Virus record (IMG/VR): IMGVR_UViG_3300042556_002127
Coordinates: 1 to 47,383 of that record
Length of the DNA stretch: 47,383 nt
Direction: 5' to 3' (one strand)
From: a virus
In this document: positions 1 through 47,383 of the stretch, in pieces
Numbering within the stretch: the first letter of the stretch is position 1
Layout: each line of letters starts with the position of its first letter
Position numbers and translations under genes: made by a program
Notes under the pieces: model-generated
The model's database searches: none
Told to the model about the DNA's origin: nothing
What the model saw: the letters and a program-made list of their open reading frames with translations, nothing else

Positions 1-127
1 CCCATCGGCGTCGTCGCTGGCGCTTCGGCTGCTGCGGCACGACCACCGCCACCGCGTCCTCCCGGCGTAGCGCCAATGCGGCCCTGACCTTCGGCCTCCT
101 CGACCATTGCAGCGATTGCGGCGCGAC
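1..127. repeat. Terminal direct repeat, left copy
   Basis: These 127 bases are identical to 47257-47383. Joining the copies gives a 47,256-bp circle and restores a single tape-measure reading frame (866 nt here plus 724 nt on the right = 1590 nt, divisible by three). A 127-base overlap equals a common assembler k-mer length, so it is most simply the signature of a closed circular assembly rather than a physical terminal repeat. Confidence 0.95.
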
Positions 128-866
128 GACGTGCCTGCTCTGCGTTCAAGAGCGCATTTTCCGACAGTTGCGACTCGACGCGACGGCTGCGCGAAACGAG
201 ATCGTTGACCTGTCGATCAGCAGCAACGATCAACTGATTCAATTCCTCAATGCGATTGATATCCGCGGAACTGAGTTCTGAAACGCGGCGGCGATTCAAG
301 TCAGCCAGTTCAGTTGCGAGTTGAGTTCTCTGTTGTGCGGTCCTCTCAATAACCGCTGCAATATCGCCAATGTCGCCGCCACCACCACGGACGCGCGCTT
401 GGATCTCCGCATTTTCCGCGGCAGCATCTCGAGCATCGAGGAACGCTTTACGCAAGTCACTCAACGCTGGGATTGCTGTTTCGCGAATCTTTCGCGCAGC
501 ATTTTCCTGTTCTGTCGTGTAGTCCTGCCAGAGTTTGACGCCTGCCGTGACCGCGACGCTGACGACGCCGACTGCCATGCCAAGCGGCCCAAGACCCGCG
601 GTCGTGAGCCCTTGAATGACACCCGTCGCACTGCCAGCAATGCTCACAACCTGACCCAGCCCCGGCACGAGCTGACCGACAGCTTGACCAGCAAGGCCGA
701 GCGCGCTGCCAAAATCACCGATCTTTGGTTGCGAAGTCTTGGCAGCTTCACCGACCTTCGCGGTCGACTTCGCCGTTTCCTCGGCAGCCGACGCGGTTTG
801 CTTGAGCGCCGTCTGCGCTTGATTCGCGTCGACAGTGACGACGACTTTGACTTCTTGGTCAGCCAT
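1..866 (-). CDS. Tape measure protein, N-terminal part (continues at 46533-47256)
   Basis: This is the first part of the tail tape measure protein, which sets tail length and is later ejected. Translation starts at 866 (residues MADQEVKVVV) and runs off the left edge. On the circular map it continues from 47256 to 46533, giving 529 aa. The N-terminus is alanine/threonine-rich. Around residues 50-120 come glycine/valine-rich hydrophobic segments, as expected of tape measures, then Arg/Glu/Gln-rich coiled-coil helices. It lies just after the tail-chaperone pair and just before distal tail genes, the canonical position. At roughly 1.5 angstroms per residue, 529 aa would give a tail of about 80 nm (inference). 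The call rests on position and composition, not on a sequence match. Confidence 0.8.
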   Translation of the reverse strand, partial: MADQEVKVVVTVDANQAQTALKQTASAAEETAKSTAKVGEAAKTSQPKIGDFGSALGLAGQAVGQLVPGLGQVVSIAGSATGVIQGLTTAGLGPLGMAVGVVSVAVTAGVKLWQDYTTEQENAARKIRETAIPALSDLRKAFLDARDAAAENAEIQARVRGGGGDIGDIAAVIERTAQQRTQLATELADLNRRRVSELSSADINRIEELNQLIVAADRQVNDLVSRSRRVESQLSENALLNAEQARRRAAIAAMVEEAEGQGRIGATPGGRGGGGRAAAAEAPATTPM

Positions 867-869
867 CAG

Positions 870-1232
870 TCACCCCTTCCGAGAAGCTTCAGCCATGCGC
901 CGCTCTGCCTCACGCCGCTCGCGCTCCGCACGCATATCGAGCGCATCGACGTGGTTCTGCGCGCCGTCGATCGCGAGCATCGCCTCGAGCACGACCGCGA
1001 GCTGCTGGTCGACGTCGACCGCGCCGTTCTGCCAGTGCCGCCGCAGCACCAGCGCCTGCGCGACGACGGGGTCGCCATACGCGCGCCACGGGCACGACGT
1101 CGGCGGCTCACCGAGCATCCGCACGATGCCGTCACGCATACGCGCCACGGACGCTCCGAGGCCGCTCAGGGCCGCGCGACGCACCGGGGCGCGGCGCTCA
1201 CCGCCGCAATCGCAGTCCCACGCCTGACGCAC
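870..1232 (-). CDS. Tail assembly chaperone, downstream (T) frame
   Basis: The 120-aa reading frame from a GTG at 1232 lies between the first chaperone frame and the tape measure. It ends in a charged helix (ERERREAERRMAEASRKG). The frame stays open upstream of the GTG to at least 1379. It is exactly the -1 frame relative to the preceding gene, which carries an in-frame CCCTTTC at 1379-1385. A -1 shift there would give a 326-aa G-T type fusion (157 + 169 aa). This matches the conserved frameshifted tail-chaperone pair upstream of tape measures in many dsDNA phages. Independent initiation is also possible: GGAGG lies about 10 nt before the GTG. The role comes from position and frame arrangement. 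Confidence 0.65.
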   Translation of the reverse strand: MRQAWDCDCGGERRAPVRRAALSGLGASVARMRDGIVRMLGEPPTSCPWRAYGDPVVAQALVLRRHWQNGAVDVDQQLAVVLEAMLAIDGAQNHVDALDMRAERERREAERRMAEASRKG

Positions 1233-1252
1233 CGCTGCGGCCTCCGGACGGG

Positions 1253-1849
1253 CTAGGTCGAGCCCGCGTCGATGGTCGATGTGCCTGACGTGCTCGGAGC
1301 GGGGGAGTCCGCATGGGACAGGGACTGCCGCGCTAGCACGAACACCGAGGTAGCCGGCAGAGGCGCAAAGCCCTCGACGAAAGGGCCGAGCTTACTCCGC
1401 GCGTACGCCACCGCTCCGATCTCGTAGACCGCCTCGACGGACACGCATTCGCAGAGGTAGTCGAGCGCGTCGCTGTCAAGCGACGGCCTGCTGTCGCCGC
1501 TTTCGCGCGGGAAGATGGCCTCTGTCTTCCACGACAGCGGCGGCGCTACCTCAGCGCGCACCAGGGCGTAGCTGATGGCGCGCAGCCACCGAGACTCCGC
1601 CGTGGGCAAGCTGTCGCACTGGGCGCGCTCGTAGGCCCGCAGAGGGCGCAGCACGAAGACGCTCGCGCGCTTGCCCGCGACAAAGCGGAGCAGCGCTTTA
1701 TCGCGCGTGCCGTAGCGGATATCGCTGACACGCTCGCCCGTCGCGCCGAAATGCGCGTCGAAGTCGCGGCCCATCGCGGCGCGGTCAATCGCAGGGTCGA
1801 AGCTGACGTAGCACTCGAGGTGCTTCGTCGGGTCTGTCTCGTGCGTCAT
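1253..1849 (-). CDS. Tail assembly chaperone, upstream (G) frame
   Basis: This 198-aa protein starts at ATG 1849 with GAGGAG about 9 nt upstream. It follows the tail-tube gene and precedes the second chaperone frame and the tape measure. In tailed phages this slot holds a chaperone that coats the tape measure during tail assembly. Codons 156-157 (CCT TTC at 1384-1379), with the preceding C, form the slippery heptamer CCCTTTC in the X XXY YYZ phase, so some ribosomes could move into the downstream frame. The last 40 residues of the unshifted product are Ser/Thr/Pro-rich. I recognise no domain, so the assignment is positional. Confidence 0.6.
   Translation of the reverse strand: MTHETDPTKHLECYVSFDPAIDRAAMGRDFDAHFGATGERVSDIRYGTRDKALLRFVAGKRASVFVLRPLRAYERAQCDSLPTAESRWLRAISYALVRAEVAPPLSWKTEAIFPRESGDSRPSLDSDALDYLCECVSVEAVYEIGAVAYARSKLGPFVEGFAPLPATSVFVLARQSLSHADSPAPSTSGTSTIDAGST
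1379..1385 (-). promoter_or_regulatory. Candidate -1 ribosomal frameshift heptamer (tail chaperones)
   Basis: On the minus strand the bases read C CCT TTC in the frame of gene 1253-1849. Slipping one base back gives CCC TTT, which keeps both Pro and Phe pairing. The -1 frame then stays open to 870. The same heptamer, in the same phase, occurs at the end of the portal gene (10660-10666). Confidence 0.6.
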
Positions 1850-1887
1850 GCGGTGCGCCTCCTCAAGCGCCGCGCGACGATAGCACG

Positions 1888-3150
1888 TCAGAAGACGTGG
1901 ATGCGGAACGCGCTGCGCTGCGCGTCGTTGGACGGCGAGCTGATGGCCTCGTCGTTGCGACCGGCCCAGCTGACGAGAAAGCCGTAAAGGTCATTCGCTG
2001 GCGTGCGCGGCGGCACCACCGACAGCTGCACGGTCGGCGCACTCAACAGCACGATGCCGCCAGTGGTCATGCCGATCTGCTGAAACAGCGACAAGTCCGT
2101 GCGATTCGTGTCCGCGGTGATCCAGTTGGTCGCGGTGTCGTCATACACCTGCACCTGACCCGTAATCGCGCGACCGCGTGCGCGCTTCCAGCCGATCATG
2201 CCGCTGTTCGCGGGGCCTTCCGGCGACGTGACCGGAAGATTTGCCATCCCCGGCGTCCACGTCGAAGACGAGTGCGAGACGAGATTCCGCGTCTGCGTGC
2301 TCGTCAGCGTTCCCGTGCCGAGGATGAGCTCGCTCGTCATGTGCGCAATCGGAGAGAAGCTGCTGATGGTCGACGCGCTCAGCGAGAACGACGACGTGCG
2401 CACCCACGATGCGCCGGTCAGTTGAGTCGACAGCTTCGCGATCTGGCCTTGCGTAATGTCGACCGCGAGTGTGCCCTGCATTCCAAGGCCCGCGTATTCG
2501 TCGCCAGACTCTTGGCCTTCAACGATCATTTGAAGCGTCGAGAGAAAGCCCGCGGTGTTGTTTGTGAGCGAGAACGACGTGGCCCAATACACGGCCGCGC
2601 CAGCGCTTGGAGCCGTGCTGTGCGCGACCTTCGGCACGACCGCGTTAGCAGTGCACGACAGGATTTCGCGCGCCTCGATGAGCCCGTTAGGCAGCACGAC
2701 GGCATACGCCGCGCCGGGGCTGCCGAGCGTGTTGCCGTGGCCTGCCGTGACGTTGACGCTCGACGTGGTCGAGCCAGCCTGCACCGTCGTCGCAGCGGCT
2801 TGCGGCGTGCCCTGCGTCTTGACACCCATGAGCGTCGTCAACAGACGGTCAAGCGCCCACGACGTCGGCCACGCGTCATTGCCATCCTGCGGCGTGCCCG
2901 TGCCAGCAAGATACGTCGTTAGCGCGAGGGTGCTGCTCTTCTTCGCGAGCACCATCTTGCTGTTGGTGTACGAGTGCAGAAACTGCTGTTGCAGCTCGGG
3001 CTCGAGGTGATCGGTGAGCGGGACGAAGGTGCCGCTATTCTCGACCACCGGCAGGTCCACGAAGTTCGCGGGCGTCGCCGTTTCGTCGGTGGCAAACGCG
3101 GCCTCGACTGCGATTCGCGTACGCCCGAGGGCTGAAACTTGAACGGTCAT
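1888..3150 (-). CDS. Major tail tube protein (putative)
   Basis: This 420-aa protein has an excellent ribosome site (AAGGAGG, about 7 nt before ATG 3150). It is rich in Ser, Thr, Gly and Ala with few Cys or Lys, typical of beta-rich virion proteins. It lies between the tail-completion genes and the tail chaperones, where siphophages encode the major tail protein. Residues 1-60 include a VDLPVVENSGTFVPL segment; the C-terminus ends FRIHVF. It is larger than most tail tube proteins, so it may carry an extra surface domain, or it could be an inner-core protein. I see no sheath features (no long C-terminal helical sheath domain and no separate tube gene). Function is inferred from size and order. 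Confidence 0.6.
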   Translation of the reverse strand: MTVQVSALGRTRIAVEAAFATDETATPANFVDLPVVENSGTFVPLTDHLEPELQQQFLHSYTNSKMVLAKKSSTLALTTYLAGTGTPQDGNDAWPTSWALDRLLTTLMGVKTQGTPQAAATTVQAGSTTSSVNVTAGHGNTLGSPGAAYAVVLPNGLIEAREILSCTANAVVPKVAHSTAPSAGAAVYWATSFSLTNNTAGFLSTLQMIVEGQESGDEYAGLGMQGTLAVDITQGQIAKLSTQLTGASWVRTSSFSLSASTISSFSPIAHMTSELILGTGTLTSTQTRNLVSHSSSTWTPGMANLPVTSPEGPANSGMIGWKRARGRAITGQVQVYDDTATNWITADTNRTDLSLFQQIGMTTGGIVLLSAPTVQLSVVPPRTPANDLYGFLVSWAGRNDEAISSPSNDAQRSAFRIHVF

Positions 3151-3162
3151 GGGGGAGCCTCC

Positions 3163-3843
3163 TTATGCGACAGCCGACGTCGTCACGACCGTGCCGCTGA
3201 ATCGCTGCTCGAGCTGGTACAAGCCGCCGCCCTCGGTCTGTCCAGACCGTGGCGCATCATCACGCAGGACCGTCGTGCCCTGCCACGCAAGCACGCCCGA
3301 AACGATGCCGGTGACCGTGCCTGAGTACGTCGTCGCCAGCTTGCCGGGCCACGCAAGCGCCTGCGCTACAAGGTCGCTGGCGTACGCGGCTGACGCTTTC
3401 ACGGCCTGATAGTCGACCGCAAAGAGCGCCTGCGAGTCGAGCAGATATGTATATGTCAGCACGACTTCGATGCTGCGGAACCAGATATTGACGGGCTGCT
3501 GCGGCCTATCCGGCGACACTGGATACGCGACCGCAATCTCGACGCGCGGAGTCGCCGTGGTGCGCATCGAGAGCGTCATGTCGTCCGCGCCGCCCGCGAT
3601 ATCGCAGGACAGCAGGCCCACCGGCACGGCGCGCACGCCAGCGATCTTGCCCTCGATGACCTCGCGCAACGCCGCGCGAATAGCCGTGTCGCTCAGCGAC
3701 GTAGGCAGCGCAAGCGGCGTCGGCGGCACCGGCACGACGGGCTGCTGCGTGCCAACGGGGATTGCCGTCAGCGCGCGCGTGGTCGCGTCGTAGCCGAGAA
3801 AGAGCGGCGCAATCGAAGTCTGTTGCAGCGCAAAATCTGCCAT
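3163..3843 (-). CDS. Tail terminator/completion-like protein
   Basis: This 226-aa protein lies between a putative virion protein and the tail tube gene. It has a proline-rich linker around residues 33-48 (VVPVPPTPLALP), then a beta-rich domain, and ends GTVVTTSAVA. Siphophages usually encode the tail terminator, which caps the tube beneath the head, directly before the tail tube gene. Position supports that role but I recognise no diagnostic motif. It could alternatively be a minor tail component. Confidence 0.45.
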   Translation of the reverse strand: MADFALQQTSIAPLFLGYDATTRALTAIPVGTQQPVVPVPPTPLALPTSLSDTAIRAALREVIEGKIAGVRAVPVGLLSCDIAGGADDMTLSMRTTATPRVEIAVAYPVSPDRPQQPVNIWFRSIEVVLTYTYLLDSQALFAVDYQAVKASAAYASDLVAQALAWPGKLATTYSGTVTGIVSGVLAWQGTTVLRDDAPRSGQTEGGGLYQLEQRFSGTVVTTSAVA

Positions 3844-3849
3844 GGTGCC

Positions 3850-4764
3850 TCAGAGCGGGACGACGCCGTCAGCCCACGGAATCAGGCAGCTTCCGCTTGT
3901 CGTCCCGACGTAGACGCGCGCATCGGTTGCGAGGTCCGTCGTGTTTGGATACCCGCGGTTGACGCTCGCGCCAAGTATGCTGGCAGCAGCGCCCACGAAA
4001 CCCGGCTGTGTCTGCGCGATAGTGCGACCAAAAACGAGCGGGAAAGCTACGTCCTTGCCATTCCACGGATCGACGCCAGACGTGTTTGTCGAACCGGCAA
4101 AGAGAAAACGAACACTGGCTATTTCGGTTTGCGGGACACCACTCTCCGTCGATGCTGTCCACACGCTCGTAAGCGAATACCACCAGCGCCACGCCGGATT
4201 GTTCACCACGAACGGAGCGCCTGACGTTGCGAAAGAGACGACGTACGGAGCCGGATTCGTCGACGTGTAGCTGCCGTTGACAAGCGCGCCGAACACAATC
4301 ACGCCGCTAACAACGAAGCTGGCGTTCGTGAAGACAAGGTAAAACGAGCGGATGCCCGCTGCATTGTCGTCGCTATCGACAGTAATCGCGTGCGCGCGGC
4401 TTGACCCGCTAATCGATTGAGCGAGATACGTCGTCTCGTTTGCCGCCGTGACCTGTGAGTCCGCGACCGTCGAGCTTCCGACCGTGGCTGGTGCGGCAAC
4501 GGCGAAGCGCACGTCGATGCTAGTCGCGCTGTTGCGCTTGATCGTCAACCACACCGAGCCGCGCGTGACGATCTGCCACGTGTTCGTCGCGGCGATCCAC
4601 TCGGCCAGCGATAGCGCGGGAGTCGTGCGCCGCACGCCCGCAGTGCCCGTGCCTGCGGATACGAGCGTCCAACCGTTGGCGAGAAGCAGCGTCATGAGGG
4701 CGCTGATGCCATAGCCAATATCGGCTCCAACGGTGCTGACATTCACGGTTGCTTGCTTGGCCAT
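3850..4764 (-). CDS. Hypothetical virion protein between connector and tail-completion genes
   Basis: This 304-aa protein starts at ATG 4764, overlapping the stop of the gpG-like gene. It is rich in Ala, Ser, Thr and Val with several Trp residues (AWRWWYSL near residue 195), which suggests a beta-sandwich or lectin-like structural domain. No catalytic motif is visible. A gene of this size between the gpG-like and terminator-like genes is not standard in Mu-type head modules, so it may be a phage-specific decoration or an accessory tail protein. Function is unknown; a structural role is inferred from composition and position. Confidence 0.5.
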   Translation of the reverse strand: MAKQATVNVSTVGADIGYGISALMTLLLANGWTLVSAGTGTAGVRRTTPALSLAEWIAATNTWQIVTRGSVWLTIKRNSATSIDVRFAVAAPATVGSSTVADSQVTAANETTYLAQSISGSSRAHAITVDSDDNAAGIRSFYLVFTNASFVVSGVIVFGALVNGSYTSTNPAPYVVSFATSGAPFVVNNPAWRWWYSLTSVWTASTESGVPQTEIASVRFLFAGSTNTSGVDPWNGKDVAFPLVFGRTIAQTQPGFVGAAASILGASVNRGYPNTTDLATDARVYVGTTSGSCLIPWADGVVPL

Positions 4765-5255
4765 CAGCGCACCTTCCCGTTAATGATGTAGGAGCCGACG
4801 CTCTTGAAGATGCGGTCAAAGACGACGCGCGCGGGGTCGGCGCTGTCGGTGAGTTGACCGCTTTTCGTAATCGGCATGAACGGGCGTGCTGGGATACGCA
4901 CGCTGCCATTTGCTCGCTTTGTGCCGAACTGCTGAAACCCTGCATAACCGACATTCGTGCCGAACGTGATCGTGCGCGCGCCACTGCCAGTCGCGATGCT
5001 TGAGCGCAATCGGCCCGTGTCCACAAGCGCGGTCGTGCTGTTCTTGCGGCGACGCTTGATCGTCTCCTCCGACAGCGCTTGCCAGCCCTTAGACTCAGGC
5101 GACGATTGCCGCGAGAACGTGTTGACGATGAGCCGATTGATTGCAGCCGCGCCGACCTTCATCGCGGGCGTCATGTCCTGCGTGCGACGCGCCATCGCGG
5201 TGAGCGCGCGCGACAGGTCTTTCGGCGACTTGCCCGGTGGGTAGCTGACGGCCAT
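4764..5255 (-). CDS. Mu gpG-like virion morphogenesis protein
   Basis: This 163-aa protein resembles the phage virion morphogenesis family (Mu gpG / tail-completion S). A central basic stretch ETIKRRRKNSTTALVDTGRL (residues about 64-83) is followed by LRSSI and a GYAGFQQFGTKR region. The motif LVDTG-RLRSSI followed by a Q-x-G-T segment and PARPF is typical of this family. It works at the head-tail joining step. It overlaps the gp36-like gene by one base, which fits Mu order (gpT capsid, gp36, gpG). The main uncertainty is how far it also substitutes for an HK97 gp10-like connector. Confidence 0.8.
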   Translation of the reverse strand: MAVSYPPGKSPKDLSRALTAMARRTQDMTPAMKVGAAAINRLIVNTFSRQSSPESKGWQALSEETIKRRRKNSTTALVDTGRLRSSIATGSGARTITFGTNVGYAGFQQFGTKRANGSVRIPARPFMPITKSGQLTDSADPARVVFDRIFKSVGSYIINGKVR

Positions 5256-5719
5256 CAGAACAGAATCAGGCTGCGCGTCGAGAAGATGCGCTCGCTGCTC
5301 GTGAGCTCGGTGCCGTTGATGATGTCTGCGCCGCCGTCGCCGCCCAGCGGGTCGCGCGTCAAGCCGGGCAGGTCGAGGCGCACGCCGTCAGTCGCATAGA
5401 TGCTCGACGGGTCAGGGATTGTCGCGACGATCTCCGCGGGAATCTGGATGCCGCGCGCATAGAAGCTCGCGAGCTTGAGCCATACGCCGAAGCTCATAAG
5501 GCGCAGCAGCTCAAAGGCCGCGCCGCTGCTGGGCACTTGCGGCGACAGCGTCACCGACGAGTAGCCGCCCTTTGCGCACGCGCTGAGCACGACGGCGTCC
5601 GCGCTCGCGATGTACGCCGCGCGCGCGCCGCTGTCGGTGGCAATGGCCGCGTACTGCGCAGGGCCACGCGTGCCGCCGCCTAGCATCGACTCGATGTAAG
5701 CGTCCGTGAGCAGGGCCAT
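5255..5719 (-). CDS. Mu gp36-like (DUF1320) head-tail connector
   Basis: This 154-aa protein begins MALLTDAYIESMLG. ATG 5719 has AAGGAGG about 6 nt upstream, so this start is preferred over one 13 codons earlier. The N-terminal helices, with an alanine-rich middle and a short C-terminus, resemble DUF1320 / Mu gp36 adaptor proteins. These form a ring between portal and tail completion proteins. It is followed directly by the gpG-like gene, as in Mu. The similarity is moderate; gene order adds most of the weight. Confidence 0.65.
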   Translation of the reverse strand: MALLTDAYIESMLGGGTRGPAQYAAIATDSGARAAYIASADAVVLSACAKGGYSSVTLSPQVPSSGAAFELLRLMSFGVWLKLASFYARGIQIPAEIVATIPDPSSIYATDGVRLDLPGLTRDPLGGDGGADIINGTELTSSERIFSTRSLILF

Positions 5720-5720
5720 G

Positions 5721-5984
5721 TCACGCCTCCTTGCGCTGGAAATAGCCGGGCGCGTCACCCGCAGATGTCAAGGTGACGAAGGTCATGCCCGACGGCTTCT
5801 TGACAAGCACCCGCGTGAGGCCGGTGCCGTCCACGTCGAGCGTCTGCACCACAGCCTCGCAGACCACGCCAGCGAAGGTCACGAAGCGCACGACCTCTCC
5901 GACAGCGAGCGGCCGCTGTAGCGCCTCTGGCGCGCTCGCAGACGCCTCCGCGTCGGCCTTGGCCTTGCGCTTCGCCCCAGCCAC
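5721..5984 (-). CDS. Small head-proximal hypothetical protein
   Basis: This 87-aa protein has a Lys/Ala-rich N-terminus (AGAKRKAKADAEASAS), then a compact beta-rich domain from about residue 25 (GEVVRFVTFAGVVCEAVV) that resembles a small SH3-like barrel. It sits between a 179-aa hypothetical gene and the gp36-like connector, with one-base gaps on both sides, so translation is probably coupled. It could be a small head or neck protein. No family is recognised. Confidence 0.6.
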   Translation of the reverse strand: MAGAKRKAKADAEASASAPEALQRPLAVGEVVRFVTFAGVVCEAVVQTLDVDGTGLTRVLVKKPSGMTFVTLTSAGDAPGYFQRKEA

Positions 5985-5985
5985 G

Positions 5986-6525
5986 TCAGCGCCCCTGCTT
6001 CGGCGTGCCGTCGAGACGCGCGCTGATCTTCGCGAGCGCCTCCACGATGCCCGCGAGGACGGCCGTCTGCTCGCCCGACGACGACGACACCTGCGCTGCC
6101 GTCTCCGCGATAGCCGCCGCGCGCTTGCGCTCGTGCTCGATGTCGATGGTGTCGAGCTCGCCGACCACCTCGACGCTCGTCAGCGGCAGCACGTCGCGCA
6201 GCATCAACGCGCGGAACTGCGACTCAGCCGTGATCGGACACTCGGCCGCAGGGCGCTTGTTCTCTGCGCACCAAGCATCGACGTACTGCGCGAGATTCGC
6301 GCGCGACGTCTGATACTCAGCCTCGCGCGTCTCGAGCAGTCGCATCAGCGCGGGCAGCTCGCTCTTGTAGATTTGCAGCGTGTGCGTCCCGCTGGCGTAC
6401 GAGCGACCGTCGTTGAGCATCTGACCCATGTGGCCATCGCGGATGACGACGCGGACGAGCAGTCGTGACTCAGGTCGCGCGTTTGCGGCGACGTGCCCAT
6501 ACGGCGTGTGATTGTCGAGTTGCAT
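5986..6525 (-). CDS. Hypothetical protein downstream of the capsid gene
   Basis: This 179-aa protein starts at ATG 6525, with AGAGGAG upstream in a hairpin-rich leader. It begins MQLDNHTPYGHVAANARPES, has a beta-rich first half and a helical second half with a Ser-rich loop (SSSSGEQ). It follows the capsid gene across a structured 150-base intergenic region. No known domain is visible. Its place in the head module suggests a structural or assembly function. Confidence 0.55.
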   Translation of the reverse strand: MQLDNHTPYGHVAANARPESRLLVRVVIRDGHMGQMLNDGRSYASGTHTLQIYKSELPALMRLLETREAEYQTSRANLAQYVDAWCAENKRPAAECPITAESQFRALMLRDVLPLTSVEVVGELDTIDIEHERKRAAAIAETAAQVSSSSGEQTAVLAGIVEALAKISARLDGTPKQGR

Positions 6526-6545
6526 GAATCATCTCCTCTTGATGA

Positions 6546-6657
6546 CGCTGCGTTGTGCAGCGGAACCATCGGCGGGAATTGCACCCGCCATCACGCTTGC
6601 GCGCGACTGCAACTCGCATGGTCTGTAGTTCACTCAGCGCATTGACCGCGCTAAGTG
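6546..6657 (-). ncRNA. Structured intergenic RNA with tRNA-like arms (candidate)
   Basis: The 150-base gap between the capsid gene and the next gene folds into several stems in minus-strand RNA. Right after the capsid stop, 6631-6657 forms a 10-bp stem (CACTTAGCGC / GCGCTGAGTG) whose one irregular pair is a G-U only on this strand. At 6602-6618, TGCGA-GTTGCAG-TCGCG looks like an anticodon arm (U33, UGC, A37). At 6571-6589, GGCGGG-TGCAATT-CCCGCC looks like a T arm. ACCAT/ATGGT (6565-6569 with 6618-6622) could close them. A D arm and a full acceptor are missing, so this is not a normal tRNA. A last stem (6546-6562) precedes the next ribosome site. Confidence 0.35.
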
Positions 6658-6675
6658 TTTGAAATCATTGAAGAT

Positions 6676-7647
6676 TTACAGGATGCCGCCGTAGATGCAA
6701 GGCCACATTCCCGCGGCGTACTGACCATCGGCGATGAGGCCGAAGGTCAGCGCGTCATTCTGCATGACGGTCGGGCTGCTGAGGTCGATGTCGAGCTGCT
6801 CGCGGGGAGCCGCGCCCTCGACAAAGAACATCGGCTTCGCGCCGCCAGGGCCCTCGCCGACGAGGTACCAGTAGTCGTCCTGCGTGCCGACAAGGCGCGA
6901 GTTGACGACGAGGTCAACCGTGCCGTTGTAGGCGTTGCTGACGCCAGCCGACGCGACGACCGACGCAGCGGCCTCGAGGCCGGTGTTCGCGACCGAGCGA
7001 CCGCGGATGTCCATCTTCGTGATCTCGCTGCCGACAAGCCGATTCTTCGGGCCGACGACGAGGTAGCGCGGGACGATGCGGAAGGGCTCGCCGTTCTCAC
7101 GCTGATAGCTCGTCATCGCCGCGAAGGCGGTGTCGAACGTAAGCGGCGAGAGAGCCGACGTGGTCTTGTTGGACTGGTTGCCCGCGGGGCCGTTAGGGTG
7201 CGACGTCGAGATGAGGTTGACTCCGTCGTAGCCGACAGGGCCGTCACCCGAGTTGAGGAACAAGCCCTGATGCAGCACGAAGTCCTTGTAGGACTGCGCG
7301 GCGCTCATGAACTTTCGGACGCGCGCCGCGACGATGCCGCTGCGGTCATACTCCGCATCGCGGCGACGCACCTTGAGCTGCACGGCCCACGACGTCAGCG
7401 CGACGTTGAGGCGGTAAGCGCGCGACACGCCAGTCTGGCGAGCGCCGCTGAACTCGAGCCAGTTGCCGAGGAAATCCTCGAGGATGATGGACGTGGTCGT
7501 GCCACCGTCCGCGGGGATCGTCTCGCAGATTGCGTTGACGAGCGCCTCGTCGGCAGAGCTGGTAAACAGCTCGTCGGCCATCGTGCGGAACACCGTTGCT
7601 GCCGCGTCAATGGCAGTCTGATTAATGACGTGTGAAGAGTCAGCCAT
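6676..7647 (-). CDS. Major capsid protein, Mu gpT-like
   Basis: This 323-aa protein resembles the Mu-type major head subunit gpT, an HK97-fold capsid protein. Typical features are the N-terminal helix region with TMADELFTSSADEALVNAI, the conserved DFLGNWLEFSGARQTG stretch, VVGPKNRLVGSEI in the P domain, and the C-terminal QNDALTFGLIADGQYAAGMW. ACAGGAG precedes ATG 7647 by about 9 nt. It follows the decoration-like gene and the protease/scaffold gene, as in Mu head operons. Confidence 0.88.
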   Translation of the reverse strand: MADSSHVINQTAIDAAATVFRTMADELFTSSADEALVNAICETIPADGGTTTSIILEDFLGNWLEFSGARQTGVSRAYRLNVALTSWAVQLKVRRRDAEYDRSGIVAARVRKFMSAAQSYKDFVLHQGLFLNSGDGPVGYDGVNLISTSHPNGPAGNQSNKTTSALSPLTFDTAFAAMTSYQRENGEPFRIVPRYLVVGPKNRLVGSEITKMDIRGRSVANTGLEAAASVVASAGVSNAYNGTVDLVVNSRLVGTQDDYWYLVGEGPGGAKPMFFVEGAAPREQLDIDLSSPTVMQNDALTFGLIADGQYAAGMWPCIYGGIL

Positions 7648-7686
7648 GTTGAAATCTCCTGTAAATCGTTGGCGCTTATAGCGCTA

Positions 7687-8109
7687 TCAGACGGTCGCCG
7701 AGCTGCGGATCTTGACCCACGCAGCGGTGGTGCCGACAGGCTGCACGATCTCGCCGACCTTGACGTCGTTGGTCGCGGCGGCAGCCGTGGTCACGAGGTC
7801 CGAGTCGAAGATCACGCACGCAGAGCCCGTGATGGCCGCAAGCGTCGCGTTCGCGCCGAGCAGCTCCTCGTGGCCGAACTTGACGTTGATGGTCTGGCCA
7901 GCGGCAGCGCTGGTGACCGTCTGCGTCGCGATGCCGACGAAGCCGCACGACGCGGTGTCAGCGCCGGGAAGCGCGAGGCCGGTCGAGAGCGTCACCATCA
8001 CGAGCGAACCCTCGTAGATGGTCGTGCCGGTCGTGCAGGTGTACGTGGCGTAGCTAGCGAGCGAGTCGTTGCGCGTCTGACGCGCGGTCATTGCGGTGAG
8101 TGCAGCCAT
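7687..8109 (-). CDS. Capsid decoration-like protein
   Basis: This 140-aa protein lies between the scaffold and the capsid gene, where many phages encode a head decoration or stabilisation protein (for example DUF2190-type). It is rich in Ala, Thr, Gly and Val, with a central beta-rich GLALPGADTASCGFVGIATQ and a VGEIVQPVGTTAAWVKI C-terminus. The glycine-bounded strands resemble the short beta-tulip decoration proteins. Start MAALTAMTARQTRND at 8109. The call is based on position, size and composition. Confidence 0.6.
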   Translation of the reverse strand: MAALTAMTARQTRNDSLASYATYTCTTGTTIYEGSLVMVTLSTGLALPGADTASCGFVGIATQTVTSAAAGQTINVKFGHEELLGANATLAAITGSACVIFDSDLVTTAAAATNDVKVGEIVQPVGTTAAWVKIRSSATV

Positions 8110-8146
8110 TGTGAGTCTCCTGAGTGAGCGTGGATATCAGCGCGCG

Positions 8147-9088
8147 TCAAGCGCCCGAGTTGCGAGCCGCGTGCTTGCTGAGCATCACGGCGACGTGCTT
8201 CTTCGCGGCCTCGCCACGCAGGCCAGCGGCCTTAGCGTCAGCCTCGAAGATCTTGGCGATCGGGTCCTGCGACGCCGACAGCGAGAGGGTGTTCGTCGGC
8301 GCGCGCGGGCCGGTGACGAGCGAGCCGGTGGGCGGCTGCGCGGTCGCCGGGAGCGCCGAGTAAATGTCGAGCGCGAGCTGCTCGCTCTGCTCCGATGCAG
8401 CGACGAACGCGACGCGCTGCGCCTCCGTGACGCGGCCCTCGCTGAGCAGGCGCGAGAACGAGGCGTCGATGCGCGCGGTGCGCTCGAGGGCGACGCGCTG
8501 CTCGCGCTCCTTCGACAGCTCGGCGACCTGCGCCTGCAACCCCTTGACCGTGGCGGCAAGCTCGACCGCACGCGCCTTGTGCGCGCTGAGCTCCACGCTG
8601 GTGCGCGAGAGCTGCGCGTTGGCGTCGGCGGTCATGCCGCTGACGGGGCCAGCGACGAGAAGCGCCGCGATCTGGTCGAGCTTCTCGGTGACAGCCGCGA
8701 GCACGCCCGCCTCGTCCATGCCCGTGGCTTCCACGAGCTTGCCGAGCACCATCGTCGCAGCGGCCTCGCTGGCCTCCTCGACGAGCTCCTCAGTCTCGGG
8801 CATCCCCTCGGAGACGGCCTCCTCGACCATGGCGACGTCGTCCTGCAGCGCAATGCCAGACAGCGCGCGGATGCTGCGCGCGATGCGCGAAAGCTCGGCC
8901 ATCTTCTTCGGCTTGCACGCGGCGTCGACCACCTCTTCGGTGATCGCGGCGACGGGCATCTCTTCATCGGCCATCGCACCGGCGAGGCTCACGAGCGCGT
9001 CAAAGGCCTTCTTCATCTTCTCCGGCGTCGCGTCTTTCTTGAGGCCGAGCGCCGTTGCAATCGCCATCAGTACCTTCGTGGGATCCAT
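8147..9088 (-). CDS. Nested scaffold protein from an internal start
   Basis: The reading frame of the protease gene contains an in-frame ATG at 9088 (MDPTKVLMAIATALG) with a strong AAGGAG about 9 nt upstream. The product would be a 313-aa scaffold identical to the C-terminal part of the protease. This nested protease/scaffold design is well established (lambda C/Nu3, Mu I/Z). The ribosome site lies where the protease domain ends and the helical scaffold begins, which supports deliberate reinitiation. Confidence 0.7.
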   Translation of the reverse strand: MDPTKVLMAIATALGLKKDATPEKMKKAFDALVSLAGAMADEEMPVAAITEEVVDAACKPKKMAELSRIARSIRALSGIALQDDVAMVEEAVSEGMPETEELVEEASEAAATMVLGKLVEATGMDEAGVLAAVTEKLDQIAALLVAGPVSGMTADANAQLSRTSVELSAHKARAVELAATVKGLQAQVAELSKEREQRVALERTARIDASFSRLLSEGRVTEAQRVAFVAASEQSEQLALDIYSALPATAQPPTGSLVTGPRAPTNTLSLSASQDPIAKIFEADAKAAGLRGEAAKKHVAVMLSKHAARNSGA

Positions 9089-9673
9089 TGCGAGACTCCT
9101 TGTTGACCTCCGCGACGGAGTCCCGACGCGGGAGAGAGTGATGGGCGTCATGCCCGGCAGAAATGGGCTCGGCGTGAGGCCAAGCTCGTACAGCTCTGCA
9201 AGACCGGCGACCTCGCCAGTCGCGCGGTCAATCGGCGCGAAGTCGACGACGACTGAGCAGAATCGCTGCGCGCCCGACGCGATGCGCTTGGCAGCGTCGT
9301 CAGTCCACTCGACGTAACCCCAAAGCTCGCAGCCCGTCGCGCCGTCACGCACCTCAAGCGCTTGAATCCATCCGGCGGCGTCGATCGGCACGCCCATGTC
9401 GTGGCGCGGGTGGCCCCAGAGTACCGGCACTGGCTGCTCGCTCGCATCGTACAAGCGCTTGATATCGCCAAACACTTCGCGGGTGAACTCAAATGGTCCC
9501 GCGGGGTGCCCGTTCCACTCGCTCTCATAGGCCATCTCCACCCACGAGCACTGAGCGTCACCGAGCAGCGGCGACTTCATCGCGGGCGCAGCGGCGACGT
9601 CAGCGAATGCGCCGAGCGTGGCGCGCAGCGCGAGCTTGCGGCTGCCGTCGAAGGCTGTTGCGGTAGATGCCAT
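8147..9673 (-). CDS. Head maturation protease with fused scaffold (Mu gpI-like)
   Basis: This 508-aa protein has two parts. Residues about 40-190 resemble the Mu gpI prohead protease family: SWVEMAYESEWNGHP, FTREVFGDIKRLY, PVLWGHPRHDMG (His candidate), a Ser-containing CSVVVDF and a GLTPSPFLPGMTPI segment. The rest is a helical, Ala/Glu-rich scaffold: AEELVEEASEAAATM-like helices, an ERE/KER coiled coil near residue 400, and a basic C-terminal tail. It follows MuF and precedes the decoration and capsid genes. The protease would cut scaffold and capsid during head maturation. An internal in-frame start with its own ribosome site makes a scaffold-only product. Confidence 0.78.
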   Translation of the reverse strand: MASTATAFDGSRKLALRATLGAFADVAAAPAMKSPLLGDAQCSWVEMAYESEWNGHPAGPFEFTREVFGDIKRLYDASEQPVPVLWGHPRHDMGVPIDAAGWIQALEVRDGATGCELWGYVEWTDDAAKRIASGAQRFCSVVVDFAPIDRATGEVAGLAELYELGLTPSPFLPGMTPITLSRVGTPSRRSTRSLAMDPTKVLMAIATALGLKKDATPEKMKKAFDALVSLAGAMADEEMPVAAITEEVVDAACKPKKMAELSRIARSIRALSGIALQDDVAMVEEAVSEGMPETEELVEEASEAAATMVLGKLVEATGMDEAGVLAAVTEKLDQIAALLVAGPVSGMTADANAQLSRTSVELSAHKARAVELAATVKGLQAQVAELSKEREQRVALERTARIDASFSRLLSEGRVTEAQRVAFVAASEQSEQLALDIYSALPATAQPPTGSLVTGPRAPTNTLSLSASQDPIAKIFEADAKAAGLRGEAAKKHVAVMLSKHAARNSGA

Positions 9674-9676
9674 TGA

Positions 9677-10438
9677 TTACCTCACAAAAGACGACGCGCC
9701 GAAGCCGGGTGTCATCTCGAAACCGGCAGGGATGCTGGTGATGACCTGCAAGCCCTCGTCGTCGAGTTCTTCCTGCGACAGCGTGGTGATGACGCAGCGA
9801 CACTGGAATCCAGCGGGAGGCGAGAGGTTGGCGAACGTCGCGTCATCCGCTCGCCAGACCTTGCGATTCATCGGAGCGTGCTTGGCTCTCACGCGATTGT
9901 CCTGCGCCGTGAGCCACTGCCTATACGGGCGAGCCTCGAGCACGTCAGGGTCGTTCATCTGCGTCCAGCGTCCTGCGCCGTAGGCCGTGGCGACGTTGGT
10001 GCGGTAAACGTTCTCGAGGTAGCTGGGGTCTTGCGGCGCGATGCCGAGCGTAATGGTCTGATCTTCCATCGCTCGCCGGAAGTCGCGTAACGTGTTGCCC
10101 TCTTCAAGCGTGCGCTGAATCTCCTCGACGGCGCGGCGCGAGATGACGTCGAGCTGCTCGTCGGTGGCAAGCGCAGCGCGGCGACGATACGCGCGCAGCA
10201 CTTCCTCGAGGATGGCCGGGTCGCCTCCGCGCTCGCGCCAGAAGGCCACCGCTTCTGCGAATGGCATCTTGAGGAATGCGGGCCGCAGGTCGATGGCGAG
10301 CTGCCGCTGCGCGCCCTGCGGGTCGAGCTCCACGAGGCGCACGAACATCTGACCCGCGAGGTCGCTCTTGACGCTGGCTTCGTAAATCAGCGCTTCAAGG
10401 TCGGGGTCGCCCTTGAACGCAGCCACCGCCGCAGCCAC
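9677..10438 (-). CDS. MuF-like head morphogenesis protein (probably expressed as a -1 extension of portal)
   Basis: The protein has a classical MuF domain: YRTNVATAYGAGRW, then ARPYRQWLTAQDNRVRAKHA, and the conserved PPAGFQCRCVI near the C-terminus. MuF proteins are minor head proteins needed for assembly or DNA ejection. The first usable start is GTG 10438 (253 aa), but the same frame stays open upstream to 10693 without an ATG, GTG or TTG. That upstream stretch reads like protein (for example DVAGLGAWDASTVDEVGDF, then VGRPYVV-like and FTPVREAI). The frame is -1 to portal, and portal carries CCCTTTC at 10660-10666, exactly where this coding begins. The likely main product is therefore a 795-aa portal-MuF fusion, with or without a separate short MuF. 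Confidence 0.8.
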   Translation of the reverse strand: MAAAVAAFKGDPDLEALIYEASVKSDLAGQMFVRLVELDPQGAQRQLAIDLRPAFLKMPFAEAVAFWRERGGDPAILEEVLRAYRRRAALATDEQLDVISRRAVEEIQRTLEEGNTLRDFRRAMEDQTITLGIAPQDPSYLENVYRTNVATAYGAGRWTQMNDPDVLEARPYRQWLTAQDNRVRAKHAPMNRKVWRADDATFANLSPPAGFQCRCVITTLSQEELDDEGLQVITSIPAGFEMTPGFGASSFVR

Positions 10439-10506
10439 AGCGTCCGCGCCACCTAGCGCCGCGGCTGCGATGGCCTCGCGTACGGGCGTGAAGCGGACGA
10501 CGCCCT

Positions 10507-12063
10507 CTAGCGTGGTTTCTGCGGCGACGACGTAGGGTCGCCCGATGACTGCGCGTACGCGCGCCTGATCGGCCTCGTCGCTGAGAGCGAGGACGTCTGC
10601 GAAGTCACCGACCTCGTCGACAGTGCTGGCATCCCATGCGCCGAGCCCGGCGACGTCGAGAAAGGGCGCTCCGCGGACGCACCTCCGAGCGTGTCAGCGG
10701 GCGTCACGGCCTCAACCGATGGCGAGCCCGTCTCGACTGGCGGCGCGGCCTCAAAGGGCAGCGGAGAGCCCGGAGGCGCAGGCGCCAACTGAATCTTCGC
10801 GATGTTCTCGCCGCCGTCCTCGACGCTCCACGCGGGCAGGCCCAGCGAGGCGCGAATCTCGTTGACCTTGACGCTGCCGGTGTCGATCGCGTCGCGCGTG
10901 ATCGGCAGTGAATCATCGAAGAGCGTCTCGATGACCGGCAGCGGGATATCGGCGCGGCGAAGGTTGTAGTACGCAAGCCAGCGCACGACGTCGCGCGTGA
11001 TCGAGCCCCACATCAGCGTCGAGTCGAGCTTGCTGTTTTCGAGCCGCACGCCGTCGCGCGTCTCCGTGCTCGAGCGCGAGCCATTCGCGCCGCTGAGGTA
11101 GAGGTCAGGACTGACGCCGAGCGCGAGGAAAAGCTCCTCGTTCAGCGACGCGCGAAGCTCTTTCCAGACGCCCGTCGAGCCTGCGCCTGCAGGGTCGATG
11201 ATCTTGATATCCGACGTGCCGCTCGTGACACCGACGCTGTCGGCCGTGAGCTGCTGGAGGTCGTCGAGGATGCGCTGCCGCTGCGCGCTATCCGACGACG
11301 CCGCCATCTGCGCGAGCACGAGCGGGTTGCCGAATCTCTCCGCGCCGATCAACCAGAATGTCCAAACATTCCTTTTGAAAAGCCAGTAAAAGACCGCCGC
11401 GAGGAAGTCGCCTTGATCCATCGGCCGGCCGGGGTCTGTCCACGGAACGTGCGTGAGAAACTTCGCGGGATAGTTGACCGTCGAATACCACTGATAGTCG
11501 AAGTCTCTAACCTCGAGCGTCCAGTCCTGCGCATATCGCAAGTTGCGCGTCTGCACCGGCACCGGCTGCGGCATCCACGCGCCGCCGCGCCGCGACCACA
11601 CCAGCTCGTGACACGAGATGCCCATGCCGATGGCGTCGAGGACGCGCATCAGGAACGTCTCGCGCGCCTCGATGCTGGTCAGCCATTCCTTGGTCAGCTG
11701 CACCAGCTCTTCGGCAGCGCCGCGCATCTCGGGCGCGACGTCGTCGGCCATGCGCACGGCGAAGCCGCGGCCAGCCACCGACGAGCGGCGCGTCGAGTAC
11801 GCGCGACGCACGACGGGGTCACGGCGCATCTGCGTCGCCATGTCCGCCCAGTACTCATAGTTGCCGAAGTCAAGCTCGCGCAGCGCCGTGCTGATGCGCC
11901 CCGGCGACACCGGCTGTAGCGCGCGCCCGCTGATGGCCGACAGCGATTGCGGCCTGATGACGCGGCCCATCTCAGGGATGCGCGTGACCGTGCCCATCGG
12001 CTCGACGGGCGCAGCTGCGGCGACGGTGGCCGCTGACTGCGTGCGTGGCTTGCGAGTGGTCAT
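10507..12063 (-). CDS. Portal protein, DUF935 family (Mu gp29-like)
   Basis: This 518-aa frame encodes the DUF935 portal ring through which DNA is packaged. Recognisable stretches are IPEMGRVIRPQSL and DMATQMRRDPVVRRAYSTRR, the MGISCHELVW and WYSTVNYPAKFLTHVPW region, FLAAVFYWLFKRN, AERFGNPLVL, and the C-terminal SLGLPAW. It follows the large terminase by one base. The last ~50 unshifted residues after ASAERPF (STSPGSAHGMPALST...) look unlike protein and read as an out-of-frame tail, whereas the -1 frame from the same point leads into MuF. So the 518-aa form ends in a non-native-looking tail, and a frameshift product is likely. Confidence 0.9.
   Translation of the reverse strand: MTTRKPRTQSAATVAAAAPVEPMGTVTRIPEMGRVIRPQSLSAISGRALQPVSPGRISTALRELDFGNYEYWADMATQMRRDPVVRRAYSTRRSSVAGRGFAVRMADDVAPEMRGAAEELVQLTKEWLTSIEARETFLMRVLDAIGMGISCHELVWSRRGGAWMPQPVPVQTRNLRYAQDWTLEVRDFDYQWYSTVNYPAKFLTHVPWTDPGRPMDQGDFLAAVFYWLFKRNVWTFWLIGAERFGNPLVLAQMAASSDSAQRQRILDDLQQLTADSVGVTSGTSDIKIIDPAGAGSTGVWKELRASLNEELFLALGVSPDLYLSGANGSRSSTETRDGVRLENSKLDSTLMWGSITRDVVRWLAYYNLRRADIPLPVIETLFDDSLPITRDAIDTGSVKVNEIRASLGLPAWSVEDGGENIAKIQLAPAPPGSPLPFEAAPPVETGSPSVEAVTPADTLGGASAERPFSTSPGSAHGMPALSTRSVTSQTSSLSATRPIRRAYAQSSGDPTSSPQKPR
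10660..10666 (-). promoter_or_regulatory. Candidate -1 frameshift heptamer joining portal to MuF
   Basis: On the minus strand C CCT TTC occurs in the portal frame (codons 467-468, Pro-Phe). Slipping back one base gives CCC TTT, keeping Pro-Phe pairing, and moves into the MuF frame (next codon CTC). That frame is closed only about 28 bases upstream (TGA at 10694-10696) and lacks start codons until GTG 10438. A real indel in the assembly would look the same, but the shift lands on a canonical slippery heptamer. Confidence 0.65.
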
Positions 12064-12064
12064 G

Positions 12065-13552
12065 TCAGCCCCAGTAGTTCTTGCGCCCGACGCGGGGCGC
12101 GTAGTCTGTCGTCAGGTCAGCAGACACGCGCCTGCCAGTACTCGCGACGCCGCTGCCGACGTGCATCTCCGCGAGCAAGTCGAAGGCCGCAGCCATCGCG
12201 TCAATCTGGTCGTCGTGCGCGTCGCCCTGCCCGGTGAATCGTGCGACCTCGTCGCAGAGGTCAGGCAGCCACGCAGCGCCCTCGCGCACCAGCACGCGGC
12301 CCGCGTTCCACGCTGCGGCAAGCGGTGTCGCGCGAGAGTACTTGTCACCGACTGCCGTCTTCACTTCGACTTGCAATCCCACGCCTCGAGGTGGCGGCAG
12401 CGCGAGGAAATCCAGCGCGCCACGGTCTGCGCCGCCCGCGTAGATGCGCGATGCGGTGTGCGGCCAGCGCGTCCTGAGCATCGCCAGCTGCTGCGCGAAA
12501 TCGCTCGCACGCATCTGCGCGCGCAGCACGTCGAGGACGTAGTACCGCGCGTCGGGGCCACTGCCTGCCTTGCCCATCACGACGGCCACAGACCAGTCCG
12601 CGCTCGTCTTCGCGCTGTACGCGAGGTCGAGCCCGATGCCGCGCGTCAGCTCGCCCGGTGGCGTCGCGTACGTCGTCGGCGTCGCTGAGAAGACTGCGCC
12701 TCCGCGCGCTCGAGGCTGGCCCAAGTAGAGCGCTGCCCACTCGTACGGCCCGACCTCGCGCTCACGCTGGCGAAGGAACTCGCGCGGCCTCTGCGACGGC
12801 CACAACGACTCGTCGTCGGCGGTGATCGCCGGGAGATTCACGACCTCCCAGCCATCGGCTTCCAGCCTGCCGATGAGGTCGTCCGGATGCCAGCGGGTAT
12901 GGACGACCAGACAGCTTCCGTTAGGCGCGATGCGCGTCAGCGCCGTCGACCGCAGCCAGTCGGAAATCTTCTCGCGCTCGCGCCGACTTTCGGCTTCCTC
13001 GCGATTCTTATGCGGATCGTCAATCACGACGATCTGCGCCGCGTAGCCGGTCAGCGGACCGCCGATGCCCGTCGCGAGCAGACCGCCACCCTCGACCAGC
13101 CGCCAGCGTCCCGCCGCGCTCGTGTCATCGCGCAGACTCAGGCCAGCCTCACGCGCTAAGTCGCGAATCTCTTTGCTGCGGTCGTGCGCGAAGTCGGCGC
13201 TGTAGGACGCGTAGACCACTGGCCACGTCGGATGACGCGAGAGCATCTGCACGATGCCGTGCTGGATGAGCGTCGTCTTCCCGAACTGCGCCGGGACGCT
13301 CACGCACGCACGCACCGTCTCGCCACGCATCGCGCGCTCGAAGAGAGCGGCCACCGGCGCGAGGTGACGCGGCGGCTCCCATCGCGGCGACAGCGCGGCG
13401 ACGTATTCCACGAGGCCGAGCCTGCGGCGCGGGTCGTCACGCGACGGGCTCTTCTCCGCGCGCAGCCGCTCAAGCTCCTGCGCCGCTGCCGCTCGCAGCC
13501 GCGTCGACACTTGCGCCTGCCGCCGACCGCGTATCAGCTCGCGCACCGTCAT
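12065..13552 (-). CDS. Large terminase subunit (TerL)
   Basis: This 495-aa protein is the packaging ATPase/nuclease. The ATPase domain has a Walker A-like PAQFGKTT (about 87-94), a Walker B IVVIDDP (about 174-180), and VVHTRWHPDDLIGRL. The RNase H-like nuclease domain has GLDLAYSAKTSADW in the middle and DDQIDAM near the C-terminus, with the acidic residues expected for metal binding. It abuts terS (TGATG at 13552) and portal (one-base gap). Length fits TerL proteins of Mu-like and related phages. The terminase group cannot be settled by eye. Confidence 0.92.
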   Translation of the reverse strand: MTVRELIRGRRQAQVSTRLRAAAAQELERLRAEKSPSRDDPRRRLGLVEYVAALSPRWEPPRHLAPVAALFERAMRGETVRACVSVPAQFGKTTLIQHGIVQMLSRHPTWPVVYASYSADFAHDRSKEIRDLAREAGLSLRDDTSAAGRWRLVEGGGLLATGIGGPLTGYAAQIVVIDDPHKNREEAESRREREKISDWLRSTALTRIAPNGSCLVVHTRWHPDDLIGRLEADGWEVVNLPAITADDESLWPSQRPREFLRQREREVGPYEWAALYLGQPRARGGAVFSATPTTYATPPGELTRGIGLDLAYSAKTSADWSVAVVMGKAGSGPDARYYVLDVLRAQMRASDFAQQLAMLRTRWPHTASRIYAGGADRGALDFLALPPPRGVGLQVEVKTAVGDKYSRATPLAAAWNAGRVLVREGAAWLPDLCDEVARFTGQGDAHDDQIDAMAAAFDLLAEMHVGSGVASTGRRVSADLTTDYAPRVGRKNYWG

Positions 13553-14043
13553 CAGTGCGCCTCGACGTCGGCCTCGTCGTCGTCGGCCTTGTCATCGCCA
13601 GCAAGCCGCGCGAGCAGCACCGCGTACCACTCCGAGGGCAGGCATTCCCGCGCAGCGGTGAGCACGTCGTTGGCCGCAGCCTCCTGCGCGCGGATGACCA
13701 GCTGCTGCGAGGGTGCGTACGTCTCAGGCATCGTGCGCTCGAGCAACCATGCGCGAGCTTTCCAGTCGCTTTCCTCGCCAGCCTGCGTGGGCTTGGCCTG
13801 CAAGCGAATCTGGTCGAGCATCTGCTGCTCAAACGATGCGCGCGCGCGCTCGACTGCCTGCGCGAAGGTGCAATACGGCTCCTTGCCCTGCGTTGCCCAT
13901 TCCTGCCAATAGGCCAGCGTGCGCGACGCAATGCCCTCCGCGGCGACAGCCGATGAAAGGCGCAGCCCTCCCTCGACTCGCGCACAGACACGCTTGGTGA
14001 GAGCGTCATCGCACTTCGGCGCTCTGCCGACTCGCTTGCTCAT
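13552..14043 (-). CDS. Small terminase subunit-like protein
   Basis: The likely start is ATG 14043 (MSKRVGRAPKCDD), giving 163 aa. The open frame extends upstream to 14190 but that part reads as noise. The N-terminal half has the helix-turn-helix style of terminase small subunits that bind packaging DNA: DALTKRVCARVEGGLRLSSAVAAEG, then a RTLAYWQEWATQGKE segment. The C-terminal half is helical and acidic. It directly precedes terL with a TGATG junction. The 100-base gap upstream (14044-14143) has only a small TCGGC/GCCGA stem and no clear promoter. Confidence 0.75.
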   Translation of the reverse strand: MSKRVGRAPKCDDALTKRVCARVEGGLRLSSAVAAEGIASRTLAYWQEWATQGKEPYCTFAQAVERARASFEQQMLDQIRLQAKPTQAGEESDWKARAWLLERTMPETYAPSQQLVIRAQEAAANDVLTAARECLPSEWYAVLLARLAGDDKADDDEADVEAH

Positions 14044-14143
14044 GCCATCACCATCGCAGGAATCCCGCGCATCGTAAGGGACGCACGCAATACAGGGTCG
14101 GCGCAAGCCGATTGCGTGGCAATGATAGGCACGCATTGACGCA

Positions 14144-15175
14144 TTATTCGCCCCTCTTGCGCGGCTTCGGTGGACGTCGGCCCGACGCAAGGTGCTCAGC
14201 CATCCATGCCTGCAGCTCGGCCTTCACCGCAACCACGCCCGCGAAGGTCTTGTAAACCGGCAGCGACTTCTCGTCTGACAGATACCGCACGGTGCGCTCG
14301 CTGCACCCGCACGTTGTCGCGATTTCTTTCCAGCCCTGCAAGTCCCACGGTGTTGCTCGCGTCGCAGCCATAGCCGTCAGCCTCCTGTCGAGCGGGACCA
14401 GCCCGCGCGCGCTCATCGCCCGATATAGCTCTAGCAGCCCCTCGCGACGCAGCGTCACGACGTGCCCGACTGGCACCTCGACGCCGAACGCCTGTGACGC
14501 GTATGCCGCGATGTCGCTGGCAAGCGGCTCCTCGTATGGGTCGACGTCCTCTTCGCCCTTGCGCGGCCTGCCACGCACGGCGATGCGCGTCTTAGGCTTC
14601 TGCTGCCGCACGCCCTCGCCGAAGCGCGGCTGAGGATGCTGGAGCGGCAAGCGCGAGCCCATCACGCCGAGCACCGACCACACGACGACGGCCCGCGCCT
14701 GCTCAGCCGATAGCCGCACCTCGGCGGGATACGTCGTCAGCGTCCAGCCGTCCGCGAGGCAGAGCGCCCACAGACGCGCGACGGGCGCGATGCGCTCGAC
14801 GGCCCGCTGCGCTGCGTCGCCCTGCGATGCCCCGCTGCCGCCCCAGGACTGCGCCTCGAATCGCGCCGGGTCGCTGGTCGACCGTAGAGGCGCACCGTCG
14901 ATGCGCGCGGCGTCCAGCGCACGCAGAGCGGCGAGCACGCCATTGAACGGTGGGCGGCTGCTCTCGCCGCGGTTCTCTCGCGCGATGATTGCGAGCGCGA
15001 CCTTCGTCGCTTCGTGGCTGCGCTTGGCCCGCTCGCGCAGCATGGCCGGCGTCAGCGTCTCGACCGGCGCGGCGTCGCGGTACGGCTGCGCGTCGAGCGC
15101 GTCCACCAGCGCGACCTCGCTGACGTGGTCCTCGAGCAGCTGGCGCACGTCGACGCTAAGTCCGGACCTCTTCAC
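14144..15175 (-). CDS. HTH DNA-binding protein upstream of terminase
   Basis: This 343-aa protein starts at ATG 15175, overlapping the resolvase stop (ATGA). The C-terminus has an excisionase/MerR-like helix-turn-helix: GWKEIATTCGCSERTVRYLS, then VYKTFAGVVAVKAELQAWM. A mid-protein RGRPRKG is AT-hook-like. The first half is Ala/Arg-rich and helical. It lies between the recombination/resolvase genes and the packaging genes, so it may be a late-gene regulator or a DNA-structure protein. I recognise no family for the whole protein. Confidence 0.6.
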   Translation of the reverse strand: MKRSGLSVDVRQLLEDHVSEVALVDALDAQPYRDAAPVETLTPAMLRERAKRSHEATKVALAIIARENRGESSRPPFNGVLAALRALDAARIDGAPLRSTSDPARFEAQSWGGSGASQGDAAQRAVERIAPVARLWALCLADGWTLTTYPAEVRLSAEQARAVVVWSVLGVMGSRLPLQHPQPRFGEGVRQQKPKTRIAVRGRPRKGEEDVDPYEEPLASDIAAYASQAFGVEVPVGHVVTLRREGLLELYRAMSARGLVPLDRRLTAMAATRATPWDLQGWKEIATTCGCSERTVRYLSDEKSLPVYKTFAGVVAVKAELQAWMAEHLASGRRPPKPRKRGE

Positions 15176-15630
15176 GACGCGTCGCCCTCGACTCTGGACG
15201 TTTGCGCGCGAGGTCTGGACGTTACGCGCGCAGCTCTGGACCTTTGCGGCTTCGCGACGATGACGCGCTCGAGCTCCACGACGCGCACCTCGACGCGTGG
15301 CCGCTCGCGGTCGACGTGCGTCGCGACGAGCAGCGTCGTGATCTGCGAGTCGTCTAGGTAGAGCACGCCGTTGAGCGCGTCGAGGATGGTCTTCGCGATG
15401 TTATCCAAATCGCGTCGCCTCTCGTCTGGCAGGTACGCCTCGACGTCGACGCGGTAGCGCGATGCCTTCGACGGCAGCCACGGCCCGCGAGGGCGCGCGG
15501 CGAGCGCGTGCATCCTTACGAGCTGCTGATACGCGCGCTGCTTCGCCGGCGTGAATCGGCGCGCTCCCACCGACGCCGCGCGCTGCCACGGCACGACCGG
15601 CCCCGGCACCGTAAACGACACGTCGATCAT
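15172..15630 (-). CDS. rusA: RusA-like Holliday junction resolvase
   Basis: This 152-aa protein resembles RusA, a dimeric endonuclease that cuts four-way junctions made by recombination or replication. The signature is DLDNIAKTILDALNG followed by DDSQI: acidic residues D74 and D76 and the D93/D94 pair would bind the metal, and K80 lies nearby. The N-terminal FTVPGPVVPWQRA fits the family start. Length is slightly above E. coli RusA (120 aa). It overlaps both neighbours by ATGA, so it belongs to a tight operon with the zinc-finger genes and the HTH gene. Together with RecT and SSB on the other strand it completes a recombination-dependent replication set. Confidence 0.88.
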   Translation of the reverse strand: MIDVSFTVPGPVVPWQRAASVGARRFTPAKQRAYQQLVRMHALAARPRGPWLPSKASRYRVDVEAYLPDERRRDLDNIAKTILDALNGVLYLDDSQITTLLVATHVDRERPRVEVRVVELERVIVAKPQRSRAARVTSRPRAQTSRVEGDAS

Positions 15631-15884
15631 CGACTGCGCCCTCTCAACTCGCGCTCAGCGTCCTGCGCCTCGTAGTCGGCCCGACGCTGCGCTGCTGCGC
15701 GCTCGTACTCCGCGCGCGATTCGTTGGCCTGCTCGCTTGTGCGCCCCCAGTGCTTGCGCTGCGACGGCGTCCATGTGCGCTCCGACGTCGCGAGCAAAGG
15801 ATTGCGCTCTATCTGGCAGCGGCCGCACGCGCCTGCGACGAATCCGGGGTGCCGCTTGCACTGCGGCGGTAGCTGACCGGGCAT
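15627..15884 (-). CDS. Small basic protein with a Cys/His motif
   Basis: The supported start is ATG 15884 (MPGQLPPQCKRHPGF), overlapping the previous stop as TGATG, giving 85 aa. It has a C-x-x-H...C-x-x-C arrangement in the first 30 residues (QCKRH, CGRCQIERN), a possible zinc site. Residues 40-85 are charged and probably a helix (AEYERAAAQRRADYEAQ). It is followed by rusA with an ATGA overlap. Function unknown; it could be another member of the zinc-finger cluster. Confidence 0.6.
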   Translation of the reverse strand: MPGQLPPQCKRHPGFVAGACGRCQIERNPLLATSERTWTPSQRKHWGRTSEQANESRAEYERAAAQRRADYEAQDAERELRGRSR

Positions 15885-16117
15885 CAGTTGCTTGTCCTGT
15901 CGGGCCGGATGCTCAGCTCGACGGTCACGCGCTCGAGCCGCATCGGGCACCAGCGCGGCGGCACGCTCGGCGGCTCCGTCGCAAGGTCTGGCGACGCGAC
16001 GACGATGCGGTCGTCGCTGACCGTGCAGGCGTGCTCGATGGTCATCGAGTCGACGCCTCGGATATCGGTGCCGAGAAATGGACACGTAGAGCACCCGTCA
16101 AAGATGATCAGTTGCAT
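15884..16117 (-). CDS. Small Cys-containing protein
   Basis: ATG 16117 has GTGGAGG at a good distance and overlaps the end of the preceding zinc-finger gene by 10 nt. The 77-aa product begins MQLIIFDGCSTCPFLGTDIR, with CSTC and later Cys residues (HACTV, RWCPM) that could bind zinc or a metal cluster. It ends RPDRTSN. No family recognised. It completes the run of small cysteine-rich genes after the methyltransferase. Confidence 0.6.
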   Translation of the reverse strand: MQLIIFDGCSTCPFLGTDIRGVDSMTIEHACTVSDDRIVVASPDLATEPPSVPPRWCPMRLERVTVELSIRPDRTSN

Positions 16118-16656
16118 CGCTCTGCCTCCACGCGCACCGGTGCCCGACGTCGCTTGTCGTATTCGCGCTGCTGCACGAGCCGCGCTTGATGCGCGCAATC
16201 CTGACCGCAGTATGCCAGTCGGCGCAACGACTTTGCGTACCGAAAGCGCTTGTGGCAGTGCTTGCAGACCATCGGCGCGGGCCCGCTGCCGCGCTCGTAG
16301 CGCCGCTGCGATGCCGCGATGGACGCACGCCGCGCGCGGTAGGAGCACGCAGGCCCGCAGTAATCGCAGCGGCGCATCGACACGGGCCGCGTGAACTCGA
16401 CGCCGCAGCCGACGCACAGTCGCGGCAGCTCGTCGCGATACGGGCCCGGCCACGCCGTCAACGTGGATGGCGGCGCAGCCGTTGGCGCGAGTTTACGCGC
16501 GCGCTCCTTGCGCTTGATTGCGCCGCGGTCGTGATCGGGACACGGCTGCGTCGCCGCGGGCCAGTGGCGCATGACGCCGCAATACGCGCAGCGCTCGAGC
16601 TCGACGCCCATCGCGTCGCGCCCTGCCGCCTGCCAGTCGTGCAGCTGGGCCGTCAT
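16108..16656 (-). CDS. Zinc-finger paralog ZF4 (three Cys modules)
   Basis: This 182-aa protein (MTAQLHDWQAAGRDAM) is one of four paralogs in this region. Module 1 is CAYCGVMRHWPAATQPC. Module 2 is GPYRDELPRLCVGCG followed by RPVSMRRCDYCGPAC. Module 3, extra here, is CKHCHKRFRYAKSLRRLAYCG and QDC. Each has four cysteines that could bind zinc. The basic surroundings (RRASIAASQRRYERG; KRRRAPVRVEAERCN) suggest nucleic-acid binding. It starts in ATGA overlap with the preceding paralog, which implies a duplicated operon unit. The biological role is unknown. Confidence 0.75.
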   Translation of the reverse strand: MTAQLHDWQAAGRDAMGVELERCAYCGVMRHWPAATQPCPDHDRGAIKRKERARKLAPTAAPPSTLTAWPGPYRDELPRLCVGCGVEFTRPVSMRRCDYCGPACSYRARRASIAASQRRYERGSGPAPMVCKHCHKRFRYAKSLRRLAYCGQDCAHQARLVQQREYDKRRRAPVRVEAERCN

Positions 16657-17051
16657 CGCGCACGCCTCTCGCGCGACGCCGCAGCACGCCTCTCGCGCTG
16701 CTTCGCCCAGCGTTCCACCTGCGACGTGCGCGACGCCTCCCACGCACACAGCGGCCCGCAGAACTCGCAGCGCGTCATCGTCACCGGCCTGCGATACGTC
16801 GCCGCGCACCGCCGACACTCGCGCGACGGCTCGCCCTCGCGATACGGCCCTGCCCAGACGCCCGACGACGGCTGCGGCCGCTTGCGCGCGTACGCCTTGC
16901 GCTTGCTGCTGCGCTGAATGCCCGCGCGTCGCGCCGACGTGCACGCATCCTCCGCGAGCGGCCAGTGCGCCATGACGCCGCAATACCGGCAGCGGGAGCG
17001 CGGCTCACCGAGGTCGCTGCGGCCCTCGTCGTGCCAGTCATGCGCGCTCAT
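16653..17051 (-). CDS. Zinc-finger paralog ZF3
   Basis: This 132-aa protein starts MSAHDWHDEGRSDLGEP at 17051, in ATGA overlap with the previous paralog. Module 1 is CRYCGVMAHWPLAEDAC. Module 2 is AGPYREGEPSRECRRC followed by RPVTMTRCEFCGPLCAWEA. The C-terminus is very basic (RWAKQRERRAAASRERRAR). It matches the next paralog at module 1 (CxYCGVMxHWP) and module 2 (GPYR, C-x-C-G-P-x-C). Function unknown; a zinc-dependent nucleic-acid-binding role is inferred. Confidence 0.75.
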   Translation of the reverse strand: MSAHDWHDEGRSDLGEPRSRCRYCGVMAHWPLAEDACTSARRAGIQRSSKRKAYARKRPQPSSGVWAGPYREGEPSRECRRCAATYRRPVTMTRCEFCGPLCAWEASRTSQVERWAKQRERRAAASRERRAR

Positions 17052-17422
17052 GACCGCTGCCTCCGTCGCGCCAATCGATTGGTCGTGCGCCTCAGCTCGA
17101 CGGCGCACAGCGGCGAGCACGTCCGGCACTTGCTCCATGCCTTCGGTCTGCGAAATGGCCTTGAGCACGTCTGGCACGTCCGCGGCAGTTCAACGGCGTA
17201 CGGCCCCTCGTGCTGGCCCGCGTGCAACGGCTCCGTCTCACCCAGCGCTGGCGTGTCAAGCTGCACCTTGACGCAAGTCGCATCGGCCGCTGGCCAGTGC
17301 TTGAGTACGGCGCAGCGCACGCACCTCACGCGCGGCTTGCCGTCTGGCAGCGTGCCTTCGGGCCACCAGTGATGCGGTATGACGTAGGCCGGCAGCGCGT
17401 CGTCGTCGTCGTCGTCAAACAT
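17048..17422 (-). CDS. Zinc-finger paralog ZF2 with an acidic N-terminus
   Basis: This 124-aa protein begins MFDDDDDDALPAYVIP, an acidic leader not seen in the other paralogs. Module 1 is RVRCVRCAVLKHWPA followed by TC. Module 2 is HEGPYAVELPRTCQTC, then RPKAWSKCRTCSPLCAVEL. It overlaps the methyltransferase stop by 8 nt, so its synthesis is probably coupled to the enzyme. A C-terminal RRTTNRLARRRQRS is basic. Function unknown. Confidence 0.72.
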   Translation of the reverse strand: MFDDDDDDALPAYVIPHHWWPEGTLPDGKPRVRCVRCAVLKHWPAADATCVKVQLDTPALGETEPLHAGQHEGPYAVELPRTCQTCSRPFRRPKAWSKCRTCSPLCAVELRRTTNRLARRRQRS

Positions 17423-18674
17423 TGCCGCTCTCGTGATTGGCGATGCGCTGGCCGATCCACCGCATGACGTTGCAGGCCATGCTGTTCCCCAGCGCCTTGT
17501 AGCGCGGCCCGTCGCTCGCGGGCTTGCCCTTGTAGGTGATCGCCGTCCAGTCGTCGGGGAAGCCTTGCAGCCGCTCGCACTCGCGTGGCGTCAGGCGACG
17601 CACCGCCATCGTCGGCGCAGCGAAAGCAATAGTCGGCGCGCTGCCAAAACGTGTGAGCGGATGGCTGGGATCACCATGCTGCGGGTTGCTTCGGTTTGCG
17701 ACGCTCGTCACCTGGTTCGTGTCAAAGGGGAGTGGTGCTATCGGCGTCCATGACGTCGCCACAAGATCCGTTGCCGACTTGTAATCTTGCGCGGCGACGG
17801 TGCTCGCGACGTTGTCCTCCGTGTAGCGCCCGCTCGCGAGCAGCCGTGCGATCACAGCTTTCTCGCCGCCTTGCGAGCCGAGGTTCGATTGGAACGCAAC
17901 CACGTCGGGGACGACGTTGTGCAGCCGGAACGTGGTGCCCTCGTGCGTGTAAGTGTGCTGCTCGTGCGCGGAGATCGGGTCTGCTCCCTTGACGGGCCAC
18001 GAGAACGAGGGCGCGTCTACCGTTTCGCCACTGCGGCCTTCAGCGCCTGCCCAAGGGCTGCGGGGAGAGCCTTTCCCCGCTTCCCGGCGCGGCGCAGAAT
18101 CCCTTCGCACGCCCTCGGGCTCAAGAAGAACCTCTGCGGCACTGCGCCAGTCTCCTCCAGCACACCCGACAACGAAGACACGTCGCCGTCGCTGCGGGAC
18201 GGCACGAGGGTGTGATTCCACTCGGATGAACTGAGCGTCCAACACTCTGTAGGCGAACCCGTACCCGAGTTGCGCCAGCCCCCCGAGGAAGGCACCAAAG
18301 TCCCGTCCTCCGTTGCTTGACAGAACACCGGGCACGTTTTCCCAGACGCACCAGCGAGGCCGCAGTCTTTCAAGAATGCCAAGATAGACGAGGGCGAGGT
18401 TTCCGCGGGGGTCGTCGAGCCCTTTGCGGAGTCCAGCGACGCTGAAGCTTTGGCAGGGAGTTCCTCCCACAAGAACGTCAGCTGCTCCCTGTTCGATCGG
18501 CCAATCACGATATGCCTCCATATTGCCGAGGTTGGGAACGTGCGGGAAGCGCTCAGCCAATACCGCGCTCGCGAAGGGGTCGATCTCGCTAAACGCGACC
18601 GGCACCCAGCCGAGGCCGTGCCAGGCGACCGACGCCGCTTCAATGCCAGAGCAGACGGAGAGGTAACGCATCAC
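17415..18674 (-). CDS. DNA (cytosine-5)-methyltransferase
   Basis: This 419-aa protein is a C5-MTase that methylates cytosine in DNA, probably masking phage DNA from host restriction. Visible motifs are: motif I SVCSGIEAASVAW (residues 6-18); motif IV GGTPCQSFSVAG (70-81, catalytic Cys74); motif VI ENVPGV (112-117); motif VIII QRRRRVFVVG; and motif X GNSMACNVMRWIGQRI near the C-terminus. The region between VIII and X is long enough to hold the target recognition domain. It lies among four zinc-finger paralogs and overlaps neighbours on both sides. No restriction enzyme gene is adjacent, so it is an orphan MTase. Confidence 0.93.
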   Translation of the reverse strand: MMRYLSVCSGIEAASVAWHGLGWVPVAFSEIDPFASAVLAERFPHVPNLGNMEAYRDWPIEQGAADVLVGGTPCQSFSVAGLRKGLDDPRGNLALVYLGILERLRPRWCVWENVPGVLSSNGGRDFGAFLGGLAQLGYGFAYRVLDAQFIRVESHPRAVPQRRRRVFVVGCAGGDWRSAAEVLLEPEGVRRDSAPRREAGKGSPRSPWAGAEGRSGETVDAPSFSWPVKGADPISAHEQHTYTHEGTTFRLHNVVPDVVAFQSNLGSQGGEKAVIARLLASGRYTEDNVASTVAAQDYKSATDLVATSWTPIAPLPFDTNQVTSVANRSNPQHGDPSHPLTRFGSAPTIAFAAPTMAVRRLTPRECERLQGFPDDWTAITYKGKPASDGPRYKALGNSMACNVMRWIGQRIANHESGNV

Positions 18675-19051
18675 GACCGCGCCTGCTGCCGCGCGCGATA
18701 CGCCGCAGCGTCCGCGCGATTGCGCTCAAGTTGATTATCGCGCGCGCACATCGGGCCGCAGAACGACATGATGCGAAAGCGCTTAGGGTGCCTGAAGCGC
18801 GCTGAGCAGCGGGCGCACGTCGACCAGCGATTCTTCGCGTACGGCCCCTCCCAGTGCGTGCTCGCGCCGTTGGCTTGCACGACCGGCTGCGGAGCCGATG
18901 GCGTCGCGTGGATGCGGTAGCGCGCGTGGCACAGGTACGGGCACGCGTCGCGAGCGCCTGCCCAGTGACCGAGCATCCCGCAGCGCGCGCAGCGCAGACG
19001 CGGCTCGCCGTCCTCGCGATAGCCGTCAGCAACGAAGCAATGCGCCGTCAT
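18671..19051 (-). CDS. Zinc-finger paralog ZF1
   Basis: This 126-aa protein starts MTAHCFVADGYREDGEPR at ATG 19051 (ATGA overlap with the previous gene). Module 1 is RLRCARCGMLGHWAGARDAC; module 2 is EGPYAKNRWSTCARCSARF followed by FCGPMC. It is the member upstream of the methyltransferase and overlaps its start by four bases. The C-terminus is basic (ERNRADAAAYRARQQARS). Paralogy with ZF2-ZF4 is clear from the order of the two modules and the GPY linker. Role unknown. Confidence 0.72.
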   Translation of the reverse strand: MTAHCFVADGYREDGEPRLRCARCGMLGHWAGARDACPYLCHARYRIHATPSAPQPVVQANGASTHWEGPYAKNRWSTCARCSARFRHPKRFRIMSFCGPMCARDNQLERNRADAAAYRARQQARS

Positions 19052-19332
19052 CGCGGGCTCTCGTGAATGCGCGCCCGCATCATCGCAGCAGCCAGCCGCG
19101 AGCGAATCTCGCGGACGTGCACGCCGCAGCGGTACGCAGCCTCGACGTATAGGTGCTCGTCCAGCGCGCATCCGAGGGATATCTCGCGCGTCAGGACCAG
19201 CAGCGCCGTCGTCTGGATGGCGGCGTGAAGCTGGCCGTGCACCTCGTCGTCGTGGCACTCGACCACGTCCAGCCACGCCTGCTCGAGAGCAGAGCCCGCA
19301 GGGTCGAGCCTACGTGCAGCGTCATCACTCAT
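19048..19332 (-). CDS. Small hypothetical protein upstream of the zinc-finger cluster
   Basis: This 94-aa protein begins MSDDAARRLDPAGSALEQAW at 19332, preceded by GGGAGG. It looks helical (QLHAAIQTTALLVLTREI) and ends RSRLAAAMMRARIHESPR. It overlaps the start of ZF1 (ATGA). It may be the first gene of the zinc-finger/methyltransferase transcript, just below the promoter at 19675-19703. No family recognised. Confidence 0.6.
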   Translation of the reverse strand: MSDDAARRLDPAGSALEQAWLDVVECHDDEVHGQLHAAIQTTALLVLTREISLGCALDEHLYVEAAYRCGVHVREIRSRLAAAMMRARIHESPR

Positions 19333-19715
19333 CGCGTCCTCCCCACCGACGACGGAGCTGCACCAGCACCGGCACCGGCACTCTCTACCCGTCGACCCCG
19401 TCGCCGCCCGTCCCCCTCGCCAGCGCCGCCCGCCTCCCCATCAACCGGGTGCGAGAGAGCCGAGCAAGACCCCCCTACCCCCCATCGACGTTGTGGTGAG
19501 ATCACCACTTTGTCGGAGCCCAGTCGTCGGCGCATGGGGCGCTTCGTTTCTGGTCGGGGGGCGGTGTCTTTGCTCGGCCTCCTCGCACCCCGTCGCCGGT
19601 ATGCTCGGTCGCCTTCGCGAAGTGGTGGAGTCCCTACGTCCACCCAGCCAGCTCGAGGCTGACTGCCCGCGCCAGTCCTACAATACGGCCCGCGGTCCGT
19701 CAACAACTTTTTCAT
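19329..19715 (-). CDS. Possible low-complexity ORF coupled at both ends
   Basis: A 128-aa open frame begins MKKLLTDRGPYCRTG. Its ATG overlaps the helicase stop (ATGA) and its stop overlaps the next start (ATGA), as real genes in this operon do. Against it: no good ribosome site, very Arg/Gly/Ala-rich sequence (GRRRGRRVESAGAGAGAAP), and a candidate promoter plus a palindrome inside. Otherwise this 379-base stretch holds no gene. I keep it as a weak candidate. Confidence 0.3.
   Translation of the reverse strand: MKKLLTDRGPYCRTGAGSQPRAGWVDVGTPPLREGDRAYRRRGARRPSKDTAPRPETKRPMRRRLGSDKVVISPQRRWGVGGSCSALSHPVDGEAGGAGEGDGRRRGRRVESAGAGAGAAPSSVGRTR
19493..19508. promoter_or_regulatory. Perfect inverted repeat, operator-like
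   Basis: GTGGTGAGATCACCAC is an inverted repeat with 7-base arms and a 2-base centre, downstream of the promoter at 19675-19703 and upstream of the zinc-finger/methyltransferase genes. It could be an operator or a methylation-controlled site. No protein can be matched to it from sequence alone. Confidence 0.4.
19675..19703 (-). promoter_or_regulatory. Sigma70-like promoter, minus strand
   Basis: Read on the minus strand: TTGACG (19698-19703), a 17-base spacer, and TAGGAC (19675-19680). It has the same -35 and spacing as the promoter at 24505-24533 (TTGACG-17-TAGAAC). It is placed to drive the methyltransferase/zinc-finger operon. Confidence 0.5.
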
Positions 19716-21343
19716 GGCTGGTCGAACCTTGGCCCGTTGCCACGCACCCAGCCGTTTGACGCGATGGCGTCGATGAGCGCGCTCGCTTGCAAAAGCGTGA
19801 TGTTGCTGGTGTCGTAGCCGTGCTTCGCGAGCAGCCGAGCCTGCTTCAGCGTACACAGGTTTTTCTTGATGCGCCCGAACTGCGCGGTGATGAGCTGCTG
19901 CGCCTGCCTGTTCGATAGCGTCGCGTTGCTAATGCCGAACTTCTGCAAGAGCTCCCGCTGCTTCTCACTCATCGGCGCGCCGCCGTCGTTAGGCGGGATG
20001 ACCAGCGCGTTCCCGAAGTTGTTGCCGAAGGGATCGACGCGCTGCGCTGCGTAGCGCGCCTCGGTGTAAACCTTCGCTTGACGACGGCGCTGCTCTTCCT
20101 CTTTTCGCAAGCGCTCGGCTTCGCGCTCGGCTCGCTCAGCCTCTTTGCTTTCGCGTTCAGCCTGCGCATACGCGCGGTCGAGGCTCATCCCCTGTTGCGC
20201 AAGCTCGCGCATACGGTCCTGCCACATTTCCGGCAGTGGGTTCTCGCCCATCAGCACTTCTTCGGGCGTGCACAGTTTGTGCGACGTCCCGACCATGCCG
20301 ACGAAGTCGATGACGAGGAGGTTTTCCTTGCCTGGATAAAGGCGCGTGCCGCGGCCGATGCACTGGGTCATCAGCGCTCGCGAGCCAGTCGGGCGCGCAA
20401 GCCCGATGCAGCTTGTGCGCGGCGAGTCGAATCCCTCGGTGAGCACGGCGCAATTGACGAGGAATTGAATATCGCCGCGGTCGTACTGTTCAAGGATGCG
20501 GCGGCGCGTATCGCTTTCCGTTTCGCCGTGCACAACTGCCGCGCGCGCTGTCGTGTAGCCCGCGAGCACCGTCACCAGCGCCTGCGCGAGCGCGACCGTT
20601 GGCGTGAAAACGATGGTGCTGCGTGATCCCGCCTCTTGCACAAGCGGCCCCGCCATCTCGTGAAGCACGCGGTCGTTGTTCATCGCTTGCTCGAGATCAG
20701 CGGCCGTCAAGTCGCCGCCGCGCGAGCGAACGCGTGTAATGTCAAGGTGCTCCACCACGACTTGCTTCGCGACGATTGGCGAAAGGAATCCGCGCGTGAT
20801 TCCATCGAAGATGTCTAGCCGGTACGCGCATGAGTCGAACAAGTGGCCGAGGCCTACCTTGTCGCGACGGTCAGGCGTCGCCGTCACGCCCAGCACTTGC
20901 GCCGCGTGGAAATGGTCAAGGATGGTGCGGTAGCTGCTGCTCGTCGCGTGATGCGCCTCGTCCACGATGACGCTGGTGAAGTCCCACGGGTTGAACCGCC
21001 GCAAGCGTTTCGCCATCGAGAGCGTTTGCACGCTCGCGACGACGAACGGCTGCGGCATCAGCGACGACGTGTGCTGCCCTGCCATCTCGACGCCGACCTG
21101 CGCGCCGGGGATTTGCTTCCGCAGGCGCTCAGCGGCTTGATTGACCAGTTCCTCGCGATGCGCGATGACGAGCACGCGCCCACCGTGGCGCGCATGACGA
21201 CGCCGCGCCCACTCGCAGAAAATGGTCGTTTTCCCGAGGCCCGTGGCGAGCACGATCAACGTGGACCGCAGCCCCTTCTCACCGTGCTCGCGCTCGATAG
21301 CTTCGACGGCTTCGACCTGATAATCACGGAGCGTCACGGTCAT
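19712..21343 (-). CDS. SF2 DEAH-type helicase (SSL2/RecG-like family)
   Basis: This 543-aa superfamily 2 ATPase has Walker A ATGLGKTT (about 33-40), DEAH (128-131), TAT (154-156) and motif VI with QCIGRGTR in the C-terminal RecA domain (LTEGFDSPRTSCIGLARPTG). A C-terminal extension after residue 390 is highly charged (REAERLRKEEEQRRRQ, a coiled coil). SF2 helicases of this type unwind or remodel DNA at forks or recombination structures. It is not DinG (Csf4): it lacks the iron-sulfur cysteine cluster and the XPD-type order. It may be the phage replication helicase, since no DnaB-like gene or primase is visible. Confidence 0.85.
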   Translation of the reverse strand: MTVTLRDYQVEAVEAIEREHGEKGLRSTLIVLATGLGKTTIFCEWARRRHARHGGRVLVIAHREELVNQAAERLRKQIPGAQVGVEMAGQHTSSLMPQPFVVASVQTLSMAKRLRRFNPWDFTSVIVDEAHHATSSSYRTILDHFHAAQVLGVTATPDRRDKVGLGHLFDSCAYRLDIFDGITRGFLSPIVAKQVVVEHLDITRVRSRGGDLTAADLEQAMNNDRVLHEMAGPLVQEAGSRSTIVFTPTVALAQALVTVLAGYTTARAAVVHGETESDTRRRILEQYDRGDIQFLVNCAVLTEGFDSPRTSCIGLARPTGSRALMTQCIGRGTRLYPGKENLLVIDFVGMVGTSHKLCTPEEVLMGENPLPEMWQDRMRELAQQGMSLDRAYAQAERESKEAERAEREAERLRKEEEQRRRQAKVYTEARYAAQRVDPFGNNFGNALVIPPNDGGAPMSEKQRELLQKFGISNATLSNRQAQQLITAQFGRIKKNLCTLKQARLLAKHGYDTSNITLLQASALIDAIASNGWVRGNGPRFDQP

Positions 21344-22464
21344 CGCGCACCTCGCTTGCCGTTGCGCGCATTGGCGCCGTCAACGCGCTGCTGGAAATCT
21401 TCGGGGCACAACCAACCAGTCGCGCCGCAGGGGTTGCAGTAGGCCGGGTGTTCACCGCCCGTGCCGTCGCATTCCGAGCAGACCACCCACGGACGCAAGC
21501 GCTCCACGGACATTTCGGCCTGCTTGAGCGAGCGGCTCAGCGCCCAACCGTCGAGGTCGGCATGGCGCACCAGCGCGCCGTTCGTGATCGTCTTCGACGC
21601 CCGCGTCAACGCAGCCCGGTGCTGGCCCGCTGCATTCTTCGCGGCGACAATCGTCGCGACGGTCGCTTCGTATTGCCGCGTCAGCAGCGTCCACTTGTGG
21701 ATCAGGCACCGCGGCACCTCGCGCCCCTGATGGTCGCAGAGCACCGCGGGCTTCTCGACTTTCGCAGGCTCCGGCTCCGCGGCGACGTCGTCCTCGAGCT
21801 CGGCGTCGTGGCCGTCGAAGCCGTCGTCGTCGGGCTCCTCGTCGGCCACCGGCTGGACGGGCGCAAGCGGCTTCGCGGGCGGCGTCGCGTCCTCAAAAGC
21901 CTTGTCTTTCCGAGCCTTTGCAACCGGCGAATGGCCCGTCGCGACGTGTCCTTTTTCGGTGAGCTTCTTACCAGAACCGGCCTCGATCTTAGAACTGGGG
22001 AAATTCCCCACTTCCAAGTTTTCCATGTTTTCGGTCAGCGTCCTGCGCACTGCGCCGACTGTCTTGTGATCGACGCCGCAGTGGGCAGCGATGGCACGGT
22101 CGCCCTTTCCTTTCGATCGCGGATGGCGCAACGCCGCAAGCACCGCCGCCCGTTTGTCGGCGTGCGTCCTCGCGAGGCCGCGGTTAGCCGCGCACGCCAG
22201 CCACTGCGCCTCCTCGAGCGTGCCTTCGCGAATATGCGCGTCGATGGTGCGCTGCCCTCGACGGATTGCGACGGCGTGGCGGTGGAAGCCGTCGACCAGC
22301 CACAACGAGTTCCCGTCGTCCACGACGTGGATCGGCGGGAACGTCGCACCCGCCTCGGCCGCGTCGAAATACTCGTCCAGCGTGGCCTTGTCATACAGAC
22401 TCTCACGAATCTGCGTCCCGCCGTCAAGCCGGATGCGCGTGATGTCGACCGTCACAGCAGCCAT
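21340..22464 (-). CDS. ParB-like nuclease-domain protein with zinc finger
   Basis: This 374-aa protein starts MAAVTVDITRIRLDGGTQIR at 22464 (TGATG with the upstream gene). The N-terminal domain resembles ParB/sulfiredoxin: FPPIHVVDDGNSLWLVDGFH, GFHRHAVAIRRG, then an HTH DRAIAAHCGVDHKTVGAVRR. Acidic and Pro-rich linkers follow (DDDGFDGHDAELEDDVAAEP). The C-terminus has a DnaJ-type zinc motif CSECDGTGGEH and YCNPCGATG. No ParA is nearby, so partition is unproven; phage ParB-like proteins often act as regulators or nucleases instead. It overlaps the helicase (ATGA). Confidence 0.75.
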   Translation of the reverse strand: MAAVTVDITRIRLDGGTQIRESLYDKATLDEYFDAAEAGATFPPIHVVDDGNSLWLVDGFHRHAVAIRRGQRTIDAHIREGTLEEAQWLACAANRGLARTHADKRAAVLAALRHPRSKGKGDRAIAAHCGVDHKTVGAVRRTLTENMENLEVGNFPSSKIEAGSGKKLTEKGHVATGHSPVAKARKDKAFEDATPPAKPLAPVQPVADEEPDDDGFDGHDAELEDDVAAEPEPAKVEKPAVLCDHQGREVPRCLIHKWTLLTRQYEATVATIVAAKNAAGQHRAALTRASKTITNGALVRHADLDGWALSRSLKQAEMSVERLRPWVVCSECDGTGGEHPAYCNPCGATGWLCPEDFQQRVDGANARNGKRGAR

Positions 22465-22652
22465 CAGGCACCCGCCTTTCGAGCTGCCATCACGGCCGTG
22501 CGGCGCAGCCACGCAGACGGCGTCAGGTGCTCGGCGGCAGCTGCGCGTCGAAGCGCGTCGCGCTCGTCGTCGTTGAGCCGCACGTTGAAGTTGTGCAGCC
22601 GTGGATTTTCCACGAGCCGCGCGTCAATTTCTGGGTTACGTCTACGGGGCAT
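22464..22652 (-). CDS. Ribbon-helix-helix (CopG-like) regulator
   Basis: ATG 22652 has a good ribosome site (AGGAG about 6 nt upstream) and gives 62 aa. After MPRRRNPEIDARLVENPRL comes a compact RHH core: HNFNVRLNDDERDALRRAAA, then EHLTPSAWLRRTAV. RHH proteins dimerise and bind operators through the first strand. Its TGA shares bases with the next ATG. It is a good candidate for autoregulating the operon; the palindromes near 19.5 or 24.2 kb are possible targets (inference). Confidence 0.8.
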   Translation of the reverse strand: MPRRRNPEIDARLVENPRLHNFNVRLNDDERDALRRAAAAEHLTPSAWLRRTAVMAARKAGA

Positions 22653-22675
22653 TGTCACTCCTGTTGGCGGTGAAT

Positions 22676-22706
22676 GGCCCTCGTGCGTCGGTAGCGCACG
22701 GGGGCC
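22676..22706 (-). promoter_or_regulatory. Stable 5'-leader hairpin
   Basis: In minus-strand RNA, GGCCC-C-CGTGCG pairs with CGCACG-A-GGGCC around a 7-base loop (11 pairs, one mismatch). It lies about 20 nt upstream of the RHH start. There is no U-tract, so it is more likely an attenuator, processing or regulatory hairpin than a terminator. Apart from this stem and the promoter at 22744-22771, 22653-22881 holds nothing I recognise. Confidence 0.5.
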
Positions 22707-22743
22707 TGTTGTTGCGCACGTTGTACCAATGCGTGCAATCGTC

Positions 22744-22771
22744 TGGATTACATAGAAGGGCGCGCGCGTCA
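22744..22771 (-). promoter_or_regulatory. Possible promoter for the RHH-ParB-helicase operon
   Basis: On the minus strand TTGACG (22766-22771), a 16-base spacer, and TAATCC (22744-22749). The -35 matches other promoters here; the -10 is weaker. It would give a ~90-nt leader with the 22676-22706 hairpin. Confidence 0.35.
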
Positions 22772-22881
22772 AGCGGCAATCGACAAAAAGAGAACCAGCA
22801 GCTAAACGCCTTTCGTCGCGGGTAGGGAGTCGCGACGGCGTCGACCTGCTGGTCCGCGAGGTAATTACGCCGACGACGTGC

Positions 22882-23382
22882 TCAGTGCAAGCGCCAGAAC
22901 GCGTTAGCGGTGTCGCCGCAGTTGACGCGTCTCCATCCTAACCGCAACGCGCGCGCGAGGTCGTCGCCGCTCGCAGCGCCCCAGTGCTCCGCGTCGCAGC
23001 GCCCCGGCCCTCCGCGCTGGACGGCGACGAGGGCGCGTTGGTAGAGCCGCTGCAAGCGCGGCGTGCCGCCCTCTGGCAGCGCGCGGATGCGGGCCTGCCG
23101 CAGCGACGGGCGCGCAGCGCGGTGCACGGCGCAGTAGCGGCGCGCCATCGATGCGACGCTCATGCCGCCTCGAGCAGCGCGACGCTCAAGCACGTCGAGG
23201 ATGGCCGGCCAGTCCTCCGCGCGCGAGCTCTCCGCGACGAGACAGCGCGCGATGTCGGCGGCGTCCTGCGACGCAGCAGCCGGCGGGTCCTGCGCCTGCG
23301 CGGTGTCGCAGGCTGAGCAGCTGCCGAAGCCGATGACGGCGAGCAGCGCGCCGAGCACGATGTCATCGAGGATGCGGGTCAC
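22882..23382 (-). CDS. Exported protein with N-terminal signal (unknown; possible cell-wall enzyme)
   Basis: This 166-aa protein has a hydrophobic N-terminus, ILDDIVLGALLAVIGFGSC, then SACDTAQAQDPPAAA, consistent with a Sec signal and cleavage after AQA. The mature part is helical and Arg/Ala-rich, with conserved-looking YCAVHRAARPSL, RCDAEHWGA and WRRVNCGDTANAFWRLH. His/Asp/Cys pairs could be a catalytic or disulfide set. Small exported phage proteins of this kind are sometimes cell-wall hydrolases, but no known fold is identified. It is coupled to the gene before it by ATGA. Confidence 0.5.
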   Translation of the reverse strand: MTRILDDIVLGALLAVIGFGSCSACDTAQAQDPPAAASQDAADIARCLVAESSRAEDWPAILDVLERRAARGGMSVASMARRYCAVHRAARPSLRQARIRALPEGGTPRLQRLYQRALVAVQRGGPGRCDAEHWGAASGDDLARALRLGWRRVNCGDTANAFWRLH

Positions 23383-23606
23383 GCGTCACCTCCGCGGCCG
23401 GTCATGCGCGGCAGGCCATCATCGGAGGCATCGCGATGAGCCCGCCAGGAGGGCAGCGAGATATCGTCGTCTGCGCGCGTCGAGAGCAGCGCGGCGATGG
23501 CAGCGTCACGCAGCGCGCCGACGACGAGGCGGGCAGCGAGACGCGCTTCGCGGACGTGCGCGACGGCGAGATCGAGGAGAAGCGAGCGGCGACGGTGCGG
23601 GCTCAT
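23379..23606 (-). CDS. Small basic protein of the minus-strand early operon
   Basis: This 75-aa protein (MSPHRRRSLLLDLAVAHVRE) overlaps both neighbours by ATGA, which supports translation. It is basic, probably helical in the first half (LAARLVVGALRDAAIAALLS) and ends PRMTGRGGDA. No family recognised. Its position next to the RHH/AT-hook protein suggests an early regulatory or takeover role (inference). Confidence 0.55.
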   Translation of the reverse strand: MSPHRRRSLLLDLAVAHVREARLAARLVVGALRDAAIAALLSTRADDDISLPSWRAHRDASDDGLPRMTGRGGDA

Positions 23607-24124
23607 GGCGCGTCCTCCACGACGACGCGCGACTCGCCAGCGACGACGGGCAGCTCCTCGACGGGCGGCTCCTCGAGGCGAGCCAGCGCGGCGCGGATTC
23701 GGTCCAGCGTGTCAGTGCGCGACGAGGTCGGCGCGGCGACGACGGGCTGCTCGAGCGGCTCCTCGACGGGCGCGGCCTCGATAGCTGGCGCGGCCTCCAG
23801 CGGTACGCGCGCGCGGCGCTTGCGCGGCGGCGTCGCGACGATGACGGCGTCCGCGAGCGGCACCTTGCGCGGCCTGCCGCGCTTGCGCTTGACGGGCTCG
23901 TCGCTGGCGACCTCGACGGGCGGCATGACCTCGACGCGCTCGCGTCCTCGAGGGTGACGCGGCGGCAGCTGCGGCCCGCCGACGCGTTGCTGCTCGATGA
24001 GCGTGACGACGTAGCGCGACACGGACTCGTCGGCGGCTGCGGCGAGGTCGCGGAGGAGGTCGTGCGTCGCGACAGGGAGGCGCACGAAGAGGGCGGGCAG
24101 TTTCGAGGATGGCGTGTCAGGCAT
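23603..24124 (-). CDS. Ribbon-helix-helix protein with AT-hook, first gene of minus block
   Basis: The protein begins MPDTPSSKLPALFVRLPVAT at 24124 (173 aa); a start 10 codons earlier (24154) is also open, and neither has a strong ribosome site. The N-terminal segment LPVATHDLLRDLAAAADESV then SRYVVTLIEQQR fits a RHH/Arc-like DNA-binding fold. KRKRGRPRKV in the middle is an AT-hook. The C-terminal half is acidic and Pro-rich. It sits beside the divergent control region, whose AT-rich inverted repeat (24181-24198) is a natural target. It could be the main switch between the two transcription blocks. Confidence 0.7.
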   Translation of the reverse strand: MPDTPSSKLPALFVRLPVATHDLLRDLAAAADESVSRYVVTLIEQQRVGGPQLPPRHPRGRERVEVMPPVEVASDEPVKRKRGRPRKVPLADAVIVATPPRKRRARVPLEAAPAIEAAPVEEPLEQPVVAAPTSSRTDTLDRIRAALARLEEPPVEELPVVAGESRVVVEDAP

Positions 24125-24180
24125 GGCCGCGACGGCTAGCAGCCGATCTAGCATCGCGCAAGCCGACCAAGTGCTAGCGC

Positions 24181-24220
24181 GCGAAATAAATATTTCGCAC
24201 GGCGCGCGAAATAATATTTG
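24181..24220. promoter_or_regulatory. AT-rich operator repeats in the divergent control region
   Basis: GCGAAATAAATATTTCGC (24181-24198) is an inverted repeat with 7-base arms. A second related half-site GCGAAATAATATTTG (24206-24220) overlaps the -35 of the rightward promoter. Both are AT-rich inside GC-rich DNA, suiting an AT-hook or RHH protein such as the adjacent gene. Confidence 0.6.
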
Positions 24221-24246
24221 ACGCGATATAGCTCCGGGCTTATACA
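24218..24246 (+). promoter_or_regulatory. Strong sigma70-like rightward promoter
   Basis: TTGACG (24218-24223), a 17-base spacer, and TATACA (24241-24246). It would start the plus-strand block about 50 bases before the first gene. The upstream operator overlaps its -35, so repression is expected. Confidence 0.7.
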
Positions 24247-24295
24247 TAGGGAGTCGACGGCGAGGGGCCGCGACGCAACGAAGAGCGAGGACACC

Positions 24296-24490
24296 ATGAC
24301 GACCACGACGAATACGACCAGCCGCTACGCCACGACCTACCACGACGACGGGAGCGTCACCGTCTGGGACGTGTACCAGCAGCGGTGGCTCACGACCACG
24401 CACGTCCGCGACGAGGTGCTGGCTTCCTTGTCGCCCGAGGAGCGGGAGCGCGTGCTCAACCACCTTGCGTGGACGCACGACGACGCCTGA
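24296..24490 (+). CDS. Small early protein 1
   Basis: This 64-aa protein starts MTTTTNTTSRYATTYHDDGS at ATG 24296, with GCGAGGACACC just upstream. It has a compact beta-like core (GSVTVWDVYQQRWLTTTHV) and an acidic helix (SPEERERVLNHLAWTHDDA). It is the first rightward gene, so it should be expressed earliest. Function unknown. Small early genes of this kind often interfere with host proteins (inference). Confidence 0.6.
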   Translation: MTTTTNTTSRYATTYHDDGSVTVWDVYQQRWLTTTHVRDEVLASLSPEERERVLNHLAWTHDDA

Positions 24491-24504
24491 TCGCGACGAT
24501 TTTC

Positions 24505-24533
24505 TTGACGGCTGCTAGCACTTAGCGTAGAAC
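24505..24533 (+). promoter_or_regulatory. Second rightward promoter
   Basis: TTGACG (24505-24510), 17-base spacer, and TAGAAC (24528-24533), in the gap between early genes. The downstream leader repeats part of the leader of early gene 1 (GCGAGGAC before the ATG), which points to a duplicated promoter-leader cassette. Confidence 0.6.
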
Positions 24534-24583
24534 TCACGACGTCGGCGGTTAGGGACCGTCGCATCACAGAGAGCGAGGACGAA

Positions 24584-25093
24584 ATGACCAGCTACCAGAT
24601 CACCGCGCGTTCCACCGGCCACTGCCTCGGCATCTACGAGGGCGTAACGGACGCCGACGCCGTCGAGGCCATGCACATCGACGCGGGCTACGCGGGCAGC
24701 GGCGAGGCTGCCGCCGCGCTCGAGACGACCGTCGAGGCGCTGCGCGCGCAGCTCGACGTGCGCGCGGTGCGCGTCGCCACGGACGACGACGTCCAGCACA
24801 TCGCGGACATGATGCTCGCCGCCGATTGCTCGGCCATGCTCGTGGAGCACCGGGACGTCACCGAGGACAATGTCTCCCGCGCGCTGCTCGCTGCGGCCAC
24901 TGAGGCGGGATACATGGCCTGCGACTGGAGCGCCCTCGCCGTCCGCGATGAGCTTGAGAGCCGCGGCTTCGTTGCCGACGCTGACAGCATCGACCGCGTG
25001 CGCGATACGTACATTGCGCAACTCGTCGCAGACGCCGCCAGCGAGGCCGACGTCGAGGCGCTGATGGCCGACGACCTCGAGGTGGCGTCGTGA
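24584..25093 (+). CDS. Early hypothetical protein 2
   Basis: This 169-aa protein starts MTSYQITARSTGHCLGIYEG at ATG 24584 with the leader GCGAGGACGAAATGACC. It is acidic and Ala-rich, with repeated Asp pairs (ATDDDVQHIADMM; ADDLEVAS) and probably helical. No motif recognised. It has its own promoter and leads an operon with the following GTG-started gene (overlap 4 nt). Unknown function; acidic early phage proteins are frequent anti-host or DNA-mimic candidates (inference only). Confidence 0.6.
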   Translation: MTSYQITARSTGHCLGIYEGVTDADAVEAMHIDAGYAGSGEAAAALETTVEALRAQLDVRAVRVATDDDVQHIADMMLAADCSAMLVEHRDVTEDNVSRALLAAATEAGYMACDWSALAVRDELESRGFVADADSIDRVRDTYIAQLVADAASEADVEALMADDLEVAS

Positions 25094-25719
25094 GCGTGCG
25101 TGATGCTCTGCGCTACGGCGAGTTTCCCGCGGGATTCGGCGTGGCCATCGGCACCGCGCACGCGACCTGCGCCGCTACCGTCGCCGCTGCGCGCGAGGCG
25201 TGGCGCAGCGGCGGCGACGACACCGCGTACCTGCGCGCGACGCTGGACGCGATCACCGACGCAGAGCGCGCTCTCGCTGCTGCTTGCGCCGACGTCCGCG
25301 GGCGCTCGATGACGGAGGCCGCGCACGCCATCGCAGGCGCGTATGAGCTGCAGGCGCACGAGCGTCAGTGTCGCGCCGATATCGCCGAGGCGTGCCGCCT
25401 GCGCGCTCGAGCAGCGATTGGCCCTGAGGTCTGCGCGCAGGTCGATGCCATCCACGAGGCGACGCGCCAGCGCATCGACGCGGCTCGCGACGCGTACCTC
25501 GCAGGAGGCGATCAGCGCGCGTACCGCGAGACGCTGTTTCGCGAGCACCGAGAGGCACAGCGCGCACTCGACGTCGTCCTCGCGGCGCACGGTGACGGCG
25601 CGTGGGCGGCAGCAGACCAGCGACGCCTCGACGCGTTCCTTGGCCGCGCGAGCGAGGACTACCGGCAGCGGTACATCGCAGAGCGCGACGCGCGTCGAGC
25701 ACGCGGCGAGCGCTACTAG
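25090..25719 (+). CDS. Hypothetical helical early protein 3
   Basis: This 209-aa protein starts at GTG 25090 (GTGA overlap). It is almost entirely helical and Ala/Arg/Glu-rich, with heptad-like stretches (DAIHEATRQRIDAARDAYLA). That suggests a coiled coil or helical bundle. No known family. It is cotranscribed with early gene 2. Confidence 0.55.
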   Translation: MSVRDALRYGEFPAGFGVAIGTAHATCAATVAAAREAWRSGGDDTAYLRATLDAITDAERALAAACADVRGRSMTEAAHAIAGAYELQAHERQCRADIAEACRLRARAAIGPEVCAQVDAIHEATRQRIDAARDAYLAGGDQRAYRETLFREHREAQRALDVVLAAHGDGAWAAADQRRLDAFLGRASEDYRQRYIAERDARRARGERY

Positions 25720-25807
25720 GCCGAAACCGCGCGCTCTACGCGAGCGCCGGTCGCGACGTGACGCGTCGCCTGACGAGGCCGTCAGCATCACCACCAGCGA
25801 GGACACC

Positions 25808-26068
25808 ATGACGACGATGACGATGACGATGGGCGAGATGATGGACAGCACGATGAGCGAGCTGGGCCTGCGTGCGATGCGCGCGTACCGCAGCAGCGTG
25901 AAGAGCGCGGCGGTCGACGCGTGGATCGTGGACGTGACGACTGAGACGTCCATCGTCGGCACCGGCACCGGCGCGACCTTCGAGGCGGCGTTGGCCTCCG
26001 CGGTCGAGTCGACGCGCCAGTCCGCGGGCCGCATCTACTACCTCGCGCAGCGCGACGGTGCGGTTTGA
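25808..26068 (+). CDS. Small early protein 4
   Basis: This 86-aa protein starts MTTMTMTMGEMMDSTMSELG at ATG 25808 with GCGAGGACACC upstream (third copy of the leader). The C-terminal part (AWIVDVTTETSIVGTGTG, then TRQSAGRIYYLAQRDGAV) looks like a small alpha/beta domain. A CTGACG/CGTCAG hairpin lies before its leader (25770-25785). Function unknown. Confidence 0.55.
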   Translation: MTTMTMTMGEMMDSTMSELGLRAMRAYRSSVKSAAVDAWIVDVTTETSIVGTGTGATFEAALASAVESTRQSAGRIYYLAQRDGAV

Positions 26069-26193
26069 TGCGCGCGCCAAGCAATCCTCACGGTGGGCTG
26101 GTCGCCACGCTCGTCGCCGTCCGCGAGGGCTGCGCGTGCCCCGCGTGCTGCCAGCTGCGGCGGCGCATCGCGGCTGCGGGGAGGCCGTCGTGA
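26068..26193 (+). CDS. Very small cysteine-rich protein
   Basis: A 41-aa frame runs from ATG 26068 (TGATG with the previous gene) to TGA 26193 (TGATG with the next). It begins MRAPSNPHGGLVATLVAVRE and contains GCACPACCQLRRR, four cysteines in eight residues, then RPS. Coupling at both ends supports translation although it is short. It could bind zinc. Unknown function. Confidence 0.5.
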   Translation: MRAPSNPHGGLVATLVAVREGCACPACCQLRRRIAAAGRPS

Positions 26194-26678
26194 TGTCGAA
26201 GTACTGGGTGCGCGTGCGCGCGGAGTACGTCGTCAGCGTGTTGGCGACGTCGCGCGAGGATGCGCTGGGGCTGGACGAGGGCGACCTCGTGGACGAGCTG
26301 ACGCCTGAGGCGCTCTACTCGTGCGAGATCATCGGCGCAGTGCCCGACAGCGAGCGGCACGCGTGGCCGACTGCTGCGGCGACTCTCGACGTCGCGGAGG
26401 TCGGCATCGCCGCGCGCGACGACGCGGACCTGAGCGCCGCCATGCTCGAGATTGGCGAGCGCGTGCGCGCGCAGTTCCGCGGCGTCAGCATGAGCAGCGA
26501 CGAGTTGCGGTCGCTGGTGAGTCGTGCTATCGCCGCGATGAGCCAGCAGGTCGCGGAGTCGGTACTGGGAGCCGACGCTGATGACCGGTGGGCGCGCCTG
26601 CCGCGACTGGCAGAGCGCATCAGGATGAGCGCGGACAGCAGTGCTCGCGCCTATTGCAAGTGGAGGACGCAATCATGA
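26193..26678 (+). CDS. Hypothetical protein upstream of the recombinase
   Basis: This 161-aa protein begins MSKYWVRVRAEYVVSVLATS at ATG 26193 (TGATG). It has a small beta-strand start, then an acidic helical middle (REDALGLDEGDLVDELTPEA) and a helical C-terminus. It overlaps the recT-like gene by four bases. Possibly an accessory to recombination; no family recognised. Confidence 0.55.
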   Translation: MSKYWVRVRAEYVVSVLATSREDALGLDEGDLVDELTPEALYSCEIIGAVPDSERHAWPTAAATLDVAEVGIAARDDADLSAAMLEIGERVRAQFRGVSMSSDELRSLVSRAIAAMSQQVAESVLGADADDRWARLPRLAERIRMSADSSARAYCKWRTQS

Positions 26679-27484
26679 GTGCAGAGATCAAGGTCGCTGG
26701 TCTGGATATGGTGTCGTCGTTGGCTGACGTGCTGCGGCTCGCGGAGACGCTGGCCGCTGCTCGAGGCGGGTTTATCCCGGATCATTTCAAGTCGCCGGCA
26801 CAGGTCGCCGCCGTCATCCTCGCAGGCCGCGAGCTGGGCGTCGGGCCGATGGCGAGCCTGCGCAGCTTCTACCTCGTGAACGGGCGCCTCGGCATGGACG
26901 CCAGTTTCGTTTCGGGGAGGATGCTTGCGCACGGCATCGGCCTCGAGTGGCTGCGTGACGACGACGAGTGCGCCAGCGTGCGATTGACGCGTCCCGGCAG
27001 TGCGCCCTACACGTCGACGTTCTCGCGCGCCGACGCCGAGCGTGCGGGCCTGTGGAACAGCGCGACGTGGAGGAAGTACCCGCGCGCGATGCTGCGTGCG
27101 AGAGCCATCACGGCCGGTGCTCGAGCGTACGCCGCCGATGCGTTCTCCGGCAGCGTCTACACGCGCGAGGAGCTGAGCGCGCCGCAGCACGACGAGGAGC
27201 CGCGCGTCGAGCACGTCGCCGTCGTGGAGGGCGTGCCCGCGACACCGCCAGATGATGGCGCTGAGCGCATCGTCGCGGCACTCGACGTGGCGTCGACTGA
27301 CGTCGAGCTCGCGCAGCTGCGGGCCGAGCTTGTCGCGCCTGCGTGGCCGTCGCTGAGCGCGGCGGGGCGCGAGCGCGTGAGCGCGGCAGGCAAGGCCGCG
27401 AAGGCGCGCATCGATGAGACGAAGGGCGCGATCATCGCGCGGATGCAGAAGGACCGCGAGAGCGGAGAAGACGAGGCAACATGA
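26675..27484 (+). CDS. RecT-family single-strand annealing protein
   Basis: This 269-aa protein starts MSAEIKVAGLDMVSSLADVL at ATG 26675 (TGGAGGA about 8 nt upstream). RecT-like features: PAQVAAVILAGRELGVGPMA (residues 41-60), LRSFYLVNGRLGMDASF (62-78), and WNSATWRKYPRAMLRARAIT (127-146). The C-terminal third is variable and charged. RecT annealases bind ssDNA and anneal complementary strands, typically with an exonuclease partner. No RecE-like exonuclease is visible, so a host nuclease may serve. Its partner SSB follows immediately. Confidence 0.85.
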   Translation: MSAEIKVAGLDMVSSLADVLRLAETLAAARGGFIPDHFKSPAQVAAVILAGRELGVGPMASLRSFYLVNGRLGMDASFVSGRMLAHGIGLEWLRDDDECASVRLTRPGSAPYTSTFSRADAERAGLWNSATWRKYPRAMLRARAITAGARAYAADAFSGSVYTREELSAPQHDEEPRVEHVAVVEGVPATPPDDGAERIVAALDVASTDVELAQLRAELVAPAWPSLSAAGRERVSAAGKAAKARIDETKGAIIARMQKDRESGEDEAT

Positions 27485-27885
27485 GCAGCGATCTGAATAC
27501 GATTTCCGTGACCGGCCGGTGTACGCGTGACGCGGAGGTGCGTGACACGAAGAACGGTGACCGCGTGTGCAACGTCGCGATCGCCGTCAACGGCTTCAAG
27601 AAGGACGAGCCGCCCGTCTACTTTGACCTCGTGATCTGGGGCAAAAAGTCGGGCGTTGCGCCCTACTTGAAGAAGGGCACGCCGGTCGGCGTCACGGGCC
27701 GTTTCAGCTTGCGCCAGTTTGAGAAGCGCGACGGCACGCGCGGCACTGCGCCCGAGATCACCGTCACCGAAATCGCGCTCGTTGGCGGCAAGCGCGAGGC
27801 CAGCGACGGCCCCATCGTGGAGCGCCGCGGGAAGCCTTCGGCGGGCGGCTGGGATGACGGCGGCAACGATGACCTTCCATTCTGA
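27481..27885 (+). CDS. ssb: Single-stranded DNA-binding protein
   Basis: This 134-aa SSB has the bacterial OB-fold pattern: NTISVTGRCTRDAEVRDTKN, VCNVAIAVNGFKKDEPPVYF and FDLVIWGKKSG-AP. The C-terminus ends GGNDDLPF, the acidic tip that recruits partner proteins. It overlaps the recT-like gene by four bases. It protects ssDNA during phage replication and recombination and likely works directly with the annealase. Confidence 0.9.
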   Translation: MSSDLNTISVTGRCTRDAEVRDTKNGDRVCNVAIAVNGFKKDEPPVYFDLVIWGKKSGVAPYLKKGTPVGVTGRFSLRQFEKRDGTRGTAPEITVTEIALVGGKREASDGPIVERRGKPSAGGWDDGGNDDLPF

Positions 27886-27897
27886 CGAAATACGGCA

Positions 27898-28266
27898 ATG
27901 AAAGCTACTAAACGCGATCCGCGCGACATGGATTTCATGGAGCGACACAGACTTGGAATCATTCTCACTGAGAATGATCGCTTCAATGCCGGACTTCCGA
28001 TGAACGAAGATGGTCCGACAGTGCAGGCCGGCGGCTTGGTTACTATTACTCACAAAGGGAAAATCATGCCCGATAAATCCGAGAAACAAGTTTCCATCCG
28101 CCTCCCCGAGTTTGCCTTGGATCATGCGGAGGCGCTCATCGGCGTGCTCGCCGCGCTGCCCGAATACGCGGCCTTCCGCGTCGAACGCGCCACGGTACTG
28201 AAAATCGCGCTTATGCGCGGCCTCGCTGAAATCGGGCGCGAGCATCATCGGAATATGACGGAATGA
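27898..28266 (+). CDS. Ribbon-helix-helix-like protein
   Basis: This 122-aa protein starts MKATKRDPRDMDFMERHRLG. The second half looks like a RHH/Arc module: KQVSIRLPEFALDHAEALIG, then RVERATVLKIALMRGLAEIG. An internal ATG (MPDKSEKQV, residue 57) could make a short RHH-only form. AT content is higher than in neighbouring genes, a possible sign of separate origin. Likely a transcriptional regulator. Confidence 0.6.
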   Translation: MKATKRDPRDMDFMERHRLGIILTENDRFNAGLPMNEDGPTVQAGGLVTITHKGKIMPDKSEKQVSIRLPEFALDHAEALIGVLAALPEYAAFRVERATVLKIALMRGLAEIGREHHRNMTE

Positions 28267-28466
28267 CGGCGCGGCCTGACGACGCCGAGCAGCTCGCGCG
28301 CCAGCTGCGCGCAGTGACCGTCGAGCGCGACGCACTGCGCGCGGAGCTTGAGGCCGCACGCGCTGCGCTGGGAGCGGCGTGGTGCGGCGGCACGCTCGCA
28401 GAGGGCATCGCGCGGAAGTGCGCGTGGTTGGAAAGCTTGATCAATGACGTAGAGAAATCGCAATAA
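28263..28466 (+). CDS. Small coiled-coil protein
   Basis: This 67-aa protein (MTARPDDAEQLARQLRAVTV) is predicted almost entirely helical, with a heptad-like stretch DALRAELEAARAALG. It overlaps the preceding RHH gene (ATGA). A short C-terminal region (ARKCAWLESLINDVEKSQ) completes it. Probable assembly or regulator-binding peptide; unknown. Confidence 0.5.
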   Translation: MTARPDDAEQLARQLRAVTVERDALRAELEAARAALGAAWCGGTLAEGIARKCAWLESLINDVEKSQ

Positions 28467-28493
28467 CAACACGAGTCGAATTAGGAGACGCAC

Positions 28494-29345
28494 ATGGAAC
28501 AGTGGAAGCCCGGTAATTATGGTTGGCTGTCGACGTCGGTTCTCGGAAACACCGCCCTCACGGCATACGACAAGATCGTCTTGACGTTCGTGCGGACGGT
28601 TTTTGAGATGCAGCCAAAAAAGCCGACCCTCGACGCGCAGCAGAATCGCATCGTTGAACTTCCTCCCTCGAGCATCACGTCGCAGATGTGCGGGTTGCCC
28701 GAAACGACGACGCACGATGCCCTGCATCGGCTCGCAAACCAAGGGTTTGTTAAGCTGCATGAAAAGCTGTCGCGGCGACGTCGCGTGGAAATCTTGCCCG
28801 TGGCGCTTGTCGCGCCGTCGCTTCGGTTCGATTGGATGATCTGCTCACGCCACGATATCAAGCCGGTTGATCGCATCGTCTTGATGGATGTTTGTGAATG
28901 GGCGAGTAGCGATCGCAATCCCACACCGGGGCGCGACTCTCGAAACGTGCACAGCATTGCAGCGCGTTGCGGAATTGACGTTCGTTCCGTACAGGTTGCG
29001 ATTTTGCATTTGTCTCGTGATGGGTTTATCCGACTCCAATTGACCAACCATTTCGAAGCCCGCATCCCGTGCGAGCCTATGGCTGAGCGTACTGTCGCGC
29101 CGCCGCAGGCTCCGAAGCTGTTTCAGCCGCCTCCTGATTTGCAGGACGAAGATGCGCCAGAGCTTCAGCTGTCGTTGGACACGACGAAGCGCCCGCAAGA
29201 TGCGACGGCCTCGACGCGCGAGAAGCAGCTCGAGGAGCGCGTCGCAGAACTTGAACAGCAGCTGGCGGCAAAGGCGCGCATCCAGCAGCTCGCGCGTCGC
29301 GTTGCAGAGCTTGAGCAACAGCTTGCGTCGGAAGAACAGCCATGA
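28494..29345 (+). CDS. Winged-helix DNA-binding protein, possible replication initiator
   Basis: This 283-aa protein has AGGAG about 7 nt before ATG 28494. The N-terminal part resembles a winged helix: LTAYDKIVLTFVRTV, ITSQMCGLPETTTHDALHRL, then QGFVKLHEKLSRRRRVEI. A second similar module follows (RIVLMDVCEWASS; NVHSIAARCGIDVRSVQVAI). A Pro-rich linker leads to a long C-terminal coiled coil (TREKQLEERVAELEQQLAA). Two winged helices plus coiled coil fit a phage replication initiator or DnaD-like organiser, but a regulator is possible. It is less GC-rich than its neighbours. Confidence 0.6.
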   Translation: MEQWKPGNYGWLSTSVLGNTALTAYDKIVLTFVRTVFEMQPKKPTLDAQQNRIVELPPSSITSQMCGLPETTTHDALHRLANQGFVKLHEKLSRRRRVEILPVALVAPSLRFDWMICSRHDIKPVDRIVLMDVCEWASSDRNPTPGRDSRNVHSIAARCGIDVRSVQVAILHLSRDGFIRLQLTNHFEARIPCEPMAERTVAPPQAPKLFQPPPDLQDEDAPELQLSLDTTKRPQDATASTREKQLEERVAELEQQLAAKARIQQLARRVAELEQQLASEEQP

Positions 29346-29800
29346 GCGACGACGTCACCGAGATTACGTGCGACGGCTGCACCGCTGCGAGCGAGCGGGC
29401 GCACGCGCTGGTCGTCAAGCATGGCGCGCACGGGGGCGCGACGTACGAAGTGCTCTACAGCGTGCAGCACGGCGACCTCGACCTTGAGGAGGCATCGCGC
29501 GTCATCGACGCCATCTGCGACGCGCGCGTGGGCGGCATGGCTGCGGACCAAGCGCTCGTCGTGCGCGCCATGCGCGACGGGCGCTCGACCATCCACTGGC
29601 GCGCTGACGAGACGGCGGCGACGGCGCTTATCCGCGAGCGCGACCAGCTGGCGGCGAAGGTCGAGGAGCTGCACGCGCGGCTGCGACTCGTAGAGGCTGT
29701 TACGCAGCGCGGACCGCGCTACGTCGATATGCACCTTGAGGCTACCGCTGACAGCGTGATCGACGAGGTTCGTGCTGCGCTGCGTGGTGAGGGTCTGTGA
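29342..29800 (+). CDS. Small helical protein with CXXC motif
   Basis: This 152-aa protein begins MSDDVTEITCDGCTAASERA (CDGC motif, possible zinc). The central part (DLDLEEASRVIDAICDARVG) and C-terminal coiled coil (RDQLAAKVEELHARLRLVEA) are helical. It is translationally coupled to both neighbours (ATGA/GTGA). It may accompany the winged-helix protein; unknown function. Confidence 0.5.
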   Translation: MSDDVTEITCDGCTAASERAHALVVKHGAHGGATYEVLYSVQHGDLDLEEASRVIDAICDARVGGMAADQALVVRAMRDGRSTIHWRADETAATALIRERDQLAAKVEELHARLRLVEAVTQRGPRYVDMHLEATADSVIDEVRAALRGEGL

Positions 29801-30108
29801 CGCCCGCCGACGTGCGCCGCGTTGCCATCGGCGTGCTCGCCATCGCATTGCGCGAGCAGAAGGCCCGCGTTGCTGCGTTGCGCGCCGAGCACGGCCGCAC
29901 GTCGCGGCAGGCTCAGCAGGCCGTGCTGCGGCTCGATGAGATGCGCGAGGCGCACGAGGCGCTGAGCGGTGAGCAGTCCACCGAGCGCACGGCGAAGATG
30001 CTGCTGGGCGAACTCGTGCGCGCGATCGACAACGGCGAGGACACGGCGAGCACTCTGTGGATTGCGCGCGATTATCTCGGAAGGGAGCAGCCTGATGACA
30101 GAGCGTGA
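29797..30108 (+). CDS. Small helical protein
   Basis: This 103-aa frame starts at GTG 29797 (GTGA overlap). It is helical, Ala/Arg/Glu-rich (KARVAALRAEHGRTSRQAQQ) and ends GREQPDDRA. No motif recognised. It continues the coiled-coil gene run leading into the CRISPR operon. Confidence 0.45.
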   Translation: MTPADVRRVAIGVLAIALREQKARVAALRAEHGRTSRQAQQAVLRLDEMREAHEALSGEQSTERTAKMLLGELVRAIDNGEDTASTLWIARDYLGREQPDDRA

Positions 30109-30322
30109 CCAGATCGCAGAACTCATCCAGCAGCTGGGCCTCGTGCGCGCGGAGTTGCGGCGCTGCGAGGTGCAGCGCGACGACACGGCGACGACGCTGC
30201 GCCGCGTGCAGGCCGAGCTGCGGCAAGCGCTCGACGGGCGTGAGCGGGAGTATCACCGCGCCGAGGAAGCGCTTGAGCAGGCCGTAGCGCTGCGCGACCA
30301 GTTGGCGAAGCTCTCGCCATGA
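30095..30322 (+). CDS. Small coiled-coil protein upstream of csf1
   Basis: This 75-aa protein starts MTERDQIAELIQQLGLVRAE at ATG 30095 (GGGAGCAGCC upstream) and is a continuous predicted coiled coil. Its stop overlaps the csf1-like start (ATGA), so it is expressed with the effector genes. Whether it belongs to the CRISPR complex is unknown. Confidence 0.5.
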   Translation: MTERDQIAELIQQLGLVRAELRRCEVQRDDTATTLRRVQAELRQALDGREREYHRAEEALEQAVALRDQLAKLSP

Positions 30323-31272
30323 CCGCCGCACGCGACGTGTTCCGCGCGGCTGGTATGCCCGCGCAGGACGGCTGCGAGGACACGGCCGCAGCGTGCGTCG
30401 TCTGCGCGCGCGAATGGCCGCGGACGGCGCTGTACAAGCGCTGGCAGGGCGCGAGCTTCACTGACCAAAACAAGCTCTACGGGCACGGCCTCAGCGACCG
30501 CATCTGCGAGCCGTGTATCTACGCGCACTCGTGGGTGCAGCCACCTGGATACCCGCCAGCGGAGCCCGGCAAGAAGGGTGTCAATCTACGGCTGTTCTCG
30601 CATATGCACGACGAGCGCGGCTATGTGTTTGCGAACAAGGGAAGCAAGCCTCTGATTCGCGACTGGCTGCGTGCGCCGAAGGTCGGCGCGTGGTGGGCTG
30701 CTATCGCGGACAGTGGGCAGAAGCACGTCCTCCCGTGGGTGCGTGTCAATGCGCCTCGTCATCGCGGCGCAGGCGTCGTCCGGCTCGAGCAGCGCGACGT
30801 CGAGATCGGTGACTGGGCGCTAGTTGACACGATGACGGCCGCATTGACCGCAGGCGTCACGAAGGCCGACATCGAAACGGGCCAGTACACGTCGAGGTCG
30901 TGGCAGTTGGCCGAGGAGTTGGTGCGCCGGTTAGAGCGCGAGCACGGGCACGCGCGCGGCGGTGGATGGTGGGAGTTGGCGCTGTGGTTGTCGCAGCGCG
31001 ACGAGGTCGCAGCAGCAGAGCGCATGGCGCTGGAAAAGGAGACGCGAGATGCACGACGAACAAAGAGCGGACGTAGTGCGGGACGCAGCGGTGGCGCTGC
31101 TGATGGAAGCGCGAGCGGAGTACTTGGCGAACGGAGCCAACCCCTTGAAGCACTGGGACCAGTTGCAGGACCGGCTCGCAGCAGCGATGAGGACGAGCGG
31201 CAGCGCGGAGCAGTTGGTGTCGACGCTGCGGCGCGGCCTGAATCTCAGCGCGCCCAGCTCAGCCTTTTCTAA
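30319..31272 (+). CDS. csf1: Csf1-like (Cas8-like) subunit, type IV CRISPR effector
   Basis: Csf1 is the small Cas8-like subunit near the foot of type IV complexes. This 317-aa protein has a four-cysteine zinc finger, C26-x2-C29 (AACVVCAREW) and C63-x2-C66 (RICEPC), with the spacing and surrounding LYGHGLSDRICEPCIYAHSW typical of Csf1. It leads csf2, csf3, cysH and cas6-like genes in order. The last ~74 residues overlap the cas11-like gene in another frame and are Ser/Gly/Ala-rich. The protein ends QRAQLSLF; QLSLF is the consensus sliding-clamp-binding pentapeptide. Core recognition is by zinc-finger pattern and operon, not by a full alignment. Confidence 0.8.
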   Translation: MTAARDVFRAAGMPAQDGCEDTAAACVVCAREWPRTALYKRWQGASFTDQNKLYGHGLSDRICEPCIYAHSWVQPPGYPPAEPGKKGVNLRLFSHMHDERGYVFANKGSKPLIRDWLRAPKVGAWWAAIADSGQKHVLPWVRVNAPRHRGAGVVRLEQRDVEIGDWALVDTMTAALTAGVTKADIETGQYTSRSWQLAEELVRRLEREHGHARGGGWWELALWLSQRDEVAAAERMALEKETRDARRTKSGRSAGRSGGAADGSASGVLGERSQPLEALGPVAGPARSSDEDERQRGAVGVDAAARPESQRAQLSLF

Positions 31273-31414
31273 CACCGCGACCTTGCTCGTTGGCGCGATG
31301 GACGCCGACCCCATGCTGTGGATCGGACTGCTCGAGAGCGAACTGGGATATCTGATGGCGCGTGCGCGCGTCGAGGCTGAGCGGCGCAAGGCCGCGCGAG
31401 AGGAGAGCAAGTGA
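31049..31414 (+). CDS. cas11: Cas11-like small subunit
   Basis: This 121-aa protein starts MHDEQRADVVRDAAVALLME at ATG 31049 with a strong ribosome site (AAGGAG, 7 nt). It lies between csf1 and csf2, where type IV-B loci carry the helical small subunit Cas11, which lines the belly of the complex. The sequence is all-helical (EYLANGANPLKHWDQLQDRL; SELGYLMARARVEAERRKAA). It overlaps csf1 by 224 bases in a different frame, an unusually long overlap for this genome. Cas11 proteins diverge fast, so position and fold prediction carry the call. Confidence 0.7.
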   Translation: MHDEQRADVVRDAAVALLMEARAEYLANGANPLKHWDQLQDRLAAAMRTSGSAEQLVSTLRRGLNLSAPSSAFSNTATLLVGAMDADPMLWIGLLESELGYLMARARVEAERRKAAREESK

Positions 31415-32415
31415 TGGAACGTCACAAGATCGAGATTCTGTTGCGCGCGGAGCAGCCCATTGCGCACGCCGAGGGTACGGTCGGCAATACGCAGATCGCT
31501 ATGCGCCGCAAGGTGCGGCTGCCGTCAGGACGCTGGACGCGTATCCCGTACATCACCGGAGACACCATGCGCCACGGGCTGCGCGAGGCCGGGACGTATG
31601 CGCTGCTCGAGGCCGCGGGGATGCTGACGGGCGGGCCGGGGCTCACCGAGGCTGCGCTGCGTCTGCTGTTCTCAGGCGGCATGGTGCTTGGCGCTGCAAA
31701 CGAGGTCGTGAAGATCGATGACGCGCGCAAGCTGCGCGAGCTGATGCCGCACATCGGGCTGCTCGGCGGGTGCATCGGCAATCGCATCGAGCCTGGCAAG
31801 ATCGAGTGCGGTGACGCGATGCTCGTCTGCGATGAGTGGATGCACCTGACGCCTACGTGGGTTGTCGAGCACTTGACGCACGAGGGCGCGGAGACGTCGA
31901 GCGCGCGTGAGCACGTCGAACTCGTGCAGCGCGTGAGGATGGACCCCACGCTCGACACAAAGAAGCGATTGCTGCTGAGCGGCGGCGAGCAACTCAAGAC
32001 CGAGAATCGCTTGCTCGCGAGCGAGGTCGCCAGCGCGCGCGACGACGCATCGGGCAAGGACCGCGAGAAGTCGACGATGATGCCGTTCACGTACGAAACG
32101 CTGTCGGCAGGCTCGCTGTTCATCTGGCGGCTCGATGCGACGACGCACTCGCAGCTCGAGCGCGACACGCTCTACGTCATGCTCGCGGCGTTCCTCAGTC
32201 GCGCACGCGTCGGCGGCAAGAAGGGCACCGGCCACGGGCTGCTGGTGCCGATCGCCGCACGCGGACTCGAGCGCGACGTGTCGACGTCGCCCGAGAGCTT
32301 GGATGCGCTTGCCGTCACTGGCGACAACCGCGCGCCCGAGATTGCACGCTTCCGCGCGCACGTTGCGGAGCGGGCCGACGCGCTCAAATCGATGCTCGAG
32401 AAGGTGCAGGCGTGA
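31414..32415 (+). CDS. csf2: Csf2-like Cas7 backbone subunit
   Basis: This 333-aa protein (start ATG 31414, AGGAG 8 nt upstream; a GTG three bases earlier is possible) is the Cas7-type RAMP protein that forms the crRNA-binding filament. Typical stretches are AMRRKVRLPSGRWTRIPYIT followed by GDTMRHGLREAG (residues 29-60, the Cas7 PyITGDtlRxxLR pattern) and, near the C-terminus, RARVGGKKGTGHGLLVP. The middle carries a thumb-like insertion. It overlaps cas11 and csf3 by a few bases. No catalytic residues for target cleavage are expected or seen. This is the most secure member of the operon. Confidence 0.87.
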   Translation: MERHKIEILLRAEQPIAHAEGTVGNTQIAMRRKVRLPSGRWTRIPYITGDTMRHGLREAGTYALLEAAGMLTGGPGLTEAALRLLFSGGMVLGAANEVVKIDDARKLRELMPHIGLLGGCIGNRIEPGKIECGDAMLVCDEWMHLTPTWVVEHLTHEGAETSSAREHVELVQRVRMDPTLDTKKRLLLSGGEQLKTENRLLASEVASARDDASGKDREKSTMMPFTYETLSAGSLFIWRLDATTHSQLERDTLYVMLAAFLSRARVGGKKGTGHGLLVPIAARGLERDVSTSPESLDALAVTGDNRAPEIARFRAHVAERADALKSMLEKVQA

Positions 32416-33068
32416 CCCCGCTGCGCGTCGTCGCGACGATGGAGACGCGCCTGATTCTGCCCGTCGAGGGCATCCATCTCGACGCGCTGCTCATGGCCGC
32501 TGTCGCACGCCGCGACGACGCGCCGCCGCTCTACACGCAGCGCGACGCCGTCGAGGCGCAGCCGCTCGACATACCAATCGCGCTCTCATCATGCGGGCGC
32601 TACTACCAGTGCACGACGAGTCTCGCGCACGTCGAGGCGCGCGAGCATCGCTGGTTGAATCGGCGCTTCCCGCTGCAAGAGGCGATTGCTCTCGGCGGGC
32701 CGACCGTGCGACGCGTGCAGCTCTCGGAGGGCAGCTGCAAGAGCTACCGAATCCCCGTGGAAGCGATGCACGTGCGCGAGCTGCACTGGTATGCCATCGG
32801 AGACGCGGAGGGCGTGCGCGAGCTGCTGTCGCTGGTATCGCGTCTCGGCCGTCGTCGCGCGGCTGGCGAGGGCACTGTGCTCGCGTGGCGCGTCGAGGAG
32901 ATGGACGAGACGTGGCAAGGCTTCCCGACGCTGAGCATCGAGGGCGTGCCGATGCGTCATCTGCCGCTCGACGTGCCCGGCCTGCGCGACTACTCGACGC
33001 GCATCGGCTGCGTGCGCCCGCCGTACTGGACGCGCGCTCGCGAAGAGGAGATCGCGTGCCCGCTCTGA
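32412..33068 (+). CDS. csf3: Csf3-like Cas5 subunit
   Basis: This 218-aa protein starts at GTG 32412 (GTGA with csf2). It is the Cas5-like subunit that caps the crRNA 5' handle in type IV complexes. Features: a RAMP-like start (VVATMETRLILPVEGIHLDA), a Gly-rich GRRRAAGEGTVLAWRVEEM (around residues 150-170), and the C-terminal RIGCVRPPYW motif seen in Csf3 proteins. The cysH-like gene starts inside its end. Cas5 proteins are divergent, but operon order and the end motif agree. Confidence 0.8.
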   Translation: MTPLRVVATMETRLILPVEGIHLDALLMAAVARRDDAPPLYTQRDAVEAQPLDIPIALSSCGRYYQCTTSLAHVEAREHRWLNRRFPLQEAIALGGPTVRRVQLSEGSCKSYRIPVEAMHVRELHWYAIGDAEGVRELLSLVSRLGRRRAAGEGTVLAWRVEEMDETWQGFPTLSIEGVPMRHLPLDVPGLRDYSTRIGCVRPPYWTRAREEEIACPL

Positions 33069-33883
33069 CGCGCGACGAGGTGCTGCGTCTGCGGTGCAGC
33101 GATGAGGACTGGCGCGTGTGGCTGGCGCGCGCGAAGACGGACTCCGTGTGGCGCGCGACTGACGTGCACCGTCGTCGCGTCGACCGCGCACGTCAGGCGC
33201 TGCTTGACTTCGTGGAGGGCGAGCGCGGCTACATCGGCATTTCGTGGGGCAAAGACTCGACGGCGCTGCTGTCGCTGCTGGTCGAGACGGAATGCGACTG
33301 GCCGCTCGTCCACATCGTCATCGAGCCTGTGCAGAACCCGGACTGCGCGCCGCTGCGTGATGCGTGGTTTGCGCTCTATCCGGCGCTGCGCGAGCGCTAC
33401 TACGAGGTCCGCGTGCGTTGCCAGCCTAAGCCGTCGACTAACCGCTACGATACTAATCTCGCGTACAAGGTCGGATTTGCGACTGCTGCTCGACGCTTCG
33501 GCAAGCGTTATGTGAGCGGCATTCGCGCCGAAGAATCAGGCATCCGCAAGCGCGTCGTGCGCGGGCTAGGCCTTGGCGATGAGGATGCGAACACGGGCAG
33601 ACCACTCGGATACTGGAAGAGCGAAGACGTCTTTGCGCGGCTGCTCGACTACCCGCTACACAGCGTCTACCCGTGCACGCTCGGCGGCGCGTACGACAGA
33701 GGCCGCGTGCGCTGCAACAACTTGTGGGGACTGTATGCCGAAGAGTTTGGTCGCCGCGAGCACGAGTGGCGCTACTACCGCGACGACATCAAGCGCATCG
33801 AGGCGCAGCACGCGCGAGACGTCGCCGAGCCGCCGAGCTTTGATGCGTGTGTGCCGCGCCTTATCTATCCGGTGACGGCATGA
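33056..33883 (+). CDS. cysH: CysH-like PAPS-reductase/PP-loop protein
   Basis: The GTG start at 33056 has GAGGAG about 5 nt upstream and lies inside csf3. This 275-aa protein has the PP-loop ATP-binding motif ISWGKDSTALLSLL (residues 62-75; S-x-G-K-D-S) and a later RAEESGIRKRVVRGLG. CysH-like proteins accompany type IV-B CRISPR loci. The classic reductase Cys signature (ECGLH-type) is not visible at the C-terminus, so it probably adenylates or modifies rather than reduces PAPS (inference). A longer open frame upstream (to 32135) is a shadow inside csf2/csf3. Confidence 0.82.
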   Translation: MPALTRDEVLRLRCSDEDWRVWLARAKTDSVWRATDVHRRRVDRARQALLDFVEGERGYIGISWGKDSTALLSLLVETECDWPLVHIVIEPVQNPDCAPLRDAWFALYPALRERYYEVRVRCQPKPSTNRYDTNLAYKVGFATAARRFGKRYVSGIRAEESGIRKRVVRGLGLGDEDANTGRPLGYWKSEDVFARLLDYPLHSVYPCTLGGAYDRGRVRCNNLWGLYAEEFGRREHEWRYYRDDIKRIEAQHARDVAEPPSFDACVPRLIYPVTA

Positions 33884-34629
33884 CCGCGCTTTCCGTGACC
33901 GCTGATGTCGATTGGCTGCGTCCCTGCGCGACGCTCGACCGCGACGTGCTCTGCGTCGGCACGCCCATCGCGCTGGACGGCTATGCGCGCCCGCTCGAGC
34001 TGCACGAGTGCTCCTGGCTGCACGCGGCGATCACCGGCGCGCTCGGCCGCGGGCATCAGCCACCGGGCGCGCATATGCGCAGCGACTGGACGCTGGTGCC
34101 GTGGGCGTGCTCGTCGGGCTGGGCCGTCGCGTGGTGGAGCGAGGCCGATGCAGCGGCGCTGTCCATGACGTCTCGCGCATCGCGCATCGGGCGTCGTGAC
34201 GTGACGCTGCGCTTCGGCCCGCAGATGCGGATGCACGCGCCACCGCGCTACACCGCAGGCGTGCACCTCGCGCGACTGACGCTGCGCACGCCGCTTGTCG
34301 TCTCATCGACGCAGAGCGACGGGCGCAAGGTATCGGCGCGCACTGCTGACACGCGCGCGATCACGTCGGCAGCGTGGTCGACGGCGCGCAAGCTTGAGTT
34401 GTTCCCCGGCGAGCTGACGCTGTCAGTGCTCGACGCGCGCACTGAGTACGTGCCGGTCTACTACCGCGGCAAGGTCGGGCGCGTTGACGGCCTCGTCGGC
34501 ACCGTCGACCTCGTCTGCGATGCATCGACGCGCTACGTCCTCGAGGCTGCGTCGCGCGGCATCGGGCTGGGCGCGCGCGTAGCGTACGGCTGCGGACGCG
34601 TCGAAGTCACGACGCTGGCGCGGCGCTGA
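33880..34629 (+). CDS. cas6: Cas6/Csf5-like RAMP endoribonuclease
   Basis: This 249-aa protein starts MTALSVTADVDWLRPCATLD in ATGA overlap with cysH. The C-terminus carries a glycine-rich loop, GIGLGARVAYGCGRVEV (about 227-243), closely matching the Cas6e/Csf5-type G-loop that binds and cuts crRNA repeats. The central RTADTRAITSAAW and the TVDLVCDASTRYVLEAA strand-helix fit a double ferredoxin RAMP fold. A His near residues 46-56 (LHECSWLH) could be catalytic. Type IV-B loci described so far usually lack Cas6, so its presence is notable. No CRISPR repeat is visible in the window. Confidence 0.72.
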   Translation: MTALSVTADVDWLRPCATLDRDVLCVGTPIALDGYARPLELHECSWLHAAITGALGRGHQPPGAHMRSDWTLVPWACSSGWAVAWWSEADAAALSMTSRASRIGRRDVTLRFGPQMRMHAPPRYTAGVHLARLTLRTPLVVSSTQSDGRKVSARTADTRAITSAAWSTARKLELFPGELTLSVLDARTEYVPVYYRGKVGRVDGLVGTVDLVCDASTRYVLEAASRGIGLGARVAYGCGRVEVTTLARR

Positions 34630-34641
34630 CGGAAAACGAAA

Positions 34642-34681
34642 TGCCCCGCATCCCCAGCCCGAAGGCGAGGGATGCGGGGCA
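34642..34681. terminator. Bidirectional terminator between convergent blocks
   Basis: A 13-bp stem (34642-34654 with 34669-34681; TGCCCCGCATCCC / GGGATGCGGGGCA) with a nested GCC/GGC in the loop lies between the last plus gene and the last minus gene. Read leftward it is followed by TTTCGTTTT, an intrinsic terminator for the minus block. Read rightward there is no T-run but the stem may still stop readthrough. It is single-copy, so it is not taken as a CRISPR repeat. Confidence 0.8.
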
Positions 34682-34720
34682 CACGGGCGCGGCGAGGAGG
34701 CTACCGACGCCGAGGGGAGA

Positions 34721-35023
34721 CTAGAGCGCGGCGATGGTCACCAGCATCGACCCCGCGAGCGTGCGTGCTGGCGTGGCGTCCGTGGTGATGACGACGCTCG
34801 CGAGCCACGACTCACCGACGCGACCGCCGCTGAGCCAGACCGTCGCCGTTGAGCCGCTGTTCGTTGGCGCGCGTGGGCCGGTGCCGATCGCGAGATCGCT
34901 GCCAGTCGCTGCGCCCGTCGTCGTGCGGGTGACCGTCCACGTCGCGGACGCGATGGCCTCGCCGCTGGCAAGCTCGAACGCGAGCGAGTAGTCGAGCACG
35001 TCGTCGGCGTATTTCGTGGTCAT
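34721..35023 (-). CDS. Small structural protein, last gene of the minus block
   Basis: This 100-aa protein (MTTKYADDVLDYSLAFELAS) has a Thr/Ser/Gly-rich beta pattern (TWTVTRTTTGAATGSDLA; TVWLSGGRVGESWLASVVI) like small phage tail or fibre accessory proteins. It overlaps the repeat protein by four bases and is followed by the terminator. No motif recognised; structural role inferred. Confidence 0.55.
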   Translation of the reverse strand: MTTKYADDVLDYSLAFELASGEAIASATWTVTRTTTGAATGSDLAIGTGPRAPTNSGSTATVWLSGGRVGESWLASVVITTDATPARTLAGSMLVTIAAL

Positions 35024-35847
35024 GCGGCCCTCGTGATGCGGCTGGGCCGCGCTGTGGTGGCGATGCGTGTCGGTGCGGGCACGTCTGCTGCGCGAGGCTG
35101 CGCGGGCACCTCGTCGGCGCGGACCTCGATGACGGCGTCCATGATGCGCGGCGGCGACGGTACGCGGCGCGTGCGCTCAGCCGAGGGCACGAAGGGCACG
35201 TTGGACGCCAGCAGCTCGAGCGCGCCCAGCGTGACGCCGACCTCGCCGCGCGTCGTCTGCTGAGCGGTCGCCGTCGCGGTGAGCGTGCCGAGCACTACGT
35301 CGAGCGTGCCGATCGGGTCGACGCGTGCCGTAGACGCTGCCGTCAGCTCGCCGAGCGTGACGCTGGTTGTTGCCGCCACGAGGACGCCGCCTGATGCGGC
35401 CGACGTCGCTGCCCCGAGCGTCGCAGTGGCCGCTCCGTCCACGCGGACTGTAGCGGCGCTGGCGAGCGTCGCCGCCCCGAGGGTGACGGTCAGCGCGCCA
35501 GCGACGCGCACGGCAGCGGCGCTGCTGACGGTCAGCGTGCCGAGCGTAACCGCGAGCGTGCCGGTGATACTCGGCGTCGCGACGGTGCCCGTGCTCGAGA
35601 CAGTCGCCGCGCCCAGCGTCGCGGTCAGGTCGCCGTCGATCGCGACCGTCCCGGCCGACGACGACGTGAGCGCGCCGAGCGTGATGCTCGCGTCGCCGTC
35701 GATTGCGACCGTGCCCGCGCTGCTCGACGTGAGCGCGCCGAGCGTCGCCGTCAGCGTGCCGGTGATGCCGGGTGCAGGGTCACCGAGGCCAAAAACCTCG
35801 ATGCTACCGAGTAGGCCGACGAGGCTGCGGTCGAGTGACGTCGCCAT
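35020..35847 (-). CDS. Repeat-containing structural protein (fibre or appendage)
   Basis: This 275-aa protein contains about nine copies of a ~22-residue repeat with consensus TATLGALTSSSAGTVAIDG (for example LGALTSSSAGTV twice, LGAATVSSTGTV, LGTLTVSSAAAV, LGAATLASAATV). Such Gly/Ser/Thr/Val repeats usually fold as beta-rich stalks. The last 60 residues are basic and Pro-rich (RVPSPPRIMDAVIEVRA, RIATTARPSRITRAA), a different domain. The first two repeats are nearly identical at the DNA level, so copy number may vary between strains. It lies among late tail/lysis genes, fitting a tail appendage or head fibre. Confidence 0.7.
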   Translation of the reverse strand: MATSLDRSLVGLLGSIEVFGLGDPAPGITGTLTATLGALTSSSAGTVAIDGDASITLGALTSSSAGTVAIDGDLTATLGAATVSSTGTVATPSITGTLAVTLGTLTVSSAAAVRVAGALTVTLGAATLASAATVRVDGAATATLGAATSAASGGVLVAATTSVTLGELTAASTARVDPIGTLDVVLGTLTATATAQQTTRGEVGVTLGALELLASNVPFVPSAERTRRVPSPPRIMDAVIEVRADEVPAQPRAADVPAPTRIATTARPSRITRAA

Positions 35848-35860
35848 CGTCTACCTCCGC

Positions 35861-36658
35861 TCAGCCGTTGACGACTTGGAAATCCACGTCGGGCAGACCG
35901 CTCGACGTCGAGTCGGCCGCGATCATCACGTAGAACGCGGAGTCCGCATAGACCTGCAGCAGCGCGCCGACGTCAATCACTGACTGACGATCGAGGCCGT
36001 TGGCGATAGGCACGCGGCCTTCAGCCAACCTGCGAAGCACCATCACGTTGAAGGTACCGACAGTCGCCGTGCTGCCCTGCACGTTGGTGATGAGTTGCAC
36101 GCCGGAGTCGCCGCTTTGCAGCGGCAGTTGCCAGCAGCGCCCGACCGTCTGCGCAGCACCGATACCGACAGCGCCAGTCGTGCGAGAGCCAGTGCCGTCT
36201 TGGTTGGTATAGGTGACGTTGACGGCTTGGTTGCCTGTTGCGGCAGTCACTTGCTCACACCAAATCTCAAGCCCCGCGTAGTTGGTACCGGGCACTCGGC
36301 CGGAAAACGAAGGTTGTGCCGTGAGCGCGGTATTCGCGTTGAACGCATACGCGCCCGCATGGAACACGCGGTCAAACACCGCAATGCGACAAGCGACCGT
36401 GTTGCCGAATGAGACGCGGCCGAGATATCCGCTCGCGCCACCGCCGAACGCGTTGATAATCGGGTAACCCGCGGTCGCGTCAGTCGGCACGATACCGGCC
36501 GCTGTCGACGTGCCCGCGAGCACGCCTGCGCCGGGCTGGCCAGCGAGGTCGATGAGCGAAAACCAGCCGTTTGCGACCGTCGTGCGCGTGGCCGTCTTGG
36601 TCCAGCGCACGCGCTGCTTGGTTGCGCCGATAAGGCCGTCGAGAGTCGTGATCGCCAT
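35861..36658 (-). CDS. Beta-rich virion protein
   Basis: This 265-aa protein (MAITTLDGLIGATKQRVRWT) has a beta-rich composition typical of tail or head proteins: GWFSLIDLAGQPGAGVLAGT, GRVSFGNTVACRIAVFDRVF and TSSGLPDVDFQVVNG at the C-terminus. It lies between a small Cys protein and the repeat protein, in the appendage cluster. No motif recognised; it could be a minor capsid or tail-tip accessory protein. Confidence 0.55.
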   Translation of the reverse strand: MAITTLDGLIGATKQRVRWTKTATRTTVANGWFSLIDLAGQPGAGVLAGTSTAAGIVPTDATAGYPIINAFGGGASGYLGRVSFGNTVACRIAVFDRVFHAGAYAFNANTALTAQPSFSGRVPGTNYAGLEIWCEQVTAATGNQAVNVTYTNQDGTGSRTTGAVGIGAAQTVGRCWQLPLQSGDSGVQLITNVQGSTATVGTFNVMVLRRLAEGRVPIANGLDRQSVIDVGALLQVYADSAFYVMIAADSTSSGLPDVDFQVVNG

Positions 36659-36661
36659 GCG

Positions 36662-36805
36662 CTACTCCTCGCCTGCGGGAATGGGGTCGTCTTCGCTCTC
36701 GGTAGGCCAGCCGATGCCCGAGTCGTCGTGGCCGCGCCCCTCGCAGAGCGCGCACTGCGTCTCGGCCGGATGCTGGCCTGTACCGTGGCAATCGGCGCAG
36801 CGCAT
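36662..36805 (-). CDS. Very small DnaJ-type zinc finger protein
   Basis: A 47-aa frame from ATG 36805 (TGATG with the preceding gene) to TAG 36662 encodes MRCADCHGTGQHPAETQCAL followed by CEGRGHDDSG. The two CxxCxGxG motifs are those of the DnaJ zinc centre, at minimal length. The C-terminus is acidic. Tight coupling supports translation. It may help assembly of the neighbouring structural proteins. Confidence 0.65.
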   Translation of the reverse strand: MRCADCHGTGQHPAETQCALCEGRGHDDSGIGWPTESEDDPIPAGEE

Positions 36806-37212
36806 CAGCTATTCGCGTCAGTCAAGGTGAATGTCGTGATGCTCACGGCCTGACCAGACGCGATCGACGTGTTGTCGAGCGTCATGTCGCCGCCGCCGCC
36901 CGTCGCGGTCACGGTGCCCTGAATGCCGCACACCGTGCCGCCGCTGTCATAGACGCGGAAGTGCGCGGCAGTGCCTGTCGCGTCAGCGGTCAAGTCCTCC
37001 CACGTGCCCGACTTGGCCTTGCTGCCGCTCGCCGCCGCCGCCATCCAGTCCGTGGGAAGATTCAACGTCGCGAGAACGGTGCCCGAGTCGGCAGTGGCGC
37101 ACGTCGCGGGCGGCGCTCCAGTGCGAATGCGAAGCACGGCGCTCGTGCCGATGGACGTCTCGATAGCGTCGAGGCGCGCGTTACGGACTGCGACAGAAAG
37201 TTGAACAGCCAT
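36805..37212 (-). CDS. Minor structural protein
   Basis: This 135-aa protein (MAVQLSVAVRNARLDAIETS) has an N-terminal helix and a beta-rich remainder (HFRVYDSGGTVCGIQGTVTA), common in small tail accessory proteins. It starts 13 bases after the amidase stop, and its own stop overlaps the small zinc-finger gene. Function inferred from composition only. Confidence 0.55.
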   Translation of the reverse strand: MAVQLSVAVRNARLDAIETSIGTSAVLRIRTGAPPATCATADSGTVLATLNLPTDWMAAAASGSKAKSGTWEDLTADATGTAAHFRVYDSGGTVCGIQGTVTATGGGGDMTLDNTSIASGQAVSITTFTLTDANS

Positions 37213-37224
37213 GTGATTACCTCC

Positions 37225-37821
37225 TCAAATCTTCCAGTGCTCGCGCAGGAAGCGCATGACCAAACCGCCTGAGTCCACCTTGCCCGCGCTGAGGTGTGCG
37301 TGCTCGAGGTGCCCGCTAAACGTGCTCTGCACACCCGGCGTCATCACCATCGGCTGAGTACCGGCGCACGCGCGCGGAATGCCGTAGTCGGCGCTGAGCT
37401 GCTCCGCGAGCGCGATGATGGACGCGTACTGCGCGGGCAGGAAATCCAAGCCTGCGACGTGACGCCCGTGCACGCGGCACGCGATAGGCGGGCGAGGCCG
37501 CGCTGGCGACGCAGGCTGCGTGCCTTTCGAGACGACCTCGACGCCGATGGTCCACTCGTTGGCGAGGCCTGCGTGATAGGTGACGGTCGCGACCGGGTCC
37601 GCGCACTGGACGACGCGGCCGTCCGGGTCGATGACGTAGTGAACCGACAACTTGCGATTGCGCAGCGTCGTGCACACGGCCTCCGCAGGACGCTCGCCAG
37701 CGGTCCAGTGCCAGACCACCGCGCGCGGCGGGCGCTTGCGACGGCGGCAGCCCTCGCCGGGAGGCTCCCACCAGCAGCGCGGCGTCAGCGTGCGCCCATC
37801 GATCGGATCGAACGTCGTCAT
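37225..37821 (-). CDS. N-acetylmuramoyl-L-alanine amidase (endolysin)
   Basis: ATG 37821 (GAGGAG about 5 nt upstream, ATGA with the preceding small gene) gives 198 aa. The amidase_2/PGRP pattern is clear: PRAVVWHWTAGERPA (H38), RKLSVHYVIDPDGRVVQ (H61), TYHAGLANEWTIGVEVVSKG (H83), and a C-terminal FSGHLEHAHLSAGKVDSGG. Zinc would be bound by H38 and the C-terminal His. It cleaves peptidoglycan stems for host lysis. No signal peptide is present, so it needs the holin to reach the wall. It sits beside the holin-like, lipoprotein and coiled-coil membrane genes, an accepted lysis module. Confidence 0.9.
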   Translation of the reverse strand: MTTFDPIDGRTLTPRCWWEPPGEGCRRRKRPPRAVVWHWTAGERPAEAVCTTLRNRKLSVHYVIDPDGRVVQCADPVATVTYHAGLANEWTIGVEVVSKGTQPASPARPRPPIACRVHGRHVAGLDFLPAQYASIIALAEQLSADYGIPRACAGTQPMVMTPGVQSTFSGHLEHAHLSAGKVDSGGLVMRFLREHWKI

Positions 37822-37982
37822 CGTCTCCTCGCCTTCTCGTCCAGCCAGCCGGCCACGGCCGTCGCGCGCGACCACACGCGAGACGCGCAGCCGTCGTGCC
37901 CGAGTGTGTATAGCGCGCCGCGCAGCATCAGCGCGTGCTCGAGGACCAGCGTGCTCGCCAGCCTCACCAGCTGCTGCCTCAC
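37818..37982 (-). CDS. Small hydrophobic/basic protein in the lysis module
   Basis: A 54-aa frame from GTG 37982 (GTGA overlap) to TGA 37818 (ATGA with the amidase) encodes MRQQLVRLASTLVLEHALML, then RGALYTLGHDGCASRVWSR. It is helical and mildly hydrophobic at its N-terminus. Tight coupling on both sides supports it. It may be a lysis accessory or holin regulator. Confidence 0.5.
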   Translation of the reverse strand: MRQQLVRLASTLVLEHALMLRGALYTLGHDGCASRVWSRATAVAGWLDEKARRR

Positions 37983-38140
37983 GACGCCGTCCAGAAGCGG
38001 CGCGCCGCGTCCTCAAGCTCGCGCATCAGCTCCTGCTCGCGCGCCCGCGCCACGTCGGCCTTACGTGCCCGCACGAGCGCCACAGCAGCCCGCAGGAGCG
38101 CGTCACGCGCCTCGTCCAGCGTAGGGCGCGGGTCACTCAT
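37979..38140 (-). CDS. Very small helical protein
   Basis: A 53-aa frame from ATG 38140 to TGA 37979 encodes MSDPRPTLDEARDALLRAAV, then a charged helix AREQELMRELEDAARRFW. It overlaps the stop of the upstream gene (38133) and the GTG of the next (37982), so it lies in the same tight lysis cluster. Unknown function. Confidence 0.5.
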   Translation of the reverse strand: MSDPRPTLDEARDALLRAAVALVRARKADVARAREQELMRELEDAARRFWTAS

Positions 38141-38396
38141 CCGACGCGCCAAAGCGGGCTGCTATGCGCGCGGATGCGGCTGCGTCCTGCGCGGCGACGT
38201 CGTCCTCGATGTCCACGACGCGCCGGATAGCGTCGACGATCTGCGTGCGCGTTCGGCCCGTCTGCGAGAGACGAGCGGCGACCCCGAGCGCCGCGTGCAG
38301 GATGGCGGCGACGTCGCGCGGATGACCAGCCGGCAGCGCGAATGTCGCGGACTGCGATACGCTTGACAGCGACGCGAGGATTTCACTCAGCGACAT
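38133..38396 (-). CDS. Small hypothetical protein in the lysis cluster
   Basis: ATG 38396 (GGAGG about 6 nt upstream) gives an 87-aa helical protein beginning MSLSEILASLSSVSQSATFA. It is Ala-rich with a charged second half (IVDAIRRVVDIEDDVAAQDA). Coupled to a lipoprotein-like gene upstream. Unknown function. Confidence 0.5.
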   Translation of the reverse strand: MSLSEILASLSSVSQSATFALPAGHPRDVAAILHAALGVAARLSQTGRTRTQIVDAIRRVVDIEDDVAAQDAAASARIAARFGASDE

Positions 38397-38919
38397 CGGA
38401 GCCTCCTGCAAGCACGGCCATCGAGAGCAGCATCGCCGGTGGCGCGGGCACGTCGAGCGCCAGCGCACGGCCCGTCTCGGCCCATGCCTGCCACGCAACG
38501 ACGACGCGCGCGGCGATGCGCGCCCATCGCGCCGGGTCGTCCACGTCGCCAGCGGCCGCGAGGACGAGCACGTCCACGTACGCGTCGTGCGCGAGGCGCA
38601 GCGCGTCGTATGCGAGCACAGCGGACTCGTAGCGCTCGCGCACGACCTCGACGCCCTGCTCCGCGACCTCGCGCGTCGGCGCGGCATCGATGGCCTCGTG
38701 CAGCGCGCGCTCGCGATGCTCGAGCAGCTCTGCGCCCGCGGCCGTGATCGCCTCGCCAGTCGCGTCAGCGACGCCAGCGTGCACCTGGAGCGCCGACGCA
38801 CCGCAGCCGCCCGACAGGCACGCAGCCAGCGTCAGGCCCGCCATCGCGAGCAGCCACGCGAAGCCCGCGACGATGCCAGCCTTGCGCTGAAACTCAGCGC
38901 TCCGCAGCGTGGCTGTCAT
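38383..38919 (-). CDS. Putative lipoprotein (possible o-spanin or surface protein)
   Basis: The 178-aa protein starts MTATLRSAEFQRKAGIVAGF at ATG 38919 (ATGA overlap). The hydrophobic stretch FAWLLAMAGLTLAACLSGGC contains a lipobox (LTLAAC or LSGGC), so it should be lipidated and anchored in a membrane. The mature part is helical and Ala-rich. It lies between a holin-like gene and the endolysin, where o-spanins occur, but is longer than typical o-spanins. This favours a Gram-negative host. Confidence 0.6.
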   Translation of the reverse strand: MTATLRSAEFQRKAGIVAGFAWLLAMAGLTLAACLSGGCGASALQVHAGVADATGEAITAAGAELLEHRERALHEAIDAAPTREVAEQGVEVVRERYESAVLAYDALRLAHDAYVDVLVLAAAGDVDDPARWARIAARVVVAWQAWAETGRALALDVPAPPAMLLSMAVLAGGSDVAE

Positions 38920-39122
38920 GGCGCGTCCCCGCTCGGCGGCTGACGCCACGACTGGAGCGTCGCGGCGATGGCGACAGCGGCGACGGCGAGCAGCTCGCGC
39001 AGCCACGTCGGAGTCGCCGCGGGCAGCACCGGCAGCACAGCCGCGAGCACCATCGACAGGGTCAGCAGCCAGCCACCGACCATCGGCAGCGTCACGGCAA
39101 TCTTCGGCTTCTTCTTCGTCAT
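38916..39122 (-). CDS. Holin-like small membrane protein
   Basis: This 68-aa protein begins MTKKKPKIAVTLPMVGGWLL. Two hydrophobic segments (about 9-32 and 42-58; LLTLSMVLAAVLPVL and LLAVAAVAIAATL) separated by a short loop, with a charged N-terminus and a basic C-terminal tail (SWRQPPSGDAP), match small class II holins. It is ATGA-coupled to its neighbours. It would form holes that release the endolysin. Confidence 0.65.
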   Translation of the reverse strand: MTKKKPKIAVTLPMVGGWLLTLSMVLAAVLPVLPAATPTWLRELLAVAAVAIAATLQSWRQPPSGDAP

Positions 39123-39469
39123 TCTCCGCTGCCTTTCTGCGCGGCCATCCACGCGGCCACCGTGTTCGCCTGATCACGTTCACGCTCGGCTTGCGCGAGC
39201 TGCTGCTTCAATTCGAAGATGCGTGCGTCGCGCTCAGCCTTCTCGACGGTGAGCTTCGCATACGACTTGGCCTGCGCGGCGATGCGCTCCTCGTACTCGC
39301 GGCGCTCCTCGTCGCAATCCGCGCGCTCACGCACGAGTTCGGCGCGCAAGTAATCGACTTCCTTCGACGCCGATCGCGACTGGCCGTCCAGCCGACGCAC
39401 GAGGCCGCGCACGATGACGAGCGCCGATGGTGTCGCGGCCAATGCTGCGATGAGCTGCCAAACCATCAT
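39119..39469 (-). CDS. Membrane-anchored coiled-coil protein (i-spanin-like)
   Basis: This 116-aa protein (MMVWQLIAALAATPSALVIV) has one N-terminal transmembrane helix followed by a long coiled coil (EVDYLRAELVRERADCDEER; FELKQQLAQAERERDQANTV). That topology matches Rz-type inner-membrane spanins, which join inner and outer membranes during lysis. It sits next to the holin-like and lipoprotein genes. A structural virion role is possible but less likely. Confidence 0.6.
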   Translation of the reverse strand: MMVWQLIAALAATPSALVIVRGLVRRLDGQSRSASKEVDYLRAELVRERADCDEERREYEERIAAQAKSYAKLTVEKAERDARIFELKQQLAQAERERDQANTVAAWMAAQKGSGE

Positions 39470-39484
39470 CGCAACACCTCGTCG

Positions 39485-39886
39485 TCATAGCGCTGCCTGC
39501 ACCGGCACGTCGAGATAGCCCGCCATGCGCGCGTCGAGGACGAGCTCAGGCCCGAGCCACGCAGCACGCACAGCGACGGCCTCTGCGCTGTCGTCGTCGC
39601 GCAGCGCCGAGAAGCTGAACCAGACCGTGGACGCGCTCACAGCCATTGCCGCCAGCGCATCGGGCAACGCGAACACGAAGAACGCCGCAGATGGCCCCGC
39701 CAGAGTCGGCGTCGTCAGCGCGCGAACGTGCGCGAAATCGTCAGGCGCAACGAGACGCCCCTCGTGCCAGACCGTCATCCACGCATCGTCCTCGCGATAG
39801 GTATCCACCCACGGCGCGACAGGCATCGTCACGCCATCGATCACGACGCACTGGCAGACGAAGATGGCGACCTCACGTTGCGGCAT
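39485..39886 (-). CDS. Small hypothetical protein near the tail fibres
   Basis: This 133-aa protein begins MPQREVAIFVCQCVVIDGVT at ATG 39886, overlapping the previous gene by 14 nt. It has a beta-rich composition with mid-protein ATTPTLAGPSAAFFVFALPD-like segments and ends MAGYLDVPVQAAL. No motif recognised. Because it follows the receptor-binding candidate it may be a fibre chaperone or accessory protein. Confidence 0.5.
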   Translation of the reverse strand: MPQREVAIFVCQCVVIDGVTMPVAPWVDTYREDDAWMTVWHEGRLVAPDDFAHVRALTTPTLAGPSAAFFVFALPDALAAMAVSASTVWFSFSALRDDDSAEAVAVRAAWLGPELVLDARMAGYLDVPVQAAL

Positions 39887-41006
39887 AGGGCTCCCCGATG
39901 CGCGCAAAGAGCGGGCGCGCGCCGCTGAAATTGGAGCCAACGCGAAGGTGCGCCGTACCAAATGCAGCATCGACGCCGACAGCGCCGGTGCCGTTGCCAG
40001 CAGTCGCGCCGCTGACCGTCAGCGTGAATGCGCCGCAATCAGGCGTGATCGTCATCGCTTGATTCCGCGAGAACGACAGCCCAGTGCGCGTGTACGCGAC
40101 GGCCGCGTTGTTCAAGGCTTGAAACGCGTTGGTGAAGACATTGATGACGTCATCTTCGGTACTGCTAAACGCGAATGGCGCGCCGCGCGCGCCGACAGTA
40201 TCCGCAGTCCCGTACAGCGGCCGACAAGCGAACGACCACTTGCCCGTCGCCATGCGCGACGGCGCTGAGCCGTACGTCAGAACGTCGAGCGCGCGCGTCG
40301 CAGACGTTGCCGTCGTGCGGATATAGCTTGTCGGAGCAGTGAGCGCGGCCGTGCTCTTGACGTCGAATCCCCACACCTCAACGCTCTGCGCGGTGCCCGC
40401 CGTGCCGTTGATGATGCCGACCTCTGGCGTAGTCGCGCCAGTGCCCCACGACACTGCGTACTCAATGCGCGTCCACGTAGTGGAGATCGCTTGATCGGCT
40501 GACGTCGTGGCGACGCCAGCGCGATCGACGACTCGCAATCGAATGTTGCCGCTGCCGCTTGTGCGACGCGCGAATACCGTCGCGAGATACGTCGTCGCGT
40601 CGGCCGTGCCGGTCACCTGCTGCATCACCATATCCGACGCCGACGCGGTAAACGCAACGGTGCAGCAGTCAGCTTCGCCATCAGGCGCAGTCGCCGTGGT
40701 GCCGCTGATGGTTGCGCCGGTCTTCACCCACGCCGCTTGATTCAGGTCTTCGCTGTACGGGCAGAGATTCGACTGCGAGCCCTCGAAGAGCGCGAGGCTC
40801 GTGCCATCGATTGCGTCGTATCGGAGTACGTTGCTAGCAGCCCACGAGATGAACGTCGAGCCAGCGCCGCCGGGTGCTGCCGTGTAGAAACTGGCCTCGC
40901 TCGAGCGCGTGAAAGTGCCTGCGCCGAACGACACGAGCGGCTGATCGCCACCCCGATACACGACGCCGCGACGGCCTCCGCGCGCGCCAGCGAGACGACG
41001 CGTCAT
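39873..41006 (-). CDS. Candidate receptor-binding/LamG-like tail protein
   Basis: This 377-aa protein (start MTRRLAGARGGRRGVVYRGG) is dominated by a beta-sandwich-like middle: TFTRSSEASFYTAAPGGAGS, NLCPYSEDLNQAAWVKTGAT and a carbohydrate-binding-like C-terminal ALTAPTSYIRTTATSATRAL. Such LamG/concanavalin-like modules are common in phage tail-tip or fibre proteins that bind the host surface. It lies distal to the tail-tip genes. It may set host range (inference). Confidence 0.6.
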   Translation of the reverse strand: MTRRLAGARGGRRGVVYRGGDQPLVSFGAGTFTRSSEASFYTAAPGGAGSTFISWAASNVLRYDAIDGTSLALFEGSQSNLCPYSEDLNQAAWVKTGATISGTTATAPDGEADCCTVAFTASASDMVMQQVTGTADATTYLATVFARRTSGSGNIRLRVVDRAGVATTSADQAISTTWTRIEYAVSWGTGATTPEVGIINGTAGTAQSVEVWGFDVKSTAALTAPTSYIRTTATSATRALDVLTYGSAPSRMATGKWSFACRPLYGTADTVGARGAPFAFSSTEDDVINVFTNAFQALNNAAVAYTRTGLSFSRNQAMTITPDCGAFTLTVSGATAGNGTGAVGVDAAFGTAHLRVGSNFSGARPLFARIGEPYAAT

Positions 41007-41007
41007 T

Positions 41008-41376
41008 TCAGAGGACTCCCGGTCCGTTGGACCGATACCATTTCAGCGTCCCGCCCGGAGTCGAGATGGCGCGGAAGTAGCGCTGCTGCGGCGTCACGCG
41101 AAATGGCACTTGCACGCTCGCAGGGAACGGCCCGAAACACGTCGCGGTGCTGACGACCGGCGTGGTGATGGTCGACGTGCCGTCCTTTGAAAACACGATG
41201 AAAAACTCGGCCGTCGAGCAGAACGTCACGAACTGCGGCCCAAGCGCGTTCGTCGCGCCAGTGACGCCGGTGTCTTGCGCGGCCGTCGCCGTCGCAGCGG
41301 TCATCGTGACCTGCGAAATCGCATCCTGTTCAGGCGGCAGGATATCGGCGTCCTCACGAAGAATCGTCTCGCTCAT
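41008..41376 (-). CDS. Small tail-associated protein
   Basis: This 122-aa protein (MSETILREDADILPPEQDAI) has a short acidic N-terminus and a compact beta-rich remainder (FITFCSTAEFFIVFSKDGTS-like, then PGGTLKWYRSNGPGVL). It resembles small trimerising or capping tail proteins encoded before receptor-binding proteins. It is one base from the next gene. Function inferred from position and size. Confidence 0.5.
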   Translation of the reverse strand: MSETILREDADILPPEQDAISQVTMTAATATAAQDTGVTGATNALGPQFVTFCSTAEFFIVFSKDGTSTITTPVVSTATCFGPFPASVQVPFRVTPQQRYFRAISTPGGTLKWYRSNGPGVL

Positions 41377-41402
41377 GGTCTATCTCCTCGCGCGCGTGGC
41401 GC

Positions 41403-42413
41403 TCAATACTCGACGGCCGCGATGGTCGCGACGTAGAAAGTGCCAGCGCCTGCGCTGCGCCGAAACTGAATCGACAGCACCTTCGCTGCTACTGTCAGCA
41501 GCGCGCCATCAGGCCAGCCAGACGCTTCGGTGAGGTCTTCGCACAGAATGTCCGCAGGGAAGTCGACGGTCACCCACGACCAGCCAGTGCCGGGTGTCGT
41601 CGCGGTGATCGTCACGTTGTTGCCGGTCGCGCTGTTGGTGATATCGATCTCGCCGCTCGTCGTGCCATTGCTGGCGCTGACGTAGGCCGCAAATCGTACG
41701 TTGCCCGTGGTGTCGCTGGGCAGCAGCTTCCGCGCGAGAATCGGAACCTCTACCAGCAGGTCCACCAGCGTGCCGCTCGTCGTCGACCACGCGTCAGTCG
41801 TCGTGCGAGGCCGTGCGATGTTGAGATACTGCCGCCGCTGCGGACTCGTGAGCGCGAGCGCGATGCCGCCCACGGACGAATAATCGCGCGCCTCGATGGG
41901 CTCGCGCACCGACAGCGTTGTGAGCTCCACGCCGAGGTCTGCCGCGTCACCGTCGAGCGTAATGCGCGGAGCCTCAAAGCACGTCACGCCAAGGACGGTG
42001 ACCGTCGCGCTCGAGGCCGCGTTGGTCAGCGTGAAGTTGATGGTTTGCAGCGCGGCACTCTTTGCGCTCAAATCTTCCTGATACACGAGCAGCGTGCCCG
42101 AGTCCGCGATGATGTAGTTCTGCGTGGCGCTCGATGTGTCCTTGAACTCGAGCGCTGCATTGCCGCTCAGCCACAAGTGCCATGTGCGGCGCACCGCGCG
42201 CCCCGGTGGCGTGACGCGGAAATACCACGTCGCGGCCGAACCTGCGGTGAGCGCAAAGTTTGGCGCGAACGCAGGCACCAACACCTCGCCGTTGCCGCCG
42301 CACCAGTTTGCCAGCTCGCCCGCGTCAAGCCACGTCCGCGCGCGTACGGCCTGCCCCGTGACGACGTCGGCTTCTGCGATGATGGTGCGCGTTGCCGGAA
42401 CTGTCGCGGTCAT
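41403..42413 (-). CDS. Tail-tip/fibre-module protein
   Basis: This 336-aa beta-rich protein (MTATVPATRTIIAEADVVTG) has long Thr/Ser/Ala strands, RVTPPGRAVRRTWHLWLSGN, VPILARKLLPSDTTGNVRFA and a C-terminal RRSAGAGTFYVATIAAVEY. It overlaps the gene before it by four bases and probably forms part of the distal tail or a fibre. No motif identifies a specific function. Confidence 0.55.
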   Translation of the reverse strand: MTATVPATRTIIAEADVVTGQAVRARTWLDAGELANWCGGNGEVLVPAFAPNFALTAGSAATWYFRVTPPGRAVRRTWHLWLSGNAALEFKDTSSATQNYIIADSGTLLVYQEDLSAKSAALQTINFTLTNAASSATVTVLGVTCFEAPRITLDGDAADLGVELTTLSVREPIEARDYSSVGGIALALTSPQRRQYLNIARPRTTTDAWSTTSGTLVDLLVEVPILARKLLPSDTTGNVRFAAYVSASNGTTSGEIDITNSATGNNVTITATTPGTGWSWVTVDFPADILCEDLTEASGWPDGALLTVAAKVLSIQFRRSAGAGTFYVATIAAVEY

Positions 42414-43021
42414 AGCGCCACCTGCTCTGCGGCGTATGCCTGCGTGGCGTAAACCGTCGACGTCGACGCAGCTTTCGCCCAGACCTCGACGGTCACGAGC
42501 ACCGCAGCGACGCTCGACGGCGACGTGCCTGAGAGCCCATTCACGATTGCGTAGTTCACGAACTCCGCGTCGAGCGTGACGTAGCCGTCAATGCGCCAGA
42601 GGTTGGTCGCGTTGTTGAAGGCCGCAGTTTCAAGCACGTTTGCTGGCGCGGTCGTGAGTCCCATCTGCTCGTTGGCAGTGCCCGCGACGCACACGCCAAT
42701 GCGTAGGTACGCGCTCGCGGTCGATCGGCCGCCGACAGCAAGGCGCACGGTGTACGGTCTGCCATCAGCGCCGACGAGCAACGGAAACGGCCCGAAGCTC
42801 ACGAGCCGCCCCCAGACGCTTGAGCCCTTGCTGTTGCCGATGCCGCCAGTGGTCGTGCTTTCAGCGGCCCAGCAGACCAGCGTGCGCGAGCGCTCGTCGG
42901 CGATGTGGTTCCAGTTGTTGCTGATGCTGCGCCACGTCGACGTGCGGACGGGCTGCTCCTCGTAGTCCGCAAGCGTCGTCGCGATGCCGCGAATCAAACC
43001 GCCTTGTGCGCTGGTGCTCAT
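42410..43021 (-). CDS. Tail-tip-associated hypothetical protein
   Basis: This 203-aa protein (MSTSAQGGLIRGIATTLADY) is beta-rich with FPLLVGADGRPYTVRLAVGG and a C-terminal KAASTSTVYATQAYAAEQVAL. It shares composition with the preceding and following tail-tip proteins, suggesting related folds or module duplication. It follows the large tail-tip gene. Unknown specific role. Confidence 0.55.
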   Translation of the reverse strand: MSTSAQGGLIRGIATTLADYEEQPVRTSTWRSISNNWNHIADERSRTLVCWAAESTTTGGIGNSKGSSVWGRLVSFGPFPLLVGADGRPYTVRLAVGGRSTASAYLRIGVCVAGTANEQMGLTTAPANVLETAAFNNATNLWRIDGYVTLDAEFVNYAIVNGLSGTSPSSVAAVLVTVEVWAKAASTSTVYATQAYAAEQVAL

Positions 43022-43027
43022 GGCCCC

Positions 43028-45691
43028 TCAGCTCGCGAACTGCCGCGGCGGTGCGTTGCCCGACGCGAATGGGATGTTGTTGTCTGGCGCGCCGACAGCG
43101 ATGAACGCGTAACGCTCCTGCGATGTCTGCACGACGCTGGCGGCTTCATATTCGAGCGTGCGCGTGCCGGTAGGAATAGTGCCTGCCGTGAGCGTGGCGC
43201 GCACCGTTCGCGTCGACACGGTCACGGTCGTCACGGTGAGTTCTGCGGCGCTCGGCGTCGCATTGTCGTACGTCGCGATGAGCACGCGGTCGCCGGTCTG
43301 CCACGCGCCAGTCGCTGCGTATCCGGCAGGCTGCGACAAGTCGAGCACGATATCGTACGTGCTGCCGCTGACGAGCGTCACGGTGTCGATGAGCGACGAT
43401 GGTGCATAGCCTGCAATGCGCACCTGTGTCGTCAGCACCGTCAGCTCCACGACGGCATCAAGCGGCTTGACCTTGCGCCCAATGACGACGCCGCTTGCCG
43501 CGACGATGCCGCGACCGCCAGCGTCGACGTCAGGGAGCTGCGCGATGGTGACGCTGACCTGCGAGCCAATGACGGCGTCGATCGCACTGAGCGTGCACGC
43601 GACGGTGATCGTCGCATACGCGGCACCCAGCACTCCGAGCCACGTCTGCGCCATCGCCAGGACTTCGGAGTACGGGATATCCGCGTCACCGGCCCACGTT
43701 GAGCGCGGTTCGATCTTCATCATCGTGGGCAGCGGGTTCCGCGAAAGCGCCGCCGCGTCGCGCACCACGAACGTCCTGCCGACGTGCTTGCTTGTCAGCG
43801 GGTCAAAACCAGTCTTGAGCTGCACCGTGTTGACAAGCCCAAATGCATTAGGCTCCCAGCCCGGCATCTGCGCGCCCGAAAGGTTGTTGCTGGCGTCGAT
43901 GCTGTAGCTGGTAGCCTCAGTCGCCGCACCTGCGCGAAACTCGCGGAACGCCAGACGCCCGTCCGTTGTCACGTACGGCACAAGCCCGTAGAGCTTGCAC
44001 TCGTCCTCGATCATCTTCGCGAGGCTGACGTCGGATGCGCCTGCGTACGTGCGCGCGCGCAGCCAGTCGCGGCCCAGCGAGACGGCGTCGACCGTCGTGG
44101 TGATCGCGCTCGTGTCGACGTGCTCCGTCGTCACCAGCGGCATACGGCCCGATGGTGCGTACGTGGGGGAGTCCGCGGTCAGCGCGATGAGGAAGTCCGC
44201 AAAGCTACCCTCAGCAGCATACGTGCGCGAGCTCGTGACGGTCGGCACCGACGTGCCAGTGTAGTAGCGATCAAGCGCTGTCGGCATCAGGCCGGGAATG
44301 CGCCGCACGCGCAGCGTCGCCTTGCGCGTCGTGGAGTCCCACGAGAGCACGTCGTATTGGCGCGTGAGCGCGTCCTTGCCGTCGAACGCGGGCCACTCGA
44401 GCGAGACGCTGTCGCCGGTCGCGAGCGTGATGCTGCCGCCGATGTAAATGGTCTGCGTGCTGATAGCGGCGCTGAGGTAGCCGACGAAGCCGCGAGGCAC
44501 GGTGCCTGCGCCCTCGATGCGGTCAAACGAGTAAGGCTCGTAGGATTCGCTTGAGGACACCGAGAACACGCGCACGCCATCGCCTTGGCGCACCATCGGC
44601 AGCCCAGCCGAGTAAACCGGATCGATGCGTGAAGAGCTTTCGTTTAGCGTGTCGACGTTGCACCAGCGGTGCGAGCTTGACGGCGTCGAGTAAAGGAACC
44701 GCCAAGCGCTCGTCGTCGTCGGCGTTGGCACCAGCGACGGCCGCTGGCCTGACGTGCGATTGAGCGCGTGCGTGCCCCAGGTGCTTGAGGCCGTGCGAAT
44801 CAGCGCCTCAAGCGCCGCGCAAAACTCCTCTTGCGTTTCGTAGTAGCCCTCGAGGTCTGCGCCGCCGACAGTCGCTGTGTGCGCGACTGCGCTGTCGATG
44901 TCAGCGCCCGATAGGATGCTGATCTGAAACAACGGCGCGGTGCGCGCGTTGTAATTGATGCCGCGCAGCGTCGAGGGCTCCGCAAGGTCAGCGCTCAGCG
45001 TTTGATTGAGTACGCTCGCGATGCTGTCGAGCTGCACCTCCCACGTCGTCAGGTCGCGCAGCTTCGGCTGCGCAGCGACGATGCCGCGCCATACCAGCGT
45101 GCCGTCGCCTGTCTCGCCGTCGCCGTACGCCCAGAGGTACGCGATGCTGCCCTCAATGCTTGGCCGCCCGTTGGCGAGGCCCGACTCCTCGAAGGTAACC
45201 TCCGGGCGCGTCAGGCCCAGCGTCGTGTCGACCGTGTGCGCCGTCGCGATAGTGTCGCGATAATTGCGCGTCACTGTCGGCGCGGCAGTGCCACCGCCCG
45301 ACGTGATCTTCATGCACTCGTTGCCGAGGAAAAAGATATCGCCGTTCGCGGTGTTCGTGCTGGTCAGCGGGATAGACACCGCCGTCGCGCTCACCGACGA
45401 CGAGAGGTAATTGATTCGCGTCGGCTGCCTTGAGAACGAGTCGCCCGTGCGGTTTGAGCCGTCGTCGATGATGCGCGCAGTGAATCCGCTCGCGCGTAGC
45501 TTGACGGCCGCAGGGTCCAGCGACTCGCCCCACTGGACGCTGCGCGCCTCAAGGCCACCGATGCGCTCGCGGTCCTCCGTGCCTGCGCCAATGAGCGACG
45601 ATGACGACACGAACTCAAGCGGGTGCCCCGCGATGACGAGGCGATACGCGATAGCGCCCGAGCCGCGCGCGATGACGTCAGACCAGCTCAC
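43028..45691 (-). CDS. Large tail-tip (baseplate-hub-like) protein
   Basis: This 887-aa protein (MSWSDVIARGSGAIAYRLVI) is the largest gene. It follows the distal tail protein and tape measure, where siphophages encode the tail-tip hub/tail-associated protein. Segments: an N-terminal beta domain with AGTEDRERIGGLEARSVQWG, a Tyr/Ser-rich middle (SSSHRWCNVDTLNESSSRI), a helical strip (MIEDECKLYGLVPYVTTDGR) and a C-terminal beta domain. I see no lysozyme or peptidase motif. It overlaps the preceding gene by four bases. Role by size and order. Confidence 0.65.
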   Translation of the reverse strand: MSWSDVIARGSGAIAYRLVIAGHPLEFVSSSSLIGAGTEDRERIGGLEARSVQWGESLDPAAVKLRASGFTARIIDDGSNRTGDSFSRQPTRINYLSSSVSATAVSIPLTSTNTANGDIFFLGNECMKITSGGGTAAPTVTRNYRDTIATAHTVDTTLGLTRPEVTFEESGLANGRPSIEGSIAYLWAYGDGETGDGTLVWRGIVAAQPKLRDLTTWEVQLDSIASVLNQTLSADLAEPSTLRGINYNARTAPLFQISILSGADIDSAVAHTATVGGADLEGYYETQEEFCAALEALIRTASSTWGTHALNRTSGQRPSLVPTPTTTSAWRFLYSTPSSSHRWCNVDTLNESSSRIDPVYSAGLPMVRQGDGVRVFSVSSSESYEPYSFDRIEGAGTVPRGFVGYLSAAISTQTIYIGGSITLATGDSVSLEWPAFDGKDALTRQYDVLSWDSTTRKATLRVRRIPGLMPTALDRYYTGTSVPTVTSSRTYAAEGSFADFLIALTADSPTYAPSGRMPLVTTEHVDTSAITTTVDAVSLGRDWLRARTYAGASDVSLAKMIEDECKLYGLVPYVTTDGRLAFREFRAGAATEATSYSIDASNNLSGAQMPGWEPNAFGLVNTVQLKTGFDPLTSKHVGRTFVVRDAAALSRNPLPTMMKIEPRSTWAGDADIPYSEVLAMAQTWLGVLGAAYATITVACTLSAIDAVIGSQVSVTIAQLPDVDAGGRGIVAASGVVIGRKVKPLDAVVELTVLTTQVRIAGYAPSSLIDTVTLVSGSTYDIVLDLSQPAGYAATGAWQTGDRVLIATYDNATPSAAELTVTTVTVSTRTVRATLTAGTIPTGTRTLEYEAASVVQTSQERYAFIAVGAPDNNIPFASGNAPPRQFAS

Positions 45692-46533
45692 GGCGCGACC
45701 TCAGTGATGTAGCGCGTCACAAACGGGATCGTCCAGTGGCCGTCGTAATCAGCCGTAATGCGCGTGGGGTCAAAGTGCGCGCCCTCGCCACGCATCTTGT
45801 AGAGCAGCCCCTCACCCGAGGTTGCATTGACGCGGTCAATCAGCGAGAAGGGCAGCGTCGCGCGGCAGTGCTTGAAGAAGTGCTCCCACGTCCACGTCAC
45901 CTTCGTCGCAGCACCGACGTTGGCGATGCGGACGGCCGTGCCGCCGACCTCTTGGCTGACGGCGTACTCCGCATCGGTGGGGCCGCTCAGCGTCTCAAAG
46001 GGCTGCACCCAGTCGCGGTATACGGGGAGCTCGTCGGGGTGCGTGCTGTACGCCTGCCCGTTGTCGCTTTCCGCGTACGCGATGCGTCCTGCGGGCTCAT
46101 ACGTCTCGTGCACCTGCGACTGGCCTGCGAGGCGCGAGATGATGAGGTAGCGCGGCCTGCGCGTGCTTGTGTAGCTGTTCGCGCCGCTTAGGTTCGATGA
46201 CGCGTCAAAACCGAGGATCGCGGCCATCGCAGCGCCCTGCGCGCCGCTCCACGTCACCGTGAAATTCGACGCGGCGCTGAGCCCATACTCGCACTCCTGC
46301 GGGTCGAAGCCGACGACGAGTCCTGATATCAGCGCGGCAGCACTCGTCGCGAACGGGCTGATAGACACGCCATCGGCCGCTGTCGCCGTGAACGCACCGT
46401 GCATATACGCGCCCGACGTAAATCCAAGGTTGCCGGCTAGCGATCCGCCGAACACCGCCGCGTTGCTGCCGCTGACGGTGCCGAGATTCAGCGTCGCGAA
46501 GTCGAACGCTGCGCTGTAAAGGTCACGCGGCAT
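45688..46533 (-). CDS. Distal tail protein-like protein
   Basis: ATG 46533 (TGATG with the tape-measure stop) gives 281 aa, beginning MPRDLYSAAFDFATLNLGTV. The protein is beta-rich, with RRPRYLIISRLAGQSQVHET and a C-terminal DYDGHWTIPFVTRYITEVAP. Its place between the tape measure and the large hub gene matches Dit-type distal tail proteins that join tube and tip. The mid-protein EYAVSQEVGGTAVRIANVG also fits a beta-sandwich. Role inferred from position. Confidence 0.6.
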   Translation of the reverse strand: MPRDLYSAAFDFATLNLGTVSGSNAAVFGGSLAGNLGFTSGAYMHGAFTATAADGVSISPFATSAAALISGLVVGFDPQECEYGLSAASNFTVTWSGAQGAAMAAILGFDASSNLSGANSYTSTRRPRYLIISRLAGQSQVHETYEPAGRIAYAESDNGQAYSTHPDELPVYRDWVQPFETLSGPTDAEYAVSQEVGGTAVRIANVGAATKVTWTWEHFFKHCRATLPFSLIDRVNATSGEGLLYKMRGEGAHFDPTRITADYDGHWTIPFVTRYITEVAP

Positions 46534-47383
46534 CACATCCCTCGCCCGAGACGACCGTGCGCCTCGCTGATCATGCCGCTGATATCGCGCCCGAGCTGCG
46601 CGCGGTCTGCAGCGTACACGAGCCCGCTGCTGCCCCAGTTGATGACGACCGTGGTGCCTGCGCCCTCAGCCGTGCCAGGCGTCAGCGCTGGCCCGCCAGT
46701 GGCCGCTGCGGGCGCGCCACCGCCTCCACCGCCACCGCCAAACGCGCCGCTCGATGCGCCGACGACGCCTGCTGCGACGCCGACAGCGGCCCACTTTGCA
46801 GCCGCCGCGAAGTGACCAGCCGCTGTCGGTGAGCCGACCGCGAGCGCGCTGATGCCGAGCGCGGTCTGCTTCAAGCCCTGCACGATGGCCTCCGTGGTCA
46901 GCGCGCGTGCGACGTCGCGCACCATGCCGAGCGCGGCTTCGCCCATGCTCTTAGAGCCGTCGAGCCACGCGGAAACGCTGGACGAGAACGCGCTTTCGAG
47001 CGCGCTAAACACCGCGTCGTTGATCTCCTGCATCCGTGCCGCTTGCTCTTCAGCAAGACGCAGCTGCTCGTCCATGCGCTCTTTTTCGAGGCGCGCGCGT
47101 TCTTCATTCAACTGCGTCGCGATCTCAATTGAACGGTCCTTCGCGGCGCTCTGCTCTTCGATTTCGAGCTCACGCATCATGCGTCGAACGTCGGCCTCTG
47201 TCGCCATGTCCTCCTCGAGACGCGCGAGCTCACGCTGCGCAGCCTCCGAGTCGTAACCCATCGGCGTCGTCGCTGGCGCTTCGGCTGCTGCGGCACGACC
47301 ACCGCCACCGCGTCCTCCCGGCGTAGCGCCAATGCGGCCCTGACCTTCGGCCTCCTCGACCATTGCAGCGATTGCGGCGCGAC
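46533..47383 (-). CDS. Tape measure protein, C-terminal part (joins 1-866)
   Basis: This is the second part of the 529-aa tape measure; in the linear window it runs from the right edge to TGA 46533. It has a long charged coiled coil (DMATEADVRRMMRELEIEEQ; QLNEERARLEKERMDEQLRL), then an Ala/Ser-rich helical region with ALTTEAIVQGLKQTALGIS. A Gly-rich stretch (FGGGGGGGGAPAAATGG) follows before the end VYAADRAQLGRDISGMISEA. The last 127 bases duplicate the start of the window, so the 47257-47383 part is counted once. See 1-866 for the start. Confidence 0.8.
   Translation of the reverse strand, partial: RAAIAAMVEEAEGQGRIGATPGGRGGGGRAAAAEAPATTPMGYDSEAAQRELARLEEDMATEADVRRMMRELEIEEQSAAKDRSIEIATQLNEERARLEKERMDEQLRLAEEQAARMQEINDAVFSALESAFSSSVSAWLDGSKSMGEAALGMVRDVARALTTEAIVQGLKQTALGISALAVGSPTAAGHFAAAAKWAAVGVAAGVVGASSGAFGGGGGGGGAPAAATGGPALTPGTAEGAGTTVVINWGSSGLVYAADRAQLGRDISGMISEAHGRLGRGM
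47257..47383. repeat. Terminal direct repeat, right copy
   Basis: Identical to 1-127. It marks the closure point of the circular map, inside the tape-measure gene. Confidence 0.95.

Follow-up and report, generated by a model that had tools for sequence, protein, structure and literature searches.

The window, i.e., the whole stretch of 47,383 nt of viral DNA that was analyzed, carries a portal gene on its minus strand, followed in the −1 frame by coding sequence for a MuF-type minor head protein (Table 1). The frame-0 protein matched PF06074 (Portal_Mu) above the cut-off with an E-value of 2.2e-47 and PHROG 113 (portal) with an E-value of 3.5e-39. A portal profile that included relatives matched the solved portals 8rka (E 5e-114) and 9khx (E 1e-97). 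AlphaFold models of the frame-0 and −1 frame products reached a mean pLDDT of 53–54, which was too poor for fold searches.

Table 1. Features of the portal–MuF junction, in window coordinates.
Feature	Position	Strand	Remarks
Portal ORF, frame 0	10507..12063	-	518 aa; portal core plus 50-aa out-of-frame tail
Upstream stop TGA of the MuF (−1) frame	10694..10696	-	5' limit for any shift
Shine-Dalgarno-like GGAGGTG	10680..10686	-	Probable upstream stimulator, about 14 nt 5' of the heptamer; 15 nt separate GGAGG from the heptamer
Slippery heptamer C_CCT_TTC	10660..10666	-	Putative −1 shift site; tandem Pro-Phe codons
−1 frame extension	9677..10660	-	327 aa plus stop; would be joined to the portal by slippage
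Frame-0 tail 3' of the heptamer	10507..10659	-	Coded out of phase
Conserved block CTCGGCG..TGGGATGCC	10628..10645	-	Nucleotide-level conservation; possible downstream element
Portal C-terminal domain, −1 frame	10320..10505 (approximate)	-	Aligned with outgroup portal C-termini
MuF domain proper	9788..10123	-	PF04233 Phage_Mu_F, E 1e-16; PHROG 220 minor head protein, E 3e-35

Across the heptamer, the portal frame reads CGC CCT TTC (heptamer at 10666–10660, minus strand), and both position and phase of CCCTTTC were as originally predicted. The open −1 frame begins at 10693 and ends with the TAA at 9679–9677. The first ATG, GTG or TTG after the upstream TGA is the GTG at 10438, which bears out the claim that the MuF frame is free of start codons up to there. 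If the two frames are joined after Phe 468 with a step back of one base, a fusion of 468 + 327 = 795 aa with the junction ERPFLDVAGL results; length and peptide thus agreed with those proposed before. In-frame X_XXY_YYZ heptamers are rare, with five in the 4,891 codons of 13 window ORFs, and therefore only about 0.06 would be expected by chance in the shift-permissive stretch of about 62 codons. An ordinary ORF caller would begin MuF at GTG 10438 (9677–10438, minus strand) and drop the portal C-terminal part.

Regarding the remainder of the genome, an exact direct repeat of 127 nt is present at the window ends (1–127 and 47257–47383), and a tape-measure-like ORF that runs off one end carries on in this repeated sequence at the opposite end. 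The window probably represents an entire genome of 47,256 bp that is circular or circularly permuted. Just upstream of the tape-measure-like ORF, an ORF of 198 aa (1253–1849, minus strand) contains another in-frame CCCTTTC at 1385–1379, where the −1 frame is open to 873. This heptamer could be the usual tail-chaperone frameshift site. The sequence directly after it is not convincingly coding, so the true chaperone site may lie elsewhere.

A search of IMG/VR yielded 48 close portal relatives, and a search with the MuF-frame alignment added relatives at 58–65% identity (L099, L100 and L101). Scanning host genome contigs for relatives revealed none. The junction could be read in 51 sequences, i.e., the window and 50 contigs from 41 metagenomes, representing 33 distinct junctions. 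CCCTTTC and the frame offset were identical in 51 of 51 sequences, at identities down to 58%, and the relatives had an open −1 frame, which was conserved starting at the heptamer. The preceding codon varied (CGC, TCC or CTC), as did the following codon in the −1 reading (CTC, CCA or CCC); thus, the invariant seven bases stand out from their surroundings. In 49 loci, both limits of the shift-permissive stretch, namely the last upstream −1-frame stop and the first downstream frame-0 stop, were visible. The stretch was as short as 79 nt, and CCCTTTC was the only X_XXY_YYZ heptamer within it that all 49 loci had in common.

The comparison with related phages that had been proposed as a check also bears on the possibility that a continuous portal–MuF gene merely suffered a one-base indel at 10650–10690 in sequencing or assembly. 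Apart from the offset itself, nothing speaks for such an error. The stops flanking the junction sit at differing positions among the relatives, and the same offset and heptamer recur in 50 contigs from 41 metagenomes; assembly error is thereby excluded, and its probability is considered negligible. Relatives with two genes and a real MuF start had been named as evidence that would count against the frameshift. However, a conserved start with a ribosome-binding site, as expected for a separate MuF (PF04233) gene, was present in no relative sharing the junction.

In some relatives (L032, L033, L036, L038 and L042–L044), about 100 residues are added in the portal linker directly before the shift site. 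The insert contains GAVGQGFVPA, followed by a Pro/Ala-rich stretch, and L101 carries a related insert.

Synonymous variation was analyzed on a codon alignment in the fusion reading, comprising 34 distinct loci and 760 windows of 20 codons. The portal core was left out of the dN/dS results owing to misaligned starts. The minimum of synonymous variation among the 760 windows, 0.15 of the average, was found in a window that spans the junction. Over a region reaching from about 10 codons 5' to 14 codons 3' of the junction, synonymous variation amounted to 0.05–0.5 of the average, and it was back above average by about codon 30 downstream, just before the end of the portal ORF in most relatives. 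In the −1 frame, dN/dS was 0.4–0.6 inside the overlap and 0.12 just past it, i.e., this frame is under purifying selection. The frame-0 tail showed a dN/dS of 0.9–1.0, and its length among relatives ranged from 16 to 52 aa, in line with its earlier description as a low-information tail. Judged from these values, the tail is probably under no selection as a protein. The synonymous trough and the purifying selection on the −1 frame point to a functional recoding site as two independent signatures. The overlap of two protein frames could be partly behind the nucleotide constraint near the site.

The heptamer is preceded by the Shine-Dalgarno-like (SD-like) sequence GGAGGTG, for which a duplex of about −15 kcal/mol with an assumed host anti-SD was calculated. 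This is far stronger than the −4.7 to −7.4 kcal/mol obtained for the starts of five real window genes and is matched by only about 0.1% of the 18-mers in the window. Variants (GG[AG]GGTG, GGGGGG or GGGAGTG) occurred at fixed spacing in all relatives; the element was weaker, at −6.9 kcal/mol, in the most distant relative, L101. Since no −1-frame start codon follows it, GGAGGTG is not a hidden ribosome-binding site of MuF, and it probably acts as an upstream frameshift stimulator. The SD-like element of dnaX has a spacing of 10 nt, which is shorter than that at the portal–MuF site. The latter spacing falls inside the interval of 6–17 nt before the second motif base for which Sharma and colleagues list GGNGG, GGAG and similar sequences as experimentally stimulatory (PMC4066793). 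In the same study, C_CC.U_UU.C is reported to give high-level frameshifting in E. coli, where it belongs to the efficient class H_HH.U_UU.Y (PMC4066793).

Downstream of the heptamer, RNA structure was searched for, as had been suggested; a stem-loop or pseudoknot is common at this place but not obligatory in bacteria. The block listed in Table 1 was strongly conserved, being invariant in 33 of 33 distinct junction sequences and having the lowest synonymous variation (0.05–0.16, relative to the average), but no consistent stem was found. No conserved stem was present across the relatives, and single-sequence folds differed between them. The RNAalifold covariation term of only −0.2 gave no clear sign of covariation among stems without pseudoknots, which the search covered. 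The block is possibly an unrecognized stimulator. It includes the codon GAT, which accounts for 18% of the Asp codons in the window genes.

The two frames might also be joined by transcriptional slippage instead of ribosomal frameshifting, and the same fusion would then be expected. Polymerase slippage usually requires longer homopolymer runs. CCCTTTC consists merely of two runs of three, and the conserved SD-like element suits ribosomal shifting; transcriptional slippage is therefore regarded as extremely improbable.

Alternatively, MuF may have a translation start of its own, internal or non-standard, used by re-initiation or coupling after the portal, in which case the heptamer would be incidental. 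Candidate starts do exist: an ATG at residue 107 of the −1 frame (QMF) occurred in six of six loci scanned, allowing indels, and an ATG at residue 134 (KMPF) occurred in most relatives, both near the beginning of Mu's own MuF. However, these ATGs are essentially without an SD sequence (−1.7 to −4.2 kcal/mol), and the strong SD-like sequence has no −1-frame start codon after it. Moreover, the portal C-terminal segment upstream of the ATGs, although conserved as protein, would go untranslated, and neither the heptamer nor the synonymous trough would be explained. Independent translation of MuF is thus considered very unlikely.

This C-terminal segment changes how the two products are to be viewed. 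Residues ~55–115 of the −1 frame align with the portal C-termini of Mu, Mushuvirus and the YPCBV-1, Pelagibaca and Thiobacimonas phages, and MuF proper starts at about residue 130, where these outgroup phages start their separate MuF. The C-terminal domain of the Mu-type portal, which lies in the frame of the core in the outgroups, is here found in the −1 frame. The original prediction that the −1 frame codes for protein was correct, but this frame does not lead straight into MuF: its first ~115–130 residues include the portal C-terminal domain. For the same reason, the unshifted product is not the plain portal that had been assumed, but rather a C-terminally truncated one. With the domain in the −1 frame, the shift would choose between a truncated portal and a complete portal–MuF fusion.

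In Mu, Mushuvirus and the YPCBV-1, Pelagibaca and Thiobacimonas phages, a single frame covers the portal with its C-terminus, and MuF has an ORF of its own. Likewise, the IMG/VR outgroups L164–L174 (25–31% identity in MuF) have an intact single-frame portal and a separate MuF ORF, and in most cases the outgroup MuF ORF overlaps the portal. Since the outgroups show the two-gene state, the fused and offset arrangement is derived. Sequence comparison suggests two steps, one in which portal and MuF came to be continuous and one in which a −1 shift, located in the linker that separates the portal core from the C-terminal domain, divided the joint.

As a further alternative, an ancestral indel may have split the portal, with slippage restoring the needed full-length portal–MuF protein and the truncated portal being waste. 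This alternative has the frameshift mechanism in common with the best explanation given below. Both the frame-0 tail, with its variable length and lack of protein-level selection, and the location of the portal's own C-terminal domain in the −1 frame are consistent with it. However, although reversion by a single base would be trivial, offset and site were kept in all relatives, including those at 58–65% identity. This suggests that an output of two products is selected, and the waste-product alternative is considered unlikely.

Conservation, selection, the SD-like element and the start-less MuF frame, all read from the DNA, strongly support the central claim of the original prediction, programmed −1 ribosomal frameshifting at CCCTTTC that yields a portal–MuF fusion. 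MuF is very probably made only upon −1 slippage in the portal gene of this Mu-related phage family. The best explanation, which is held with high confidence, is that a single start codon serves both products and that slippage at C_CCU_UUC gives the 795-aa fusion, a truncated portal being made otherwise. A ribosome reading the portal would encounter the SD-like sequence and then C_CCU_UUC, where, given the assumed host tRNAs, in a fraction of ribosomes tRNA-Pro and tRNA-Phe would re-pair one base back (CCU to CCC and UUC to UUU). The slipped ribosomes would add the portal C-terminal domain and MuF in the −1 frame to complete the 795-aa chain. Most ribosomes would terminate 16–52 codons later, releasing a portal without the C-terminal domain.

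Both products would be made in a fixed ratio and may co-assemble in the dodecamer, with few MuF copies held covalently on the portal and their number set by the slippage rate. We infer that the frameshift ratio fixes the MuF copy number per 12-mer portal. More tentatively, and with a chance slightly below even, the dodecamers are mixed, most subunits being without the C-terminal domain and a few having the domain and a covalent MuF; in that case, the number of MuF copies entering the head would be determined by the ribosome, which would also break the 12-fold symmetry of the ring. If real, frameshifting in the portal gene would be a simple way of bringing a small, set number of internal proteins, which are possibly ejected, into each virion via the unique portal vertex, and the asymmetric portal ring that it predicts could be visible to cryo-EM. 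Since standard gene callers cut MuF short here or place its start too far downstream, as at GTG 10438, such fusions may be missed in other metagenomic phages, and similar contigs are likely misannotated at the MuF start.

In tailed phages, frameshifting is known for tail chaperones, major capsid proteins and tail tube proteins. No precedent for frameshifting in a portal gene was found in the openly accessible literature, and the word "portal" is absent from the accessible part of a recoding review (PMC5009743). The portal–MuF site resembles the lambda G/GT tail assembly chaperones and their analogues (Xu et al. 2004) in that an X_XXY_YYZ heptamer lies towards the 3' end of a gene for a phage structural protein and two N-co-terminal proteins are made in a set ratio, as presumed here; in contrast, the lambda system acts on a tail chaperone encoded ahead of the tape measure gene and not on a portal. 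T3/T7 gene 10, Lactobacillus phage A2, Listeria phage PSA and SPP1 17.1* likewise possess a C-terminal extension made by frameshifting. Their extensions are often Ig-like domains, whereas here the portal C-terminal domain and MuF would be added. A minority of the virion subunits is extended in such major capsid and tail tube proteins (PMC5009743, PMC6316719). A slippery heptamer preceded by a probable SD-like stimulator is shared with the dnaX and IS3-family signals, but the latter usually add a downstream stem-loop or pseudoknot; here, no conserved stem was found in folds without pseudoknots.

With Mu H/F (gp29/gp30) and the JBD30-type phages, of which the JBD30 portal has been solved with its crown, wing, stem and clip domains (PMC11445458), the locus shares a homologous portal (PF06074), MuF (PF04233) and the gene order. 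In contrast to the locus studied here, these phages have portal and MuF as two genes that overlap briefly, and in Mu MuF has its own start with a ribosome-binding site. In SPP1, few copies of the MuF protein gp7 are taken into the procapsid, through binding to the portal gp6 (PMC6316719). A portal-delivered MuF inside the head in few copies may be common to both, but gp6 and gp7 are encoded by separate genes and targeting is non-covalent; the covalent link proposed here would replace it. Microbacterium phages of clusters EA and EB encode in-frame portal–MuF fusions (PMC7302621), and one polypeptide holds portal and MuF in these phages as in the fusion proposed here. Unlike the present locus, theirs is a single in-frame gene with no frameshift reported, and thus every portal subunit should carry MuF. 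Frameshifting and portal–MuF fusion are two known tricks, which would be combined here at a gene for which this appears to be undescribed.
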